Assembly: GCA_905234985.1 (NCBI GenBank)
Contig: CAJOJQ010000005.1
Span: 62,001-126,000, forward strand
DNA length: 64,000 bases
Origin: an uncultured Christensenellaceae bacterium
GTDB taxonomy: Bacteria; Bacillota; Clostridia; Christensenellales; Aristaeellaceae
Reading direction: 5' to 3'
A program made the position numbers and the translations under genes. The notes beneath the pieces were generated by a model. That model made no database searches, had not been told where the DNA came from, and saw only the letters and a list, made by a program, of their open reading frames with translations. Below, in pieces: positions 1 to 64,000 of this stretch (position 1 is its first letter; every line of letters begins with the position of its first letter).

Positions 1-228
1 AAGGAACCCCATCACATTTCCAGTGCGGTATGTATCATTTATGCTTTGAAGGATCATTTGATCCTTCGTAATATCCTCGGCCTCCGCAACAAGTTCAGGG
101 AAAACAAACACGCCTTCCCGTTCAAGCTGCTCAAGCGTTTTGTCAGCGATTCTGCCAGCAAGGTTTTTGATATCTGAAAACGATTCTTTGATCGTTTGTG
201 TATTGTCCCTAATCTTTAACAGCTTCAT
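1..228 (-). CDS. McrC-like restriction component, N-terminus (partial)
   Basis: The reading frame opens at an ATG (228-226) and stays open to the window edge, giving the first 76 residues, beginning MKLLKIRDNTQTIKES. It starts 20 bp inside the end of the McrB gene, the tight coupling expected of an mcrB-mcrC pair. The visible part (KIRDNTQTIKESF, then a segment rich in acidic residues) resembles the N-terminus of McrC/LlaJI-type partner proteins, which carry the nuclease domain further downstream, but that domain lies outside the window. Assignment therefore rests mainly on position and on a short N-terminal resemblance. It could also be another DUF2357-like partner. Confidence 0.6.
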   Translation of the reverse strand, partial: MKLLKIRDNTQTIKESFSDIKNLAGRIADKTLEQLEREGVFVFPELVAEAEDITKDQMILQSINDTYRTGNVMGFL

Positions 229-2296
229 TGGCGTCACCGTTCACCGGCTCCTGATAGCCGTATGCTTTTGCAAAGCGATTCATGATGCCGTCTTCATCAT
301 ACATTCCCTGAACATACTCCCGGAGAAGAGGCTGCAAATAATCCGTCCATAGCTGATCGAAGGTCAATGTTTTCAGTTTCAGAAAGTATGACGCGCCAAT
401 TTGATAGTTTTCATTTAAATCTTCAACAGCGGCAATTTCCTTATTCAGCGCGGCCATGCGGCTGATGGCTTCCGCCTCCAAAGCCTCGTCCTCCAAAGAG
501 GCCAGCATTTCCAGACGTTCATCCGCCTTTAATTCCACAAAGCGAAAACGCCTGCGCATAGCAAAATCAAAGCTGTCCACAGATCGGTCGATATCATTCA
601 TCGTGCCAATGATGTAGACATTTTCCGGGATATAGAGCTTCTCGTCCGGGTCAGCATGGAGGTTGGCATACTGTGTGGATATTTCCCCGGCTTTGCCTCT
701 GTATCCCGGATCAATTGCAAAGAATAGTTCGCCAAAGATTTTTGAAATCTCGCCTCGATTGATCTCGTCGATAATAAAAATGTATTTCTTTAGCTCCGTG
801 TGTTTTGCTCTCGTCCTTGCCGATATTCCTTTCTTTGCCTTGATTGCTTTATAGATCGCAAAGTCATAGGAATATGCCTGCGTTGAAAAAGACTTGCCGA
901 AGAAAGCAGTGATATCCTTGATCTTGGTAAACTTGATTTCAGATTCAAGCATTCTCCTGATTTCGTCCATGCTAAGAGAAAGCCTGTTTACAGTCGCGTT
1001 TCCAGGAATTGAAATATTGATATGTTCCTCATCAACACTCGTAATTGAAAATTCGTTGCCATTGATGGTCCTGAAAGTGTCAACGCCAAGTTCAATGCCG
1101 GAAAAAAAGTCCCTCATGGCTTCCTGAACCGATACTTCTTTCTCAATGGCTTCCGTGGATTTCTGGGAATCCTCATAATTCTTTTTCGCGCGGGCGATAA
1201 ACTTTTTGAAGATACCATCCTGCAATTCAAATCCCATTGTGCCGTCGTCATTTACCTTGGGCCGAAGGCCCTCAACGAAATCAGAGTAGTCATAGCTCGG
1301 ATGAAACTGAACAAACTCCACCTGCTTTTTCTGTTCATCGGAAAGTTGCGTGTAATTTTCGTAATAACCGTTGCTGACAATATCGGCCGCTATCTCTTTT
1401 GCGAGATAGGATTTCCCTGTTCCCGGAGCGCCGCGGAATATCAGGTTTTTGGATTCAATCAGCATGGAAGAAAAAGGATTGTTATATCCCTTGAATTGTT
1501 GAACAAGTTCTTCCTGCGCCGCAGCTTCGGCGGCAGGCATCTGTTCTTCCTGCTCGTCCTTTTCCCTATAGGTTAAAATCATTCGATCGCCCGGCTCGCC
1601 AAAGCGTTTCAAGCACTCCTGAACAAACAGAATCGTAGAAAAGATATTCCAGCTATAGAAAACGAACTGTCTGCCGTTATCATAGGTATAGACAAGATAC
1701 TCTATTGTTTTTCGATGCTGCCTGAACTCCTCAATGCTGGAATAGATACCGCAAATCGTTTCGCTGGCTGGACTGTATTTGCAAACAGGAAAGTTTTCCT
1801 TATTCTCGACAGACATGGAGGCCAGCTGCTTTTCAAATACCTGACAGGTAATGCGGGGCATCGTCTGATTTGAGTTGCGCCGTTCGCCTTTGCTGTAAGC
1901 GCGCTTTATTATCTCGCCATTTGCTTTCTGGAAGTATGCGCCCAGCGGTTTGTATTTGTCCCCAAGGTAAATGTTATCCATCGAAAAACGTTCATCGGTA
2001 GAAACGACGCGCTCTGCGGTAATGGTTAGCTCAAACTTTTCCTGCTTTATTTCAATGGTAAATCCATATCCTTGCAGAAAGCTTTTTGCTTCGATTGCTT
2101 TGAATCTATCTGTAGCAATATCTATTCCATTGGCAAGATGGTCGGCGACGGCTATTACATACTTCGGCGGATACTTCTTTCCGTCCTCAGTAACCAGTTC
2201 ATATTTGGTACTTTTATTTGAGGCAGGCACCCCATGCTCATCAATATACTGCAATGCTTTGATAATATCCTGTCTTTTTACATCTGGAATAGCCAT
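209..2296 (-). CDS. mcrB: McrB-type GTPase subunit of a type IV restriction system
   Basis: This 695-residue protein should be the DNA-recognition and NTP-driven translocase subunit of an McrBC-type system that attacks modified foreign DNA. Residues 1-85 (KYPPKYVIAVADHLANG, then FLQGYGF) look like the ScoMcrA-type head domain. Residues about 90-245 resemble the MrcB N-terminal region. The AAA+ module follows with Walker A GAPGTGKS at 289-296, an HPSYDYSDFVEGLRP motif, a Walker B stretch FIIDEINRGE, and the McrB signature TMNDIDRSVDSFDFAMRRRF. The start is ATG 2296 behind ACGGAGG. It is followed by the overlapping McrC-like gene. What modification it recognises cannot be read from the sequence. 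Confidence 0.88.
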   Translation of the reverse strand: MAIPDVKRQDIIKALQYIDEHGVPASNKSTKYELVTEDGKKYPPKYVIAVADHLANGIDIATDRFKAIEAKSFLQGYGFTIEIKQEKFELTITAERVVSTDERFSMDNIYLGDKYKPLGAYFQKANGEIIKRAYSKGERRNSNQTMPRITCQVFEKQLASMSVENKENFPVCKYSPASETICGIYSSIEEFRQHRKTIEYLVYTYDNGRQFVFYSWNIFSTILFVQECLKRFGEPGDRMILTYREKDEQEEQMPAAEAAAQEELVQQFKGYNNPFSSMLIESKNLIFRGAPGTGKSYLAKEIAADIVSNGYYENYTQLSDEQKKQVEFVQFHPSYDYSDFVEGLRPKVNDDGTMGFELQDGIFKKFIARAKKNYEDSQKSTEAIEKEVSVQEAMRDFFSGIELGVDTFRTINGNEFSITSVDEEHINISIPGNATVNRLSLSMDEIRRMLESEIKFTKIKDITAFFGKSFSTQAYSYDFAIYKAIKAKKGISARTRAKHTELKKYIFIIDEINRGEISKIFGELFFAIDPGYRGKAGEISTQYANLHADPDEKLYIPENVYIIGTMNDIDRSVDSFDFAMRRRFRFVELKADERLEMLASLEDEALEAEAISRMAALNKEIAAVEDLNENYQIGASYFLKLKTLTFDQLWTDYLQPLLREYVQGMYDEDGIMNRFAKAYGYQEPVNGDANEAVKD

Positions 2297-2362
2297 GCTG
2301 CACCTCCGTAATTGACTGACAATTGCTCTTTTGGTTCAAGGCTGCCTGGTTTCGTTTGAAGG

Positions 2363-3709
2363 TTAAACAACCTGTTTCCCGGTCGCTGCGCCGTCATAGC
2401 CCACGGTCAGCGGATCGTAGGATTTCCGGCACTGCACGGTAACGGAAGCCTCCCGGAAGCACAGCAGCATATCAAAGCCGCAGGGGGCGTTGCCGACGGC
2501 CCAGCAGCGCACGCGCAGCAGACCCGGCTCCACCCAGCCGCCGGAGGCCAGGGCAGGCTCGTTCGCCCAGCCGGGGTATGTGATCTGCAGGTTCGTTCCC
2601 CGCCCGAAGGGCAGCGTCACCGCGCCCCGGGCGTTTTCATAATACAGGCAATCGTCCTTTAGTCGCAGGGTGCGAAGTTCCAGGGGATTCCCTTCCTCAA
2701 ACCGGTATTCCGGCGTTTCGGCGACGGCGTATTCCGCCCGGTCGGGCAGCGCGGCCACGGTCAGGTTCAGGGTCTTTTCTTCCATATCCTCCTGACCGAT
2801 CCACGGATACACTTCCTCAAAAAAGGCGTTGTAGAGCCGCTGCACGCCAAAGGGGTCCAGCCGGGTATCGGCGATGGTGGAAAACACGGTCTTCTTGTCC
2901 GGGCATACGACGGCCAACTGTCCGCCTAAGCCGTACATGGCCCAGCCCACCCGGGTGCGCCAGCATTGCCAGCCGTAGCCGTAGCGCTCCTCCTCGTTGG
3001 TCTGAAGAAGCGTTTCCATATGCTTTTTCCCCATTTCTTCCGCGTACCAGGCGGGCACGATCCCCTCTCCCCCGTTCAGCAGGCACAGGGCCGCCCGGTG
3101 CAGATCCCGCAGGCTCATGCACAGGCCAGTGCCCCCCTGGCAGCAGCCGGAAGGGTCCCGCAGCCAGTAACGCCTGTCTTTGCAGCCCAGGGGCGCGAAT
3201 AATCTTTCTTCCAGGAAATCTATGACCTCCTGACCGCTGACGCGCTTGACCAGCGCCGCGAACGCCTGGGAGCAGCCCGTGTCGTAATGAAACACCGTGC
3301 CCGGTTCATGGGTGGGGGCGCCGGTAAAGAAGGGCATGGCCCAGTTTTCGTCCACTCCCTCCCGATATTGGGTCCACCGATAGCAGGTGGCCATGCGAAG
3401 CATATCCCGAATGGTCAGGCGCAAAAGCCGCGCGTCGGGGTTTTCCGGCAGCCAGTCCCGAAAATAATCGGTGATGGGATCGTCTAAGCTGATTTTTCCC
3501 TCGTCCGCCAGCATGCCCACGGCGATCCCCGTGAAGGTTTTGCTGATAGAATACATCCGATGGGGCTGGCCTTCCCTGAACGGGGCATAATAGGCGTTGG
3601 CTTTCTCCTTTCCGTCCACGGTGAGGATAAAGCCGTGCAGGTTTACATCCTCCCGCTCAAAACGCTTTACAAGCTGGTCGATCCTGTTTGCCAAACGGTT
3701 ATCCGGCAT
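2363..3709 (-). CDS. serine hydrolase of the beta-lactamase / class C PBP-like family
   Basis: The protein has the fold family of class C beta-lactamases and esterases. The nucleophile motif SISKTF (SxxK) lies near residue 57 and a YDTGCSQA segment occupies the usual YxN position. A glycine-rich YGLGGQ stretch stands where HxG or KTG normally sits. The C-terminal third is an extra beta-rich region. There is no signal peptide, so it is probably cytoplasmic and more likely an esterase than an antibiotic-resistance enzyme. Start 3709 is chosen because GGAAGG lies 11 bases upstream; an in-frame ATG at 3745 lies deeper inside the GH105 gene. It overlaps GH105 by 11 bp and ends the pectin operon, so an ester-cleaving role on plant sugars is plausible but unproven. 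Confidence 0.75.
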   Translation of the reverse strand: MPDNRLANRIDQLVKRFEREDVNLHGFILTVDGKEKANAYYAPFREGQPHRMYSISKTFTGIAVGMLADEGKISLDDPITDYFRDWLPENPDARLLRLTIRDMLRMATCYRWTQYREGVDENWAMPFFTGAPTHEPGTVFHYDTGCSQAFAALVKRVSGQEVIDFLEERLFAPLGCKDRRYWLRDPSGCCQGGTGLCMSLRDLHRAALCLLNGGEGIVPAWYAEEMGKKHMETLLQTNEEERYGYGWQCWRTRVGWAMYGLGGQLAVVCPDKKTVFSTIADTRLDPFGVQRLYNAFFEEVYPWIGQEDMEEKTLNLTVAALPDRAEYAVAETPEYRFEEGNPLELRTLRLKDDCLYYENARGAVTLPFGRGTNLQITYPGWANEPALASGGWVEPGLLRVRCWAVGNAPCGFDMLLCFREASVTVQCRKSYDPLTVGYDGAATGKQVV

Positions 3710-4823
3710 GGTTTCCGCTTCCTTCCCGCAGGTATTGTTCTTCACAGGCCGCCTGAATAAAAGCGCCTGTGGCCTTCAAATCGAAACTGACGATGTTTTC
3801 GCTGATATAGTAAGCAAAAGACCCGTCCCGGCCATTGCTTCCGCCTAAGCCAGCGCCCTGGCAGCACTTGGCGATGAAGCATTCGCCGTTTTTCATTTTG
3901 CCTACGAAGTGGCGCTGGATGGCCTCAAAGCTCTTTTGCGCCTCCTTGCCATATGCTTTGGGCAGCAGGCCCAGCCGCGCGCCCTTGAGCAGCGCGTAAA
4001 CGATCAGGCAGGAACCGGAGGATTCCGGGTAATTGCCGATTCTGCCGGGACAATCCAGCACCTGGAGCCATACGCCCTCCTGCCGGACGAACAGGAGCTT
4101 TTCAGCCAGTTGGCCGAAAATCTCCAGCACTTCCTGATAATGGGCGTTTTCTTGCGGCAGCAGCTCCAGGCTGTCCGCCAGCGCCGTCATGTACCAGCCC
4201 GCGGCCCGGCCCCAGGCGTGGGCCGCCCGGCCCGTGACCGGATCGGCCCAAATCTGCTGTTTCGTTTCGTCCCAGCCATGGCAGGGCAGGCCGGTTTCCG
4301 GATTCAGCGTGTGGCGGTAGGCCAGAATCAATTGATTCGCCGCGTCGGTCTGGGCCTTTTCATCAGGCCCGAAAGCCGCTTCATATTGAAGGTAAAAGGG
4401 AATCGCCATATGCTGGCCGTCCAGCCACATCTGGTAAGGGTAGATCTTTTTATGCCAGAAGCCGCCGTCGGACGTGCGGGGCTGGCCGTCCAGCTGGGAG
4501 AAAAGCAGCGCCGCCGCCTTTCTGAATTTCTCTTTGCCTGTTTTCTGCCAGAGATAAATCAGCTGCCGCCCGATGCACAGGTAATCCAGGTTATACGCTT
4601 CCCGATCGTACCCGGCGGGCACGCCGTTTTCCTCCACCATGCCGTCCAGGGTGTCAAAAATGTACGTGAAGTACTTCTTGTCCCCGGTCAGGGCGTACAG
4701 CATTTCCATGCCCCGCCAGACCACGCCGTAATCGTAGCTCCATTTCTTATTGAGCAAGCCAAACCGTTTGATCGTGCAGTCCGCCAATATCTCCGCCGAA
4801 CGGGGCAGGTACGTATTCAGCAT
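3699..4823 (-). CDS. GH105 unsaturated rhamnogalacturonyl hydrolase
   Basis: The 374-residue protein matches the YteR/YesR type (alpha/alpha)6-barrel hydrolase that removes the unsaturated galacturonyl residue left at the non-reducing end by rhamnogalacturonan or pectate lyases. Visible family marks are YPYQMWLDGQHM, whose Asp corresponds to the catalytic acid, DGGFWHKK, ADPVTGRAAHAWGRAAGWY, and the C-terminal GSNGRDGSFAYYIS. No signal peptide is present, so it should act in the cytoplasm on imported oligosaccharides. The start ATG overlaps the end of the CE8-CE12 gene by 7 bp, with GGGAGG 10 bases upstream. The length is typical of the family. Confidence 0.9.
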   Translation of the reverse strand: MLNTYLPRSAEILADCTIKRFGLLNKKWSYDYGVVWRGMEMLYALTGDKKYFTYIFDTLDGMVEENGVPAGYDREAYNLDYLCIGRQLIYLWQKTGKEKFRKAAALLFSQLDGQPRTSDGGFWHKKIYPYQMWLDGQHMAIPFYLQYEAAFGPDEKAQTDAANQLILAYRHTLNPETGLPCHGWDETKQQIWADPVTGRAAHAWGRAAGWYMTALADSLELLPQENAHYQEVLEIFGQLAEKLLFVRQEGVWLQVLDCPGRIGNYPESSGSCLIVYALLKGARLGLLPKAYGKEAQKSFEAIQRHFVGKMKNGECFIAKCCQGAGLGGSNGRDGSFAYYISENIVSFDLKATGAFIQAACEEQYLREGSGNHAG

Positions 4824-6547
4824 AGCACGCTGTCCTCCCGGGCGATCAGGTCATTATAATCATTGGGTTCCACGTTTTCCAAGGCTTCCTCCGTCCAGCG
4901 TGGATTTTGCATGCGGGAGAGGAACAGCGCGGCGATCCGGGACGCGCCCTCCTCCTGCAAATGGCTGTTGTCCGCAAGCCCGTCTGGGTAGTTTTTGCTG
5001 CCCGCGGGCACATGGCAGAACAGGCGCTTGGTATTTTCAACGCCTGCTAAAGAAAACATCTGGGCAGTGGCCTTTTCCAGATCAATGAGCCGCACGCCGC
5101 GATAATCCGCCAAATTGCGCATAGCGTCCGGGTACGCGCCGTGGGTGGGAATCAGCTTGCCTTCCGCGTTGAACAGCCGCCGGGGGATGGGCGTGACCAG
5201 AATAGGTTCCGCCCCTTGCCGCCGCGCCGCGTCGATGTACATGCCAAGGTATTCGGGATAGGTGATCCGGGGATCGGTATTCCGCTCCGCGTCGGGCTTT
5301 TCATCGTTGTGGGAGAAGGAAACGATCAGCTTGTCCCCCTTGCGCAGGCACAGCTCGATGAAATTCAGCCGCTTTTCGGCGACGAAGCTCTTGCTGCTCC
5401 TGCCGTTCACGGCGCAGTTTTCCACATACACGTTATCGGAGATATGCGCCTGCAGCTTCTGCCCCCAGCCCATCATGGGATAACGGTCGACGGGATAATC
5501 CGCCATGGTGCTGTCTCCGCACAGGAACCAGGTGGGAACCCGCTTTTGGGGCTGCCAGTTGTCCCATCCGCCGATGACTTCCGGGATGGTCAGGCATGCG
5601 GCCTCTTCCGCGGTCATGCGCTTTTGGCTGGGGTGGCGGGTGCTTTGATCCGCCCGCGCGCCGGTGGTGCCGAATTCCGCGTAGCGCTCGGTGACCACCT
5701 TCACATCGTCCCAATCGGAAAAACCCAGGGGGGCCACATGCTCGTCCATCTCGCAATGGAGGAACACAGTGCGGGCGAACCTGCGCCAGGGGCGGCCTAA
5801 GAAGCCCTGGCCTTCCTCACATTCCCCGGTCAGCTTGCAATTGTGGAACACCAGCCCGTGAGGCTGCCCCTCGGCGGTATTGGCGGCGGTATACATGCCG
5901 CCCCGGGCGTTCATGAACAGGGTGCAGCGCTCGAACCAGCACCGGTAGGGGCCGAAGATAAAGTCCACGTCCCCCTGAATGAAGCAGTCCTCAAAATACT
6001 GGCGGCTGGATGTCACGGGGCTGTCGCCGACGGATTCCACCACCTCCGCCCGGCCCTGCCGGGGCGCGATGAAATGCACCACCTTGGGCATCAGCGGCCC
6101 GCAGAACAGGGTATCCTGGTGGGCGATCATGCGCACGTTGCGCCACACGCCCCTGTCCCCCGCCGCGTACACCGCCACGGCCTGGCCCACGTCGCGCCCG
6201 TCCCCCGCGTCGTTGCGGATGGTCAGGTTTTCCACCTCCACGTTATGCCCCGTCACCATGAAGGTGGCGCTCAGGAAGGTGCCCCGTTCCTTTCCGTTTT
6301 CGTCCAAATCCTTGGCGCAGCCGGAAGCGGTGATCACCGTGCGGTCCCGGGCTTCGCCGATGATGCGCACGTTGTCCTTATCCACCACCACGCGCTCATG
6401 GTATTCGTCCATGCGCAGGAGCAGGATGGTGGGCGCGCGCCCGCCCCCCGGGATCGCGTCAATAGCCTGCTGGATGGAGGTAAAATCCCCGCTGCCGTCC
6501 TTGGCGATGATATACACAGCGCATTCCTCTTTTCTTCTGTTTATCAT
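4817..6547 (-). CDS. pectin methylesterase (CE8) - rhamnogalacturonan acetylesterase (CE12) fusion
   Basis: Two esterases are joined in one 576-residue chain without a signal peptide. Residues about 15-320 are a CE8 right-handed beta helix with GQAVAVYAAGDR, HQDTLF, GDVDFIFGPY and FLGRPWRR, matching the catalytic blocks of pectin methylesterases. From about residue 335 a CE12/SGNH domain starts with FLCGDSTMADY, followed by ENCAVNGRSSKSF, SHNDEKPD and a C-terminal DNSHLQEEGA carrying the Asp-x-x-His pair. It would remove methyl and acetyl esters from imported pectin fragments. The annotated ATG overlaps the preceding stop as TAATG. A GTG at 6517 with AAGAGGAA seven bases upstream gives a more typical CE8 N-terminus (VYIIAKDGSGDF) and may be the true start. 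Confidence 0.9.
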   Translation of the reverse strand: MINRRKEECAVYIIAKDGSGDFTSIQQAIDAIPGGGRAPTILLLRMDEYHERVVVDKDNVRIIGEARDRTVITASGCAKDLDENGKERGTFLSATFMVTGHNVEVENLTIRNDAGDGRDVGQAVAVYAAGDRGVWRNVRMIAHQDTLFCGPLMPKVVHFIAPRQGRAEVVESVGDSPVTSSRQYFEDCFIQGDVDFIFGPYRCWFERCTLFMNARGGMYTAANTAEGQPHGLVFHNCKLTGECEEGQGFLGRPWRRFARTVFLHCEMDEHVAPLGFSDWDDVKVVTERYAEFGTTGARADQSTRHPSQKRMTAEEAACLTIPEVIGGWDNWQPQKRVPTWFLCGDSTMADYPVDRYPMMGWGQKLQAHISDNVYVENCAVNGRSSKSFVAEKRLNFIELCLRKGDKLIVSFSHNDEKPDAERNTDPRITYPEYLGMYIDAARRQGAEPILVTPIPRRLFNAEGKLIPTHGAYPDAMRNLADYRGVRLIDLEKATAQMFSLAGVENTKRLFCHVPAGSKNYPDGLADNSHLQEEGASRIAALFLSRMQNPRWTEEALENVEPNDYNDLIAREDSVLC

Positions 6548-7194
6548 TATGGCACAAGCCCCAACTCCCTCAGCGCTTCCGCCGTCATGCGGGCATAGGC
6601 TTCCGCCCCGGCGCGCTGGGTATGGGTATCGTCCGCGTTTCCGTTTGGCCAGGCGGGATAAACGCCTTTTTCCAAGTGCAGGTACAGCTTCTTGCTTTCC
6701 TCGTCGCCCAATTCCCGCACGTACTGAAAGCTTTTCGCGTATATGTCGATCAGCGGCACGTTTCGCTGGGCCGCCAGCACCCGAATCGCGTCCGGGTAAT
6801 CCTCATGGGATGCCAGCAGCTTTCCGTCCCGCCAGTACCGGCGGCAGATGGGCGTCATCAGCACGGGCCGCGCGCCGTGGAGCAGGGCAGTGTCCACATA
6901 GATTTCCAAGTTATGATAAAAGGACGTCCAGGGGTCGGTATGCCGCCACACCAGATCGCTTTCGTCATTATGAGAAAACTGGATCAGCAGCAAATCGCTG
7001 GGCCGTATTTCCGTTTCAATCTTCTGCAGGCGACCTTCGGCCAGGAAGGATTTGGTGCTTCTGCCAGGCATGGCCCGGTTTTCCACCCGCACGCCCGGCA
7101 CAAATTCAGGCAGCGCCTGCCCCCACCCCGTAATGGGCGCTTCCTCCGGCTTGTAGCTGGCGGCGGTGGAATCGCCGCAGATATAAACGGTCAT
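6547..7194 (-). CDS. rhamnogalacturonan acetylesterase-like SGNH hydrolase (CE12)
   Basis: A 215-residue SGNH hydrolase. The nucleophile block is VYICGDSTAASY, followed by ENRAMPGRSTKSFLAEG (Gly block), IQFSHNDES (Asn block) and DDTHTQRAGAEAYARM (Asp-x-x-His). These are the CE12 marks for deacetylating rhamnogalacturonan. There is no export signal. ATG 7194 is preferred because GGGAG lies eight bases upstream and the protein then begins directly with the catalytic strand; an upstream in-frame ATG at 7254 lies in a palindromic intergenic hairpin. The gene closes with TAATG onto the CE8-CE12 fusion, which carries a second CE12 domain, so the operon holds two related acetylesterase modules. Confidence 0.88.
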   Translation of the reverse strand: MTVYICGDSTAASYKPEEAPITGWGQALPEFVPGVRVENRAMPGRSTKSFLAEGRLQKIETEIRPSDLLLIQFSHNDESDLVWRHTDPWTSFYHNLEIYVDTALLHGARPVLMTPICRRYWRDGKLLASHEDYPDAIRVLAAQRNVPLIDIYAKSFQYVRELGDEESKKLYLHLEKGVYPAWPNGNADDTHTQRAGAEAYARMTAEALRELGLVP

Positions 7195-7232
7195 GCGCGT
7201 TACTCCCTTCTGTAAGATTTTCCCCGCACCCT

Positions 7233-7269
7233 GTCGAAAAGGCCGCTCCCGCAATGCGGCCCTTTCGAC
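7233..7269. repeat. long intergenic hairpin, 14-bp stem
   Basis: Arms 7233-7246 and 7256-7269 pair over 14 bp with one wobble and a 9-base loop. It lies between the solute-binding protein gene and the acetylesterase genes. There is no following T-tract, so it may act as an RNA-stabilising or attenuating structure rather than a full terminator. That is consistent with higher expression of the upstream binding protein. Confidence 0.7.
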
Positions 7270-7280
7270 AAGACGCCGGA

Positions 7281-7302
7281 GCTGCCGTTGGAATCCGGCA
7301 GC
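7281..7302. repeat. short intergenic hairpin after the solute-binding protein gene
   Basis: GCTGCCG at 7281-7287 and CGGCAGC at 7296-7302 form a perfect 7-bp stem with an 8-base loop, 29 bp after the solute-binding protein stop codon. It forms a tandem pair with the 7233-7269 hairpin. Confidence 0.65.
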
Positions 7303-7330
7303 CCCGGTAAAGGGTGTTGCGTGAAAGGAA

Positions 7331-8962
7331 TCAGCGGGCCATGAAGCGATCGTAGGCGCCCTGGTAGGCGGCGATCAGGTCTTCGATGCCCATCTTCTGC
7401 AGCTGATCCATGTAGTTATCGAAGTTGGTCAGGGGTTCTTCACCGGAGATGAACTTCTTGGTCATGTCAGCGATGTATTCGTTGATGTCGTCCAGCTGAG
7501 GAGCGGCCTTCTTCTGTTCGTCCACGCTCAGCACGATGGCGGCAGGATATTCCAGTTCGTTGCTGGCTTCGCCCCACAGCTTGGCAGAGGCCACAAAGCG
7601 GGGTTCACGGGTAGCGGCCAGATAGTCGCCGGCGCCCCAGCGGGGGAAGGACACGTGACTCATGGCGTAGCGGTACTTGTTGGCGAACACGCCGTCATAG
7701 AAGTTTTCGGTGATCTGCTTGGCCCATTCGGTTTCGTGCTTCACGCCGTTTTCGTCGATGGTGTAGGTGCCGTTGCCCTTGGTCCAGGCGGTATCCTCGC
7801 GGGAGGTCAGGATGGGATCGCCGTCCAGGATGCCCCAGGTGGTGCAGTTGGTGCCTTCTTCGGTGAACATGGCGTCGATCAGGCGGGCCACCGCTTCAAC
7901 GTTCTTGCAGTCCACAGAGATGCAGGTGCTGTACTTGTCGCCGTAGCCGATGTCGTAGTCGCCAGCATACGTGCGGCCCTGAGCGTCCTCGATCCAGGGG
8001 AAAGCCACGAAGTCGGCGTTGGGGTTCTTTTCCAGGACCTGGGGCAGGCGCTGCTCCCAATAGTTGCTCAGGCCCAGCCAGGAACCGGCCAGATCGGCGT
8101 AGATCGCGGCGTCCTTTACTTCGGCGGGGGCGAGAGAGCCGTCTTCGGCCCAGATGTCCTTGATGAGGCCTTCGGAATACCACTTATTCATGGTTTCCAG
8201 GAATTCCTTGTAATTCTGGCTGTATTCGCCGAAGCCGACCTTGCCGGTATCGGGATCGACGTAAGCGCCATTCAGGATATCAAAGGCGGGCATGAAGTAA
8301 CGCAGGCCGCTCTGTCCGGCGTCGAAGGGGATTTCATCCTGTTCGCCGTTGCCGTTGGGATCCAGATCCCGGAAAGCAACCAGCATTTCGTACCAGCCGT
8401 CGATGGTGGTGGGCAGTTCTTCAATACCCACGTTTTCCATCCAGTCCTTGCGGCCCTGGAGGCCCTGCCAGATGGCGGAAACCCTTTCATCAGGGGTATT
8501 CAGGGGGTTGATGGGGGTGAAGTACAGGTAACGGCCTTCGTCGTCCTTCAGGGCCTTGGCCACGTCGGGATTGGCTTCCAGCAGCGCCTTGTAGTTGGGC
8601 ATGTACTTGTCGATGACGTCGTTCAGCTCGATGATGATGCCGTCGGCATACAGCTGGGGCACGTCGCCCACATAATCGTACCGGTGTACCCACTGAATCA
8701 CGTCCGGATACTTGCCGCTGGACAGCATGGCCAGATACTGGGCCTTGATTTCATCGCCGCTGCCGCAGACGACGGTCCATTCTATTTCCACATCGGCCAT
8801 CTCCTGGATCTTCAGCAGGCCGACCAGCCCGGGATAGATGTAGGGCTCGTACTCGGCGGAGCCGCCGCGCACGTAGTAGGTGACCTTATCGGTCGCCAGG
8901 GCGGTGCTGCCCATTGCCAGCAGCATCATCAGAGCCAACAGGAGTGATACGATTTTCTTCAT
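7331..8962 (-). CDS. extracellular solute-binding protein, family 1 (LplA-like)
   Basis: This is the ligand-binding component of a carbohydrate ABC importer. Residues 1-23 form a signal peptide (MKKIVSLLLALMMLLAMGS, then ALA before TDKV). There is no lipobox cysteine, which is unusual for a monoderm-type bacterium, so the protein may be released or held by other means. The mature part has the large two-lobe features of family-1 oligosaccharide binders, including SSGKYPDVIQW and IWQGLQGRKDWMENVGI. It follows its two permeases (9109-10968) and has AAGGAGG nine bases before the ATG. It is succeeded by two hairpins and by pectin esterase genes, so the ligand is probably a pectin-derived oligosaccharide. 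The substrate itself cannot be read from sequence. Confidence 0.88.
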   Translation of the reverse strand: MKKIVSLLLALMMLLAMGSTALATDKVTYYVRGGSAEYEPYIYPGLVGLLKIQEMADVEIEWTVVCGSGDEIKAQYLAMLSSGKYPDVIQWVHRYDYVGDVPQLYADGIIIELNDVIDKYMPNYKALLEANPDVAKALKDDEGRYLYFTPINPLNTPDERVSAIWQGLQGRKDWMENVGIEELPTTIDGWYEMLVAFRDLDPNGNGEQDEIPFDAGQSGLRYFMPAFDILNGAYVDPDTGKVGFGEYSQNYKEFLETMNKWYSEGLIKDIWAEDGSLAPAEVKDAAIYADLAGSWLGLSNYWEQRLPQVLEKNPNADFVAFPWIEDAQGRTYAGDYDIGYGDKYSTCISVDCKNVEAVARLIDAMFTEEGTNCTTWGILDGDPILTSREDTAWTKGNGTYTIDENGVKHETEWAKQITENFYDGVFANKYRYAMSHVSFPRWGAGDYLAATREPRFVASAKLWGEASNELEYPAAIVLSVDEQKKAAPQLDDINEYIADMTKKFISGEEPLTNFDNYMDQLQKMGIEDLIAAYQGAYDRFMAR

Positions 8963-9108
8963 ACGAGAAAACCTCCTTTTTAATATTTCCAGCGGTTCAC
9001 TGCCGCTTAGGAACGGGGAAATATGAATACGCTCTGTTTCACGCCGTTTGTATTATTCTGCGCGAAGCGGGAAAAACCTTCGGGCGCGTTTCCCTTTTTT
9101 CGGGCGCG

Positions 9109-10050
9109 TCACATGCCCGTCAGGCCGGAGCGCTCCACGCCCTCCATGAACCGCCGCTGCAGGAACAGATAGGCGATCAGGATGGGAATGATGCACAGGA
9201 AGGTGGCCGCCATGAGCATGGCCTCGTTGAACACGATGCCCTCCAGCTCGTTCATCTGGATCATGGTGTGGTTTTCCTGGTTGAGCAGGGCGTACAGGTT
9301 GGGCAGGACGCTTGGCAGCATGCGGTAGGCGGGGGCCGTGATATACACGCCCGGTTCAAAGTAATCGTTCCAGTGCCACACCAGGGACAGCACGCCGCAC
9401 ACCAGCAGCGGGGCCTGGGCCATGGGCAGCATGATGCGGGCGTAGATGCGCAGCGGGCCGCAGCCGTCCACCCGGGCCGCTTCCTCCATTTCGTAGGGCA
9501 GGCCCATAAAGAACTGCCGGAACAGGAAAATGAAGAAGCCGCCGTTGAGTCCCATGCCGAAAAACGTGGGAACGATCAGGGGCAGAAAGCTGTTCAGCCA
9601 GCCCCAATCGGAATACTGCTTGTACAGGGGAAAGATGATCACCTGCACCGGCACGATCATCATCAGGATCACCAGGGCGAACAGCGCGTTTTTCAGCCTG
9701 AACTTATACCGGGCGAAGGCGTAGCCCGTCAGGGAGCAGGAAAGGGCGTGGCCCACGGTGGCGGCCCCGCACACGATCACATTGTTCCACACGTAGGCCC
9801 GGAAACGCATGCGCCGGAACGCGATGTCATAGTTGCTCCAGGTGGCCTGGGAGGGCAGCCATTTCACGGTGATATTATACAGATCGTCGTCCGTCATCAG
9901 GGATTTCACGATCATGGTGATGAAGGGATAGAGGAAAATGAAGCTGAGGGCCATCAGCAGGAAATAAAAGCCCAGCCGGATAACAAAGGTCCGCGCAAAC
10001 CGGGACGCCTTGCTTTTCCTGCCGTTCTTTTTGATCAGGGCTTTGTCCAT
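9109..10050 (-). CDS. carbohydrate ABC transporter permease (AraQ/YtcP type)
   Basis: A 313-residue membrane protein with six predicted transmembrane segments. The EAA loop EEAARVDGCGPLRIYARIML docks the ATPase. It is the second permease of an LplB/LplC-type pair and sits directly after the first (10069-10968) and before the binding protein. The start ATG has GGGGGG just upstream. No ATPase gene occurs in the operon, so a shared MsmK/UgpC-type ATPase elsewhere in the genome is expected. About 145 bp follow before the binding-protein gene, containing two direct copies of TTCGGGCGCGT near 9078-9108 and the SD of the next gene but no clear promoter. Confidence 0.9.
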   Translation of the reverse strand: MDKALIKKNGRKSKASRFARTFVIRLGFYFLLMALSFIFLYPFITMIVKSLMTDDDLYNITVKWLPSQATWSNYDIAFRRMRFRAYVWNNVIVCGAATVGHALSCSLTGYAFARYKFRLKNALFALVILMMIVPVQVIIFPLYKQYSDWGWLNSFLPLIVPTFFGMGLNGGFFIFLFRQFFMGLPYEMEEAARVDGCGPLRIYARIMLPMAQAPLLVCGVLSLVWHWNDYFEPGVYITAPAYRMLPSVLPNLYALLNQENHTMIQMNELEGIVFNEAMLMAATFLCIIPILIAYLFLQRRFMEGVERSGLTGM

Positions 10051-10068
10051 TTCTCGTCCCCCCTTCCG

Positions 10069-10968
10069 TCAGTTCTTGGCGCCGGAATCGTACACGTACC
10101 GCCTCATGAGCAGGATGGCCGCGCCGCACAGCAGCAGGGCGAACACGAAGTAGACCCAGCTCATGGCCGCCGCGTTTTCGTACATCTGGTTGGTAAAGTT
10201 CATTTTGTAGATGTAATCCACCATGGGATTGGTGCCGTCTGTGAAGAACGCCACGATGGTATACACCACGTTCATCAGGATGATGGGCGTGATCATGGGC
10301 AGGGTGATCTTCCAGAACATTTCCCATTCCGTGGCCCCGTCCACCTTGGCCGCTTCATACAGGGAACCCGAAATGCCCTGCAAGCCCGCCAGGAACAGCA
10401 CGATCTGCACGCCGCTTTTCCACAGCACCACAGTGATGCGATCCAGGAAGCCCTGCACCACGCCGGTGATGCTCACGCCCAGCAGATCGCTGATCAGCTT
10501 CGGCACCATGATGCCGGTGGTAATGGTGGCGCCGTCCGCCCCCATGCCCAGCAGCTGCTTCATGATATAGCCGCTGCCCAGCAGCACGGGAATGAAGAAC
10601 GCCGTGCGAAAGAAAGCGCGGCCCACCATTTTCCGGTTGATGAGAATGGCGATGACCAGGGAAAACACCATGCAAAGCGGCGTGTTCAGCAGCGTATCGT
10701 ACACCACCTGCAGGAAGGTCGGCACGAAATTGATGTCAAAGAAAAAGATGTACTCATAATTTTCCAGCCCCACCCACGCTGTGACCAGCCCTTTGAAGGA
10801 AACGATCTTGGAAAAGGAGAGGCGCACGGAAGTGAAAATGGGATAAGCAAAGAAAACGCAGATTCCGATCAGCCACGGGATCAGAAAGATATACGCTTCC
10901 AGGGACCGTTTTTTGTCGATCCCCATTCTCCTTCTGCCCTTCCCGGCAGCCGACGCCTTAACGCTCAT
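10069..10968 (-). CDS. sugar ABC transporter permease (LplB type)
   Basis: The first permease of the importer encoded by 7331-10968. It has a basic cytoplasmic N-terminus (GKGRRRMGIDKKRS), six membrane spans and an EAA loop YEAAKVDGATEWEMFWKITL. ATG 10968 is chosen because GGAGG lies eight bases upstream; translation from the earlier GTG at 10983 would overlap the DUF5696 stop codon. With the neighbouring permease it forms the heterodimeric channel of a CUT1-like importer. Confidence 0.9.
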   Translation of the reverse strand: MSVKASAAGKGRRRMGIDKKRSLEAYIFLIPWLIGICVFFAYPIFTSVRLSFSKIVSFKGLVTAWVGLENYEYIFFFDINFVPTFLQVVYDTLLNTPLCMVFSLVIAILINRKMVGRAFFRTAFFIPVLLGSGYIMKQLLGMGADGATITTGIMVPKLISDLLGVSITGVVQGFLDRITVVLWKSGVQIVLFLAGLQGISGSLYEAAKVDGATEWEMFWKITLPMITPIILMNVVYTIVAFFTDGTNPMVDYIYKMNFTNQMYENAAAMSWVYFVFALLLCGAAILLMRRYVYDSGAKN

Positions 10969-10982
10969 GGGCCGCACCTCCA

Positions 10983-13112
10983 CTACATCCGGGGCGGAAC
11001 AGCCGCCCAGCTTTGCGCGCCGATCTCAACGCCGTCCTGAACCACGGGCTGGCCGCCATAATTCACATAGACCGCCGTTCCGCTTTCATAGGTCACCTTC
11101 ACCAACGTATCGCTGAGCCGTTCGTGGCGCACGATCAATTGATCGTGCAGTTCGGCCAGCGGCCCGACCGTAAACTGCTTTGCGGCCCAGGCCACCCGAT
11201 CCTGCCAGGCGGTATACTCGGCGGAAAACAGGCTCTGGTAGTTTGTATACATCAGTTCTTCCGTGTTGTCATAGGTCAGCTCAAAGAAGGGCGTATAGCC
11301 CATTTCCACCCAGCGCAGCACTTCTCTTTCCAAATCGCTGCTCAGGTTGCCGGGCCTGCCCGCGTATTCCACCAGCCCATGCAGGGCGATTTGGTAGAAG
11401 GGCACGGAAGCGGTGGTGATCTGATAGCCAAAATCCTCATAGGGCACGTAGGTGAAGAAATCCGCCATGCCCAGCAGGCAGGTATCCCCGCCCTCCGCTT
11501 CCGCCGCGCCGAAAGCGGCCTTTGCTTCGTCCGTCATGGCCCGGTAAATCCCTAAGGTATCCTCCGCGGTCAGGTAACGGCGGCTGCCGTAATTGTAGGC
11601 CACGTATTTGCCCATGCGCTCAAAGCGCACGCCGTCCAGGTCGAAATCAGCCGCTTTTTTCAGAAAGTCCGTCATCTTGGCTTGCGCCACGTCAGGGCTG
11701 AGCATGAACACCGTTTTTTCCCGGTCGGTCATGATGATATGATTGCCGGTATACACCACGTCGTTGCGGTGGGAATAGCCGCCCTGATCGGAGGCGGCCT
11801 CCAGGAAATTGGCCGTCAGGGAAAGGGAAGCGCCTAACTTGTGGGCCGTTTCGATGAGCCGCCTCAAATCGCCGTCGTTGCCCACCGTGCCGCTGATGGG
11901 AAAACGATCCGGCGTTTTGCCGTAGCCGTCCGCCGTCCAGCCCTTGAGCGAGGCGCGGATGTTCCGAACGCCCAAGCCGTCCAGGGAGAGCAGAATCTCT
12001 TCCGCCTGGGAAAGGGTGGTCACCGTGCGGGGCACGTCAAAGAGCAGCCCTTCCTCCGGCGCGTTCATGAAAAGATCCACGGCCACCGAGGGCGCGTGCG
12101 TCTTGCGGACCACCACGCCGTTTTCCAGCAGATAATTCCGCCAGACGCAGGCCATGGCGCTGTAATCCGGGTTCTCCTCTTCTAAGAACAGGATGCGCAG
12201 CTGGTAATCCGTTTTGATATCGTCCTTATCGAACACCTTGATCTCGCGGTCGGTCACGCGCTTATCCTCAAAGGAACGGCGGTACTGAAAATTGGCGAAC
12301 AGATAATTGATGCCGATGATGTTGTTGGAGCTGTTCACGGACACGCGGGCCGTTTCCGCCCCTTTTTCGATGATCGCCAGCATGCCGTGGCCGCCCCGGT
12401 TCATGCCGAACACGGGGAAAAGCACCTGGGGCGCTTCCTGAGCGAACATATCCAGCAGCGCGGGCTGCTTCTGATAATCGCCGTACACCGGATAGAGCCG
12501 GGTCGATTCCTTGTAATGGGCGTAATCCTGAAATTCCATCACCGCGCCGCAGCCGTCGGGGTACAGGAAGAAGCCCTCGCTGCGGTCCGTGGCGGAAAAG
12601 AGGAAGGGCAGCACGTCCAGGCTGACCAGGGAAAAATCCCCCGCTTCCACAATTCCCTCGTAGGGCACCCGCACCAGCAGGCTTGGACCGTCCAGAAGGA
12701 TTTCGATCTGAACGCCCACCTGATAGGTGCCGTAATGATACGTCAGGCGCACGCCGTTATCAATCAGCTCATAGGAGGCGGTCAGCGCCTTTTCCGCCAG
12801 CAGGGCCATATTATTCACCACGCCCAAGCCGGACTGCAGATTGGTGCAGTTCACCGCCAGCAGGGATGCGATTCTTTTCTGCTGGGCGGGAATGATCTTC
12901 AGGCCCTCCGCCATTTCGTCGTTCATGGTGGAGGACCAGGTTTTTCCGGTCAGGGCGTCCTCGATCTCCACGGCGCAGTATCCCGGGGAAAGATACAGGC
13001 TCAGGCGGTCGTTGGCGGCGACCAAAAGCCTTTCCGTTCCTTCCTCCGCCGGGGCGGGCACAGCAAGCAGCAGCGCCGCACAGCAGCACAGGATCAGCAG
13101 AATTTTTTTCAC
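10983..13112 (-). CDS. DUF5696-type secreted protein
   Basis: A 709-residue exported protein. The N-terminus VKKILLILCCCAALLLAVPAPAE is a signal peptide; its three adjacent cysteines could serve as a lipid anchor. The sequence resembles DUF5696 proteins, which often accompany carbohydrate ABC importers. It contains an apparent TIM-barrel-like stretch with FDLDGVRFERMG and GMADFFTYVPYEDFG, reminiscent of glycosidase-like proteins, but no catalytic pair can be assigned with confidence. GTG 13112 is preferred: AAGGAGGG lies six bases upstream, whereas ATG 13151 would overlap the upstream gene. It lies between two permease pairs and may handle or present oligosaccharides at the cell surface. Confidence 0.72.
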   Translation of the reverse strand: MKKILLILCCCAALLLAVPAPAEEGTERLLVAANDRLSLYLSPGYCAVEIEDALTGKTWSSTMNDEMAEGLKIIPAQQKRIASLLAVNCTNLQSGLGVVNNMALLAEKALTASYELIDNGVRLTYHYGTYQVGVQIEILLDGPSLLVRVPYEGIVEAGDFSLVSLDVLPFLFSATDRSEGFFLYPDGCGAVMEFQDYAHYKESTRLYPVYGDYQKQPALLDMFAQEAPQVLFPVFGMNRGGHGMLAIIEKGAETARVSVNSSNNIIGINYLFANFQYRRSFEDKRVTDREIKVFDKDDIKTDYQLRILFLEEENPDYSAMACVWRNYLLENGVVVRKTHAPSVAVDLFMNAPEEGLLFDVPRTVTTLSQAEEILLSLDGLGVRNIRASLKGWTADGYGKTPDRFPISGTVGNDGDLRRLIETAHKLGASLSLTANFLEAASDQGGYSHRNDVVYTGNHIIMTDREKTVFMLSPDVAQAKMTDFLKKAADFDLDGVRFERMGKYVAYNYGSRRYLTAEDTLGIYRAMTDEAKAAFGAAEAEGGDTCLLGMADFFTYVPYEDFGYQITTASVPFYQIALHGLVEYAGRPGNLSSDLEREVLRWVEMGYTPFFELTYDNTEELMYTNYQSLFSAEYTAWQDRVAWAAKQFTVGPLAELHDQLIVRHERLSDTLVKVTYESGTAVYVNYGGQPVVQDGVEIGAQSWAAVPPRM

Positions 13113-13128
13113 GCCGCGCCCTCCTTCC

Positions 13129-13761
13129 TTACAGGCGATAGACGATTTCAAAATACACTTCGCGGATCATGGTGACGAACTGGGAGCTGATCGTGAACAG
13201 CAGCACCGCCGTGGCCCAGATCACCGCCATGGTGAATACCGTCAGCAGCACCACCAGCAGGGTTTTGCGGATGGTATATTCGTTCATTTCCTTGATGCCG
13301 ATGATCATCAGCGCTGCCACCCACACAAGCAGCCCGCCGGTCATGATGAAATACAGGCCCGCCTGGCCCCCGTCCATGATCCGGGACAAAAGCACGGCGG
13401 GAACCGTGAACAGCACGTAAGGCACCAGGGTGAGCGCGTTGTACAGCATGGCTTCGCCGATTTTCGTGGCCCCGTCTAAAATGGTGGTCATGGCGTAGGA
13501 GGCCAGCACCCAGGTAAGCACGGGCACGAACAGCTTGCCGCATTCCAGCAGCAGGTTGGCCTTGCGCACGGAAACGGTCGCCAGGGGATAATGGGTGAAA
13601 TAGATGGAAAAAAGGTTCACGCCCAGCGCCAGCGCTAAGATGGAAAGCACCAGGATCACGGTCAGGCGTTTGAATTTCTCATCGCCGCGCTGCCGCTTGA
13701 TATGCTCGCTCACCACGATGGGATGGAACAGCATCATGACGCACAGTTTCAGGCCCGTCAT
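13129..13761 (-). CDS. Yip1-like multi-span membrane protein
   Basis: A 210-residue integral membrane protein with about five hydrophobic spans and the general pattern of Yip1-domain proteins (FHPIVVSEHIKRQ at the N-terminus, then paired helices). The ATG 13761 shares the ATGA overlap with the stop of the upstream NHL/TPR gene and has GGAGGGG just before it, so the two are translationally coupled. Its biochemical role is unknown. Position between an NHL/TPR membrane protein and DUF5696 suggests the three act together with the flanking importers, for example as a membrane scaffold. Confidence 0.7.
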   Translation of the reverse strand: MTGLKLCVMMLFHPIVVSEHIKRQRGDEKFKRLTVILVLSILALALGVNLFSIYFTHYPLATVSVRKANLLLECGKLFVPVLTWVLASYAMTTILDGATKIGEAMLYNALTLVPYVLFTVPAVLLSRIMDGGQAGLYFIMTGGLLVWVAALMIIGIKEMNEYTIRKTLLVVLLTVFTMAVIWATAVLLFTISSQFVTMIREVYFEIVYRL

Positions 13762-15209
13762 TTCAATCCCCTCCCCATCTGCACGTCGTCGGCCCATTGA
13801 TCAGCCTTTCGCTTCGCCAGAGCCAGCAGCTTCACGAAACAGAACACAGCCGCCGCGGCTAAGATCACGACCAGCAGGAAATGATGGCGGAAATACTCGT
13901 GCCGATATTCGGCAAAGGCTTCGGAATAGCCCTCTCTGTCATTTGCCAGCTCATAGGAGCGCAGGGCGCTTTCCCAATCCTCCTGCTTGCCCATGATCTT
14001 TGCCACGCCCCGATGGGCCAGGGCGTAATTGCTGTCGATTTCCAGGGCCTGCTTCCAATAAACCAGCGCCTCGCCGTACCGCCCTTCCCCGTGCAGCGTG
14101 ACCGCCTGATGCACCAATTGGATGAAATGGGTGGGCTTGAATACGGTGATTTCGTTGTTCTGATAGTCCAGCACGTAGAGATAGCCTTCGCTGTCCGCGT
14201 CAATGCTGACGGGGATCTGAAACAGCCCGCCCGCGTCGCCCTGGCCGCCGAAGCAGCAAAGGAGGTTGCCGTCCTGATCGTACTGATAGATCAGGCCCGT
14301 GCCCCGATCCACCACGGTGATGATGCCGTTGTCTTCCACCGTGATATCCGAAAAGGTGGGTTCCAGTTCCTTCTTTTCAGCCCCCGCCGCCCGGTTGGGC
14401 AGGGTGAAGCCGTAGGTCTCCTCCGGATAGGTGTTGGTGCCCACCGAATTGAGCTTTCTGATCTGGGCGGTGTTCTTGTTGGACAGGATGCCGTACACCA
14501 TATTGTCCGCGCCGATAAAAAAGTTGGAATAGCTGGCGGGTTCCTGCTTCACCGTGCGTTCGATCTGGCTTTTGCTGCCGAACAGGCGGATCAGGAAACG
14601 GGACAGGGAAAAGCCCACCTTGTCCGCGCCCAAATAGCCGCGGAAATTGTTGGCTTCGTCCAGGGCGATCAGGTTCGCACCCTTGAGTGCGTAAATGTAG
14701 CCCGTGTTCGCCACGAAGATTTTCTGCACGTCGAAAGTGAAATTTGCGCCCAGCAGGCTGGAATCCGGCTTCACGTACACCTTGCGGTCGGAAAGATCGG
14801 CATTCAGGGTAACGATGCGCAGGTTTCCCGTATCGGCGATCCAGATGCTGCCGTCGGTATGTACATACACGCCCCGGGGCTTTTTCAGCTTCATGCCGCA
14901 GCCCTCGGTGATTACCCGAAGCACCTGCCCCTCCCGCGTCATTTGCAGCACCCGGTTGTTTTCGCCGTCCGCCACATAAACGGTATCGTCCGGGGCCAGA
15001 AACAGGTCCTCCGGATGATTCATGAACCCGCTTTCCCCTAAGTTTTTGATGGTGGTATACACCTCGTATACGGCGGGAATGGGGATGAAGCTGTTGCCGG
15101 GATCGGCGGTGTCCGTATCCGCCACGAAGGCGTCCATGCCCACCACGGCGCAGGCCGACGGCAGCCACAGGAGAAGAAACGCCGTCGAAAGGAGCAGAAG
15201 TCTTTTCAT
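13758..15209 (-). CDS. NHL beta-propeller / TPR membrane-anchored protein
   Basis: A 483-residue protein with a signal peptide (MKRLLLLSTAFLLLWLPSACA, with a possible lipobox SAC). NHL-type propeller repeats run from about 55 to 370; recognisable strands include HPEDLFLAPDDTVYVADG and KPRGVYVHTDGSIWIADTG. A TPR-like pair follows at about 380-430 (YWKQALEIDSNYALAHRG). A C-terminal transmembrane helix (HHFLLVVILAAAAVFCFVKLL) ends in a basic tail. The propeller should face outside. Neither a lactonase active site nor a ligand can be assigned. It follows the permease at 15222 by 12 bp and is coupled to the Yip1-like gene. Confidence 0.8.
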   Translation of the reverse strand: MKRLLLLSTAFLLLWLPSACAVVGMDAFVADTDTADPGNSFIPIPAVYEVYTTIKNLGESGFMNHPEDLFLAPDDTVYVADGENNRVLQMTREGQVLRVITEGCGMKLKKPRGVYVHTDGSIWIADTGNLRIVTLNADLSDRKVYVKPDSSLLGANFTFDVQKIFVANTGYIYALKGANLIALDEANNFRGYLGADKVGFSLSRFLIRLFGSKSQIERTVKQEPASYSNFFIGADNMVYGILSNKNTAQIRKLNSVGTNTYPEETYGFTLPNRAAGAEKKELEPTFSDITVEDNGIITVVDRGTGLIYQYDQDGNLLCCFGGQGDAGGLFQIPVSIDADSEGYLYVLDYQNNEITVFKPTHFIQLVHQAVTLHGEGRYGEALVYWKQALEIDSNYALAHRGVAKIMGKQEDWESALRSYELANDREGYSEAFAEYRHEYFRHHFLLVVILAAAAVFCFVKLLALAKRKADQWADDVQMGRGLK

Positions 15210-15221
15210 CTCTCTCCCCCC

Positions 15222-16112
15222 TTATGACTTGATGCCGGAGAAGGACATGGTTTCCATGACCTTACCGCGCATAAAGGCGAAAACCAGGATGGAGGGTACC
15301 GTGGTCAGGAACGTGGCCGCGCCCACCGTACCGGCCCGCGCCACCACCCCCGCGCCGCCGGACAGGGTTTGCAGGGCCAGGGGCAGGGTCTTGAGGGCGT
15401 TGCTGGAAATGAAGATCAGGGGCGAAAAGTAATCGTTCCAGTTGTTCACGAAGGAAAACACGGCCAGGGTGGTCCAGGCGGGCTTGAGCAGCGGCATGGC
15501 GATGGTCCAGAATACGCGCAGCTCCTTCGCGCCGTCAATGCGGGCGGCCTCTAAGATGGAATCCGGCAGCTGTTCGCAGAACTGCTTGACCAGAAAGAAA
15601 TTGTACGCCACCGCGATCTTGGGAATAATCAGCGCCAAATAGGTATTGACCAGGCCCAGCCGGTTGACCACCAGATAATTGGGGATCTGGGTCACATGGG
15701 TGGAGAACATGAGGGCCGCCAGCACCACCGCGAAAATGGGGCCGCTGCCCGCGGGCTTATGCTTCACCAGGCCGTAAGCGCCCATGCTGCATACGATCAC
15801 GCTGATGACAACCGTCACCGCCGTGGTGAACAGGGAATTGAAAATATACCGAGTGAAGGGCACGGTGGAGGAGGAAAGGGAGGTGAGCAAATCGCTGAAA
15901 TTGCGCAGGGTGGGATTATGCACGATGAGCCGGGGCGGATAAATGTACAGCTCGTCCAGGGGCATCAGGCTGCGGCACACCATGGCGAACAGGGGAAGCC
16001 CAGCGATGACCACCAGCGCGGTCAAAAGCACATACAGCATGAACCGGGAAAAGGTCAGCTTTTTCAGGCGAAACCTGAACCACCGGGGTTTGTAAACGGC
16101 TTTGACAGTCAC
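15222..16112 (-). CDS. carbohydrate ABC transporter permease (AraQ/LplC type)
   Basis: Second permease of the upstream importer, 296 residues, with six membrane spans and the EAA loop LEAARIDGAKELRVFWTIAM. It lies 26 bp after its partner permease and 12 bp before the NHL/TPR gene. Like the downstream importer it has no ATPase gene nearby. It is clearly a distinct copy from the permease at 9109, so the operon encodes two separate CUT1-like systems. Confidence 0.9.
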   Translation of the reverse strand: MTVKAVYKPRWFRFRLKKLTFSRFMLYVLLTALVVIAGLPLFAMVCRSLMPLDELYIYPPRLIVHNPTLRNFSDLLTSLSSSTVPFTRYIFNSLFTTAVTVVISVIVCSMGAYGLVKHKPAGSGPIFAVVLAALMFSTHVTQIPNYLVVNRLGLVNTYLALIIPKIAVAYNFFLVKQFCEQLPDSILEAARIDGAKELRVFWTIAMPLLKPAWTTLAVFSFVNNWNDYFSPLIFISSNALKTLPLALQTLSGGAGVVARAGTVGAATFLTTVPSILVFAFMRGKVMETMSFSGIKS

Positions 16113-16138
16113 TTTGTTTTCCTCCCTTGCAAGCAGGG

Positions 16139-17050
16139 TCAGGTGTTATCCTTGAACACATGCATGCAGACGCGTCCAAGGGTAAAGGTGATCACAAACA
16201 GCGCCATGGCCACCGCGCTGGCGTAGCCCATATTGAACCGGGTGAACGCGTAATCGTACAGGTGCGCCACGATGGTATGGGCGGCGTAGTTGGGGCTGGG
16301 CATGCCCGCCACAGCCGTCGCCACGTCGAATACGCCGAAGGCGCTCACGATGGCGTTGATCGCGCCGAAGAGCATTTGGGGCTTCATCATGGGCAGGGTG
16401 ATATAGCGCAGCTCCTGGAATTTATTCTTGATGCCGTCCACCCGCGCGGCCTCGTACATGGCGGGGTCCACATTCTGCAGGCCCGCCAGGAACACCAGGA
16501 AGCCCGTGCCCATGCTCATCCACACGGCGATGATCATGATGACCGGCAGCACGTAGTCGGCGTCCTTCGTCCACAGAATGGGTTCCAGGATCAGTCCCAT
16601 CCGCAGCAGCAGATTGTTGATGTAGCCGTAGCGGTCGCCGGAAAACAGAATCAGCCAGATGGTCGCCATGGCGACGCCGCTGGTCAGCGACGGGGCGTAG
16701 AACATGAGAGAAAAGAACCCGCGTCCCCGCTTCACCAGCGTGATCAGCCACGCCATCAAAAAGGAGGCGAAATAGCCGATGGGACCGGTGATCACGGCGA
16801 AAATCATGGTGTTTTTGAGGGAGATCAAAAACACGTCGTCATCCAGGATCAGCTGAGAATAATTGCTGAACCCAACGAACCGGGCGGGCTGGATCATGTT
16901 GTAATTGGTCAGGCTGTAATACATGGCCACGGCCACCGGCACGATCACAAATACCGCGAACAGGATCAGGAAGGGCAGCAGAAACGCATATCCTGTGCCG
17001 TTCTTGCGCAGCCATTCCTTAAAAGCGTTCTTTTTTACCGCCGCCTGCAT
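16139..17050 (-). CDS. sugar ABC transporter permease (LplB type)
   Basis: First permease of the upstream importer, about 303 residues, with a cytoplasmic basic N-terminus, six membrane spans and the EAA loop YEAARVDGIKNKFQELRYITL. ATG 17050 is preferred because AGGGG lies eight bases upstream; a GTG at 17059 has no spaced ribosome binding site. A 114-bp inverted-repeat element separates it from the binding-protein gene, which could lower permease expression relative to the binding protein. Confidence 0.9.
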   Translation of the reverse strand: MQAAVKKNAFKEWLRKNGTGYAFLLPFLILFAVFVIVPVAVAMYYSLTNYNMIQPARFVGFSNYSQLILDDDVFLISLKNTMIFAVITGPIGYFASFLMAWLITLVKRGRGFFSLMFYAPSLTSGVAMATIWLILFSGDRYGYINNLLLRMGLILEPILWTKDADYVLPVIMIIAVWMSMGTGFLVFLAGLQNVDPAMYEAARVDGIKNKFQELRYITLPMMKPQMLFGAINAIVSAFGVFDVATAVAGMPSPNYAAHTIVAHLYDYAFTRFNMGYASAVAMALFVITFTLGRVCMHVFKDNT

Positions 17051-17068
17051 GGCGCTCACCCCTTTTTT

Positions 17069-17182
17069 AGGTAGGAAGTAGGAGGTAGGAGGTTGATATA
17101 GTCTGTGTAAAAATCACAAAGTCGGCGGAAAGAAGATTAGGGGGAACAATATGAAAAACCTCCTACCTCCTACTTTCTACCT
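17069..17182. repeat. inverted-repeat element A (low-complexity arms)
   Basis: Arms 17069-17094 and 17157-17182 are 26 bp long with one mismatch and consist of reiterated GTAGGAG-like units. The 62-bp interior begins GATATAGTCTG beside the left arm. It starts 11 bp after the stop codon of the solute-binding protein gene and ends before the permease ribosome binding site. Elements B (38667-38774) and C (60912-61012) share the layout and the ATATAGTC(G/T)G core but have different arm sequences. Confidence 0.85.
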
Positions 17183-17193
17183 CCTACCTCAAT

Positions 17194-20184
17194 TTACTCC
17201 AAGCCGAATTCAATCCGCTTGTTTTGCAGTTCCTTGTTGATGTCCTTGACCGCCTTTTCCAAAGCGTCCCGGGCGTTTTCGTTGTTGATGCACACCCGGT
17301 TCCAGGCGTTGATGATGTGTCGGCCCGTGAAATAGCCGCCGGGCACGATCATCTGTTCCTCCGCGGCGTCCATCTGCGCCTTGATGACCCGTTCGTGCCG
17401 GGCGTCCCAGGGCAGGGAATAGAAGGCGTTCACATTGGCGGTGTTCCACCGTGCGCCCATGCCCAAGATGGCTTCCAGCTCCCGGCCGTACCGGGTCTGG
17501 GTTTCCTCGCTGCTCCACCATTTGAGGAATTCCCAGGCGGCGTCCTGCTTTTCGCTTTGCGCCAAAATGATGTCCGCCGTGGCCGCCGTGGTGCCCACGG
17601 TGTGCTTCACCGTGCCGTCCGTCTGCCGGGTACCGGGCACCGGGGCGATGCTCCAGCGGCCGTACAGCTCCGGCGCGGAGGTCATAAGCTGCATATAGGT
17701 GGTAAAATTGCCGATGCCGATGGGCATAGTGCCCGTGCGGATGCGTGTGAAGAAGTTGCTTTCCGCGTCGATCTCATAATTGGCGTACATGTCCGTCCAG
17801 GCCTTGAACGCGTGATAGGCTTCCGGCGTGTCCAGGCCGGAGGCTTCCCCCTCGCCCCGATAATACGCGCCGCCCATTTGCAGCAGCAGCATGGTAAACC
17901 CGCGCAGCGCGCCGGGGGAATTGCTGGAAACGGAGGTGTCCACCGGCAGGGAAAAGCTCATGTTGTTTTCATACAGGCGCGGCAGCACCTTCTGGTACAG
18001 GTCGCTCCAAGTTTCGGGCAGCTCGACCCCAAGCTCGGCCAGCACGTCCTGGCGGTAGATCATGACGGTAAAATCCATGGTCTCCGGCAGAGCGTACACG
18101 CCGCCGTTGTATTTGAAGGGGATCAGGCTGCTTTCATAGAAGTTTTTGGTCACTTCCTCGAAATCCGGGAACCGGCTCAAATCCGCCGCCGCCTCGCGGA
18201 AGGCGAATTCATTGGGCAGGTTGTATTCCACGCTCAAAGCCACGTCCGGGGCGGTACCGCTGGCGACGGACAGCATGATGGTGTTCACGGAACCGGTGGA
18301 TAATTGGCCCGTAGGCAGCACATGCAGGTTGATCACCACGCCGGTTTTGGGGGTAAAATCCTCGTCCGCCAGTTCCTTGAGGATCTCGCCCCATTCGGTG
18401 CCCCGGGCGATCCAGACGTTCAGCACGGTGGTTTCGGCGTTTTCGCCCGCGTCGTCCACGATCAGGCCCACACTGTCATAGTCCTTCGTAAAAGAGGCCA
18501 GGAAGTTTTCGCCCGTCACCGCCATGCGCTGAAAGAAATTGGAGGTGGCGATGTCCATGGTCACGTCCGGGGAGGACAGCACCAGGTAATCCATGGCCAT
18601 GGGGCATTTTTCGATGGTGGAAATGTACGTGCCCAAATTGCTCTGGGCGTTGTCCAAATCGCTCAGCGCCTTGGGAATGCGATCCACGTCCTGCGCGAAG
18701 AACAGCAATTGGTCGATGATCTGCCGGAAATTGTTTTCCATGGAGGTTTTTTCGCTGGAAATGGAAGAAAGCAGATCAGCGCTTTCCCTGAGCCGCCCGG
18801 CCAGATAGGTTAGCTGGCCGCTCAGCTCCGGCATGGTGCGGTACAGATCGTATTCGTAATTGTAATCCGGTTCCGAGCCGGTGATTTTTACGATTTCCCG
18901 CTCCAGCTGGCCCAGATACGTGGTGTCCTTTTCCGTCCGGCGCATGATTTCGCCAATGGGGCCTAACTTTACCGTGGCGGTGAGGGTGTGAACGCCCTTT
19001 TCCAAATAGAACTGATAGGGCGCGCCGTTTTCATCCCGCAGGGTTTCGCCGTACCAGTGGCTGTCATACGGGAAGGAATACAGCTTCATTTCCTCGAAAG
19101 GAATTTCGCCGTCGATCATGATCTGCCGGTAGGAGGGCATGCCGGGGTCGGTGGTCTGCAATACCTTAAAGTGGATCGCGTACAGGCCGGATTCCGGCGC
19201 GTCGATCCGCCAGCTCACCGCCGCGTTGCCCAGCCGCCAGCGGTAGCCGCCCACGATGTTCAGCACCCGTTCCGCGCCGGAGCGGGGTTCGGTCAGGGGA
19301 TCTGCGTCGGATTCCCGGCGGATCACGTTTTCACTGCGCCAGGCGCTGTTTTCCGCCTGGAGCTTGATCACCGTGTCCGAAGATACGGCGGTATAGCCCA
19401 AAGCCTGCCATTCCGCCAGCTTTTCCTGATAGGAAGGATATGCGCGGGGAGAAACGAAGCTGGCTTCCAGCAGGATCACGGGCTGGTCCACATAACTCAG
19501 GGTGATTTCATGCTCGCCCTCGGACAGATAAAACCGCAGGGGTTCCACGTAAATCGCCTGCTGATCCACCGCCCGCACGGTCTGCCACACCTGTTTTTCC
19601 CGCATATGGGGCCAAACCTCGTCGCCGATGGCATTCACCCGCATTTTTCCGTTTTCCTGCACTTCTTCCTCATATACCCGATAGAAGCACAGGTTATTGG
19701 CCTCTTCAAAGGGCGTTTCCCCGTCGATGGCGATTTTGCGCTGCACCTTGGCTTCGTTGCCGCCTAAGGCCAGGTAAGTCACCTGCAGCTCGTACAGGCC
19801 GGGCTGCTCCACCTGAACGCGCCAGATGGCGGCGCTGTCGCTGTCGCCGGAGGAAAGCGCCGTCCGGTTTACCTTCTCTTCCGCGCCGCTTTTTTCATAC
19901 AGGAAGGGATAAGGACCAAGCTCCGTTTCCACGTCCCCGATCAAACGAATATCGCCCGACAGCTCCGCCGAAGCGAGGTCCAGCCTGATCTCAGCACCCT
20001 GGGGCGCGGGGGCGTACACGTCGGGCTGCTTTGCCCATTCTTCCTGCAAATCGCCGTATTCGATGGCGGTTTCCACAAACATGGCATACAGATCGCTCCA
20101 GCCGCCGTCGGCTGTTTCGCCCCGGGCGCTGAAAACTCCTGCCAGGCAGAATATCGCCAGCATGATTCCCGCAAGCCGTTTCAC
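17194..20184 (-). CDS. very large extracellular solute-binding protein with N-terminal beta domains
   Basis: About 996 residues, roughly twice the usual length. A signal peptide (VKRLAGIMLAIFCLAGVFSARG) lacks a lipobox cysteine. Two beta-rich, carbohydrate-binding-module-like regions follow at about 80-270 and 280-420; both contain GLY(E/A)-type strands and IDGE(T/I)PFEE. A helical linker occupies about 440-545. The C-terminal half (from about 570) is a family-1 binding protein with VASGTAPDVALSVEYNLPNEFAF, PETMDFTVMIYRQDVLAELG and a C-terminal WEFLKWWSSEETQTRYGRE. GTG 20184 is chosen because GGGGAGG lies eight bases upstream; ATG 20208 overlaps GH43 and lacks a good site. The fused modules suggest capture of long polysaccharide chains before transfer to the permeases 15222-17050. 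Confidence 0.85.
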   Translation of the reverse strand: MKRLAGIMLAIFCLAGVFSARGETADGGWSDLYAMFVETAIEYGDLQEEWAKQPDVYAPAPQGAEIRLDLASAELSGDIRLIGDVETELGPYPFLYEKSGAEEKVNRTALSSGDSDSAAIWRVQVEQPGLYELQVTYLALGGNEAKVQRKIAIDGETPFEEANNLCFYRVYEEEVQENGKMRVNAIGDEVWPHMREKQVWQTVRAVDQQAIYVEPLRFYLSEGEHEITLSYVDQPVILLEASFVSPRAYPSYQEKLAEWQALGYTAVSSDTVIKLQAENSAWRSENVIRRESDADPLTEPRSGAERVLNIVGGYRWRLGNAAVSWRIDAPESGLYAIHFKVLQTTDPGMPSYRQIMIDGEIPFEEMKLYSFPYDSHWYGETLRDENGAPYQFYLEKGVHTLTATVKLGPIGEIMRRTEKDTTYLGQLEREIVKITGSEPDYNYEYDLYRTMPELSGQLTYLAGRLRESADLLSSISSEKTSMENNFRQIIDQLLFFAQDVDRIPKALSDLDNAQSNLGTYISTIEKCPMAMDYLVLSSPDVTMDIATSNFFQRMAVTGENFLASFTKDYDSVGLIVDDAGENAETTVLNVWIARGTEWGEILKELADEDFTPKTGVVINLHVLPTGQLSTGSVNTIMLSVASGTAPDVALSVEYNLPNEFAFREAAADLSRFPDFEEVTKNFYESSLIPFKYNGGVYALPETMDFTVMIYRQDVLAELGVELPETWSDLYQKVLPRLYENNMSFSLPVDTSVSSNSPGALRGFTMLLLQMGGAYYRGEGEASGLDTPEAYHAFKAWTDMYANYEIDAESNFFTRIRTGTMPIGIGNFTTYMQLMTSAPELYGRWSIAPVPGTRQTDGTVKHTVGTTAATADIILAQSEKQDAAWEFLKWWSSEETQTRYGRELEAILGMGARWNTANVNAFYSLPWDARHERVIKAQMDAAEEQMIVPGGYFTGRHIINAWNRVCINNENARDALEKAVKDINKELQNKRIEFGLE

Positions 20185-20200
20185 CGGACGCGCCTCCCCG

Positions 20201-21664
20201 TTATTCATTGGATATCTTCACATATTTCACGTCCGCCCAGCCGCCCCATCGGCCCTGGGTGTTGAGCGTGAACAGGCCGGGGCGCGCCCCCGTCCAGCCG
20301 CCGCAGGCCATGGGGTATTCGCCGCCCATGGGCCGCAGAGAGCGCTGGCTGCTGCCATAGAAGAAGCTCACGTTGCCGTGCCGCACCCGCATGCGGAACA
20401 GGATCTCGGCGTAAGACCACATGGCGTCCGAAATGGGCGTTTCGATCACGCGCTCCGGCACCCAGCGGCTCACCGGCGTGGCCATCCCCATTTTCAGGCT
20501 CACCCGACCCTGCCCCAAAGCAATGTAGTAATAGGTGTACCCCATCATGCCCACCCCGGCGATATCCCCGTCCTGGGCATGGGTATAAAAGAGTACGTCC
20601 ATATCAAAATCATGGTACTGCATCAATTGAGAAAGGAAATTGCCCGCGTTGAACAGGCTTTCCGCCGGCGCGGCATGCAGCCGGAGGCCCGGCTTTAATT
20701 CCGTATACCAGCTTTTATTGGGGTTGGCCTGCCATTGCCACTGCATGCCAAGGCCCTGCTGAAAATCGTCGGAGGTAGGGATTTCCGCGGTAAAGGGCGG
20801 CAGGTCGATTTGCCCGCCCAGCACGGGGACTCCCTTTTTCCCCATGACCGGCCATCCGTCCGACCAGTCGATGGGCTGCAAATGCGTCACCCGGCCATAG
20901 GCGTCCATATCCTGAAAATGAACGAACCAATCCTTGCCGTGGCCGTCGTTTACCCATCCGCCCTGATGGGGGCCGTTGATGGGCGTGCCGCCCTGGCCCA
21001 GCACCACGCGGCGCTCGTAGGGGCCGTAAATGTTTTCGGAGCGCAGGGCCAGCTGATAGCCGGGCTTTACGCTGCCCGCGGGGCACAGAATCCAGTAATA
21101 CCCGTCCCGTTTATACATCTTGGGGCCTTCCACTGTAACGTCGTTGTGATCCGCCCCGTCATAGATCATTTTGCCCTTATCCGCCACGCGCAGCCCGTCC
21201 GCGGACATTCGGTGCAAATACAGCACGTTGTTGATCCCCGCCCGGCTCGCCGCGAAGCCATGCACCAGCCACACCCGCCCATCGTCGTCAAAGAAGGGGC
21301 AGGGGTCGATCCAGCCCGTCACATCCTTGACGTAGTGGCATTCCCATTCCCCGGCGGGGTCCTTGGCCGTGAACGCGAATAAGCCCTCGTCGGGCATGCA
21401 GACGTAAATATAAAACATGCCGTTGTGCCAGCGCAGGCTGGGCGCCCAGACGCCGCAGCTGTGGGCGGGCCTGTTGTACCGTTCAAAGGGCAATTGCCGC
21501 GCCGCGTAGCCGATCAGCTCCCAATGCACCAGATCCCGGGAATGAAGCACCGGCAGCCCGGGCACATAGGTAAAAGAAGACGCGGTGATATAGAAATCCT
21601 CTCCCACCCGGATCACATCAGGGTCCGAATAGTCTCCCAGCAGAATCGGATTTGTATAACGCAT
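20201..21664 (-). CDS. GH43 family glycoside hydrolase (arabinofuranosidase/xylosidase type)
   Basis: A 487-residue five-bladed-propeller hydrolase with a C-terminal beta-sandwich (about 315-487). The three catalytic acids are visible in family context: the base in GDYSDPDVIRVG, the pKa-modulating Asp in TGWIDPCPFFDDDG, and the acid Glu in VTVEGPKMYKRDG. No signal peptide is present from ATG 21664 (MRYTNPILLGDY), so it acts on imported arabino- or xylo-oligosaccharides. The start fits the family N-terminus, with GGGAGG 12 bases upstream, and an upstream in-frame start (21760) would lie inside the predicted promoter. It is the first gene of the pectin operon and fits removal of arabinan side chains of rhamnogalacturonan I. 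Confidence 0.88.
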   Translation of the reverse strand: MRYTNPILLGDYSDPDVIRVGEDFYITASSFTYVPGLPVLHSRDLVHWELIGYAARQLPFERYNRPAHSCGVWAPSLRWHNGMFYIYVCMPDEGLFAFTAKDPAGEWECHYVKDVTGWIDPCPFFDDDGRVWLVHGFAASRAGINNVLYLHRMSADGLRVADKGKMIYDGADHNDVTVEGPKMYKRDGYYWILCPAGSVKPGYQLALRSENIYGPYERRVVLGQGGTPINGPHQGGWVNDGHGKDWFVHFQDMDAYGRVTHLQPIDWSDGWPVMGKKGVPVLGGQIDLPPFTAEIPTSDDFQQGLGMQWQWQANPNKSWYTELKPGLRLHAAPAESLFNAGNFLSQLMQYHDFDMDVLFYTHAQDGDIAGVGMMGYTYYYIALGQGRVSLKMGMATPVSRWVPERVIETPISDAMWSYAEILFRMRVRHGNVSFFYGSSQRSLRPMGGEYPMACGGWTGARPGLFTLNTQGRWGGWADVKYVKISNE

Positions 21665-21731
21665 ATCGTCATCGCACCTCCCGTTTTTGCGCTGTAAAGC
21701 CCAAACAGACAGAGCAAATATTATCACGGAC

Positions 21732-21760
21732 ATCATAGCACATTTATTTCTGGACCGCAA
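21732..21760 (-). promoter_or_regulatory. candidate promoter of the pectin operon
   Basis: On the minus strand a -35 TTGCGG (21760-21755), a 17-bp spacer and a -10 TATGAT (21737-21732) preceded by TGC (extended -10) lie about 70 bp upstream of the GH43 start. The -35 match is modest. Confidence 0.45.
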
Positions 21761-21851
21761 TAGTTTATAATGTCAATTCAGGTCATCTTTTAAAAATAGT
21801 TTGACCAATTTATACATTATTCGGTTGATTTTGTTTTTCTTCTTTTATGAA

Positions 21852-21898
21852 ATGTATAATCTGGTAATCATAAAATATACAAAAACCAGATTATACAT
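21852..21898. promoter_or_regulatory. perfect 14-bp inverted repeat, operator-like
   Basis: ATGTATAATCTGGT (21852-21865) is repeated inverted at 21885-21898, separated by 19 bp of AT-rich sequence. It sits about 190 bp upstream of GH43 and about 90 bp beyond the SH3b gene terminator, in a strikingly AT-rich stretch (21690-21900). A regulator binding site for the pectin operon is the simplest reading. A cruciform or transcript hairpin is the alternative. Apart from this site, the GH43 promoter and the 21939-21961 terminator, the 21665-21988 gap holds no gene that I can see. Confidence 0.6.
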
Positions 21899-21938
21899 GT
21901 TTTTGCCGGTCCCTCTTTCAATTGCGTCCTATAAAATA

Positions 21939-21961
21939 CCGGCCCGCGAAGCGCGGGCCGG
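21939..21961 (-). terminator. rho-independent terminator of the SH3b gene
   Basis: CCGGCCCGCG and CGCGGGCCGG pair perfectly over 10 bp with a 3-base loop. On the minus strand the stem is followed by TATTTTAT. It lies 27 bp after the SH3b gene stop codon. Confidence 0.85.
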
Positions 21962-21988
21962 CAAAGGATCATCCTTCGGGTATGGTTT

Positions 21989-23101
21989 TTATTTCTGGAC
22001 AGGATTGAAATCAACGTCGGTCAGGAAGTCGATGCACACACGGATCTGCTGTTCCGTCAGAGTCTGCACCGCGGCCTTGGGGTTGGGCGTCATGTTGAAC
22101 TCGATGAAATAGCCCTTGTAAATCGCCAGGATGTCCACGAAGTCGGTGTCGCTGCCGGTTTCACGGGCAACGAGCAGCTTGGTGCCGTAGCCGGTTTCCC
22201 TGTAGGTAATTTCCACGTCGTTCATTTCCTGGAAAGTAGCTTCCAGCAAAGCCAGATCCTCGGCGGACATATCGTTCATCCGATCCACGTCGCCATAGAG
22301 ATCGTCGTAGGCGATGGACAGGTACATCTGGGGCTTGGTCATATCCTCGGAAGTGACGGAGGCGATGATCTTGTCCCCGCGCACATTGACCACCTGCAGC
22401 GAGTAGCCGTCCGGGATCTTGCAGGTCAGGTCAAATTCGCCGTTGACGTTCAGGGAACCCAGCTTCTGCTTGCCGCCGGAGGTTTCCTTTTCAGTGACGT
22501 ACTGCTTGGCCAGCTTGGCGGTGTACTTCTTGAAGATGTAGCCCACCTTGCCCGTTTCAGGATCGCGGGCGCGGTACCAGTTGGTGGTTTCGCCTTCAAC
22601 GATCAGCTCCGTGCCGTCGGTCAGCGAACGGATGCGGGCGGTGGTGGAGGAGGGGCCGGTGCGGAAGTTGACCCAGCCGGAGGAGCGGGAGGGACGAACC
22701 GCGATGTAGAAGGGCGTCGCCACGTCCTTTTCGCTCTTGATTTCCTTGTCCAGCTTCTGCTTTTCCGCTTTTTCCTCGTCAGCCTTGGAGGGGCTGGGCG
22801 CTTTGCCGGGATTGTAGTCTACCAAGTAGCGGGCCATGATGTAGCCGTCGCCCATGCTGCCCCACACGACGCGGAACCAGCCGTCGTTTCCGGCATAGGA
22901 CCAGTCCACCAGCACAGAGTGGCCGTAGGGCGCGCTGCCGATCACGTTGTCGCCCTTGCGGGGTTCGCTGCGAACCTTCACGGGTTTGCCGTTTTCCGTT
23001 TTCACATACATGATGCTGGTTCCGGCTGCCGACGCAATCGTGGGTACGGCGGTCAAAACCAGGGCGAGGAGCAGTACCAGAGCCAGAAATTTCTTCAACA
23101 T
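21989..23101 (-). CDS. secreted protein with two SH3b domains
   Basis: A 370-residue exported protein. MLKKFLALVLLLALVLTAVP and ASAAG form the signal peptide. Bacterial SH3 domains lie at about 27-92 (VKVRSEPRKGDNVIGSAPYG, WFRVVWGSMGDGYIMARYL) and about 130-190 (WVNFRTGPSSTTARIRSL, WYRARDPETGKVGYIFKKY), joined by a charged KADEEKAEKQKLDKEI linker. The C-terminal 170 residues are an unassigned alpha/beta domain. SH3b domains usually bind peptidoglycan, so it probably sits at the cell wall; no catalytic domain is seen. ATG 23101 is preferred over upstream in-frame starts because GGGAGG lies just before it and the signal peptide then starts the protein. It is monocistronic. Confidence 0.82.
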   Translation of the reverse strand: MLKKFLALVLLLALVLTAVPTIASAAGTSIMYVKTENGKPVKVRSEPRKGDNVIGSAPYGHSVLVDWSYAGNDGWFRVVWGSMGDGYIMARYLVDYNPGKAPSPSKADEEKAEKQKLDKEIKSEKDVATPFYIAVRPSRSSGWVNFRTGPSSTTARIRSLTDGTELIVEGETTNWYRARDPETGKVGYIFKKYTAKLAKQYVTEKETSGGKQKLGSLNVNGEFDLTCKIPDGYSLQVVNVRGDKIIASVTSEDMTKPQMYLSIAYDDLYGDVDRMNDMSAEDLALLEATFQEMNDVEITYRETGYGTKLLVARETGSDTDFVDILAIYKGYFIEFNMTPNPKAAVQTLTEQQIRVCIDFLTDVDFNPVQK

Positions 23102-23381
23102 CTTTTTTACCTCCCGTCGTTTTGTGCATTGATTTGAATTGTTACTCGAACCCAGCTTCAAGGAAACGCCCTTTCCCTCAAAAGCTCCTATTCCATTTGA
23201 CAATTCGCCACCGTCCCCTCCTTTTCCTGCTTTTTCACAGCATTTTTCCAATAAGTGTCCAAGGCAATTGCATTTTTTGCATGCGCGGGCGCCCGTTTCC
23301 CACGGTCGAAGTCCCTCTGCCCAGAGGTGGAAAAAAACGGTTTATTGGGTTTTGATAATAGGGCGTATCGGGGACAAACAC

Positions 23382-23410
23382 TTGATAATTCCCTTTTCCG
23401 GTCGTATAAT
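23382..23410 (+). promoter_or_regulatory. promoter of the binding protein - HD-GYP sensor - BMP operon
   Basis: TTGATA (23382-23387), a 17-bp spacer and TATAAT (23405-23410) form a near-consensus promoter about 100 bp before the first ATG of the operon. The rest of the 23102-23510 gap holds the SH3b gene leader on the other strand, with no second promoter I can defend. Confidence 0.8.
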
Positions 23411-23510
23411 CAGGCTGTTCAAGGATCGGAAATTTGAGGGAAAGACGGGGGCGGCGGCAGGTCGCGGACGCCGTTTTTCCAAAAAAGAATCCCTTTGGGG
23501 AGGCAAGGAT

Positions 23511-24455
23511 ATGATGAAGCAAGCGCCCCGTTCCTTCTTTGCGGCAATCGTTTCCGCGCTGATCGCGGCGGCAGTGTTGATTCCCGTTCTTCTTCCTGTC
23601 GGCGCGGCAAGGGCGGAGACCACGCAGTACAAGGAGAACGAATGGAATTATGTGGACGGCTCCATGGACGTGACAAACGGCATCCCGGAAAACGCCGCCG
23701 GCAGGCTGGCGCGCATCCGCAGTCTGGGAAAGCTGATCGTCGCCACGTCGCCCTATTATCCGCCCCAGGAATACATCGACGAAACCAAAACGGGCATGGA
23801 TCGCTTCGTGGGCGCGGATATGGAATTGGCGCGGCTGATTGCCCAGCGCATGGGCGTGGAGCTGGAAATCGTGCCCATGGAATTTACGGAGGTGCTGTCC
23901 TCCGTCGCGGAAGGAAAATACGATCTGGCGGTTTCGGCGCTGTCGTTTACGTCGGGCCGGGCGGCTGTGCTGGAAATGTCCAAGGGGTATTATTACAGCG
24001 GCGAGCAGGCCTCCAGCGGCCTCATCATCCGGGAAGCGGACGCAGAAAGCATCCGTTCGGTGGAGGATCTTTCCCAGCGGGACATTGTGGCCCAAAGCGG
24101 CTCATTGCAGGAAACCATGGCCGCCGACAATATTTCTTTTTATCGGAAATTCCGCAGGCTGCCTTCCGCCGGGGACGTGTACGACGCCGTGATGGAGGGG
24201 AAAGCCGACGCCGGGGTGGTGGATATCGCCATCGCCCGGGTATATATCGAAAACCATCCCGGCTGCGGGCTGGTAATCGTGCCGGACGTGAGTTTTGCTT
24301 TGCAGTCCCAGTATACGGGGGACCGGATCGCGGCGAAGAAGGGCGAAATCGAGCTGATTTATTTCGTCAACGGCGTGATCGACGAGGTGCTGGCGTCCGG
24401 CCAGTACGAAGCCTGGTTCGCGCGGCACGCCCATGAAAGCGCCGCGCTTCAGTGA
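23511..24455 (+). CDS. family-3 extracellular solute-binding protein
   Basis: A 314-residue exported protein of the amino-acid-binding (SBP_bac_3) type. Residues 1-36 form a signal peptide ending ARAETT. The binding fold shows IRSLGKLIVATSPYYPPQEYI, GADMELARLIAQRMGVELEIVPMEF, GKYDLAVSALSFTSGRA and DAVMEGKADAGVVDIAIA. ATG 23511 has GGGGAGG seven bases upstream. No permease or ATPase is nearby. It lies 38 bp before a membrane HD-GYP sensor, so it may present a ligand to that sensor instead of feeding a transporter; this is inference from context. Confidence 0.85.
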   Translation: MMKQAPRSFFAAIVSALIAAAVLIPVLLPVGAARAETTQYKENEWNYVDGSMDVTNGIPENAAGRLARIRSLGKLIVATSPYYPPQEYIDETKTGMDRFVGADMELARLIAQRMGVELEIVPMEFTEVLSSVAEGKYDLAVSALSFTSGRAAVLEMSKGYYYSGEQASSGLIIREADAESIRSVEDLSQRDIVAQSGSLQETMAADNISFYRKFRRLPSAGDVYDAVMEGKADAGVVDIAIARVYIENHPGCGLVIVPDVSFALQSQYTGDRIAAKKGEIELIYFVNGVIDEVLASGQYEAWFARHAHESAALQ

Positions 24456-24493
24456 GCCGTTTTTCCCCGTGACGGGGAAGGAGGTTGGATCGG

Positions 24494-27400
24494 ATGAAGA
24501 AATGGAAAACCTGGAAGATCGTTCTTTTTATCGCTCTGTGCGTGCTGCTCAACGTGGGAGGAAGGCTTTTGTCCGTCTGGCTCACCCTGCCCCTGTGGGC
24601 GGATTCCTTCGGCACGGCGCTGTGCGCGTATATCGCGGGTCCCGTCTGCGGCGCGCTGGTGGGCCTGACGGGCAATTTGGCTTACGGCACGGTCAATCAC
24701 CTTTCGGCGGCGTATTCCATCACCAGCGTGGCCTTAGGCGTGATCGTAGGCATCGCGGCGCGGCGGAAATGGTTCGATCATTTTTACGGCTTCATGAAGG
24801 CCGCCTCCATGGCCGTGTTCGTGGCGCTGATCGTGTCCGTGCCGGTGAATATGCTGCTGGTCGACGGATATACCGGCAACGTCTGGGGCAACGGCTTGAT
24901 CGACTATCTGCTGGATAAAAACTGGCCTTTCTTCCTTTGCGCCATTTTAGGCCAGCTGGCCATCGAGTTTGCCGATAAGGTGCTGACCATCGCGGCGGTG
25001 TATGTGGTGATCCTGATCCGGCGCTGGCAGAGAAACCATCAGCGGGAGGAAGCGGCGCGGCGCGGCGGCGCGGCGGCGGCGGTCCTGATCCTGTGTTTGT
25101 CCCTTGGCCTGTCCGCCCCAGCCCGTGCGGAGGACGCTTCCCCCCAGGCTGAGCCGGTGGATTATAACGATTACGTGCAGAGCGTGTACAGCAGCAACAA
25201 CGGCCTGCCCTGCGGCGAAGCCAACGACATCGCCCAGACCAACGACGGCGTGCTGTGGATCGGCACCTATGCCGGGCTGTACCGCTACAACGGTCGCGAG
25301 TTCCGCTGGGTGGACAATTTTGAATCCGTCCGGAACGTGAACTGCCTGTATGTGGACGAGGAAGGCCGCCTGTGGATCGGCACCAACGACAACGGCCTGA
25401 CCATCGTGATCCGGGAAAAGGTGGTGAACGTGCTGGATCAGTCCAGCGGCCTGCCCTCCAATTCCGTGCGCTGCATCATCCGCGCCTCGGACGGATATTA
25501 TTACGTGGGCACCACCGGCAGCCTGCAAATGCTGGTGATGAACAACGGCCTGAAGGCGGCCAACACCCTGCAGGAAGTCAACTATGCTGACAGCATCACC
25601 GCCGACGATCTGGGCAACGTGGCGGCCATCGCCTCCGGCGGGCGGCTGTTCCTGATGAACAAGGGGCAAATTTTGTGTTCCATGCGGCTGACGGACGGGC
25701 AGGAGCTGTTCAACTGCTGCGCCTTCGCGCCGGACGGAACCCTGATGGTGGGGTCCTCCACCAATCACATCTACCGCTATGACGTTTCCGACGGGGATTT
25801 TGAATTGCTCAGCGTCATGACCTGCGATGACGTGGCCAGCATCAACAACCTGAACTATTTGAGCGACGGCACCCTGTTCATCTCCACCGACAGCGGCGTT
25901 TCCTATGTGGACGCAAGCGGCTATCATCGGGTGAACACCAACGATTTCAACAATTCCATCGACAATATGCTCTACGACTACCAGGGCAACCTGTGGTTCA
26001 CGTCCTCCCGCTTAGGGCTTCTGCGGCTGGCGAAATCTGCCTTCAAAGACGTTTACGGCACCATCGGCATGGAGCGCCGGGTGGTCAACGCCATCGTGAT
26101 GTGGCAGGGCAATTATTATATCGGAACCGACAAAGGGCTGGACGTGGTGAACAAAGCCTGCCGCGGCCAGATCGAGAACGAATTGACCGAAGCGCTGAAG
26201 GGCAAGCGCATCCGCTGCCTGTATGTGGATGGGAACAGCCATCTGTGGGTGTGTACCTACGGCAGCGGCCTAATGGAGTTTTCCCCGGAGGGCGAAAGCT
26301 GGCTGTACAACGCGGAGAACGGCAGCTTCGGCAACCGGGCGCGCATCGTGACGGGCCTGACCGACGGGACGATCTTAGCGGCGGGGGATACGGGGATCAG
26401 TTACATTCGGGATCATGAGATCAAAAAGACCATCCGCAACGAAGACGGCCTGATCAATTCCATGATCCTGACCATTACGGAACGCGGCGACGGCACCATT
26501 CTGGCGGGTACGGACGGCGACGGCATGGCCGTGCTGCGAAATGGCGAAGTGGAGAAAATGCTCACCCGGGAGGACGGCCTGAGCAGCGGCGTGATCCTGC
26601 GCACCGTGAAGGACCCCAAATCCGAAGGCGTGTTCATCGTCACCAGCAACAGCCTGTGCTATTTAGACCCGGACGGCTCCATCCGCGTGTTGGACAAATT
26701 TCCCTATTTCAACAACTACGATATCTGGGTCAAGGACGAGGACACGCTGTTCGTCATGTCCAGCGCCGGTATTTATGTGGTGGAGCGGGACGAACTGGTG
26801 GCGGACGGCGATATGGCCTGGGAGCTGCTGGACGCCCGGAGGGGCCTGGGCACCTCCCTCACCGCCAATTCCTGGAACTATTACAACGGCAACGGCGAAT
26901 TGTTCCTGCCCTGCGACACGGGCGTTTATGTCATCGACGTGGAAAAATACAACAGCGACGTGCGCTCCTACCGCATGCAACTGGCCTCCGTCCGGCTGGA
27001 CGGCGTGCTGCAGCCCCCCGTCCGTTCCGGGGCCATCACGGTGGGCCAGGGCGTCAGCCGCGTGGAGATGGGTCCGGAAATTTTGAACTATACCATTCAG
27101 GAACCCAACGCGGGCTACTTCTTGGAGGGCTACGACACCCAATGGACCATCGTGTCCCAGAGCAGCCTGACCAACATCATCTACACCAACCTGCCCGTCG
27201 GGGATTACACCTTCCATTTAGCCATTTTCGACAGCGCGGGCGAGCGCGTCCTGGAGGAGCGCAAGTTTGAGCTGATCAAAGAGGGCGAAATCTACGAGCA
27301 GCCCGGCTTCAGGATCTACATGCTGATCCTGCTGTCCCTGTTCATCATCTGGTTTACCTGGCTGGTGGTGCAGCGTCAGCTGAACAAGCAGCAGATCAAG

Positions 27401-28159
27401 CTGAATATGGCGAACGAAACGGTCATGGCCATCGCCAACGCCGTGGACGCCAAGGACGTGCGCACCCACCAGCATTCCATGCGCGTGGCGGAATAATCCG
27501 TTCTGATCGCCCAGGAAATGAACTGCTTCAAATGGTGGCAGCGCCGCAAAATGCTTTCCAGCCTGCGCAAAGCGGCCCAGATGCACGATATCGGCAAAAT
27601 CGGCATCCGGGACAGCGTGCTGAACAAGGTGGGGCGGCTGACGGATGAAGAATACGCGGAAATGAAATCCCACGTGACGCGGGGCGCGGAGATTTTAAAA
27701 GATTTTACGCTGGTGGAGCATGTGGAAGAGGGCACCCGGTACCACCACGAGCGCTACGACGGGCGCGGGTACCCCGACGGCTTGAAGGGCGACGAAATCC
27801 CCCTCTTCGCCCGGATCATCGGCGTGGCCGACGCTTTCGACGCCATGACCTCCAACCGCGTGTACCGCAACCATATGGACACGGACTACGTGATGACCGA
27901 AATGGCTCGGGGCCGGGGCACCCAGTTCGACCCCGAGGCGCTGGACGCGTTTTTCCGGCTGGTGGAAAAGGGCGCTATTGACCTGAACAAGATCTACTCC
28001 CAGAAGCGCGAGGATATCCAGAACGCGGATCAGAAGGTGCAGGAAGAGCTGAAACGCCGCGTGGAAGAGGATAAAAAGATTCAGGCCGCCGAGATGAAGG
28101 AAGAAAAGAACGCCGAAAACGCCGAAAAAAATGCCTCTGCGGATGGGAAAGGAGCGTAA
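24494..28159 (+). pseudogene. giant membrane sensor: ECF-S-like / Reg_prop propellers / Y_Y_Y / HD-GYP, split by an in-frame TAA
   Basis: Reading through codon 1001 gives about 1221 residues. Residues 6-180 form a multi-span module resembling ECF-transporter S components (LNVGGRLLSVWLTLPLWADS, YIAGPVCGALVGLTGNLAYG). A further hydrophobic segment lies at 205-225. Residues about 230-850 are repeated Reg_prop-type propeller blades (VLWIGTYAGLYRYNG, RLWIGTNDNGL, NLWFTSSRLGLLRL). A Y_Y_Y domain occupies about 852-930 and a membrane helix 939-961. An HD-GYP domain begins near 976, with HxxR in THQHSMRVAE, HDIGKIG, and HHERYDGRGYPDG. Such domains hydrolyse cyclic di-GMP. TAA at 27494-27496 interrupts the first HD-GYP helix where the family has an aromatic residue; the frame continues intact after it, including all metal-binding motifs. 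ATG 24494 has AAGGAGG nine bases upstream. A recent nonsense mutation or a base-call error is likelier than recoding. Confidence 0.85.
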
Positions 28160-28162
28160 GGG

Positions 28163-29356
28163 ATGAAGCGAGTTTATATCACAGCCGCGCTGACCTGCCT
28201 GGTGATCCTGGCCGCCGTCGTCGGCTGCTTTCGGCTTTTGAATCTCAGCGGCGGAAGAACCGGCGTGAAGGTGGGCTTCGTGTACGACAACGACGAAAGC
28301 ACGCCCTACACCTATAACTTCTCTCTCGCCAAGGACGCGGTGGAACGGAAATACGGGGAGCGGGCGGAAATCTTCACGTGCAGCAACGTGCTGGACGATC
28401 AAATCGAGGACCCCATTCGGGAGCTGGCGGCCAAGGGCTGCGATATCATCTTTTTCAACGGCTACGGCGAGCTGGTGCGGGAACTCGCCCCGGAATACCC
28501 TAACATCCAGTTTTGTCAAGCGTCCTATATGGACATGAGCGATCAGACCGTGCCCGCCAATTACCACACCTTTAAGGGAGAGGCCTATCAGGGCCGCTAT
28601 GTGAGCGGCATCGCGGCGGGCATGAAGATCAAGGAAATGATCGAAAATGGGATCATTTCGGAGGATCAGGCCATCGTGGGCTTTGTGGCGGCTTTCCCCA
28701 CCTCCGAAGTCATTTCCGGCTATACCGCCTTTCTGTTGGGCGTGCGCTCCGTGGTGCCAAACGCCGTGATGCGCGTGCGCTATACGGAAACCTGGAGCAG
28801 CTACGCCCAGGAGAAAAGCGCGGCCCAGCAGCTGATCCAGGCGGGCTGCGTGATCATTTCCCAGCATACGGACACCATCGGCCCGGCCATTGCCTGCGAA
28901 GAAGCGTTTCAAAGCAAGCCGGTCTATTTCGTCGGCTATAATCAGAGCATGTCGGAGGTGGCCCCCGCCGCGTCTCTGGTCACGTCGCGCATCTGCTGGG
29001 AGCCTTATGTGCTGACCGCTGTGGACGCCATCGTGAAAAACCGGAAGATCGAAGCCGCCGTTTCCGGGCGCGTTCACGGAACGGACGTCTCCGCCGGTTT
29101 TGAAAAGGGCTGGGTGGAGATGATCGACCTGAACCTCCAGGCCGCCGCCCCCGGCACCCAGCAGGCTATGGACAGCGCCATCGAGCAATTCAAGCGCGGA
29201 AAGGGCGATTTTGTGTTCAAGGGCGATTACATCGGCGTCGATCCCGATGACCCCAAGGATACCTGCGATTTGCGCGGCGGCTATGTCGAAAACGAAAACA
29301 CCTCCTATCCTTTGTTCCATTACATCCTTTCGGACATCATCACCATTGAAAATTGA
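28163..29356 (+). CDS. BMP/PnrA-family substrate-binding lipoprotein
   Basis: A 397-residue exported protein. The N-terminus MKRVYITAALTCLVILAAVVGC carries a lipobox-like AVVGC at Cys22. The body matches basic membrane protein / PnrA-type nucleoside binders: VKVGFVYDNDESTPYTYNF, CDIIFFNGYGELV, YHTFKGEAYQGRYVSGIAAGM and GYTAFLLGVRSVVPNA. Only three bases separate it from the sensor gene, with AAAGGAG inside the end of that gene, so they are co-transcribed and probably coupled. No nucleoside permease or ATPase is adjacent, which supports a sensing role as partner of the HD-GYP protein; that role is inferred. A hairpin terminator follows. Confidence 0.85.
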   Translation: MKRVYITAALTCLVILAAVVGCFRLLNLSGGRTGVKVGFVYDNDESTPYTYNFSLAKDAVERKYGERAEIFTCSNVLDDQIEDPIRELAAKGCDIIFFNGYGELVRELAPEYPNIQFCQASYMDMSDQTVPANYHTFKGEAYQGRYVSGIAAGMKIKEMIENGIISEDQAIVGFVAAFPTSEVISGYTAFLLGVRSVVPNAVMRVRYTETWSSYAQEKSAAQQLIQAGCVIISQHTDTIGPAIACEEAFQSKPVYFVGYNQSMSEVAPAASLVTSRICWEPYVLTAVDAIVKNRKIEAAVSGRVHGTDVSAGFEKGWVEMIDLNLQAAAPGTQQAMDSAIEQFKRGKGDFVFKGDYIGVDPDDPKDTCDLRGGYVENENTSYPLFHYILSDIITIEN

Positions 29357-29367
29357 AGATTTCTCAA

Positions 29368-29407
29368 AAAACGCCCGCTTTCCGAAGTGCCGGAAGGCGG
29401 GTGTTTT
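29368..29407. terminator. bidirectional terminator between convergent BMP and MATE genes
   Basis: Arms 29368-29384 and 29391-29407 pair over 17 bp with two wobbles and a 6-base loop, flanked by A-runs on the left and T-runs on the right. It can serve both convergent transcripts. Confidence 0.88.
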
Positions 29408-29433
29408 GCGTTAGGGGAAGGGTTTTTTAGAAA

Positions 29434-30810
29434 TCATTGGGCTTTGTTTTCCGCGACCGGTCCTGCCTTGACCCGCAGGGCGCGCATGACGCGCCGGTAG
29501 CAGGGGAACAGAAACAGGTCGGCCAGCACCCAGGCGGCGGGGTTGGCGAAGCACGCGCCTGTAAAGCCCACGGCGGGCACCAGCAGCACGGCCACGGCGG
29601 TGCGGGCGATCATTTCAAACAGCCCGGCCAGCATGGCAACCCGGGTGTAGCCCATGCCCTGAATGGACAGGCGCACGATGTTCACAAACAGCAGCGGGAT
29701 ATAGAAGGCGGCGTTGATCGTGAGAAACTGCGCGCCCATATCCGTCACCGCCGCTTCCGCCTGGCTGTCCACGAACAGGCCTATCAGGGGCCGAACGAAC
29801 AGCAGCACCACCAGAAACGCCAGCACACAGTAGCCTATGCCCAAAATCGCCGCGTCCCGCAGGCCCTCGTTCACCCGATTCAGCTTCCGCGCCCCCATGT
29901 TCTGCCCGGCGAAGGTCGCCATGGTGGAAGCCAGGGCGTCGAACACGCAGGCGAACAGCGCGCTCAATTTGCTGGCCGCGCTGACGGCTGCCACCGCGTC
30001 GACCCCCAGCCCGTTGACGGAGGTCTGCACCATGACGGAGCCGATGGCCGTGATGGAGAACTGCAGGCCCATGGGCAGGCCCACGCCTAACATTTTTCCC
30101 GCCGTAGACAGGGAAAGGCGCTTATCCTCCGGCTGCAGGCGCAGGATGGGGAACCGGCGCTGCATCACGATCACGCAGCCCACGCCCGACACCAGCTGGC
30201 TGACCGCCGTAGCCACGGCCGCCCCGGCCACATCCATTTTGAACACGATGATCAGCAGCAGATCCAGGACGATGTTCACCAGGGAGGCCAAAATCAGAAA
30301 GAACACCGGCGTTTTGCTGTCGCCCAAGGCGCGCAGGATGCCGCTTGCCATGTTGTACAGCACGCAGCAGGGAATGGCCGCGAAAATGATGCGGATGTAG
30401 CTGGCCGAAGCGTCCAAAATCTCCTCCGGCGTGTTCATGAGCCGCAGCAGCGGCTTGCAAAGGAGCGTGGCCGCCAGGCCCAGCAAAACGCTGATCACCG
30501 CGCTGAGTACCACGGCGTGCCATACGTGACGGCGCAGGCCCGGTTCGTTCTTCGCGCCGAAATCCTGAGCGATGGGGATGGAGAAGCCGGAGCAGAAGCC
30601 TAAGCACAGGCCGATGATGAGAAAATTGACGGAGCCGGTGGCCCCCACCGCCGCCAGCTTGGACGCGCCCAAATAACGGCCTACGATGGCCGTATCCACA
30701 AAGCTGTATAATTGCTGAAACAAAACGCCGAACAGCAGCGGCGCGGCAAAGGAAACCACCAGCTTCATGGGGTTCCCTGTGGTCAGATCGCGGGTCATGG
30801 TGCGGGACAT
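29434..30810 (-). CDS. MATE family multidrug/sodium efflux transporter
   Basis: A 458-residue transporter with twelve hydrophobic spans in two homologous halves, of the MATE/DinF type. Family marks include the N-terminal LTTGNPMKLVVSFAAPLLFG, FVDTAIVGRYLGASKLAAVG, and FAGQNMGARKLNRVNEGLRDA. It should expel drugs or other cations using an ion gradient. ATG 30810 is chosen because GGAAGGA lies upstream and a promoter ends about 45 bp earlier. The gene converges with the BMP operon. Confidence 0.9.
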   Translation of the reverse strand: MSRTMTRDLTTGNPMKLVVSFAAPLLFGVLFQQLYSFVDTAIVGRYLGASKLAAVGATGSVNFLIIGLCLGFCSGFSIPIAQDFGAKNEPGLRRHVWHAVVLSAVISVLLGLAATLLCKPLLRLMNTPEEILDASASYIRIIFAAIPCCVLYNMASGILRALGDSKTPVFFLILASLVNIVLDLLLIIVFKMDVAGAAVATAVSQLVSGVGCVIVMQRRFPILRLQPEDKRLSLSTAGKMLGVGLPMGLQFSITAIGSVMVQTSVNGLGVDAVAAVSAASKLSALFACVFDALASTMATFAGQNMGARKLNRVNEGLRDAAILGIGYCVLAFLVVLLFVRPLIGLFVDSQAEAAVTDMGAQFLTINAAFYIPLLFVNIVRLSIQGMGYTRVAMLAGLFEMIARTAVAVLLVPAVGFTGACFANPAAWVLADLFLFPCYRRVMRALRVKAGPVAENKAQ

Positions 30811-30831
30811 ACAATGTTTCCTTCCTTTTCC

Positions 30832-30849
30832 GCAAAGCTTGTGCTTTGC
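30832..30849. repeat. leader hairpin of the MATE gene
   Basis: GCAAAGC (30832-30838) and GCTTTGC (30843-30849) form a perfect 7-bp stem with a 4-base loop in the 5' leader, between the promoter and the ribosome binding site. Confidence 0.55.
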
Positions 30850-30855
30850 ACGCAC

Positions 30856-30884
30856 TTTATAGCACGTTTTGTCTCATTGCACAA
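30856..30884 (-). promoter_or_regulatory. promoter of the MATE gene
   Basis: On the minus strand TTGTGC (30884-30879), a 17-bp spacer and TATAAA (30861-30856) lie about 45 bp upstream of the start codon. Confidence 0.65.
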
Positions 30885-30935
30885 GCGGGGAAATGTGGTC
30901 GGAAACAAGCCGGAAAATGAAGACCGGAAAACCGA

Positions 30936-32141
30936 TCAAAGGGTATTCGTGCCCGCCAGATACGCGCAAACCTCCCCCGCTTCCGAAAAAGCCCGGATTT
31001 CCTTTGGGGACGCGGAAACAGGGATCGTCCTCTCCTCCCCCGGTTCCAGGGGCGTATCCAGGGGAAGCGGCTCGCCGTCGGCCAGTATGGCGGCGACGGG
31101 TTCCTCCAGCGGGTTATACAGCCACAGCCGCCCGCTCTCGACCCGGGCCATGACAAACGCGCCCGCCCTGAACAGGCAAATGCCTTCCGTGCTTGCGCCT
31201 TTCAGGGCGCTGATATCGTTCAAAAGGGTGACGCCGGTGCCGCCCTCAAAGGCGTGCAGGCCCATGACCGTTCTTACCTTTCTTTTCCGCGCGCCCTCCG
31301 CCACCCGGCGCACCCAGCCGCCGTCCTTGCCGTAGGCCTGGGAATAGGCCATAGGCAGGGCGAAATCGTACAGCGCGGCGGCGTCCTCGTAGCTCTGGCC
31401 GTAATGCAGATCGGCAAAGGCCGTATCGTCATACGCGCCCTCGGGCATCAGGGCGGCGCTGACGGCGATTTGTTTCCGTTCAGCGCGAACCGGCAGGATC
31501 AGTTCTTGGGCGAAGCGCCGCACGTCCTCCCGCCGAACCCGGGCCAGGGCGCGAACGCTTTCGTCGCCCGCCCGCAGCGCGTCAAAGATGCAGTTTTCCT
31601 CGTTCTTTTCTCCTTGCAGGAAGGTACGTTCCATCAGGGCGCGCAGATGGGCCGTATCCGCCCCGGCGGCGGCGTAACGCTTCACGTCCCTTTCGTCCCA
31701 GCCGTAGGTCAAATGGTTGTACCGAATATAATCCAGGTGCAGGCCGTCGATCTCGTAATGCCGCGCCACCTCTCCCAGGACGCCGCGCATATAGGAGAGA
31801 TACCCTTCATCCGTCAGGGAAATCAGGCCCTTGTCCTTTCCCCGCACATAATGGCAGCGCCCGCTTTCCGGATAAAGGGCCTTATAATGCTCGTCGTTGG
31901 CCGAAGTGAACCAGGCGTGTACCCGAACGCCCTCTTTATGCGCGGCGGAAAGCAATTCCCCCAAAAGATCCCGCTCCTGGCCCCGCGGCGCAATGCTGCT
32001 GCGGAAGGAAACCAGGCCGGACAGCCCCTTTGCAAGAAAAAAGATATCCGTGACCCCCATTTGGCCGCAGCGGCGAAGCGTTTTCTCCGCCCCGCTTTTT
32101 TCGATGGTTTCCGGCCACATCCAAACCCCAAGAACCGGCAT
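30936..32141 (-). CDS. GH10-like (GHL10/DUF187-type) protein
   Basis: A 401-residue TIM-barrel-like protein of the glycosyl-hydrolase-like GHL10 group. Family marks are VRVHAWFTSANDEHY, YEIDGLHLDYIRYN and the RRFAQELILPVRAERKQIAVSAAL-type strand. The C-terminal 70 residues look like a small beta domain. No signal peptide is present, which is unusual since many relatives are exported. Related proteins are thought to act on cell-wall glycans, but no substrate can be assigned here. It is divergent from the AEC gene; no clear promoter was found for it in the 60 bp upstream. Confidence 0.72.
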   Translation of the reverse strand: MPVLGVWMWPETIEKSGAEKTLRRCGQMGVTDIFFLAKGLSGLVSFRSSIAPRGQERDLLGELLSAAHKEGVRVHAWFTSANDEHYKALYPESGRCHYVRGKDKGLISLTDEGYLSYMRGVLGEVARHYEIDGLHLDYIRYNHLTYGWDERDVKRYAAAGADTAHLRALMERTFLQGEKNEENCIFDALRAGDESVRALARVRREDVRRFAQELILPVRAERKQIAVSAALMPEGAYDDTAFADLHYGQSYEDAAALYDFALPMAYSQAYGKDGGWVRRVAEGARKRKVRTVMGLHAFEGGTGVTLLNDISALKGASTEGICLFRAGAFVMARVESGRLWLYNPLEEPVAAILADGEPLPLDTPLEPGEERTIPVSASPKEIRAFSEAGEVCAYLAGTNTL

Positions 32142-32180
32142 GGAACAGCCGCCCCCTTTTCTGCTTTTTTTCTTAACCGG

Positions 32181-32211
32181 TTGACTTAGAGTAAACTCTA
32201 AGGATTATGAT
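32181..32211 (+). promoter_or_regulatory. MerR-type promoter/operator
   Basis: TTGACT (32181-32186) and TATGAT (32206-32211) are separated by 19 bp, longer than the usual 17. The spacer region carries the perfect dyad CTTAGAGT-AA-ACTCTAAG (32185-32202). A long spacer with a centred dyad is the hallmark of promoters activated by MerR-family regulators. No MerR gene lies in the window. Confidence 0.8.
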
Positions 32212-32284
32212 GATCCTATCACAGACGCGCGCCGCTGCCAACCCACGAAACGGCAGCCGGAAGCGGTCGCGGGAGGGAAATGCT

Positions 32285-33214
32285 TTGACTCGTTTTTCAG
32301 AAGTGCTGCGCATCGTTCTGCCCGTGGTGCTGATGCTTTTGATTGGCATTCTGTGCCGGAAAAAGCGGCTGATCGACCGGGCGGGCATTGACGCCCTGAA
32401 AACCGTAGCGGTGCAGATCGGTCTGCCCGCAGTGCTGCTGCATACCTTCGCGGCGGCGGAATACTCCCTGGCGACGCTGGTGGTGCCGCTGATCATGTTT
32501 TTGCTGTGCGTTCTGGCGTGGCTGCTGGGAAAGCATTCGGGCAGGGCGCTGCGCATGGGAAACCGCTTTCTGCCCTTCCTGACCACCGGCTTTGAGGCGG
32601 GCATGTTAGGCTACGCCCTGTTCACCCTGCTGTACAGCGCCGAACGGCTGGCGGATTTCGCCCGGATCGACTTGGGACAGGTGCTGTTCGTTTTCACGCT
32701 CTACAAGCTGCTGCTGGGCATGGACGGCGAGGAAAAGCCCGGCCTTAAACAATTATTCAAAGAAATGGCCCTCTCCCCCATCATCCTGGCGATCTTTGCG
32801 GGCGTGCTGCTGGGCGTGACGGGGATATATCAATCCTTGATCCCCTCCGGCGCGGCGGGGGTACTGGACGCCTGCACAGACTTTATTTCCGCTCCTGTCA
32901 GTGCCCTGATCCTGCTTTCCATCGGCTATGATCTGGTGTTCCGGGATATTCCCTGGCGGGAAGCGCTGAAGGCGGTGGGGCTGCGGCTGATCATCATGGC
33001 CATTCTGGGGGCCGCCGTGCTTGGCCTGTTCCATCTGCTTTGGCCCCAGGCCCAATGGGATCGGGCGGTGTGGCTTATGTTCCTGCTGCCGCCGCCCTAC
33101 GTGCTGCCCGTATTCTCCACGGACGAAAAACAGCGGGGCTACCTTTCCTCCGTGCTTTCCCTGTCCACCGTGGTCACGCTTATGGGCTTCGTGCTGCTGG
33201 CGGTGATCGGCTGA
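32285..33214 (+). CDS. AEC (auxin efflux carrier) family permease
   Basis: A 309-residue protein with about ten membrane spans and AEC family character: RIVLPVVLMLLIGILCRKKRLI at the N-terminus, LKTVAVQIGLPAVLL, and YVLPVFSTDEKQRGYLSSVLSLSTVVTL at the end. Members export or import small organic acids; the substrate is unknown. A TTG start at 32285 is chosen because GGGAGGG lies seven bases upstream. The upstream in-frame ATG at 32207 lies inside the -10 box and cannot be on the transcript. Expression is probably controlled by a MerR-family activator. Confidence 0.82.
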   Translation: MTRFSEVLRIVLPVVLMLLIGILCRKKRLIDRAGIDALKTVAVQIGLPAVLLHTFAAAEYSLATLVVPLIMFLLCVLAWLLGKHSGRALRMGNRFLPFLTTGFEAGMLGYALFTLLYSAERLADFARIDLGQVLFVFTLYKLLLGMDGEEKPGLKQLFKEMALSPIILAIFAGVLLGVTGIYQSLIPSGAAGVLDACTDFISAPVSALILLSIGYDLVFRDIPWREALKAVGLRLIIMAILGAAVLGLFHLLWPQAQWDRAVWLMFLLPPPYVLPVFSTDEKQRGYLSSVLSLSTVVTLMGFVLLAVIG

Positions 33215-33221
33215 AAAAATC

Positions 33222-33254
33222 GGGGCTGCCGCTTTTTGTCAATGCGGCAGCCCC
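33222..33254. terminator. terminator between convergent AEC and unknown genes
   Basis: GGGGCTGCCGC (33222-33232) and GCGGCAGCCCC (33244-33254) form a perfect 11-bp stem with A-rich and T-rich flanks. Confidence 0.8.
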
Positions 33255-33260
33255 ATGCGT

Positions 33261-33671
33261 TTATGCGGTTATTCCGTTGCGTTCTTCAATATAGCGCTTG
33301 ATGTTCCGGGCGGTTTCGATCTTCTCGTCCAGCTCGGCCTCGCTTTTGGGCGTCAGCTGGTGAACGCCCTCCCGGATATAGTCGCTGGCATGGAAGGACC
33401 GGTCCCGGTACATCTGATCCACGGTTTTCCGCGACCCGCGCACCACGAAATGAATGCAGTTCGGGTGATGGGTAATCAGCTTTACGCCGCCCTTGGAAAC
33501 GACCACGCGCTCAATGTCCTCCATGGGAATCACCCGTTCCGCGTTTTCATACACGGGGAACAAACCGCCGTCGCAAACGGTGGCAAGAACCACCCGATCC
33601 TCGTACACCTCGCAGCGGTTATGATTGTGCTTGTTGACGCTGCCGGTCAGCGTATACAACGGTTCGCTCAT
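33261..33671 (-). CDS. conserved-looking small cytoplasmic protein of unknown function
   Basis: A 136-residue soluble protein with an intact frame and GGAG ten bases before ATG 33671. Residues 15-85 alternate short beta strands (RCEVYEDRVVLATVCDG, IERVVVSKGGVKLITHH, CIHFVVRGSR) in a way that resembles small PH-like domains. The C-terminal 40 residues are a charged helix (SEAELDEKIETARNIKRYIEER). I do not recognise a named family. It stands alone between two terminators. Confidence 0.65.
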   Translation of the reverse strand: MSEPLYTLTGSVNKHNHNRCEVYEDRVVLATVCDGGLFPVYENAERVIPMEDIERVVVSKGGVKLITHHPNCIHFVVRGSRKTVDQMYRDRSFHASDYIREGVHQLTPKSEAELDEKIETARNIKRYIEERNGITA

Positions 33672-33695
33672 GAAACGTTTTCTCCAAAAAGGGCA

Positions 33696-33724
33696 AAAGT
33701 CCCGCGCTTTGGCGGCGGGACTTT
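33696..33724 (-). terminator. rho-independent terminator of the mgl operon
   Basis: AAAGTCCCGC (33696-33705) and GCGGGACTTT (33715-33724) pair perfectly. On the minus strand the stem is followed by a T-rich run. It lies just after the mglC stop codon. Confidence 0.85.
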
Positions 33725-33733
33725 GCTTTTCGT

Positions 33734-34717
33734 TTATTTCTTGGTCATGTACTTGCGCATATCCAGGATGCAGGCCACCAGGATGACCGCGCCCTTGATG
33801 ATGTAGGCGACGCCGCCGGAGATGCCCAGGAAGGTCATGGCGGTCATGATCAGCTGCATCATCAGCACGCCTAAGATGACGCCGGAGATCTTGCCGGTGC
33901 CGCCGACAAAGGACACGCCGCCGATAACCACGGCGGAGATGGCGTCGTTTTCATAGCTCAGGCCTAAGGTGGCGCTGGAGTTGCCGATGCGGCAGGCTTC
34001 GATGAAGCCGGTGTAGCCGTACAGCGCGCCGGCCAGCATGAACACGCATACGATGGTGAACAGCACGTTGACGCCGGAAACGCGGGCGGCTTCCTCGTTG
34101 GAACCCACAGCGAACATGTTCTTGCCGAAGGTGGTCTTATTCCAGACGAACCACATCACCACCGTGATCAGGATCGCCAGCAGCACATACCACGGCACGG
34201 GCTGGCCGCTCACATAGAACATGGGCTGATTGGCAAAGCTGCTGACGGCGATCTGCTTGGAGTTGGACACCGTCAGGTACAGGCCGTAGATCATCAGCTG
34301 AGTAGCCAGGGTGACGATGAAGGGATGCAGCTTGAACTTGCCCATGCAGAAGCCGTTCACAAAGCCGATGGCGATACCGGTGACCATTACGGCCAGGATG
34401 GCGACCACGGGGGACATGGCGCCGCCGCTCATGGCGCCGATGATGATGGCGGCGATGAAACCGGCCAGACCCACCATACGGCCGCCGGAAAGGTCGGTGC
34501 CCGCCAGCACGATACATCCGGCCACGCCCAAGGCCATGGGCAGACGCGCCGCGGTCAGCTTCAAAAGGTTGATGATGTTCGCCAGCTTGACGAATCCGCC
34601 GTTGGTCCTGATGGCGGTATAGATGCCCAGCAGGATGATGATCAGGATCATGGCGTGGTCAAGGATCCACTCCAATACTCTCGTAGTCGAGACGGATGAC
34701 TTTTTGACGGTGGTCAT
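33734..34717 (-). CDS. mglC: galactose/methyl-galactoside ABC transporter permease
   Basis: A 327-residue CUT2-type permease with about ten spans. Family marks include LKLTAARLPMALGVAGCIVLAGTDLSGGRMVG, split here across two helices, VNGFCMGKFKLHPFIVTLATQ, GKNMFAVGSNEEAARVSGVNV, and the C-terminal SFVGGTGKISGVILGVLMMQLI. It forms the homodimeric channel of the mglBAC importer. ATG 34717 has GGGAGG seven bases upstream; the gene follows the ATPase by about 13 bp. The product is longer at the N-terminus than a bare permease core but otherwise normal. Confidence 0.92.
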   Translation of the reverse strand: MTTVKKSSVSTTRVLEWILDHAMILIIILLGIYTAIRTNGGFVKLANIINLLKLTAARLPMALGVAGCIVLAGTDLSGGRMVGLAGFIAAIIIGAMSGGAMSPVVAILAVMVTGIAIGFVNGFCMGKFKLHPFIVTLATQLMIYGLYLTVSNSKQIAVSSFANQPMFYVSGQPVPWYVLLAILITVVMWFVWNKTTFGKNMFAVGSNEEAARVSGVNVLFTIVCVFMLAGALYGYTGFIEACRIGNSSATLGLSYENDAISAVVIGGVSFVGGTGKISGVILGVLMMQLIMTAMTFLGISGGVAYIIKGAVILVACILDMRKYMTKK

Positions 34718-34730
34718 ATTGCTTCCTCCC

Positions 34731-36236
34731 TTACACATACTTGGCAGCCAGAGTCATGATTTCCTCCTGAGTCGTGTTGTCCGCGTCCACTTCGCCGGCC
34801 AGGCGTCCGCCTGACATAACGAGGATGCGCGAGCATACGCCGAGCAGCTCTGGCATTTCGGAGGAGACCATTATGACGGATTTGCCCTGTTTCGCCAGGT
34901 TTTGAATCAGCTGGTAGATTTCATACTTCGCACCGACGTCAATACCGCGCGTCGGCTCGTCCAGGAGCAGGATATCGGGTTCGGTCAGCATCCAGCGGCC
35001 GAAAATCACCTTCTGCTGGTTGCCGCCGGAGAGGGATTGAATTTTGGTTTTCTGGCTGGGAGTCTTGATCGCCATGGCCTGAATCATGCTGTCCGTGGCT
35101 TTGCTCATCTTGCCGGATTGCAGCAAAATGCCGTTCAGATACTTTTTCAGGCTGGCGACCACGGTGTTTTCCTGAATATTCAGAATGCCGAAAATACCGG
35201 TGGCGCGGCGTTCCTCCGTCACCAGCGCGAAGCCGTTGGCGATGGATTCGCGGGGGGTGCGGTTCCTGATCTGTTTGCCGTCCTTGACGATGGTGCCGCT
35301 CTTGCGGGTGGCCGCGCCGAAAATGTTTTCCAGCAGCTCCGTGCGGCCCGAGCCGTCCAGGCCCGCCACGCCGAGGATTTCACCCTTTTTCAGGGAGAAG
35401 CTCACGTCCTGGAGTTGGGAGTACTGGGCCGTCAGCCCTTCCACGCGCATGATATCTTCCGTGTAGGGATTCTGGATCTTGGGAGGGAATTGGTGGGTCA
35501 TTTCGCGGCCCACCATCAGGCGGATGATCTCGGCCTTGGTCAGCTCGGAGGCCTGGCGGGTGGTGATATACTGCCCGTCGCGCATGATGGTGACCTCGTC
35601 GCTGATGCGCAGAATTTCGTCCATCTTGTGGGAAATGTAGATGATGCCGCAGCCCCGGTCCCTGAGCATGTTGATGATGCGGAACAGATGCTCCACTTCT
35701 TCTTCGGTCAGGGATGAGGTAGGTTCGTCCAGCACGATGATCTTGGAATTGAAGGAAACCGCCTTGCCGATCTCCACCATCTGCCGCTGCGAAACCGGCA
35801 TCCGGCTCATCACCGTGCGGGGATCCACATGAATATCCAGCTCGTTGAACACGCGCATGGTGTCCTGATACATCTGCTTTTCGCTGACCAGGGGCAATCC
35901 CTTCATCAAGGGATAGCGGCCCAGCCAGATATTGTCCATCACGTTGCGTTTGAGCGCCTGATTGAGTTCCTGATGCACCATGGCGACGCCGTTATCCAGC
36001 GCCTCGCGGGAATTGGAGAAATTGACCTCCTTCCCCTCCAGATAAATATGCCCTTCGTCCTTGTGGTAAATGCCGAACAGGCACTTCATCAGTGTGGATT
36101 TGCCAGCGCCGTTTTCGCCCATCAGCGCGTGTACCGTGCCCGCTTTTACACTGAGCTGCACGTTATCGAGCGCCTTCACGCCCGGGAAGGATTTTGAGAT
36201 GCCTTCCATCCGCAGTAGTTCTTGGCCCTGTATCAT
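34731..36236 (-). CDS. mglA: galactose/methyl-galactoside import ATP-binding protein
   Basis: A 501-residue duplicated ABC ATPase of the sugar CUT2 type. The first half has Walker [19 protein letters not shown], signature [15 protein letters not shown] and Walker [12 protein letters not shown]. The second half has a degenerate Walker A ([14 protein letters not shown]), signature [15 protein letters not shown] and Walker [14 protein letters not shown], the usual asymmetric arrangement. ATG 36236 has AAGGAG nine bases upstream. It powers uptake through MglC. Confidence 0.93.
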
Positions 36237-36281
36237 TCGCAGCGGCTCCTTCCTGACAGGATATGGTTCTGTATCCGCAGA

Positions 36282-36310
36282 CGCGGAGAGACTGTTCAAG
36301 CCTCTCCGCG
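36282..36310. repeat. mglB-mglA intercistronic hairpin
   Basis: CGCGGAGAG (36282-36290) and CTCTCCGCG (36302-36310) form a perfect 9-bp stem with an 11-base loop. A structure here commonly lowers ATPase and permease expression relative to the binding protein by protecting the upstream mRNA end. Confidence 0.75.
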
Positions 36311-36333
36311 CCTGTGAAATATGGATCAATGGA

Positions 36334-37407
36334 TTATTCGCCGGTGTACATGGCGTAGGGGATCTGCACGAACCAGCCGTCCACCACGCGATAGTTTTCG
36401 TTCAGGCCGTCGAACTTGTCCTTGCCAGCGATCAGGTTGGCGGTGATGGTAGCCACGGCGTCGGCCATACCAACGGCGTCCTGCTTGATGGTACCGGTCA
36501 TTTCGCCAGCGTTGATGGCAGCCTTGGCAGCTTCAACAGCGTCCACGCCGAACACGGGGATCACCTTGCCGTTGCCGTCGTTGTAGCCCACGGTCTTGAG
36601 GTAGTTGATGGCGCCGATGGCCATATCGTCGTTGTTGGCGATGATCAGCTCGACCATGTTGCCGTTGGCTTCATTATACTGGGACAGGATGGTGCCCATG
36701 TATTCGTAGGAAGCGGTGTTGGACCAGGTGCCGTTCAGGTCGACCAGGTACTTGTTGGCGTTCTTTTCGTCGTAGAACTTGAGGGCGGGCTTGCCAGCGG
36801 CGGTCAGCACGGCGTCAGCGTTTTCCACGCCGTACTTGGTGCGCAGGATGGCTTCCTGGTTGGCGTCGTCGCCCTTGAACATCACGTAGGAAATGACGCC
36901 GTCGCCGTTCAGGTCGATTTCGTCATAGTGCTCCAGCACGTACTGGCCGATCATGGTGCCCTGCATCTGGCCGGCTTCTTCAAACTTGGTTCCGATGAAA
37001 GCGGACTTTTCATAGCCCAGGAACATGGCGCCAGCAGCCTCGTTATCCGTGGACACGGCGCGGTTGAAGAACACGGCGGGCAGGTTCGCGCCCTTGGCCA
37101 CGTCCAGCAGGGACTGGGCCACGGAGATGGAGCCGGATTCCACCAGGTTGATGACCAGCGCGTCGGTACCGATCAGCACGGCGGTGTTGATGTCATCGGT
37201 CTGGGTGGTCTGGATGGCGTTGGAGTCCTTGTCGGTCACGGCGATGCCCTTAGCGGCAAAGGCTTCGTCCAGAGCGGTGCGGACGCTGGTCAGATATACG
37301 TCGCCAAAGGTGTACCAGGACACCAGGGCCTTGCCCTCGGCGGACGCGACAGCGCACATACCAAGCAGCATGGACAGAGCCAGAACCAGGGCGAGCAGCT
37401 TTTTCAT
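36334..37407 (-). CDS. mglB: galactose-type periplasmic binding protein
   Basis: A 357-residue exported sugar-binding protein, type I fold. The signal peptide is [20 protein letters not shown], then ASAEG. Family marks are [54 protein letters not shown], and [29 protein letters not shown]. The cysteine in LLGMCAV could be a lipidation site. It starts the mgl operon 136 bp downstream of a promoter. The ligand is probably galactose or glucose; ribose-type binding cannot be excluded from sequence alone. Confidence 0.92.
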
Positions 37408-37542
37408 GGGAAACTCCTCCTCATTTTTGCGGTTGAACCGCTATTATTCCAAACGGCGCGTACGCCGATCAGATACTGTAAATACGGATCAGGATGTTCA
37501 TCTTTTGCGCGGATAAGATGCAAATTTGTTCAATCCACAGCT

Positions 37543-37571
37543 ATTATAATAGATTATCACCAAAAATACAA
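37543..37571 (-). promoter_or_regulatory. promoter of mglBAC
   Basis: On the minus strand TTGTAT (37571-37566), a 17-bp spacer and a consensus TATAAT (37548-37543) lie 136 bp before the mglB start. The long leader contains no obvious riboswitch. Confidence 0.65.
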
Positions 37572-37602
37572 GCACTTTTTTGTTGTATGCGCCGTTATAG
37601 CA

Positions 37603-38637
37603 TTACCAGCGGTTATGCACTTTTTCCGCAAAACCGGGGAAGCGGCGGATGCGGATTTCCCTGCCACCGTCCAGCACGGCGCGGCCCGTAAAGCGACCGA
37701 ACACCTGATGCTGGTCCGAGCAGATGACGCCCAAATTGATGTTGGCGCAGCGGTCCATGATGGGTTCAAAGTCCATCTCAAAGCGGTGGTCGTCGCTGGT
37801 GAATTTCCAGGGGGACAGATAATCTTCTTTTCCGTCCTTCATGGGGATTTCAAAAGTGACCTGGCTCAGTTTGTGGGCCTCGTCGTCATAGAACAGCATG
37901 TTTTCGCTGGCCGCGCTGGTGTCTCCGAAGCCGTAACCGATATTGAAGCCGAAGGGCACGCCCTCCGCAAGCCCCGAGGCGGACCCCCAATACCAGGTAT
38001 TGTCATAGGTCCATACGCCGCGGCCCCAGTCCAGCACGGCGAAGGAATGGGCGGGAGAAAACAGGTATTCTCTGTCCCCGTACACCGCCTTGCCTTCCGC
38101 CCGGAGGCAGTTGATCTTCTGATTATAATAGAACGCTTTGGGATGCCCGGCAAAGGGCGTGGCGATGACCATGGAATCCCGGGGCGCGCCGGTGAGCGTC
38201 ACGTCGAACAGCAGGGGCTTTCCGTTTCCGTTGGGAAAGCGGTCCACGTGGCCGTACAGGCGGCGGCTTTTTCCGTTGTTTTCAAAGGTGAGGGCGTAGC
38301 CCTTCCCGGACACGCTGATATCCCCCACGGCGCTGGTGGCAGGCAGCTTCCGCCCGCCGAAGGGCGGCAGGATGCCGGACCAGGTGGCCTGGCTGTGATC
38401 GTCAAAATCCAGGAGGGACACGCTGTCCATGTACAGATAGCCGTTGTCGGCGACGGTCAGGGCCAGGGCGTACCGGTCCGACACGATGCAGTAATAATCC
38501 CATTCCTTGATGCGGAAGGAAGGAGCCTTCACCGCCTCGCGGTCATAATCCTTGACGAGGGACAGGGCGTAGCCTCTTTCCGCCAGTCGCCCGTTTGCGT
38601 CCAGCAAAGGGCCGGGGGCGGTCATGCGATGCTGCAT
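37603..38637 (-). CDS. DUF2804 family protein
   Basis: A 344-residue soluble protein of the DUF2804 family, beta-rich, with recognisable stretches KEWDYYCIVSDRYALALTVADNGY, PFAGHPKAFYYNQKINCL, FAVLDWGRGVWTYDNTWYWGSASG, and a C-terminal ICSDQHQVFGRFTG. Function is unknown in the family. ATG 38637 has AGGAGG five bases upstream. It lies downstream of a GNAT gene, separated by inverted-repeat element B. Confidence 0.78.
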   Translation of the reverse strand: MQHRMTAPGPLLDANGRLAERGYALSLVKDYDREAVKAPSFRIKEWDYYCIVSDRYALALTVADNGYLYMDSVSLLDFDDHSQATWSGILPPFGGRKLPATSAVGDISVSGKGYALTFENNGKSRRLYGHVDRFPNGNGKPLLFDVTLTGAPRDSMVIATPFAGHPKAFYYNQKINCLRAEGKAVYGDREYLFSPAHSFAVLDWGRGVWTYDNTWYWGSASGLAEGVPFGFNIGYGFGDTSAASENMLFYDDEAHKLSQVTFEIPMKDGKEDYLSPWKFTSDDHRFEMDFEPIMDRCANINLGVICSDQHQVFGRFTGRAVLDGGREIRIRRFPGFAEKVHNRW

Positions 38638-38666
38638 AAAAACCTCCTTTTCTGATGAAAAAGTGA

Positions 38667-38774
38667 AAAGCGGAAAGTGAAAAGTGAAAATATAAATGGA
38701 CAGCGTCCCTAGTGGCAGCCAACGGTATTGCCGACTATATAGCTCTCCACTTTCCACTTTTCACTTTCCACTTT
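38667..38774. repeat. inverted-repeat element B (low-complexity arms)
   Basis: Arms 38667-38690 and 38751-38774 pair over 24 bp with two mismatches and are built from GAAAAGTG / GGAAAGTG units. The core GCCGACTATATAG (38730-38742) lies beside the right arm and is the reverse complement of the core in element C. The right arm begins at the stop codon of the GNAT gene (38774-38776). Confidence 0.85.
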
Positions 38775-39340
38775 TATGTTCGCGGATCGCCGCGCAGAAT
38801 GGCGTACAGCGCCACGTCCACATATTTGCCCTTGTTTTTCACCCGCTGGCGCAGGACGCCCTCGTACTGCATGCCCACGTGGGCCATCACCCGGCCGGAG
38901 GCGGGGTTGTCCACCTCGTGCTGGGCCTCAATGCGGTTCAGGCGCAATTCATGAAAGCCGAATTCCACCACCCGCCGCAGGGCCTCGGTCATAACGCCAT
39001 GGTTCCAGTACTCCCGGCTCAGGCTGTACCCCACCTCGGCGCTCTTGTATTCATGGTTGACCCACATAAAGCCGATGGTGCCAATCATGCGACCTGAATC
39101 CTTCAGCGTGATGGCGAAGGAACCGGGCAAACCCTGGCGGTACTGCCGGATGGCCCCCCGCAAGAACTGGCGGGAATCCCGCAGGGTTTCGTGGGTGTCC
39201 CACAGCACGTAGCGGCTCACCTGGGGATCTTTGGCGTACGCGAACAAATCCCTGGCGTCGCTCATGCGCAGGGGGCGCAAAATCAGCCGTTCCGTTTCCA
39301 GAGCAGGGAGCTGGGAAAAAATTCCCTGAAAAAACTGCAT
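38774..39340 (-). CDS. RimJ/RimL-type GNAT acetyltransferase
   Basis: A 188-residue GNAT protein beginning ...LETERLILRPLRMSDARDLFAYAKDP, the classic RimJ/RimL opening. The acetyl-CoA strand region GTIGFMWVNHEYKSAEVGYSL and C-terminal NPASGRVMAHVGMQYEGVLRQ follow. The likely substrate is an N-terminal amine of a protein or a small molecule. It is full length. Its stop codon coincides with the start of element B. Confidence 0.88.
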   Translation of the reverse strand: MQFFQGIFSQLPALETERLILRPLRMSDARDLFAYAKDPQVSRYVLWDTHETLRDSRQFLRGAIRQYRQGLPGSFAITLKDSGRMIGTIGFMWVNHEYKSAEVGYSLSREYWNHGVMTEALRRVVEFGFHELRLNRIEAQHEVDNPASGRVMAHVGMQYEGVLRQRVKNKGKYVDVALYAILRGDPRT

Positions 39341-39368
39341 GGACGTATCGTTTCCTTTGAATGTTAGG

Positions 39369-39512
39369 TTAAATGTGTTGTGTCGGCAGGCCCGCGAAGG
39401 GGCCGCCGCTGCCCGTCAGCAGGGCCAGCGTCAGCAGCCCCACGCCCAGGGCCAGCAGCAAAAACAGGATGAAAAGGATCAGCCGGTATACGGGATGCTT
39501 CTCTTTTTTCAT
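39369..39512 (-). CDS. 47-residue single-span membrane protein
   Basis: A short open frame from ATG 39512 to TAA 39369 encodes a basic N-terminus (MKKEKHPVYR), one long hydrophobic helix (LILFILFLLLALGVGLLTLA) and a short polar tail ending GLPTQHI. The topology is credible for a small membrane protein. The ribosome binding site is weak (AAAGAGAA). It lies between the NUDIX and GNAT genes on the same strand. Confidence 0.55.
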   Translation of the reverse strand: MKKEKHPVYRLILFILFLLLALGVGLLTLALLTGSGGPFAGLPTQHI

Positions 39513-39536
39513 GGTGATATTCTCTTTTTTTGGCAA

Positions 39537-40163
39537 TTATTTGGCTTCCCGGGATGAACAGGCGCTTGTGAACCGTTGTATGGCTGTGGAAGCGTCCAGC
39601 AGCGGCTTATCCGCCGCCGCCAGGACCTGATGGGCCATCAGCAGCCCGATCACCGTTTTGCTGTCCCGGAACTCCCCGGACATACAAAGGGACACGGCCT
39701 CCGAAAGGGGCATCCGGGTCAACCCCAAGAATTCGTCCGCGTCCGGATGGGCGTTCCGCTGGCTCAAGCCGGTGGCCAGATAAATAGAAATCTGCTCGTT
39801 GCAGAAACCGGGGGTGGTATAAATTGAAGTGAGCTTTCGCCATTCCGCGGCTTGCAGCCCCGTTTCCTCCTCCAGCTCCCGCTTGGCGGCGGCGAAGGGG
39901 TCCTCGCTGAGAGAATCCAGCTTGCCCGCCGGGATTTCCCAGGTACACTGGCCGATGGCCACCCTGTGCTGGCGCACCAGCGTGACCATGCCCTGATCAT
40001 CCACCGGCACGATGGCCGACGCGCCGTTGTGGCGCACGATTTCCCGCATGGCCGTTTCTCCGTTGGGCAGCTCCACCTGCCACTTTTCCACGCGGATGAT
40101 TTTGCCGGGATATATTTCTTCACTGGAAAGGAATTTTTCCCGCAGCGATTCGTCCCTGATCAT
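39537..40163 (-). CDS. NUDIX hydrolase, ADP-ribose pyrophosphatase type
   Basis: A 208-residue enzyme that should hydrolyse ADP-ribose or related nucleoside diphosphates. The Nudix box is visible as AGKLDSLSEDPFAAAKRELEEETG. VKWxVELPNGE-like and REIVRHNGASAIVPV strands precede it, and FCNEQISIYLATGL follows, as in ADPRase. ATG 40163 is preferred because GGAGG lies eight bases upstream; ATG 40178 would add five residues. The 40179-40276 stretch upstream has no gene. Confidence 0.88.
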   Translation of the reverse strand: MIRDESLREKFLSSEEIYPGKIIRVEKWQVELPNGETAMREIVRHNGASAIVPVDDQGMVTLVRQHRVAIGQCTWEIPAGKLDSLSEDPFAAAKRELEEETGLQAAEWRKLTSIYTTPGFCNEQISIYLATGLSQRNAHPDADEFLGLTRMPLSEAVSLCMSGEFRDSKTVIGLLMAHQVLAAADKPLLDASTAIQRFTSACSSREAK

Positions 40164-40276
40164 GTTCTGTTCCTCCATTGTAAACGTTCCTGCTCTATAT
40201 TCAACGTCCGTTTCTCAAATCCTGCCTGACGTGGGGAAATATCCGCGTCCGCCCAGCTTTTTCATGGGCCGAAGCA

Positions 40277-40306
40277 TTGACACGAATTGTATTCTGTAAT
40301 ACAATT
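40277..40306 (+). promoter_or_regulatory. consensus promoter overlapped by a perfect dyad
   Basis: TTGACA (40277-40282), 17-bp spacer and TACAAT (40300-40305) precede the giant surface protein. A perfect inverted repeat AATTGTATT-CTGT-AATACAATT (40285-40306) covers the spacer and the -10. This arrangement is typical of a repressor operator. Confidence 0.78.
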
Positions 40307-40357
40307 GAAACAGTTTCGCGGTTATTCGATGATTTCCGAAGGAGGCATCGCGTTATC

Positions 40358-43300
40358 ATGAAAGGGATCATCCGTATCGTTTCGCTTTTCCTGGTTTTAT
40401 TCTGCCTGCTGCTGCCCTTTGGCGCGCTGGCCGCTTCCGCCCGGGACATGAGCATTTCCGTGCAGTGGACGGACGAATCCGGCGCGGTGCAGTGGAGCAA
40501 TCCCGCTGTACCCGTCACCGATTCGCCCCAGGAAACCCGGTTTTGGCTGGCGCTGTCCCCGGGAACGCCCCTGACCGGCCTTACGCTGAACATCAGCGAT
40601 CTGACCGGCGGCGTAGCTTATTTCGAGCCGGGCCAGGACTCGCTTCTGGAATATGTGACTGACGCCATGGGCAGTTTGGATCAGCCCTGCGTAAACATTT
40701 CCGGCTATAACGCCGCGGGCGAGCTGGTGGCGGTTTATTCCCTGTACATTTCTTATCAGCCGCTGCCCCAGGAGACCCCGGTGCAGCCCGCCGCCGTCAC
40801 CGTTCATTATGTGGACGAAAACGGCTATCCCCTGTTGGCCGATCAGACCCTGACCTTCGGGGAGGGCGTTTCCTCCGTATCCGCCATGCCCATCGGCGGC
40901 TATTCCCTGACCGGCGCGGACGCATATACTGTTACCGTGGATCAGACCGGCGCGCATCCCGCCGACGTGACCTTTACCTATACCCGCATTGTGGTATCCG
41001 CCGCCGTGACCGTTCGTTTTGTGGACGAAAACGGCTATCCCCTGCTGAACGACCAGGTCATCAATTACGACGCGGGCCAGCATCAGGTGAACGCCCCCGC
41101 CATCGAGGGGTACGTACTCACCGGCAGCGCCCAGTACGTTGTCACCGTGAATGAAAACGGCGCGGACGCCGAAACAATCACCTTTACCTACGCCCCCTAT
41201 GTGGCCCCGGCCAGCGTGACCGTCCATTATGTGGATGAAAACGGCCAGCCGCTGCGCGCGGATGAAGCGACCGTTTTGGAGGGCGGCAGCCACACGCTGC
41301 ATGCCCCCGCCATCTCCGGCTACACCGTGCAGGGAAGCGGCGATGCGGCTGTGACCGTCACTTCCGAGGGCGCTTTCCCCGGGGAAGTGACCTTCTGGTA
41401 CAGCCGGGAGGTGCTGCCCGCCGCCGTTCTCGTCCATTATGTGGACGACGAAGGCAAGCGGATCGCCGAGGATATGACGCAGACCGTACAGCCCGGCTAC
41501 AATCAGGTGTACCCCGCCGCCGGGATTTCCACCGAGCTGTATCAGTCCGCCGCTCCCGAAGCCTATGAGGTATTCGTCACCGCCGACGGGGCTTCCCCCG
41601 CGGAAATCACCTTCACCTACCGCCGCATCGTGCAGCCCGTGAACGTGACCGTGCATTATGTGGACGACCGGGGCGAATCCGTCGCGCCGGATGAGGTGCG
41701 CACCTACGGCGAGGGCGAACACACCATTACCCCCGCGGTCAAACTTGCCTCCGCGGAGGATTATCAGGCGGCACAGCCCGCCTCCTATCCCCTGACGGTG
41801 AATCTTTCAGGCGGCAGCGTCAGCGAGGTCACGTTTACCTACGTCCGCAAAGTCAAGCCCGCCTACGTCACCGTACACTACACCGACGCCCAGGGAATGC
41901 CCGTGGCCGAAGATTCCCAGCTGCTGTTTGAAGGCGGCAGCTTCGTGGTGTTCCCCCAGCCCAAGACGCTGCCGGACCGGTATTTCCAGGCGGCGGGCGA
42001 TCCCGAATTCCAAACCGTGACGGTAGACGCCGACGGGGCGCACCCCAGCGAAATCACCTTCATCTATGAATACAAGGCCGTTCCGCCGGTGACGCTGCCC
42101 GTGTACTACCGCGACGCGGAGACCGGGGCGGACGTGGCCCTGAGCGGTACGGTCACGCTGCCCCCGGACGCTGTGACGCCCGTCGCCGCCGCGCCGGAAA
42201 GCCTGCTCCCCGATTATATCCTGCTGGACGACCCCACCGTGTACGTTACGGTGAACGCCGACGGCGAAGCGAATCTTTCCGAAATCGTGTTCCTCTATCA
42301 ATACCTGGCCCCCACGGCGGAACCCACCGCCGAACCCACGGCGGAACCCACTCCGGAGCCGATCGCCGAACCTACCCCTGAACCCACCCTGGAGCCGACG
42401 GCGGAACCCGCCCCGGAGCCGACCGCCGAACCCACGGCGGAACCCACCCCGGAACCGACCGCTGAACCCACGGCGGAACCCGGCCCCGTTATGGTGTATG
42501 TGTACTACGCAGACCCGGAGGGCAACGACGTGGCCTCCCCCGGCGTGGTATGGTGCGGCTTGGGCGATACGGAAATCACCGCCGCGCCCACGGACCTGGC
42601 CGACGGCTATCTGCCCGACGGGCCGCAGACCGCCCTGGTACACGTGGATGAAAACGGCCCCGATCCCGCCGAAATCGTGTTTACTTACCGCCTGATCACG
42701 GAACCCGCCGCTCCCAAGGTGGCGCTTGTCACCGTAAAATATCTTTCTCCCACGGAAGAAGTGTTCTATTCCTATTTCGCCACCTGCGTGGAAGGCCAGG
42801 AAAACAAGGTGGACGTGGACTGGGAGCAGGTGGACGGCAGTTTAGGCTATGAGCTTGCGTCCGATCCCGCCGTTTATGTGGCTGTGGACAATACCGGCGC
42901 GGCTTATCCCGCCGAAGTGATCTTCCGCTTCCGCAACGAAGTCAACGCCTATGTGACCATTCATTATCTGGACGCTGCCGACGGGCGGGCCGTAGCCTCC
43001 CCGCAGCAGGAAATCTGCTATGTAGGCACAAACATCATCGAAAAACCCCCGCTGGATTTGGAAGCGAACTACGTTGCCGTTCCCGGCGCATCCTCCGCCA
43101 CCGTCGTTTTAGACGCGGAAGGCAATCTGACGCCGAATGAAGTCACGTTCCTGTACGCTTCCGTTGCCACAGCCACCCCCGCGCCCCAGATTCCGGCCTA
43201 TGATACGCCCGCGGACATCTATTTCTATCCCTCGGGCAAGTCCATCAACGTGCGCTCCACGCCCACCACCGTGGAAGACAACATCGTCGGCGTTGTGAAC

Positions 43301-45820
43301 GCCGGCATGTTGGGCCACGCGCTGGGCAAAGTGACCAACAGCGACGGCAAGGTCTGGTACGCCGTGGAAATCAACGGCATGATGGGCTATATGAGCGAAA
43401 GCGTGATGCGGCCCCTCAGCGAAGCGGAAATCGCCGCCCTGTTCAACTATACCCTGGCGCCCACCCAGGTGCCCACGCCCGCGCCCACGGAAATTCCCGA
43501 CAATATGGTGATCGACCGCTGGGGCGCCACCGTGGATTCCGTCAACTTCCGCAAGAAGGCCGGTCGGAACGGGGATAAGATCAGCAGCGTGAAAAAGAAT
43601 ACCCGCGTATGGATTTACAGCGTGCTGAACGCCGACGGCGAACAGTGGTATGCCGTGCGCTGCAACGGCGTGGACGGCTATATGATGGCCAAGTACGTAC
43701 AGGTTGCCGACGAGGCGGAAAGCGACGCCATCCAGGCCCAGCTCGCCTCCCCCATGCCCACCCAAACGCCCCTTATGACCCCCGTGCCCACGGAAGCGCC
43801 CACCTTGGAACCCACGTTGGAGCCTACCCTGGAGCCTACGGAAGAACCCACCCAGGAGCCTACCGCCGAACCCACCCTGGAACCCACGGCGGAGCCTGCC
43901 CCGGAACTCACCGAAGGGCCTACCCTGGAGCCTACGCCCGAACCCACTGAAGAACCCACCCCGGAACCCACGAGCATGCCTTCCTACCGGGGTTATGCCG
44001 TCACGATCGCCCAGACCGCGCTGCGCACGGGCGTGAGCCAGACGGACGACACCATTCTGGAAATGCTGCCCGCCGAGGCGCTGATCCTGGTCAACGGCGA
44101 AACCTATGTGGACGGCGTCATCTGGGATTCCGTACAGGCGCTGAGCAGCGGCAATTGGGGCTTCATTCCCCAGTCCGCCCTGCGGTTCATCAACACCGAG
44201 GAGGCCCGGTACTATCTGGAGCTGCTGCAGCCCACCCCCACCCCCACCGCGCTTCCCATGGAGCATACCGAGGGCCTGGCTATGACCTTGGGCAACGGCG
44301 TGCCCATGCGCACATTCGCGAATACGAATGGCGAAATCATCGACCTGCTGCCCTATATGGCGGTGGTGTATGTGGATCAGCAAGTATACGCGGGCGGCGT
44401 TGCCTGGCATGTGGTGCAGTACAACGGCGCGTGGGGCTACATCCGCCAGGATCAGCTGCGCATGATGAGCGCGGAAGAAGTTCTGAGTTACGAAGAAAAC
44501 CTGGCCGCCGGCACGCCCACCCCCACCGCCGAACCCATGCCCACGCCCATGCCCGTGACCGAAGACAGCCTGAGCAGCTACGGCCATGTGCAGAGCAGAA
44601 GCGGCAAGGTGAACCTGCGCAGCGAACCCACCACCAAGAACAGCAACCAGATCCGCCAGCTGGATAATTACGCCTTCGCCCTGGTTTTGGGCGCCGTCAT
44701 CAACGAAGAAGGCACCTGGTACCACATCAATCAGGGCGGCATTGAAGGCTATATCCGCAGCGATTACTTCCACGTACTCACCCTCGGCGAGCTTTCCGAT
44801 TTCCTCCAGAGCAGCGAATATCTGAACGCCAGCAGCAATAATACCACCACCAGCGCCGACGCCAGCCAGATCCAGCCCGTGGAGGATTATAACAGGACCG
44901 TGTGGCATAATCCTGCCGCGACGGCCTCCTACGAACCCTTCAATCCCTTCGCCACCCCCACGCCGGATCCGGAGAGGCTGGCCACGGAAGCGCCTACGCC
45001 TGCGCCTTCCCCCACGCCCACCCCGGAAATCGCCCCGGTGGTGCCGGACAACAGCACGATCCTGCCGCAAAACAACGTGCAGCAGGGCGGTTCTCCCTGG
45101 CCCTGGGTGCTGGCGGCGCTGGGCGTCGCGGGCGCGGGCGGCGCGTATTACACATACGTGCGCAGGCAGAATGAAAAGCGCAGGCAGGCAATGCTGGCCG
45201 AACAGGCCCGCGCCGCGCGCAGTGCGGCGGGCCGTCCCCAGATGCGCACAGCCCAGAACAACCCCGGCCAGAATCCTCCGCGGCCCGCCTATCCCAATCC
45301 CAGCGCGCCCTTCATGCCGCCCCAGGGCGGCTCGCCCCAGCCCACGCAGAACGCTCCCCAGGGCACCGGAATTTACCGTCCCGCAAGCGCGGCCGCGCGG
45401 CAGGCGGAAGAGCAGGGTAATACCCTCGGTTATCAGCCCGTGCGGCAGGCCACGCAGACCTATCAGCCCCTGCGGCGGGAAAACGCTTCCTATCCGCAGA
45501 CCACGCAGGTTTATGGCCGTCCCGCCAGCCAGCCGAAGCCGGAAAGCCCCGTTGGCGGAGAATCCTTCCGGCCCGCCCCGGTGGACCCCAACGCCCGTCC
45601 GCTGAACCTGCAAATCAAAACAGCCAAGGTCAGTCTGGAGGATACGCCCATCGCCCGCGAAACAGCCGCGCCCACCGTTCCCAGCAATGCGGCTGCGCCT
45701 GCCGTTTCCAGCGAAGCGACCGCGCCTGCCGCCCCCAGGCAGCGCATCCGCCGCACGGAGCGCAATAAGAACCTGTACGACAGCTACGGCAGCGGCGACA
45801 GCAGCGACCGCAACGCGTGA
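40358..45820 (+). CDS. giant MucBP-repeat / SH3b surface protein
   Basis: An 1820-residue exported protein. Residues 1-26 are a signal peptide (LFCLLLPFGALAASA). Ten MucBP-like repeats of about 70 residues follow: seven at about 144-650 and three at about 710-935. Each opens with VTVHYVDENG-like and closes with VTFTY-like strands. Glu-Pro-Thr-rich linkers separate blocks (about 651-708 and 1127-1207). Five SH3b domains lie at about 951-1024, 1050-1117, 1209-1278, 1304-1371 and 1404-1478. A single membrane helix (WPWVLAALGVAGAGGAYYTYV, about 1581-1601) is followed by a basic stop-transfer and a 215-residue Pro/Gln-rich cytoplasmic tail. It probably binds mucin or glycans and the cell wall. No LPXTG motif is seen. 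ATG 40358 has AAGGAGG 12 bases upstream. Confidence 0.85.
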   Translation: MKGIIRIVSLFLVLFCLLLPFGALAASARDMSISVQWTDESGAVQWSNPAVPVTDSPQETRFWLALSPGTPLTGLTLNISDLTGGVAYFEPGQDSLLEYVTDAMGSLDQPCVNISGYNAAGELVAVYSLYISYQPLPQETPVQPAAVTVHYVDENGYPLLADQTLTFGEGVSSVSAMPIGGYSLTGADAYTVTVDQTGAHPADVTFTYTRIVVSAAVTVRFVDENGYPLLNDQVINYDAGQHQVNAPAIEGYVLTGSAQYVVTVNENGADAETITFTYAPYVAPASVTVHYVDENGQPLRADEATVLEGGSHTLHAPAISGYTVQGSGDAAVTVTSEGAFPGEVTFWYSREVLPAAVLVHYVDDEGKRIAEDMTQTVQPGYNQVYPAAGISTELYQSAAPEAYEVFVTADGASPAEITFTYRRIVQPVNVTVHYVDDRGESVAPDEVRTYGEGEHTITPAVKLASAEDYQAAQPASYPLTVNLSGGSVSEVTFTYVRKVKPAYVTVHYTDAQGMPVAEDSQLLFEGGSFVVFPQPKTLPDRYFQAAGDPEFQTVTVDADGAHPSEITFIYEYKAVPPVTLPVYYRDAETGADVALSGTVTLPPDAVTPVAAAPESLLPDYILLDDPTVYVTVNADGEANLSEIVFLYQYLAPTAEPTAEPTAEPTPEPIAEPTPEPTLEPTAEPAPEPTAEPTAEPTPEPTAEPTAEPGPVMVYVYYADPEGNDVASPGVVWCGLGDTEITAAPTDLADGYLPDGPQTALVHVDENGPDPAEIVFTYRLITEPAAPKVALVTVKYLSPTEEVFYSYFATCVEGQENKVDVDWEQVDGSLGYELASDPAVYVAVDNTGAAYPAEVIFRFRNEVNAYVTIHYLDAADGRAVASPQQEICYVGTNIIEKPPLDLEANYVAVPGASSATVVLDAEGNLTPNEVTFLYASVATATPAPQIPAYDTPADIYFYPSGKSINVRSTPTTVEDNIVGVVNAGMLGHALGKVTNSDGKVWYAVEINGMMGYMSESVMRPLSEAEIAALFNYTLAPTQVPTPAPTEIPDNMVIDRWGATVDSVNFRKKAGRNGDKISSVKKNTRVWIYSVLNADGEQWYAVRCNGVDGYMMAKYVQVADEAESDAIQAQLASPMPTQTPLMTPVPTEAPTLEPTLEPTLEPTEEPTQEPTAEPTLEPTAEPAPELTEGPTLEPTPEPTEEPTPEPTSMPSYRGYAVTIAQTALRTGVSQTDDTILEMLPAEALILVNGETYVDGVIWDSVQALSSGNWGFIPQSALRFINTEEARYYLELLQPTPTPTALPMEHTEGLAMTLGNGVPMRTFANTNGEIIDLLPYMAVVYVDQQVYAGGVAWHVVQYNGAWGYIRQDQLRMMSAEEVLSYEENLAAGTPTPTAEPMPTPMPVTEDSLSSYGHVQSRSGKVNLRSEPTTKNSNQIRQLDNYAFALVLGAVINEEGTWYHINQGGIEGYIRSDYFHVLTLGELSDFLQSSEYLNASSNNTTTSADASQIQPVEDYNRTVWHNPAATASYEPFNPFATPTPDPERLATEAPTPAPSPTPTPEIAPVVPDNSTILPQNNVQQGGSPWPWVLAALGVAGAGGAYYTYVRRQNEKRRQAMLAEQARAARSAAGRPQMRTAQNNPGQNPPRPAYPNPSAPFMPPQGGSPQPTQNAPQGTGIYRPASAAARQAEEQGNTLGYQPVRQATQTYQPLRRENASYPQTTQVYGRPASQPKPESPVGGESFRPAPVDPNARPLNLQIKTAKVSLEDTPIARETAAPTVPSNAAAPAVSSEATAPAAPRQRIRRTERNKNLYDSYGSGDSSDRNA
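42313..42480 (+). repeat. Pro-Thr-Glu coding repeat
   Basis: Reiterated GAACCCACCGCC-like and GAGCCGACC-like units within the surface-protein gene encode EPTAEPT-type linkers. A second, more diverged tract lies at 43790-43975. They are in frame and likely to vary in copy number. Confidence 0.85.
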
Positions 45821-45885
45821 TTCCCGCGGGGCTGGAAGTCCGTCTTCCGGCCCCGTTTTCCATCAAGACGGAGGTAGAAAAAACC

Positions 45886-46824
45886 ATGCGTCCATCCATC
45901 ATGCTCCTTTGCCTGCTCCTGTGCGTTTCGCTGCTTTTCGCGCCCGCCCTGGCGGAGGGAAGCGAAAACAATTTTTCCGCCTATGAAGCGGGAATCACCC
46001 TGGGAGAGGGCGAAACCCTGATCCAGCCCGCCTATCCGGTACCCGATTACGTGCTGTGGCTGCTGGACGCGGCCCGGGGAGAAATCGGCTATACGGAGGA
46101 ACGCAGCGGCGTGACCAAGTACGGCGCCTGGGCGGGCTATCCCACCGCCGAATGGTGCGCCGAATTCCAGTGCTGGTGCGTGTATCAGGTGGATAAGCTG
46201 CACAGCACCAAGCTGCTGAACAAGGTATACCCCAATTACAGCGGCACCAACGTGGGGCGGGACTGGTTCATCGCCCAGGGCCGCTATATCGCCCGCACGG
46301 GCTTCCTGCCGGGCTACGGCACCCAGTGGTGGAGCGGTACAGGCGAAGCCATCGAAAAAAACAGCTACATCCCCCAGCCGGGGGACTGGGTGTTCCTCAC
46401 CGATAACGCCAGCGGCGATACCAGCCACGTGGCCATGGTGGAATACTGCGCTTTGGACGCTTCCGGCAAGGTGCGCGTCCACGTGATCGAGGGCAACAAC
46501 GTGACCAAGCCCGCCCCCCAGGGCGTGGAACGCAACGATTACGCCATTGATTACTGGCGCATCTTAGGCTACGGCACCGTATACGATCTGGCCGATTATT
46601 CCCTGAAATTCGGCCACGACGGTCCGAAGGTGACGGCCCTGCAAAAGGAGCTGGTGCAGGCCGGGCTGCTGGAGGAAAAGTATACCACCGGCCGTTACGG
46701 CGCGATCACCACGGGCTGCATCAAAACCGTGCAGCAAAAGTACGGCATCCAGGAAACCGGCATCGCCAACCTGGAAACCCGCATGGCCCTGCGCCGCATG
46801 ATTGAGGAACAGTCCGGCCAGTAA
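45886..46824 (+). CDS. secreted CHAP-domain amidase/endopeptidase with PG-binding domain
   Basis: A 312-residue exported cell-wall hydrolase. The N-terminal MRPSIMLLCLLLCVSLLFAP, then ALAEG, is a signal peptide. A CHAP-type NlpC/P60-like domain spans about 45-225, with the nucleophile Cys in TAEWCAEFQCWCV, the catalytic His in DTSHVAMVEY and a downstream VIEGNN. A peptidoglycan-binding type 1 domain follows at about 235-305 (GPKVTALQKELVQAG). It cleaves peptidoglycan peptides or amides. ATG 45886 has GGAGG 11 bases upstream; it starts 65 bp after the giant surface protein and may be co-transcribed. Confidence 0.85.
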   Translation: MRPSIMLLCLLLCVSLLFAPALAEGSENNFSAYEAGITLGEGETLIQPAYPVPDYVLWLLDAARGEIGYTEERSGVTKYGAWAGYPTAEWCAEFQCWCVYQVDKLHSTKLLNKVYPNYSGTNVGRDWFIAQGRYIARTGFLPGYGTQWWSGTGEAIEKNSYIPQPGDWVFLTDNASGDTSHVAMVEYCALDASGKVRVHVIEGNNVTKPAPQGVERNDYAIDYWRILGYGTVYDLADYSLKFGHDGPKVTALQKELVQAGLLEEKYTTGRYGAITTGCIKTVQQKYGIQETGIANLETRMALRRMIEEQSGQ

Positions 46825-46900
46825 AGCAGGATTTTACCGTCCCGCGTCGAATAAAATATATTTGACGTTTTATTCTTGTGTCAGTAAGGGGTGAACACCC

Positions 46901-48349
46901 ATGCGCGATATGCTGCTGGTGCTGAATTTCGACAACGACGCCAGCCGGGCCGTCACGCGGAAGCTGCGTTCGGAAAAGGTTTTCTGCAAGATCGTGCCGG
47001 GAAATATTTCCCTGGAGGAAATTCAGCGCCAGGAACCCTTGGGGCTGCTGCTGGCCGGCGGCGTATCGGGCCAGACCCCCTCGGGGCTGGACAGCCGCGT
47101 CCCGCAGGCGAATATTCCCATCCTGGCCCTGGGCGACGCCGCAGGCCTCCTGCTGTCCATGTTGGGCGGCACGGTGGGCGATATCGTCTATCAGGGCGCG
47201 GTGATGCCCGTAAGCTACGCCGACTGTTCTCTTTTGGCGGGGATGGAAAGCGGGGAAAGGATGCTGCCCTGCGTCCGGGAATTTCATTTGCCGGGTCAGG
47301 TTCGCTCCCTGGCCTCCGTTCAGGAAACCGTGGTGGGCTTTGCCCACGAAAGCCTGCCCCTGTACGGCGCGCAGCTCCAGATCGAGCAGAACGACCCGGA
47401 AAGCTCCCTGATCCTTCGGAACTTCGCCCTGACCATCTGCGGCTGCACCCCCTGGTGGGACGACGACGCTTTCGTCAGCCGGGCGGTAGAAGAAATTCGC
47501 CGCGTGGCGGGGAATGGCCGCGTGGTGTGCGCCATGACCGGCGGGCTGGACAGCGGCGTGAGCGCGCTGCTTGCCCACAAGGCCCTTGGCAGCCAGCTCA
47601 AATGCATTTTCGTGGATACCGGCCTTTTGCGGGAGCGGGAGGGCGATGATTTTATCGCCTATTACCGGGACGAAATCGGCATGGATATCACCCGCGTTTC
47701 CGCCAAGGACAGATTTCTTGACGCGCTCAAGGGCGTCAGGGACGCGGAGGAAAAGCGCCGCGTGATCATCCGCCTCATCCAGGCCATCCTGCGGGAAGAA
47801 GAAGAAAAACTCGGCCCCATCGCCGCCCTGGTGCGCGGTACCAGCTGCAACGATATCATGTACGGCGGCGGCGCGCTCAGCCCCGCCCTTGGGGAACAGG
47901 TGCCCCTCATCGAACCGCTTCGGGAGCTGTTCAAGAGTGAAATTCGCCAAATCGCCGATTCTCTGGATATCCCCGCCGATCTGATTTCCCGCCAGCCCTT
48001 CCCCGGCAGCGGCCTGGCCCTGCGCATCTTAGGGGAAGTGACCGAAGAAAGGCTTTCCACCCTGCGGGCGGCGGACGCCCTGTTCCGGGGCGAGCTGCTC
48101 CGTTCCAGCGCGGCCAAGCGGCTGTGGCAGTACTTTGCGGTGCTGATCCCCATGCCCGGCTGCGAGGAAAAATCCGTCATCTGCCTGCGCGCCGTTCAAG
48201 CGGCGGAAAGAAGCCTCACCTACGCCGCCCGCCTGCCCTACGACGTGATGGAAAACGTGACCGAACTGATCCTGCGGGATCAGAAATCCGTGTGCCGGGT
48301 CACTTACGACCTGACCCCCGCCTACAAATATTCCGGGGTGGAATGGTAA
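46901..48349 (+). CDS. GMP-synthase-like protein with inactive glutaminase domain
   Basis: A 482-residue GuaA homologue. The C-terminal ATP pyrophosphatase is well kept: PP-loop TGGLDSG, CIFVDTGLLREREGDD, RVSAKDRFLDALKGV, and SRQPFPGSGLALRILGEVTEERL. The N-terminal class I glutamine amidotransferase domain is degenerate: the usual nucleophile block GICYG is replaced by ALGDAAG, and the FHPE block by LQIE, so Cys and His are lost while the Glu remains. It should therefore use free ammonia, or serve another role, rather than glutamine. The start is ATG 46901 behind AAGGGG. The intergenic 46825-46900 contains a GAATAAAA / TTTTATTC inverted repeat. A canonical guaA may exist elsewhere. Confidence 0.8.
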   Translation: MRDMLLVLNFDNDASRAVTRKLRSEKVFCKIVPGNISLEEIQRQEPLGLLLAGGVSGQTPSGLDSRVPQANIPILALGDAAGLLLSMLGGTVGDIVYQGAVMPVSYADCSLLAGMESGERMLPCVREFHLPGQVRSLASVQETVVGFAHESLPLYGAQLQIEQNDPESSLILRNFALTICGCTPWWDDDAFVSRAVEEIRRVAGNGRVVCAMTGGLDSGVSALLAHKALGSQLKCIFVDTGLLREREGDDFIAYYRDEIGMDITRVSAKDRFLDALKGVRDAEEKRRVIIRLIQAILREEEEKLGPIAALVRGTSCNDIMYGGGALSPALGEQVPLIEPLRELFKSEIRQIADSLDIPADLISRQPFPGSGLALRILGEVTEERLSTLRAADALFRGELLRSSAAKRLWQYFAVLIPMPGCEEKSVICLRAVQAAERSLTYAARLPYDVMENVTELILRDQKSVCRVTYDLTPAYKYSGVEW

Positions 48350-48352
48350 AAA

Positions 48353-48663
48353 GTTACCATTCACCCTTCGGGTTCATGGTAACGCGCGGGCGGGTATTGC
48401 ATACCCCCCGCGAATCCGCAGGCTCAATAGTCGCAAGTCCGCTTCATGCGGACATTGCTCCTGCCGATGAGATTCCCGCCACAGGCGGTCATCGGCGGTT
48501 CGTCCCCCCGCCCGGTTTTTCCTAAAATCCCTGCAGGATTTCCGGGCGGAAAAACCGCAAGGACGAAAAATTTCTTTCAGTTGTCTTCGCTCCTTTCAGT
48601 AATTTTTCGTCCTCGCGGCGTACACGCCGCCGCTGCGGATTTCAGTCGGGGGAGTACCCCCGA
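48353..48663. repeat. intergenic hairpin array 1
   Basis: A 310-bp non-coding stretch made of consecutive stem-loops. GTTACCAT/ATGGTAAC (48353-48383) is followed by a GC-rich stem (48385-48412). A multi-stem module runs at 48415-48506, inverted relative to its copy in array 3. Nested CCGCCCGG/CCGGGCGG arms follow. Then a 13-bp perfect stem AGGACGAAAAATT / AATTTTTCGTCCT (48560-48613) has a 28-base loop containing CTTTCAGT twice. An ATCCGCAG module with CGGCGT arms (48610-48642) and a TCGGGGG/CCCCCGA stem (48646-48663) end the array. No reading frame of note is present. Confidence 0.8.
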
Positions 48664-48729
48664 CACCCTCCGATAGTTACCGCCAATCTGTTTTGTTTTA
48701 CCGATACCTACTGAAGCAAGGGGAATTCT

Positions 48730-49533
48730 ATGCGTATTACCCATCCGCAAGCCGCGTTTCAGGGCATCGCGCCTGAAAATGTGTTCTTTGTCGCCAATGA
48801 CCAGCAGATTCAGCTGGGCACGGGCTATGTGATGCAGTTTTTCCAGGGCGAATTGTACCCGGAGCGCCCCAATCACCTGTTCCTGCAAATCGACTGCCAG
48901 CCCTCCGCCCGGGCGCTGATGTTCGGCGCGCTGCTGGCCCGGGCCTATCAATTGAAGGCCCAGAATCCGGGGCTGCCTGCCCGGCTGTACACCCAAGTGT
49001 CCCCGGACGATTTGCAGATGCTGCGGTTTTATGAATCCTGCGGCCTGAAAAACGACGACGGGGAAGATATGTTCCGTTTCCTGCCTCCTCCCGGCGTGCC
49101 CCAGGCCCCTATGGGCATGGTGTTCGCTTCCGTTCCTTTGCAGGACGAGGCCAGCCAGAACGCTTTCCTCAGCCGCGTCAACGCCCAGCGCATCCAGCCC
49201 TTCACCCGGGATTATCTGCAATTGTGGCAGCAGCAGCAGCACTTCATGGCCTTGGGGTTCTACCGCAACGGCCAGCCCGTAAGCGAATGCATCCTCACCG
49301 GCGCGGGCAGCTCCGCCACCCTGCTCATGATCTATACCCGTTCCGAATACCGCCGCCAGGGCATGGCGAAAAACCTGCTGGGCGCGGCCTCAGCCCTGCT
49401 GCGGGAGAGGGGCGTAAACACCATGTATACCCATATCTTCCGGCGAAACGCGCCTCAGGTGGCCCTGATGCGCCGCCTGAACGGCGCTTTTGTGCGCACC
49501 GTCACCGCCCTGCCGGGGATGAACCTGGATTGA
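48730..49533 (+). CDS. GNAT-family acetyltransferase (two-domain)
   Basis: A 267-residue protein with two GNAT-like halves. The C-terminal half holds the clearer acetyl-CoA site (MIYTRSEYRRQGMAKNLLGAASALLRERGVNTM). The N-terminal half (residues 20-115) contains a similar helix (ARALMFGALLARAYQLK) but a weaker pyrophosphate loop. The substrate is unknown. AAGGGG precedes ATG 48730. It lies between hairpin array 1 and the AGE-family gene. Confidence 0.78.
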   Translation: MRITHPQAAFQGIAPENVFFVANDQQIQLGTGYVMQFFQGELYPERPNHLFLQIDCQPSARALMFGALLARAYQLKAQNPGLPARLYTQVSPDDLQMLRFYESCGLKNDDGEDMFRFLPPPGVPQAPMGMVFASVPLQDEASQNAFLSRVNAQRIQPFTRDYLQLWQQQQHFMALGFYRNGQPVSECILTGAGSSATLLMIYTRSEYRRQGMAKNLLGAASALLRERGVNTMYTHIFRRNAPQVALMRRLNGAFVRTVTALPGMNLD

Positions 49534-49573
49534 AGACGTTCACGAACACTTTACGAAAGAAAGGGGTATCGTC

Positions 49574-50779
49574 ATGGACAAGGCATTGCTGAAAGCGCAG
49601 CAGAACTGGATTCGGGAAGAACTGAACCGCAGCGCCGATTTCTGGATCAAAAACGGCTGGGATCGGGTGAACGGCGGCGTGTACACCTGCCTGGACCGGG
49701 AGGGCAAAATCTACTCCACCGATAAGAGCGTGTGGATGCAGGGCCGCTGCGCCTGGACGTACAGCTACCTTTGCCACTTGTACGGCAAAAAGCAGGAATG
49801 GATGGATTTCGCCAAGTCCTGCCTGGACTTCATGGAAGCCCACTGCATCAACCGGGAAAAGGGCAACCGGATGTACTTTACCGTAACCTTTGACGGCCAG
49901 CCCCTCCGCCAGCGCCGTTATTACTTCTCCGAGAGCTTTTACGCCATCGCCAACGCGGAATACTACGCCCTGACCGGGGAAAAGGTGTATTTGGACCGGG
50001 CCAAGCAGGCTTATGAGCTGTACTGGGGCCTGTTCCGGGGCCTCATCGACGACCCCGTGGGCATGGGGCCTAAAACCATCCCCGAAACCCGCACGGGCCG
50101 CAGCTTAGGCCTTGCCATGATCTACCTGAACATCTGCTCCGTCCTGCGCCGGTGCGACCCGGAAAATACCGCCCTGTACGACGAACGGGCCGAAATCTGC
50201 GTACATGACATTTTCGCCTACCACCACAAGCCGGAATTGGGCTGCACCCTGGAAAATGTGGGCATGAACGGCGAATTCCGGGGCGACGTGACCGAAGGCC
50301 GCATCGTGAATCCCGGCCACGACATCGAATGCAGCTGGTTCCTCATGGAATACGCCAACCACAAGGGTGATAAAGCCCTGCACCAGCAAGCTGAAAACGT
50401 GTTTAACCTCGCCATCAACGCGGGCTGGGACAAGGAATATAACGGCCTGCTCTACTTCATCGACGCCAAGGGCCTGCCCCCCGAAGCCTATGAGCATGAT
50501 ATGAAGCTGTGGTGGCCCCATAACGAGATCCTTATCGCCTCCCTCATGGCCTACCGGGACACGAAGGACGAAGCGTATTACGACTGGTTCTGCAAAACCC
50601 TGGATTATTGCCGCGAGGTGTTCTCCGATCCCCAGTACGGCGACTGGTACGGCTATCTCCGCCGGGACGGCAAGCCCACCATGCCCTCCACCAAGGGCAG
50701 CACCTTCAAGGGTCCCTTCCATCTGCCCCGCTCTCTGGCCATGACCGACCAGATAATCAGCCAGCTTTTGGCGGAATAA
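49574..50779 (+). CDS. AGE-family (N-acylglucosamine 2-epimerase-like) isomerase
   Basis: A 401-residue (alpha/alpha)6-barrel enzyme of the N-acyl-D-glucosamine 2-epimerase family. Visible marks are SVWMQGRCAWTYSYLC, RYYFSESFYAIANAEYY, the catalytic His in NPGHDIECSWFLMEYA, and the second His in KLWWPHNEILIA. It interconverts N-acetylglucosamine and N-acetylmannosamine, or isomerises cellobiose or mannose in relatives; the exact substrate is unknown. ATG 49574 has GAAAGGGG upstream. It is followed by a terminator hairpin. Confidence 0.88.
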   Translation: MDKALLKAQQNWIREELNRSADFWIKNGWDRVNGGVYTCLDREGKIYSTDKSVWMQGRCAWTYSYLCHLYGKKQEWMDFAKSCLDFMEAHCINREKGNRMYFTVTFDGQPLRQRRYYFSESFYAIANAEYYALTGEKVYLDRAKQAYELYWGLFRGLIDDPVGMGPKTIPETRTGRSLGLAMIYLNICSVLRRCDPENTALYDERAEICVHDIFAYHHKPELGCTLENVGMNGEFRGDVTEGRIVNPGHDIECSWFLMEYANHKGDKALHQQAENVFNLAINAGWDKEYNGLLYFIDAKGLPPEAYEHDMKLWWPHNEILIASLMAYRDTKDEAYYDWFCKTLDYCREVFSDPQYGDWYGYLRRDGKPTMPSTKGSTFKGPFHLPRSLAMTDQIISQLLAE

Positions 50780-50797
50780 CGTCCCTTTCAGCATCAT

Positions 50798-50819
50798 AAG
50801 ACCGGTTCCGACCGGTCTT
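50798..50819 (+). terminator. terminator of the AGE-family gene
   Basis: AAGACCGGT (50798-50806) and ACCGGTCTT (50811-50819) pair perfectly with a TCCG loop. Almost the same hairpin recurs at 51068-51089. Confidence 0.72.
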
Positions 50820-50846
50820 CAGACTGTCGAAAAACCCTGGGGAAGT

Positions 50847-51066
50847 ATGAAGGGGCCGCGGCCCCTTCATCAACAAATCCGCAGGCGGCGGCGTGTACGT
50901 CGCCGAGGAGCAAATGAAATTTGCTTCCGCTATCAATTTCTGGCCGAAAAATGAGCGTTTTCGCTTGCGAAAATGCCATTTTACAAGAAATTGATGCATC
51001 GAAGGAAATCGGAATCCTGTTTCCGATTTCCTTCGCAGGGTGTCGAAAATTCTTTTTCGACACCCT
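50847..51066. repeat. intergenic hairpin array 2
   Basis: Six further stems follow the terminator almost without a gap. A perfect 24-bp palindrome lies at 50847-50870, then 50886-50905 (9 bp with one wobble) and 50909-50925 (7 bp). A long imperfect stem 50932-50995 has outer arms ATCAATTTCT and AGAAATTGAT. Then 51000-51035 has a 15-bp perfect stem and 51037-51066 a 13-bp perfect stem. It shares the ATCCGCAG-CGGCGT module with array 1. Nothing in it looks coding. Confidence 0.85.
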
Positions 51067-51067
51067 G

Positions 51068-51094
51068 AAGACCGGCTCCGACCGGTCTTTTTTT
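51068..51094 (+). terminator. second terminator, T-tract followed
   Basis: AAGACCGG (51068-51075) and CCGGTCTT (51082-51089) form a stem followed by seven T on the plus strand, a strong rho-independent terminator ending array 2. Confidence 0.8.
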
Positions 51095-51102
51095 GTATTT
51101 CC

Positions 51103-51131
51103 TTGCGCGTCGGAGAGGATTCCGGTATAAT
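51103..51131 (+). promoter_or_regulatory. promoter of the split methionine synthase operon
   Basis: TTGCGC (51103-51108), a 17-bp spacer and consensus TATAAT (51126-51131) lie 32 bp before the first gene. The -10 covers an in-frame ATG at 51130, which fixes the real start downstream at 51163. Confidence 0.72.
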
Positions 51132-51162
51132 GAAGCAGGAATTGCCAGAAAGGACAGCGCCC

Positions 51163-51825
51163 ATGAACGTGGATGTGAATCAGGCCCTGCGCTACGCGGG
51201 CGTAAAGGAGCCGGAGGTCAACGCCCTGCGCGCCGCACAGCGGGCGGCGGAACAGGTGGAAAAGCGCGCTTCGCCCCGGTATACCTACCGGGTATTCAAT
51301 ATCGCGCACACCGAGCAGGGCGTTTCCCTGCCGGAGGCGGGATTGCTTCTGCCGGGAAAGCTCGCAGAAACCATGCTGGCGGACTGTAACCGGGCCGTGC
51401 TGCTGCTGTGTACCTTAGGCGCGGAATTTGACCGCCTGCTGCGCACCGCTCAGGCCCGGGACATGGCCCAGGCGCTTTATATTGACGCCTGCGGAAGCTC
51501 TTTTGTGGAGCAGGGCTGCGACGCGGCGGAGAGGGAAATCGCCGCCCGCCATCCGGGCCTGTACCTGACCGACCGGTTCAGCCCCGGCTACGGCGACTTT
51601 CCTTTAGCTTTGCAGCTCGATTTTCTTCGCACCCTGAACGGAGAAAAACGGTTAGGCGTCTGCGCCGCCCCCTCGTATCTTTTGAACCCCATGAAATCGG
51701 TCACGGCGGTGATCGGCCTTTCGGACAAGCCCCAGCCGGCCCGCATCCGGGGCTGCGCCTTCTGCGCCTTCAAACAAAACTGCGCTTTTCGGGAAAGGGG
51801 AATGACCTGTGCATCTTCAACCTGA
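51163..51825 (+). CDS. stand-alone methionine synthase activation domain protein
   Basis: A 220-residue protein resembling the cobalamin-dependent methionine synthase activation (AdoMet-binding) domain as a separate polypeptide: NQALRYAGVKEPEV, SLPEAGLLLPGKLAETMLADC, CTLGAEFDRLLR, RFSPGYGDFPLALQLDFLRTL and a C-terminal CAFCAFKQNC. The GYGD segment matches the RxxPGYG-type motif of the domain. ATG 51163 has AAGGA eight bases upstream. It overlaps the methionine synthase gene by 17 bp, and that protein lacks this domain, so the two work as a split enzyme. Confidence 0.85.
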   Translation: MNVDVNQALRYAGVKEPEVNALRAAQRAAEQVEKRASPRYTYRVFNIAHTEQGVSLPEAGLLLPGKLAETMLADCNRAVLLLCTLGAEFDRLLRTAQARDMAQALYIDACGSSFVEQGCDAAEREIAARHPGLYLTDRFSPGYGDFPLALQLDFLRTLNGEKRLGVCAAPSYLLNPMKSVTAVIGLSDKPQPARIRGCAFCAFKQNCAFRERGMTCASST

Positions 51826-54166
51826 CCGCATCACTTTATTGGACGGGGCCATGGGCACCATGCTGCAAAAAAAGGGCATGGAGCCGGGGACCGTGCCGGA
51901 GCTGCTGAATTTTACCCAGCCCGACTGGATCAAATCTATTCACCGGGCGTATTTGAACGCGGGCAGCCAAATCATTTACGCCAACACCTTCGGGGCCAAC
52001 CGCCATAAGCTTTCCCGCACGGATCGAACCAGCGCGGAGGTCATCGCCGCCGCCGTGGGACTGGCGAAAGAAGCCGCTCAGGGCACCGGCGCGTTGGTGG
52101 CGCTGGATATCGGCCCCATCGGCGAGCTGCTGGAGCCGCTTGGCACCCTGACCTTTGAAAGCGCCTATGATATTTTCGCCGAAATGATGGAAGCGGGGGC
52201 AAAGGCGGGGGCCGATTTGGTGGTGATCGAAACCATGACCGACCTGTACGAAGCCAAAGCCGCCCTGCTGGCCGCCAAGGAAAAGACCGGCCTGTCCGTG
52301 TTCGTCACCATGAGCTTTGAGGCCTCGGGCCGCACCTTCACGGGCTGCACGGCGGCCTCCATGGCCCATACCCTGACTGGCCTTGGGGCGGACGCCATCG
52401 GCGTGAACTGCTCCCTGGGGCCGAAGGAGCTGCTGCCCCTGGTGCGGGAGCTGCGCCGCCATACCGCCCTGCCCCTCATCGCCAAGCCCAACGCGGGCCT
52501 GCCCGACCCGGAGGATGGGCATTACGACCTGCCGCCAGAAGAATTTGCCGCCGCCATGGCCGATCTGATTCAGGCCGGAGCCACGATGGTGGGCGGCTGC
52601 TGCGGTACGGATGAGCGATACATCGCGGCCCTAAAAGAAGCGCTGCCCGAAAAACCCCCGGTCATCGCCGTCTCTCCCCCACCCTTGGTCTGCACCCCCA
52701 CCGCCGCCGTGACCTTAGACGGGGTGCGGGTGATCGGGGAGCGGGTGAACCCCACGGGGAAAAAGCGCTTTCAGCAGGCTTTGCTGGAAAACGATCTGGA
52801 TTATATCGTTTCCGTGGCCGTGCAGGAAATGGACGCGGGCGCGGATATTTTGGACGTGAACGTGGGCTTTCCGGGGGTGGACGAAAAGACCATGCTGCCC
52901 CGAACGGTGAAAGCCATTCAGGCGGCGGTGGACCTGCCCTTGCAATTGGATTCCGTGGATCCCGCCGCCCTGGAAGCCGCCCTGCGGGTGTACAACGGCA
53001 AGGCCGCCGTCAATTCCGTCAGCGGCAAGGACGAATCCATGGACGCAATCTTGCCCATCGTGAAAAAGTACGGCGCGGCGGTGGTGGGCCTGACGCTGGA
53101 CGCGGCAGGACTGCCCGATTCGGCTGAAAAGCGCTTCGCCATCGCGGAAAAGATTTTGAACCGCGCCGTGTCCTTCGGCATTCCCCGGCAGGACGTGTGG
53201 ATCGACTGCCTGACCCTCACCGTGTCCGCCCAGCAGGATCAGGCGGAAGAAACCTTAAAGGCCGTGCATCGGGTACGCACGGAGCTGGGCCTGCAAACCG
53301 TGTTGGGGGTCAGCAACATTTCCTTCGGCCTGCCCAACCGGCCCCTGATTACTCAAACTTTCCTGATCCGCGCCCTCCACGCCGGGCTGACCCTGCCCAT
53401 CGTGAACCCCAACCAGCGGGAGATGATGGACGCGGTGGCCGCTTTCCGGGTGTTAAGCGGCGAGGATCAGCAGTGCGCCGCCTATGTGTCCCGCTTTGCC
53501 CAGGCCCAGCCGGAAACCAAGGCCGCGCCCTCATCCCTCGCCTCCATGACCTTGGAGGACGCCATTCTGCGAGGCCTGAAAGCCGAAGCCGCTAAGCTGG
53601 CAAAGGAACTGCTGAAAACGGAAGCGCCCCTTTCCCTGGTGGAACAGCGGCTGATCCCCGCCCTGGACAAGGTGGGCCTGGATTACGAAAAGGGCGTGGT
53701 ATTCCTGCCCCAGCTCCTGTCCGCCGCCCAGGCGGCCCAGGCCGTATTCGAGGAAATCAAAGAACGCCTGTCCCGGGAAGGCGCGGAACAGGTGGTAAAG
53801 GGCAGGCTGATTCTTGCCACCGTCCAGGGCGATATCCACGACATCGGCAAAAACATCGTGAAAACCGTGCTGCAAAACTATGGCTACGCGGTGATCGACT
53901 TGGGCCGGGACGTAGCGCCGGAAACCATCGTGGAAACGGCGACAAGCCAGAAGATTCCTTTGGTGGGTCTCTCCGCCCTCATGACCACCACCCTGCCCGC
54001 CATGGCGGAAACCGTACGGCTGCTGAAACAATTGCCGAACCCGCCCTTCGTGATGGTGGGCGGCGCGGTGGTCACCCCGGAATACGCCCAGGCCATCGGG
54101 GCCGACGGCTACGCCAAGGACGCCCGGGCCGCCGCCGCCATGGTGCGCAGGGCGTTCGGAGAGTAA
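51809..54166 (+). CDS. metH: cobalamin-dependent methionine synthase lacking the activation domain
   Basis: A 785-residue enzyme that moves methyl groups from methyltetrahydrofolate through cobalamin to homocysteine. Residues about 1-280 form the homocysteine barrel with zinc ligands in GVNCS and GGCCG. Residues about 300-560 are the pterin-binding barrel (GERVNPTGKKRF, AVQEMDAGADILDVNVG). Residues about 575-785 are the cap and B12-binding domain with the DIHDIGKN cobalamin motif and VGLSALMTTTLPAM. The C-terminal activation domain of classical MetH is missing and is supplied by the preceding gene. It starts at a GTG after AAAGGGG. Confidence 0.92.
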   Translation: MHLQPDRITLLDGAMGTMLQKKGMEPGTVPELLNFTQPDWIKSIHRAYLNAGSQIIYANTFGANRHKLSRTDRTSAEVIAAAVGLAKEAAQGTGALVALDIGPIGELLEPLGTLTFESAYDIFAEMMEAGAKAGADLVVIETMTDLYEAKAALLAAKEKTGLSVFVTMSFEASGRTFTGCTAASMAHTLTGLGADAIGVNCSLGPKELLPLVRELRRHTALPLIAKPNAGLPDPEDGHYDLPPEEFAAAMADLIQAGATMVGGCCGTDERYIAALKEALPEKPPVIAVSPPPLVCTPTAAVTLDGVRVIGERVNPTGKKRFQQALLENDLDYIVSVAVQEMDAGADILDVNVGFPGVDEKTMLPRTVKAIQAAVDLPLQLDSVDPAALEAALRVYNGKAAVNSVSGKDESMDAILPIVKKYGAAVVGLTLDAAGLPDSAEKRFAIAEKILNRAVSFGIPRQDVWIDCLTLTVSAQQDQAEETLKAVHRVRTELGLQTVLGVSNISFGLPNRPLITQTFLIRALHAGLTLPIVNPNQREMMDAVAAFRVLSGEDQQCAAYVSRFAQAQPETKAAPSSLASMTLEDAILRGLKAEAAKLAKELLKTEAPLSLVEQRLIPALDKVGLDYEKGVVFLPQLLSAAQAAQAVFEEIKERLSREGAEQVVKGRLILATVQGDIHDIGKNIVKTVLQNYGYAVIDLGRDVAPETIVETATSQKIPLVGLSALMTTTLPAMAETVRLLKQLPNPPFVMVGGAVVTPEYAQAIGADGYAKDARAAAAMVRRAFGE

Positions 54167-54176
54167 AAAACCCTCT

Positions 54177-54547
54177 GGGGGCTTCTTCAGCCCCCATGCC
54201 CCCGAACCAGGGAGGTGACCTCCCTGGACCCACACTCAAGTCGCAAATCATCGCTCCTGGGCGGGCGGCAAAGCCGCCCACGGTGCGCGAAGCGCACCTG
54301 AAAAACGAGGATATGACCAGGAAAAAGCTCGCTTTTTCCCTGGCATTTTATCTTTTCCAAACAGGCGCATATCGTTTGTTTTTATGTGTTTGTAAATCGC
54401 CGGATGGGGTGCAGGGGATCATCCCCTGCCGCAGGGACGAACCGCCGATGACCGCCTGTGGCGGGAATCTCATCGGCGGTGAGATCAGCCGAAAGGGAGC
54501 AATCTCCCCATGAGGGGGAGTTGCGACCATTGAGGCTGCGGAATCAG
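54177..54547. repeat. intergenic hairpin array 3
   Basis: Consecutive stems include GGGGGCT/AGCCCCC (54177-54195) and CCAGGGAGGT/ACCTCCCTGG (54207-54227). GGGCGGC/GCCGCCC (54263-54279) and GGTGCGC/GCGCACC (54282-54298) follow, then an A-rich stem (54317-54343) and GCAGGGGAT/ATCCCCTGC (54411-54429). A module at 54434-54542 has an 11-bp outer stem (54441-54451 / 54470-54480), an inner CCGCC/GGCGG stem and a CTCCCC/GGGGAG stem (54504-54520). The module is the direct counterpart of the inverted copy in array 1. The 409-bp gap holds no gene. Confidence 0.85.
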
Positions 54548-54575
54548 GGGCCGCGGAGGTCCCTGAGGTCTTAGC

Positions 54576-56966
54576 TTACGCCCGCAGCACCGCGCCGAAC
54601 TGATCCTTGCTGATTTTCAGGGCTTTTTCGGTCAGGCGGGTGATTTCCTCGTCGGTGAGGGTATGATCCGCCGCGCGGAAGGTGAGGGAGAAGGCCACGG
54701 ACTTGTTGCCCGCGCCGATCTGGATGCCCCGGAACACGTCGAACATGCGAATATCCTCTAACATAGCGCCGCAGCCGGAGCGCAGAGCGGCCATAAGGGG
54801 GCCTACCTGCTGGCTGTCCTTCATGACCAGGGCCAGGTCGCGGGTCACGGCGGGGAAGCGGGCGATGGGCTTCACTTCGCCCATGGGCGCGGAAAGGGAG
54901 AAGAAAAGAGGCAGGTCGATCCAGGCCAGATACACCCGGCCCGTCAGGTCGAATTTCTCCGCCGCGTCGGGGTGCATTTCGCCCACCAGGGCCAGAATTT
55001 GATCGTCGGAAACCAGCGCGGCCCGGCGTCCGGGATGGAGGTAAGGCGCGTTGCAGATTTCCACGGTGTAGGCGATGCCCGCCTGTTTGCACAGTGCTTC
55101 CACCACGCCGCGCATGGAATAGAAGTCCGCGTCGCCGTACATGCCGATCACCAGCTCGTGGGTCTCGGTGGGCAGGCCGTCGGCGGTCTTATTCTGCGCG
55201 TCGTAAATGGTGCCCAGCTCGTATATGCGGCCCGTTTCGTTGCCGTTCTTGACGTTGGTGGCTAAGGTTTTGAGCAGGCCCGGCAGCAGGGTGGTGCGCA
55301 TGCAGGAGGTGTCCTCGCCCAGGGGGTTCCGGATCATCAAAGGCTGATTCCGGGGATCGCTTTCCTTGAGGCCCAGCAGGGCGATGGATTTGGGAGAAAT
55401 GAAGGAGAAGGTCATGGTCTCATAAAAGCCCATGCCGGTGAGCTGACGGCGCAGTTCCCCTTCCCTGCGGCCCGTTTCATTCAGGCCGCCCATGGGGGTT
55501 TCGCCCCGCAGGTGGGTAATGGGGATGCGGTCGTAGCCCGCGTAGCGCAGCACTTCTTCGCAGATGTCCGCCTCCTGCTCCATATCCTGGCGGAAGGTGG
55601 GGGCGGTGACCACCATTTCATCCCCGTTCCGGGAAACGGTGAATAAAAGCTTTTTGAGGATGCTTTCCATTTCTTCGGGAGCAATATCCACGCCCGCGCG
55701 CCGGGCCATCCGGGCGCAGGAAACGGTGAGGGTGACGGGCTGCACGGGATGGGGGTAGCAGTCGATCACGCCGGAGACCACGTCGCCCGCGTCCAGCTCG
55801 TTCACCATCTGGCAGGCCCGGTTCAGGGCGTCCATGACGGTGGCGGGAGACACGCCGCGTTCAAAATGGCCGCTGGCTTCCGTGCGGATGCCCAGGGAGC
55901 GGGCGGTGACGCGGATGGAAGCCCGGTCGAAGGAGGCGCACTCAAAGAGCACTTCCCGGGTGTTTTCGGTGATTTCGCTTTCCTCGCCGCCCATGATGCC
56001 GGCCAGGCCGGTGGGGCCCTGCTCGTCGCAGATCATGAGCTCGGTGCCATTAAGATTGTATTCCTTGCCGTCCAGGGTGGTCAGCTTTTCGCCCTGGGCC
56101 GCCTTGCGCACGATGATGTGACGGCCCCGCACCTTGTCCAGGTCAAAGGCGTGCATGGGGTGGCCGGTTTCCAGCATGACGAAGTTGGTGATGTCCACCA
56201 TGTTGTTGATGGAGCGCATGCCCGCCGCGTGGAGATACTGCCGAAGCCAGGCGGGGCTTTCGCCGATGCGCACATTCTTGACCACCTTGGCGGCGTACCG
56301 GGGGCACAGGGTATCCTCCAGTACGTCCACCTTGGCGAAATCGTGAATGTCGCCGCCCACTTCTTTCACTTCGATCTTGGGCAGCTTCAGTTCCGTGCCC
56401 ATGGCGGCGGCGGTTTCCCTCGCCACACCCCAGACGGACAGGCAATCCGGCCGATTGGCTAAAATCTCAAAATCGATCACCATGTCGTCCAGACCGAAAA
56501 TGGGCTTCACGTCCGCGCCCAGGGGATAATCTTCGTTGAAGATCAGCAGGCCCGCCGTGCCCACGGAGGGGTACAGCTCCACCGGCACGCCGATTTCGGG
56601 GCCGGAGCACAGCATGCCCTGGGATTCCACGCCCCGGAGCTTGCCCTTTTTGATGACGACGCCGCCGGGCAGCTTGGCCCCGATCTTGGCCACGGGCACC
56701 AAAATGCCCTCTTTTACGTTAGGCGCGCCGCACACGATCTGCAAAGGCTCCCCTTCGCCCACGTCCACGGTGCAGACATGCAGATGGTCGCTGTTTTCGT
56801 GATCCCGGCAGGTGAGTACCTTGCCGACCACCACGCCCTCCAGCTCGGGGGCGATGGGTTCGGTGCCCTCCACGCCCGTGCCGGTCATGACCATGCGGCT
56901 TTCGTATTCCGCAGGAGAAACGGGAATATCGGCATATTCTTTCAGCCATTTCATAGATACTTTCAT
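54576..56966 (-). CDS. pheT: phenylalanyl-tRNA synthetase beta subunit
   Basis: A 796-residue subunit of the (alpha-beta)2 enzyme that charges tRNA-Phe. Order of domains: tRNA-binding/EMAP-like (about 40-150; HENSDHLHVCTVDVGEG), B3/B4 editing region (about 200-380), B5 (about 395-470), the catalytic-like core (about 480-680), and the C-terminal ferredoxin-fold anticodon-binding domain (about 700-795; PIARFPAVTRDLALVMKDS). ATG 56966 is preferred with GGGAGG ten bases upstream. It follows pheS after 89 bp that contain a hairpin. Confidence 0.95.
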   Translation of the reverse strand: MKVSMKWLKEYADIPVSPAEYESRMVMTGTGVEGTEPIAPELEGVVVGKVLTCRDHENSDHLHVCTVDVGEGEPLQIVCGAPNVKEGILVPVAKIGAKLPGGVVIKKGKLRGVESQGMLCSGPEIGVPVELYPSVGTAGLLIFNEDYPLGADVKPIFGLDDMVIDFEILANRPDCLSVWGVARETAAAMGTELKLPKIEVKEVGGDIHDFAKVDVLEDTLCPRYAAKVVKNVRIGESPAWLRQYLHAAGMRSINNMVDITNFVMLETGHPMHAFDLDKVRGRHIIVRKAAQGEKLTTLDGKEYNLNGTELMICDEQGPTGLAGIMGGEESEITENTREVLFECASFDRASIRVTARSLGIRTEASGHFERGVSPATVMDALNRACQMVNELDAGDVVSGVIDCYPHPVQPVTLTVSCARMARRAGVDIAPEEMESILKKLLFTVSRNGDEMVVTAPTFRQDMEQEADICEEVLRYAGYDRIPITHLRGETPMGGLNETGRREGELRRQLTGMGFYETMTFSFISPKSIALLGLKESDPRNQPLMIRNPLGEDTSCMRTTLLPGLLKTLATNVKNGNETGRIYELGTIYDAQNKTADGLPTETHELVIGMYGDADFYSMRGVVEALCKQAGIAYTVEICNAPYLHPGRRAALVSDDQILALVGEMHPDAAEKFDLTGRVYLAWIDLPLFFSLSAPMGEVKPIARFPAVTRDLALVMKDSQQVGPLMAALRSGCGAMLEDIRMFDVFRGIQIGAGNKSVAFSLTFRAADHTLTDEEITRLTEKALKISKDQFGAVLRA

Positions 56967-57002
56967 AAAATATGATCCTCCCAATATGGTTTTCGGGTGG
57001 GC

Positions 57003-57039
57003 GCGGGAGGGGGCTTTTGACTCAAAAGCCTCCTCCCGC
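57003..57039. repeat. pheS-pheT intercistronic hairpin
   Basis: Arms 57003-57020 and 57022-57039 pair over about 18 bp with one wobble, centred between pheS and pheT. It may stabilise or attenuate the transcript; no T-tract is adjacent. Confidence 0.7.
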
Positions 57040-57055
57040 CGTTCCTTCTCGTTCC

Positions 57056-58084
57056 TTACCTGAACTGCCGGAGGAAGCGAAGATCGCCCTCATACAGCAG
57101 CCGCATGTCCTTGATGCCGTAGCGCAGCATGGTGATGCGTTCCACGCCGATGCCGAAGGCAAAGCCGGAATAGACCTTGCTGTCGATGCCGCACATTTCC
57201 AGAACTTTCGGGTTCACCATGCCGCAGCCCAGCACCTCGATCCAGCCGGTGCCCTTGCAGACGCGGCAGCCCTTGCCGTGGCAGTTGAAGCAGGTCAGGT
57301 CCACTTCGGCGCTGGGTTCGGTGAAGGGGAAGAAGGAGGGACGGAAGCGCACTTCGATATCCTGGCCGTAGAGCCGCTTGGCGAAAGCGTCCAAGGTGCC
57401 CTTCAAATCGGCCATGGTCACGTCCTTATCCACCACCAGGCCCTCGATCTGGTGGAACACGGGGCTGTGGGTGGCGTCCACCTCATCGGCACGGAACACC
57501 CGGCCGGGGCACACGATGCGGATGGGGGGCTTCTGTTTCAGCATGGTGCGGGCCTGCACGGGGCTGGTCTGGGAGCGAAGCACCACGTTATCGTCGATAT
57601 AGAAGGTGTCCTGAGCGTCCCTGGCGGGATGGTTTTTGGGCACGTTCAGCAGTTCGAAATTATACAGATCCAGTTCCACTTCGGGGCCTTCCACCACGGA
57701 AAAGCCCATGGAGGTGAAGCAGTCCAGCACTTCGTTGAGTACCAGATTCATGGGATGCTCCGCGCCCATGGGGGGCACGGGCCGGGGTTCGGTCACGTCG
57801 ATGGCCTCCTTGGCGAGCCTTGCTTCCTTTTCCTTCCGGGCCAGCTCCGCCTGCTTTTCGTCCAGCAGGGCGGTGAGCTTTTCCCGGGCTTCGTTGATGA
57901 CCTGCCCCATCTTGGGCCGCTCTTCGGGACTCAATTGTCCCATGCCGCGCAGCAGCGCCGTCAGGCTGCCCTTTTTGCCCAGCACCTTCACCCGCAGGGC
58001 GTCCAGGGCGGACAGCGCTTCCGCGCTTTCCAGTTCTTTTCGCAGTTCCTCGCCGATCTGCGCAAGATTTTCCCGAATATCCAT
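57056..58084 (-). CDS. pheS: phenylalanyl-tRNA synthetase alpha subunit
   Basis: A 342-residue class II synthetase subunit. An N-terminal coiled coil (about 1-85) is followed by the class II core: motif 1 around HPMNLVLNEVLDCF, motif 2 CPGRVFRADEVDATHSPVFHQIEG, and motif 3 GFAFGIGVERITMLRYGI. The FNCHGKGCRVCKGTGW stretch is a CxxC-type zinc loop. ATG 58084 is chosen over ATG 58090 because AGGAGG lies nine bases before it. It is controlled by the upstream T-box. Confidence 0.95.
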   Translation of the reverse strand: MDIRENLAQIGEELRKELESAEALSALDALRVKVLGKKGSLTALLRGMGQLSPEERPKMGQVINEAREKLTALLDEKQAELARKEKEARLAKEAIDVTEPRPVPPMGAEHPMNLVLNEVLDCFTSMGFSVVEGPEVELDLYNFELLNVPKNHPARDAQDTFYIDDNVVLRSQTSPVQARTMLKQKPPIRIVCPGRVFRADEVDATHSPVFHQIEGLVVDKDVTMADLKGTLDAFAKRLYGQDIEVRFRPSFFPFTEPSAEVDLTCFNCHGKGCRVCKGTGWIEVLGCGMVNPKVLEMCGIDSKVYSGFAFGIGVERITMLRYGIKDMRLLYEGDLRFLRQFR

Positions 58085-58110
58085 GTGCATCGTCCTCCTA
58101 TAAAATGAAA

Positions 58111-58345
58111 ACGCCCATGGCGAAAGCCATGGGGCGTGATAGGCGCACGCGGTACCACCCAATTTCAGCGGCAGGGTTCCATGAACCGTTTGCCGTTCTC
58201 GTGTCCCTTAACGCGGGCATACGGCGGGGCCTACTGATGATTCAGCCTCGCGGCTCCGGAGCGAATTTCCCCCGCGCGTTTCGGGCGGCTTCCAGCCCAT
58301 GGCCAGCCCTTCTCTCGTGAAACGCGGCGATGGAGGCGTTGTTCT
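58111..58345 (-). ncRNA. T-box leader of pheST
   Basis: Read on the minus strand, the leader holds a large stem I region, then the T-box consensus GGGTGGTACCGCG (58160-58148), then a terminator stem (58137-58126 / 58121-58111) ending in a T-rich run just before pheS. A TTC Phe codon at 58265-58263, in GAAATTCGC, is a plausible specifier. Uncharged tRNA-Phe should favour antitermination. Confidence 0.88.
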
Positions 58346-58365
58346 CCTTCATGGCCGATGGCGGC

Positions 58366-58394
58366 ATTATACCACGGGAGGGGAAAATGGTCAA
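58366..58394 (-). promoter_or_regulatory. promoter of the pheST operon
   Basis: On the minus strand TTGACC (58394-58389), a 17-bp spacer and TATAAT (58371-58366) lie just upstream of the T-box leader. Confidence 0.82.
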
Positions 58395-58407
58395 GCATTT
58401 CCTGCTT

Positions 58408-58890
58408 TTACAGCATTATTTCATAGTACAGATAATCCCCGGTAAACGCGCTTTCCGTCCGGTTGGGCTTTCTGTCGTACAGCGCAAAGCCCACCGATTC
58501 GTAATTTCTCGGCGCGATCAGGTTGCTGTTGGTGCAGACGATGATCCGTTTCAGCCCTTCATACGCCTTGATCCTTCGCAGGGCTTCTTCCAGCTGCAAA
58601 CGCCCGTATCCCCTGCCCTTATAGGACTCCCTGATTCCGTTATGGCCGATCTCCACGTAGTCCGGCCTGTGCCGGGGATCCCACGTCACAAAACCGATGG
58701 GTTTCCCGTCCAGGCAGGTCACCAGGCCGTATTTGTCGGCAATTTCCGGATTGTCATAAAAGAAACGGTCCGCTTCCTGCCAGTCCGCATCCCAAATCTG
58801 CTTATTTCTTGCATCGAAGGAATGAGCGTCAACAAGCATATCATACAGCGTTCCCCGCGGAAAATCAGAAATCTTCCTGAATTCAATCAT
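58408..58890 (-). CDS. GNAT-family acetyltransferase
   Basis: A 160-residue GNAT protein: IGFVTWDPRHRPDYVEIGHNGI, then the acetyl-CoA loop ESYKGRGYGRLQLEEALRRIKA, then NYESVGFALYDR. The start overlaps the AAA+ gene stop by 8 bp, so it is the last gene of that operon. The substrate is unknown. Confidence 0.85.
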   Translation of the reverse strand: MIEFRKISDFPRGTLYDMLVDAHSFDARNKQIWDADWQEADRFFYDNPEIADKYGLVTCLDGKPIGFVTWDPRHRPDYVEIGHNGIRESYKGRGYGRLQLEEALRRIKAYEGLKRIIVCTNSNLIAPRNYESVGFALYDRKPNRTESAFTGDYLYYEIML

Positions 58891-59971
58891 GCGGTTCCTC
58901 GGGGTTGCTTTCCTCCGCCTCGGGTTCCTTTTCTCCCACGGCGGCCAGCAGATCGGCCCGGGTCAAACACATGAGCGATTCCCTGGTGATTTCCGTTTTG
59001 CCCGCCGCCAGCCTGTCCGCCTGGGCGGCGATGGCCTTTTCAAACAGGTTGCGCACGCCCCGTGCGTTGCCGAAGCTCTCAATATCTTTGCTTTCCCGGG
59101 TCAGGATGTCCGTCAGGGTATCTTTGGCGGCGTCCTCCAGGGTATAGCCGCTTTTTTCGCAGCGCATGGTGAAAATGCCCGTCATTTCCTCCACGGTGTA
59201 ATCCGGGAAGAACATGAAGCGGTTGAAGCGGGATTCCAGGCCGGGGTTGGATTCCACAAATTCCTTCATCAGTTCCGTATACCCCGCCACGATCACCACT
59301 AAATCGTCCCGGTGATCCTCCATGGCTTTGAGCAGGGTGTCCACCGCCTCCAGGCCGTAATCGCTGCCGCCCCGGTTGGTGAGGGCGTAGGCTTCGTCGA
59401 TGAACAGCACGCCGCCCTTGGCCTTTTCGATCACTTCGGCGGTTTTGATGGCCGTCTGGCCCACGTAGCCCGCCACCAGGCCGGAGCGGTCCACCTCCAC
59501 CAGATGGCCCTTGGAAAGCACGCCCAAGCTCTTGTAAATGCGGCTCATGAGCCGGGCCACCATGGTTTTGCCCGTGCCGGGATTGCCGGAAAACACCATA
59601 TGCAGGGCCAAATCGGGGGTAGGCAGGCCGTGCTGCTGCCGGGCCTTGCAAATTTCGATCCAGTTGATCAGGCTGTCCACTTCGTCCTTGATCCGATCCA
59701 GCCCGATATAGCCGTGCAGTTCCTTTTTCAGGTCTTCGATATTTTCAGCGGGTTCTTCTTCCTTTTCGGATTTCTCCGCCTTTTCTTCTTTCTTTTCCTC
59801 CGTCTTCGCGGCAGGCGCGGCGGATTCCGGCTTCTTTTCCGTTCCGGGAACGGTGGGCATGCCAGTCGGTTTAATACCCCACAAATCCTCGCTGACCAGC
59901 TGCATGCGCTGTTTCAGCAGCCCCTGCATGATTTCATTCTGCAATTGAATGATTTCGTCCTTGCGATCCAT
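58883..59971 (-). CDS. CbbX/SpoVK-type AAA+ ATPase
   Basis: A 362-residue AAA+ protein. Residues 1-85 form a charged N-terminal segment rich in Lys and Glu. The ATPase follows with LHGYIGLDRIKDEVDSLINW, Walker A FSGNPGTGKTMVARL, Walker B GGVLFIDEAYAL, sensor VVIVAGYTELMKEF and arginine fingers in ESRFNRF. It resembles SpoVK/CbbX remodellers. Its client is unknown; the operon (isomerase, this, GNAT) gives no direct clue. Confidence 0.85.
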   Translation of the reverse strand: MDRKDEIIQLQNEIMQGLLKQRMQLVSEDLWGIKPTGMPTVPGTEKKPESAAPAAKTEEKKEEKAEKSEKEEEPAENIEDLKKELHGYIGLDRIKDEVDSLINWIEICKARQQHGLPTPDLALHMVFSGNPGTGKTMVARLMSRIYKSLGVLSKGHLVEVDRSGLVAGYVGQTAIKTAEVIEKAKGGVLFIDEAYALTNRGGSDYGLEAVDTLLKAMEDHRDDLVVIVAGYTELMKEFVESNPGLESRFNRFMFFPDYTVEEMTGIFTMRCEKSGYTLEDAAKDTLTDILTRESKDIESFGNARGVRNLFEKAIAAQADRLAAGKTEITRESLMCLTRADLLAAVGEKEPEAEESNPEEPHD

Positions 59972-59982
59972 GTTCTTTCCCC

Positions 59983-60804
59983 CTATCCATCAAGCGCGCG
60001 AATGAACGCGAACGTGCGGTTTAAGTCCTGCCAATGAATCACGCCGTCCGGCAGGAAGGACGTGGCCTCCACCGTGTAATCCCCGGTATAAGGCAGGGAA
60101 GCGAGAAAGGAAAACAGCGCTTCAAAATCCACCATGCCCGTTCCGGGGTGCAGGGTGCCCAGGCGCTTCCAGTCCATATAGCCCCCGCCGTAATCGTTCA
60201 CATGCAGGTGGCGGATGTGCCCCTCCGTCCACAGGAAGCGGGTTTCCGGGGCGTAGAGGCTTTCCAGCTGCCCGTGAAAAGCGGCCATTTTGGTATCGAA
60301 CACAAAATGGGCCTGGGGATCGGCGGCCAAAATTTCCTTCCACCGGGTCAGAGGATCGCTTTGGGTACACACCACGTTTTCAACCAGCAGATCGAGGCCG
60401 TGTCCTTCCGCAATCTTTTTTAATTTCGGATAGGCGCGCAGGTTATATTCAAAGTGCTGATCGGAGGTCGGGCCGTTCCACAGGTGGGTCACCAGCCTGT
60501 CCGCGCCCAAAAACGCCGCAAGCTGGCAGTTAATCCGAAAGCGCTCCAGGGCACGGTCCCAGCCTTCCCCCGGCCCCTGGCTCAACGCTTCGCCAATGCT
60601 TTTTTCGCAGTGCATCACCGGAATGGGCAGGTTCAAATCCTTTATGAACCGGGCCAGGGCGTTAACCTGATCGTACCAGGTATCGTACATCATGAACTCC
60701 AGCCCGTCGCAGCGCAGGTTTTCCGCGCAGCCCTTGAGCAGCCGGTAATCCCGCCCGTTGGGCCGCCCGATCAGCGCCCCCGTGGAGCAAAGCACACGAT
60801 GCAT
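59983..60804 (-). CDS. sugar phosphate isomerase/epimerase-like TIM barrel protein
   Basis: A 273-residue xylose-isomerase-like TIM barrel: CDGLEFMMYDTWYDQV, metal-ligand-like HLWNGPTS and LLVENVVCTQSDP, FVFDTKMAAF, IRHLHVNDYGGG and GDYTVEATSF. It is probably a sugar isomerase or epimerase; the reaction is unknown. It lies 11 bp before the AAA+ gene in transcription order. Confidence 0.78.
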   Translation of the reverse strand: MHRVLCSTGALIGRPNGRDYRLLKGCAENLRCDGLEFMMYDTWYDQVNALARFIKDLNLPIPVMHCEKSIGEALSQGPGEGWDRALERFRINCQLAAFLGADRLVTHLWNGPTSDQHFEYNLRAYPKLKKIAEGHGLDLLVENVVCTQSDPLTRWKEILAADPQAHFVFDTKMAAFHGQLESLYAPETRFLWTEGHIRHLHVNDYGGGYMDWKRLGTLHPGTGMVDFEALFSFLASLPYTGDYTVEATSFLPDGVIHWQDLNRTFAFIRALDG

Positions 60805-60911
60805 CCTCTCACCCCGATTCCCCCTTTTTCCGTTCCAGTATACGCTGTATTTCCTGAAATGACAAGCCCTGTATTGGTTCAGTCTTGCCGTGAAAGAACA
60901 CTTTCGATCAT

Positions 60912-61012
60912 AGAGTTGAGAGTGGAGAGTGAAGAGTTGAGATTGATATAGTCGGTCAAATATGTGTTAATCGCTATATCATCTCCACTCTCAACTCTCC
61001 ACTCTTCACTCT
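60912..61012. repeat. inverted-repeat element C (low-complexity arms)
   Basis: The arms begin as AGAGT(T/G)-type reiterations (60912-60943; 60981-61012; about 5 mismatches in 32). They continue into perfect TGATATAG (60944-60951) and CTATATCA (60974-60981). The core TGATATAGTCGG is shared with elements A and B. It lies 13 bp after the HAD gene stop codon. Confidence 0.85.
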
Positions 61013-61025
61013 GCCTTAAAAGTCC

Positions 61026-61847
61026 TTAACCCTGCAAAATCAAGTCGATCGCTTCTGCGCATCCCCCATGATCCATGTCAGCCACCACCCGATCCGCCGC
61101 GTTTTTCACGGCGTCGGTGCCGTTGCCCATGGCGACGCCAAGGCCCGCCATGTACAGCATGGGAATATCGTTTTCCGCGTCGCCAACGGCGGCGGAGGCG
61201 GCCCGGTCGATGCCCAGCGCGTCGCAGAGGCGCATGAGGCCGGTGCCCTTATTGACGCCCAAGGCGGAACACTCTAAGGAAGACACTTCCGAATAGACCT
61301 TTTCCATTTGCAGATGCTCAAGCTGCGCCCTCGTGCGGATACGTTCAGCCGGGTCGGCGTGATACATATTGATTTTCAAAATCTCGTCCCGGCAGGCGTC
61401 AAAATACGCGAAAATATCCGGGGTCAGGGTCATGGCCCGTTCATACAAAGGCCGGTAAATACCCATATGGTAGTGATCCAGATTGTCCATGTGGGAGGAT
61501 TGGATCATATCTTTGTCGGCCAAAACGATCTGGGGCATCAAATCCTTGGTTGCCGCCAGGGCCATGATTTCTTCCGCCTGCGCCCTTGGAATGCCGCGCA
61601 GGGAAAAGGCTTCCCGTTTTTGTATATCATACAGCCCGCCGCCGCTGGCAAACACGGCGTAGCGGATTTCCGGCAGCAGGGGATAAAATTCCTCCAGCTC
61701 GGACACGGCGCGGCCCGTGCAGAACACCACGGCAACGCCCGCTTCCGCCGCCCGCCTTACGGCCTCCAGCGTGTCCGGGGCCACCTGCTTTTTACTGTTC
61801 AGCAGCGTGCCGTCAATATCCAGGGCGATCAAACGATATTTGCTCAT
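61026..61847 (-). CDS. Cof-type HAD-superfamily phosphatase
   Basis: A 273-residue HAD hydrolase with motif I LIALDIDGTLLNS, motif II VFCTGRAVSEL, and motifs III/IV GVNKGTGLMRLCDALGI and AVGDAENDIPMLYMAG. The C2-type cap domain is present. Members dephosphorylate sugar phosphates or flavin precursors; substrate unknown. Confidence 0.92.
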   Translation of the reverse strand: MSKYRLIALDIDGTLLNSKKQVAPDTLEAVRRAAEAGVAVVFCTGRAVSELEEFYPLLPEIRYAVFASGGGLYDIQKREAFSLRGIPRAQAEEIMALAATKDLMPQIVLADKDMIQSSHMDNLDHYHMGIYRPLYERAMTLTPDIFAYFDACRDEILKINMYHADPAERIRTRAQLEHLQMEKVYSEVSSLECSALGVNKGTGLMRLCDALGIDRAASAAVGDAENDIPMLYMAGLGVAMGNGTDAVKNAADRVVADMDHGGCAEAIDLILQG

Positions 61848-61876
61848 AGAGCCTCTCTTTCCAATGATAGAACAAG

Positions 61877-61911
61877 GCCCCCGGAAAGAGCGTCGCGTTC
61901 TTTCCGGGGGC
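61877..61911. terminator. terminator after the phosphofructokinase gene
   Basis: GCCCCCGGAAAGA (61877-61889) and TCTTTCCGGGGGC (61899-61911) form a perfect 13-bp stem in the gap between the phosphofructokinase stop and the HAD start. T-tracts are weak. Confidence 0.7.
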
Positions 61912-61938
61912 TTTAAGGCAATGCTGCCCGGTTATTGC

Positions 61939-63207
61939 TTACTTCTTGCCCCGGGGAGCGGACCAATCGTAGTTTTTCAGGTTCAGGCTCAGGTGGCGGG
62001 GCAGGCCCTCAACCATCATGGGGGTGTAATTGCCCTGGATCAGGGGACGCACGTAATCGAGGAATTCCTCGGTGACGTAGTTGCCTTCCTTGTTGATCCA
62101 CTTGCGGGGAACCACCTTTTCGCCGTTGGCGATGCGGTGCACGTCGTACACGCCGGTAGCGCTCTGGTAAGGATCGTCGGACACGCGGTCGATAACCACC
62201 ATCACGCCGGAGGAGCCTTCGTCAGCGGCCTTCACGGTAGCGCCGCCCACGTTGAACGCTTCGTCCACGTCGATCTTGCTGGCCAGGTGCGCGGCGGCGC
62301 GCTGCAGGGTGGAAAGCTCCACGGCGCGTGTCTTGCAGCCCAGCTCGTTCTTGACCACCTGGGCCAGATAAGCGGCGGTGCCGGACATCTGGATGTGGCC
62401 GAAGGCGTCGGTGGTGGCGTTGTCGGTGGCGTATTCGCACACGTACTTGCCTTCAGAGGTCTTGATGCCCTCGGAAACCACGGCCACCACAACGTCCTTC
62501 TTTTCCAGGAGCTTGCGCACTTCTTCCACGAAGCCTTCAATGCTGAAGGGCAGCTCGGGCAGATAGATCAGATCGGGGCCTTCGCAGTCCTCGCTGCGGG
62601 AAAGGCCCGCCGCGCCGGTGAGCCAGCCCGCGTTGCGGCCCATGATTTCCACAATGTTCACGTTCTTCTTCTTGTAGGAGAAGCCCATGGCGTCGCAGAT
62701 GATTTCCTTGGTGGAGGTGGCGATGTACTTGGCGGCGCTGCCGAAGCCGGGGGTATGGTCGGTGATCGCCAAGTCGTTATCAATGGTCTTGGGGCAGCCG
62801 ACGAAGCGCTGCTTCGCGCCGGTCAGCAGGGAGTAGTCGAACAGCTTGCGGATGGTGTCCATGGAGTCGTTGCCGCCGATGTAGATGAACACTTCGATGT
62901 CCAGCTTATCCAGCAGCTCAAAAATGCGCTCATAGATCGCCTTGTCCTCGTGGATTTCCGGCAGCTTATAGCGGCAGGTGCCCAGGAAAGCGGAGGGCGT
63001 GCGCTTGAGCAGTTCCAGATCCAGTTCGTTCTTGATATGCTCGGACAGATCCACGTACTGTTCATCCAGGAAGCCCTGGATGCCGTAGCGCATGCCGTAA
63101 ACCTTGCTGTAGCCGCGTTCCTTCGCAGTTTTGAAAACGCCCGCGAGGCTGGAGTTGATGACGGCGGTGGGGCCACCGGACTGACCGACGAGAACATTAC
63201 CCTTCAT
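61939..63207 (-). CDS. 6-phosphofructokinase, PPi-type
   Basis: A 422-residue glycolytic enzyme. The N-terminus LVGQSGGPTAVINSSLAG and YIGGNDSMDT follow the family. The GGND form and the KTIDND block with its lysine indicate pyrophosphate rather than ATP as phosphate donor. PPi-type signature MGRNAGWLTGAAGL is also present. A consensus promoter precedes it. The phosphate donor is inferred from these residues. Confidence 0.9.
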   Translation of the reverse strand: MKGNVLVGQSGGPTAVINSSLAGVFKTAKERGYSKVYGMRYGIQGFLDEQYVDLSEHIKNELDLELLKRTPSAFLGTCRYKLPEIHEDKAIYERIFELLDKLDIEVFIYIGGNDSMDTIRKLFDYSLLTGAKQRFVGCPKTIDNDLAITDHTPGFGSAAKYIATSTKEIICDAMGFSYKKKNVNIVEIMGRNAGWLTGAAGLSRSEDCEGPDLIYLPELPFSIEGFVEEVRKLLEKKDVVVAVVSEGIKTSEGKYVCEYATDNATTDAFGHIQMSGTAAYLAQVVKNELGCKTRAVELSTLQRAAAHLASKIDVDEAFNVGGATVKAADEGSSGVMVVIDRVSDDPYQSATGVYDVHRIANGEKVVPRKWINKEGNYVTEEFLDYVRPLIQGNYTPMMVEGLPRHLSLNLKNYDWSAPRGKK

Positions 63208-63307
63208 GCTTGTTGCCTCTTTCTTTTCTTTTTATTGCTCTGATCCACCGGCAGGGCATGATTCCCGAAAAAACGCCATCACCCGCCAAAAGATCTCAAC
63301 GCGGGCT

Positions 63308-63336
63308 ATTATACTACCGTCGGGGCGGCTTGTCAA
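63308..63336 (-). promoter_or_regulatory. consensus promoter of the phosphofructokinase gene
   Basis: On the minus strand TTGACA (63336-63331), a 17-bp spacer and TATAAT (63313-63308) lie about 100 bp before the start codon; both hexamers are perfect. Confidence 0.88.
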
Positions 63337-63373
63337 TGAAATTTCCCTTGATATTGCAGCGTTTAGTAGCACT

Positions 63374-63571
63374 TCAAGCCTGCTCTCTCCTTTTCCATTC
63401 GGCCCGCGCCGCGGCGATTTCGGCGTTGATTTCATCCAGCGTCATTTCGGGCAGTCCGGCGGCTTCCGCCCGCAGGTCGTCAAATGCCTGCCTCGCCTCT
63501 TCGCGGGTCATGCGGGTTTCGGGCAGCACGGCGGGAAACGGAAGCCCGCGCACCATGCGCGTGCGCTCCAT
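63374..63571 (-). pseudogene. truncated RelB/DinJ-type antitoxin, C-terminal part
   Basis: A 60-65-residue frame with VRGLPFPAVLPETRMTREEARQAF and EMTLDEINAEIAAARAEWKRR, which match the C-terminal half of RelB/DinJ-type antitoxins. The DNA-binding N-terminal half that would precede GLPFP is absent; instead a promoter lies immediately upstream. ATG 63556 has GGAG nine bases upstream and may be the start. No toxin gene is adjacent. A remnant, or a short regulatory peptide, is likely. Confidence 0.55.
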
Positions 63572-63587
63572 GAAGATACGGAATTAT

Positions 63588-63616
63588 ATTCTACAAAAAA
63601 GAACACAAACTGGCAA
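63588..63616 (-). promoter_or_regulatory. promoter in front of the antitoxin remnant
   Basis: On the minus strand TTGCCA (63616-63611), a 17-bp spacer and TAGAAT (63593-63588) lie just upstream of the truncated antitoxin. Confidence 0.5.
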
Positions 63617-63836
63617 GGGGAGAAAAACATAAAACCCCTCCCCCGTGGCGGGGCTGCGGCGAAATATTACAAAAGCATTGCAAAATCTCGCGCAATTTTC
63701 GCAAAAAAGAAACAGAATTTAATAGATTTAGCGGGCGGGATATGTGAAATAAAGAGACCTCCTTCTGTGCAAAGGTCGGGAAGGATGGAGAACCGTCTGG
63801 CCTGACAGGGGATGACAGCTTATAGGAGGCGATATT

Positions 63837-64000
63837 GTGACGCTGGTACAGGAAGCGACGAGAATCATCGAGAGTATGCCGAGAAGAAACCAGCAAATCG
63901 TGCTGGAGCTATTGAGAGTGATGGGCAGCCGGGCGTCAGACGGCGAAACACCCGGAAAGAATCCGGACGAAAAAATGAGAGCCGCGGCGCTGGGGCTTGC
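63837..64000 (+). CDS. unknown small protein, N-terminus (partial)
   Basis: A GTG start at 63837 with AGGAGG seven bases upstream opens a frame running off the window: VTLVQEATRIIESMPRRNQ, then QIVLELLRVMGS. It is a charged, helical sequence resembling antitoxin-like small proteins, but no family is assigned. Nothing convincing was found in 63617-63836 apart from this ribosome binding site. Confidence 0.6.
   Translation, partial: MTLVQEATRIIESMPRRNQQIVLELLRVMGSRASDGETPGKNPDEKMRAAALGL

What the first reader, a model, noticed from the sequence alone, without database searches (positions are those of the whole stretch)
48353..54547. Three intergenic hairpin arrays sharing exchangeable modules
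Three gaps within 6.2 kb (48353-48663, 50798-51094, 54177-54547) consist almost entirely of back-to-back stem-loops, six to nine each, many perfect over 8-15 bp. They share modules. A segment of about 44 identical bases (48463-48506 inverted; 54434-54477 direct) links arrays 1 and 3. An ATCCGCAG plus CGGCGT hairpin links arrays 1 (48610-48642) and 2 (50874-50909). The layout suggests a mosaic repeat family of structured units, not ordinary terminators. I know of no named family that fits.
Basis: seen in the sequence. Interest (0 to 1): 0.75.

Follow-up and report, generated by a model that had tools for sequence, protein, structure and literature searches.

The report
Mosaic hairpin mini-transposons duplicating terminators
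The hairpin-rich gaps are miniature jumping DNA elements of gut bacteria that share building blocks with one another, and one kind is often found between two copies of a gene's whole stop-signal hairpin, as if inserting there copied it.

Summary
All three gaps fold far better than shuffled DNA (z -9.0, -12.9, -6.7) and match tens of other places in the genome. They are repeats of mobile-element type built from shared modules.

Array 1 (frame F1) is a MITE: absent at the orthologous site in two related species; 10 of 14 F1 elements with both ends have perfect 8-bp target duplications.

Array 2 (frame F2) looks like a MITE of an IS1182-family transposon. 27 of 45 copies examined lie between direct repeats of 18-38 nt that are stem-loops, mostly terminator-like (control 0.15%). 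Published relative IS1272 deletes its target hairpin; whole-hairpin duplication was only proposed (PMC5678879). Two IS in the genus show it; 11 other transposase loci there and 10 more distant ones do not.

Arrays 1 and 3 share M1, a 107-nt module with very strong covariation but little G·U, unlike tRNA stems, so its hairpins seem kept as DNA. In 297 genomes of the order it occurs only in this family. Its mobiliser, and F1's, were not found. Array 3's mobility is unproven.

The parts
48353..48709 (+). Array 1: F1-frame MITE, whole insert
   Evidence: Absent in G008 (flanks 94-96% identical, 4 nt left between 48352 and 48710) and G009 (87-89%, 26 nt left, with a solo hairpin); 5' end matches the F1 end pattern. 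Its own 3' end and target duplication are decayed.
48353..48383 (+). F1 terminal hairpin GTTACCATTCACCC..GGTTCATGGTAAC holding the terminal inverted repeat
   Evidence: Sequence; family ends and 8-bp duplications
48415..48505 (+). M1 module (copy with a 17-nt internal deletion)
   Evidence: nhmmer and alignment
48506..48612 (+). Array-1 core hairpins (GCCCGGTTTTTCC..GGAAAAACCG; GGACGAAAAATTTC..GAAATTTTTCGTCC)
   Evidence: Aligned copies
48610..48642 (+). CGGCGTACACGCCG hairpin module shared with array 2
50798..50819 (+). Left copy of the target terminator stem-loop AAGACCGGTTCCGACCGGTCTT
   Evidence: 21 of 22 identical to the right copy; one copy only in G008 and in G009
50820..51067 (+). Array 2: F2-frame MITE, ends CAGACTGTCGAAAAACCC and (reverse) CAGGGTGTCGAAAAAG
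   Evidence: 29 of 29 genus genomes have matches. The family's ends resemble the IS1182-family IS L435/L436; this copy's own ends do not fit the strict 20-letter pattern.
51068..51089 (+). Right copy of the terminator stem-loop, followed by a T-run
54177..54563 (.). Array 3: hairpin element with M1 and a long core, at the same place in G008 and G009
   Evidence: own target duplication not established
54435..54542 (-). M1 module, full length
   Evidence: R1 score 129.3 bits (the sequence is in the model)

Best explanation
The arrays are non-autonomous transposable elements (MITE-like) of a clostridial genus whose named relatives come largely from ruminant guts. They are made of a mobile frame (terminal repeats) and interchangeable hairpin cores. 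F1 (array 1) moves by an unidentified transposase that makes 8-bp duplications. F2 (array 2) is mobilised by an IS1182-family transposase that recognises terminator hairpins by shape. It joins the element at the feet of the stem-loop on both strands, so gap repair copies the whole stem-loop and a terminator remains on each side. Cores and M1 are shuffled between frames by nested insertion or by recombination in shared hairpins. Shown: repeats, absence of arrays 1 and 2 in relatives, duplications, module sharing, an IS with matching ends and the same duplication, DNA-like covariation. Inferred: the enzyme acting on F2, cleavage at the stem foot, how modules move, and that array 3 is mobile.
For: F1: 14 elements with end complementarity of at least 10/14; 10 with perfect 8-bp duplications, 1 with 7/8, the other 3 with 6/8, 4/8 and 1/8 (C14 and L141 are one insertion seen in two genomes, so 9 of 13 independent). 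Array 1 is absent in G008 and nearly so in G009. Array 2 is absent in G008, where the epimerase gene is present, another element fills the gap and one terminator copy stands. F2: 27 of 45 copies between direct repeats of 18-38 nt, median 23, against 0.15% of 2000 mismatched flank pairs. All 27 repeats differ; 25 have at least half their letters paired, and 23 have a T-run after or an A-run before; fold z median -4.4. IS: L436 carries an open 476-aa IS1182-family transposase (NF033551, 431 bits, cut-off 270) between two copies of a 33-nt palindrome followed by T's; L435 lies between two copies of a 22-nt one. An end pattern drawn from them, CAGACNRTCRNCAAAGTCCC, is in 8 of 455 loci: the two IS and six F2 loci, five distinct. 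F1 frames with array-2 cores: 2 of 9 looked at have perfect 8-bp duplications, C19 GGAACATG and C75 ATCCTTGA.
Against: 18 of 45 F2 copies failed the duplication test; by eye most have a stem-loop on one side. L274 failed because its ends were mis-set there; one search gives it 21/21. Only five distinct F2 copies match the strict IS end pattern, and the window copy does not. In G009 array 2 is missing together with the whole epimerase gene, so that is not a clean empty site. No IS1182 transposase was found in the own genome (93% complete). Of 13 transposase-domain places in the genus, 11 show no exact 15-nt repeat at IS spacing, and 10 more distant IS1182-like places show none; many are cut, broken or of another kind. 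No F1 autonomous partner was found. Array 3 has neither an empty site nor a duplication.
Confidence: 0.74

Rival explanations
1. The arrays are structured non-coding RNAs (regulatory or riboswitch-like) that happen to be repeated; M1 is the RNA motif.
For: M1 has 33 pairs, 98.1% of cells paired, 20 pairs with changes on both sides, 0 of 500 shuffles, and conserved junction sequence.
Against: No Rfam family at gathering score; the best weak hit in the M1 region is Clostridiales-2, 19.7 bits against 58.6. G·U 33 and A·C 27 of 3863 paired cells, against 32 and 0 of 425 in 20 tRNAs. This leaves out the uncertain two-pair inner stem, which alone holds 36 G·U and 4 A·C of 251; with it 69 and 31 of 4114. 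M1 lies in many gene contexts.
Confidence: 0.1
2. The flanking terminator pairs are not target duplications: the element carries a terminator, or selection for two terminators duplicated it by recombination after insertion.
For: Terminators are useful at both sides; 18 of 45 copies lack a detected pair.
Against: The 27 repeats are 27 different sequences of 18-38 nt, within 0-6 nt of the element's edges except one that lies 16 nt away on one side. G008 and G009 have one copy of the terminator at array 2's place. Two IS show the same arrangement.
Confidence: 0.12
3. M1's covariation comes from templated correction of palindromes (hairpin arms copying each other), not from selection.
For: Few G·U or A·C intermediates outside the inner stem and near-perfect arms.
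Against: The 5-nt bulge, the position of a single bulged base and several junction bases are kept across two genera, which a pure correction process would not favour.
Confidence: 0.25

Closest known systems
IS1182 family, IS1272/TnSha1 (PMC5678879: abstract, outline, passages and part 1 of the Discussion read; PMC4923244: passages read)
   Same: Transposase family; target chosen as a hairpin, in several cases a terminator, without sequence consensus
   Different: IS1272/TnSha1 delete or replace the hairpin and give no target duplication; here the stem-loop is duplicated, the outcome drawn only as pathway b of a model in PMC5678879
BOX, RUP and SPRITE repeats of pneumococcus (PMC3049150, passages read)
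   Same: High-copy structured repeats; BOX is modular with lone modules; BOX and RUP have terminal repeats and target duplications
   Different: BOX is built of boxA/B/C; here frames with different ends share the same modules, and one frame lies between duplicated terminators
TIMEs, mosaic Tn3-derived MITEs (PMC4133298, passages read)
   Same: Non-autonomous elements that form hybrids
   Different: Tn3 ends, mostly 5-bp duplications, capture of genes rather than hairpin cassettes
REP/BIME with RAYT transposases (PMC2817692, search listing only)
   Same: High-copy palindromic units
   Different: M1 does not flank the RAYT-like genes examined; they have their own palindromes

Membership tests
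MITE (F1, array 1) | Terminal inverted repeats, short fixed target duplication, no transposase, many copies | tested here: met
   Family. The window copy itself has a decayed 3' end and no duplication.
MITE (F1, array 1) | Autonomous partner with the same ends | tested here: not met
   Exact end pattern in 5 genomes: no pair of ends 0.7-3.5 kb apart; draft assemblies, so weak
MITE of an IS1182-family IS (F2, array 2) | Ends shared with an IS1182-family IS | tested here: met
   strict 20-letter match in five distinct F2 copies; other copies, the window's included, are similar but do not fit it
MITE of an IS1182-family IS (F2, array 2) | Same target and target duplication as that IS | tested here: met
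   27 of 45 F2 copies and the 2 of 13 genus transposase places where both IS ends could be set
MITE of an IS1182-family IS (F2, array 2) | Mobilisation by that transposase | not testable with these tools
   Needs an assay
IS1272-type stem-loop replacement | Target hairpin lost, no duplication | tested here: not met
   Hairpin kept and doubled; one-sided copies exist too
Curated RNA family (Rfam 15) | Score at or above gathering cut-off | tested here: not met
   0 hits in the window
REP of a RAYT system (M1) | Repeats flank the RAYT gene | tested here: not met
   Of 20 Y1-transposase loci one has an M1 at E < 0.1, next to an IS200-like copy
BOX element | boxA/boxB/boxC sequence | not tested
   Only the architecture was compared, from PMC3049150
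Array 3 as a MITE | Terminal repeats with target duplication, or an empty site | tested here: inconclusive
   Present at the same place in G008 and G009; longer relatives have ~30-bp terminal repeats but no clear duplication by eye

The most novel reading that the evidence does not exclude
M1 is an independent mobile cassette recognised as folded DNA (single strand or cruciform). A structure-reading recombinase inserts it into unrelated transposon frames, tRNA 3' ends and gene ends, sometimes with long target repeats. That would make these genomes a hairpin-cassette exchange system in which transposon ends and bodies evolve separately.
Probability: 0.25. Interest if true: 0.85.

Novelty: new variant of a known kind. 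Interest (0 to 1): 0.62.

Why it matters
It gives many natural examples of a transposition outcome (whole stem-loop duplication) that was drawn in a model for an IS1182-family enzyme and that I did not find documented in eight relevant paper searches (open-licence papers only). It suggests how an element can sit in terminators with a terminator left on each side. It makes target choice by DNA shape testable with a small, defined element and an open transposase frame (L436). The shared M1 module suggests that bodies of transposons with different ends are exchanged, and its DNA-like covariation warns that strong covariation alone does not prove an RNA.

Tried and rejected
Structured RNA as the main reading: set aside on the G·U/A·C counts, no Rfam match and varied contexts. 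REP/RAYT for M1: rejected, because RAYT-like genes in genus g4 and G009 are flanked by palindromes of their own, mostly of GGGACGGTTC type, not by M1. Autonomous F1 element: not found with exact end patterns in five genomes. Phage carriage: 0 exact M1-pattern matches in viral contigs. Counting copies inside open frames (13 of 70 intervals) was not used, since spurious frames are common at this G+C. One search had strand errors for minus-strand loci and was redone; its array-to-array matches on window sequence stand. One genome-contig hit (L161, Salinispora) is probably chance and was not used. The M1 alignment A1 uses 54 of 60 non-redundant copies (of 104 full-length, 147 distinct hits) plus the two window copies. 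The flank test used 53 of the 74 M1 hits. The 40 F2 copies fetched were picked for near-full coverage from a truncated list.

Papers: PMC3049150, PMC4133298, PMC10969869, PMC9208149, PMC1525189, PMC4923244 passages only; PMC5678879 abstract, outline, passages and part 1 of its Discussion; others listings only. That IS1182 members are listed with long palindromic repeats in IS catalogues is my recollection and comes from no call; it may lower the novelty. That 'RUG' genome names mean rumen is likewise recalled.
Full report
CHECK. The three gaps fold far better than dinucleotide shuffles (z -9.0, -12.9, -6.7; of 12 random stretches 11 had z above -1 and one -4.0). The own genome (G000, 3.57 Mb, 97 contigs, 93% complete) has 52, 38 and 55 matching places for the three arrays. 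These are not copy numbers: they include partial, shared and inverted self-matches, and only 40 candidates were scored each time. 26 of 29 genomes of the genus match array 1, and 29 of 29 match array 2. Of 80 listed genome contigs records with the M1 pattern, all but one (Salinispora, probably chance) are titled as MAGs or uncultured genomes of Clostridia, Clostridiales or Oscillospiraceae, many from goat, sheep, buffalo or roe-deer gut (the scan stopped at its limit).

ARRAY 1, FRAME F1. Full copies show one design: a terminal hairpin containing the inverted repeat (GTTACTACTCAGCC..GGCTTCGTAGTAAC), a second hairpin in at least two versions, optional M1, core hairpins, a GTCAAGGGG..CCCCTTGAC-type hairpin and the 3' repeat GGCTGAGTAGTAAC. 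I took pairs of ends with at least 10 of 14 complementary bases, 110-650 bp apart. This gave 14 elements, all with array k-mers between the ends; 10 have a perfect 8-bp direct repeat, one 7/8, and three 6/8, 4/8 and 1/8. Two of the ten are the same insertion in two genomes. Array 1 itself is missing in G008 (only 4 nt lie between the bases matching 48352 and 48710) and nearly so in G009 (26 nt, including a solo GTTACTGCTTTGCAGTAAC hairpin). The window copy has lost its own clean 3' end. The exact end pattern gives no pair spaced like an autonomous element in five genomes; its reversed control never matches.

ARRAY 2, FRAME F2. In the window the element 50820-51067 lies between two copies of the stem-loop AAGACCGG..CCGGTCTT (21 of 22 identical), and only the right copy has the T-run. 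In G008 the epimerase gene before the gap is present, the gap holds a different element and one terminator copy. In G009 there is one terminator copy and no element, but the epimerase gene is missing as well, so that site is not a clean empty site. I fetched 40 near-full-length F2 copies with flanks and added the window copy and four others. 27 of 45 have a direct repeat at the element's edges, 18-38 nt, median 23, against 0.15% of 2000 mismatched left/right flank pairs. The 27 repeats are all different; 25 have at least half of their letters paired, and 23 have a T-run after the right copy or an A-run before the left one. Median fold z is -4.4, with three at -2.0 or weaker. So in these copies the repeated target is the hairpin itself, and its length varies with the hairpin. 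Of the other 18, most show by eye a stem-loop on one side; one (L274) was mis-ended in that script and has a 21/21 repeat.

THE MOBILISER OF F2. Searching the genus for DDE_Tnp_1_6 found 13 places in 11 of 29 genomes, none in G000. L436 (G011) has an open 476-aa transposase frame that scores 431 bits for NCBIfam IS1182 (cut-off 270) and lies between two identical 33-nt palindromes. L435 (G017), whose transposase frame is interrupted, lies between two identical 22-nt ones. The other 11 places have no exact 15-nt repeat at IS spacing; several are cut, broken or carry other kinds of transposase. The two IS start with CAGACCATC..CAAAGTCCC, and some F2 elements start with CAGACTGTCGACAAAGTCCC. A 20-letter pattern drawn from these finds exactly the two IS and six F2 loci (five distinct) among 455; the window's F2 ends are similar but outside it. 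In a 396-genome sample of the order, 10 further places match the L436 protein at E 1e-40 or better; five were looked at in detail, and none of the ten has such a repeat.

MECHANISM. IS1272 of the same family is published as choosing hairpins, several of them terminators, by structure, and as deleting or replacing them without duplication (PMC4923244, PMC5678879). [quoted passage not shown] F2 and its IS look like that branch. Shown: hairpin targets, hairpin duplication, matching ends, single terminator in relatives. Inferred: that the IS1182 enzyme moves F2, and that the target is cut as a cruciform or hairpin at its foot.

MODULES. M1 (about 107 nt) lies in F1, in the array-3 frame, in longer elements with ~30-bp ends, in a fourth frame that exists without it in G008, in an F2 copy of G004 (weak match, 34 bits), and alone. 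Array-2 cores also occur inside F1 frames; of nine such loci looked at, two have perfect 8-bp duplications (C19, where the left end is slightly short, and C75), so at least these moved as units. The same F1 insertion in two genomes differs by an internal stretch of about 105 nt, and one F1 sits inside a long-frame end. Exchange by nested insertion, deletion and recombination in shared hairpins is my inference.

M1 STRUCTURE. On 56 sequences a 33-pair structure has 98.1% of cells paired, 20 pairs changed on both sides and a covariation score of 0.294 against 0.101 in shuffles (0 of 500). On 70 distinct copies from genus g4: 98.6%, 28 pairs, 0.575 against 0.187 (that alignment was fitted to the model). 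Yet G·U is rare and hardly commoner than A·C: 33 and 27 of 3863 cells outside a doubtful two-pair inner stem, 69 and 31 of 4114 with it. In 20 tRNAs from the fetched loci it is 32 and 0 of 425 (ARAGORN may favour G·U over A·C). Strong covariation with little tolerated G·U points to selection or correction on DNA rather than RNA.

M1 DISTRIBUTION. In a 297-genome sample of the order the model hits 9 genomes, all among the 23 listed from the own family; none of the other 274 (strict filters, so weak matches may be lost). Two near-complete genomes of genus g4 hold 42 and 47 matches, weak ones included. In the g4 copies I read M1 is mostly alone, at gene ends, near tRNA 3' ends and in head-to-tail tandems. 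10 of 53 such loci have exact flanking direct repeats of at least 15 nt, up to 67 nt, against 6 of 600 mismatched pairs. At four tRNA sites its 5' end abuts a T-arm copy within 2 nt. M1 does not accompany the RAYT genes examined. Its mobiliser is unknown.

ARRAY 3. It is present at the same place in G008 and G009 with changed hairpins, so it is probably older than those splits. I could show neither an empty site nor a duplication, so calling it mobile rests on its repeats and relatives only.

VERDICT. A real mosaic of hairpin elements, mobile where it could be tested. The kind (MITE, IS1182-related) is known. The terminator duplication and the module shared across frames are the new parts.

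Noticed in passing
L347, L353, L355, L359, L360, L362, L363, L349: RAYT-like Y1 transposase genes (about 245-290 aa) in genus g4 and in G009 are flanked by palindromes, mostly of GGGACGGTTC/GAACCGTCCC type, whose other bases differ from gene to gene: a second hairpin system.
   Followed up: partly
L271:1501-1606 with flanks; also L317, L324, L325: Solo M1 next to tRNA genes, with a copy of the tRNA 3' end on the far side too (in L271 67 nt, terminator included).
   Followed up: partly
L311:959-1270 and L312:818-1027: Head-to-tail tandem M1 units with a period of about 104 nt in the near-complete genome G206.
   Followed up: no
window 17069-17182, 38666-38775, 60912-61012: Purine-rich inverted repeats such as AAAGTGAAAAGTGAAAA and AGAGTTGAGAGTGGAGAG; perhaps another repeat family, unlike the three arrays.
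   Followed up: no
L228 (G008), gap upstream of the metH-like gene and its neighbour: At array 2's site G008 has a different hairpin element (CTGGGGGAAACC..GGTTTCCCCCAG..CCGAGAAAGC); similar elements in G000 (C43, C28) carry M1 inside.
   Followed up: partly
L342 (G009), array-1 site: A lone 19-nt F1-type hairpin GTTACTGCTTTGCAGTAAC where array 1 is absent; perhaps a remnant of an earlier insertion.
   Followed up: no
window 46901-48349: GMP-synthase-like protein that scores below the GuaA cut-off (323.9 against 400 bits), so perhaps a divergent paralogue.
   Followed up: no
L273, L281, L264 (G170): In genus g6 a distant M1-like unit with a changed second half, in tandem in L273 and L281.
   Followed up: no
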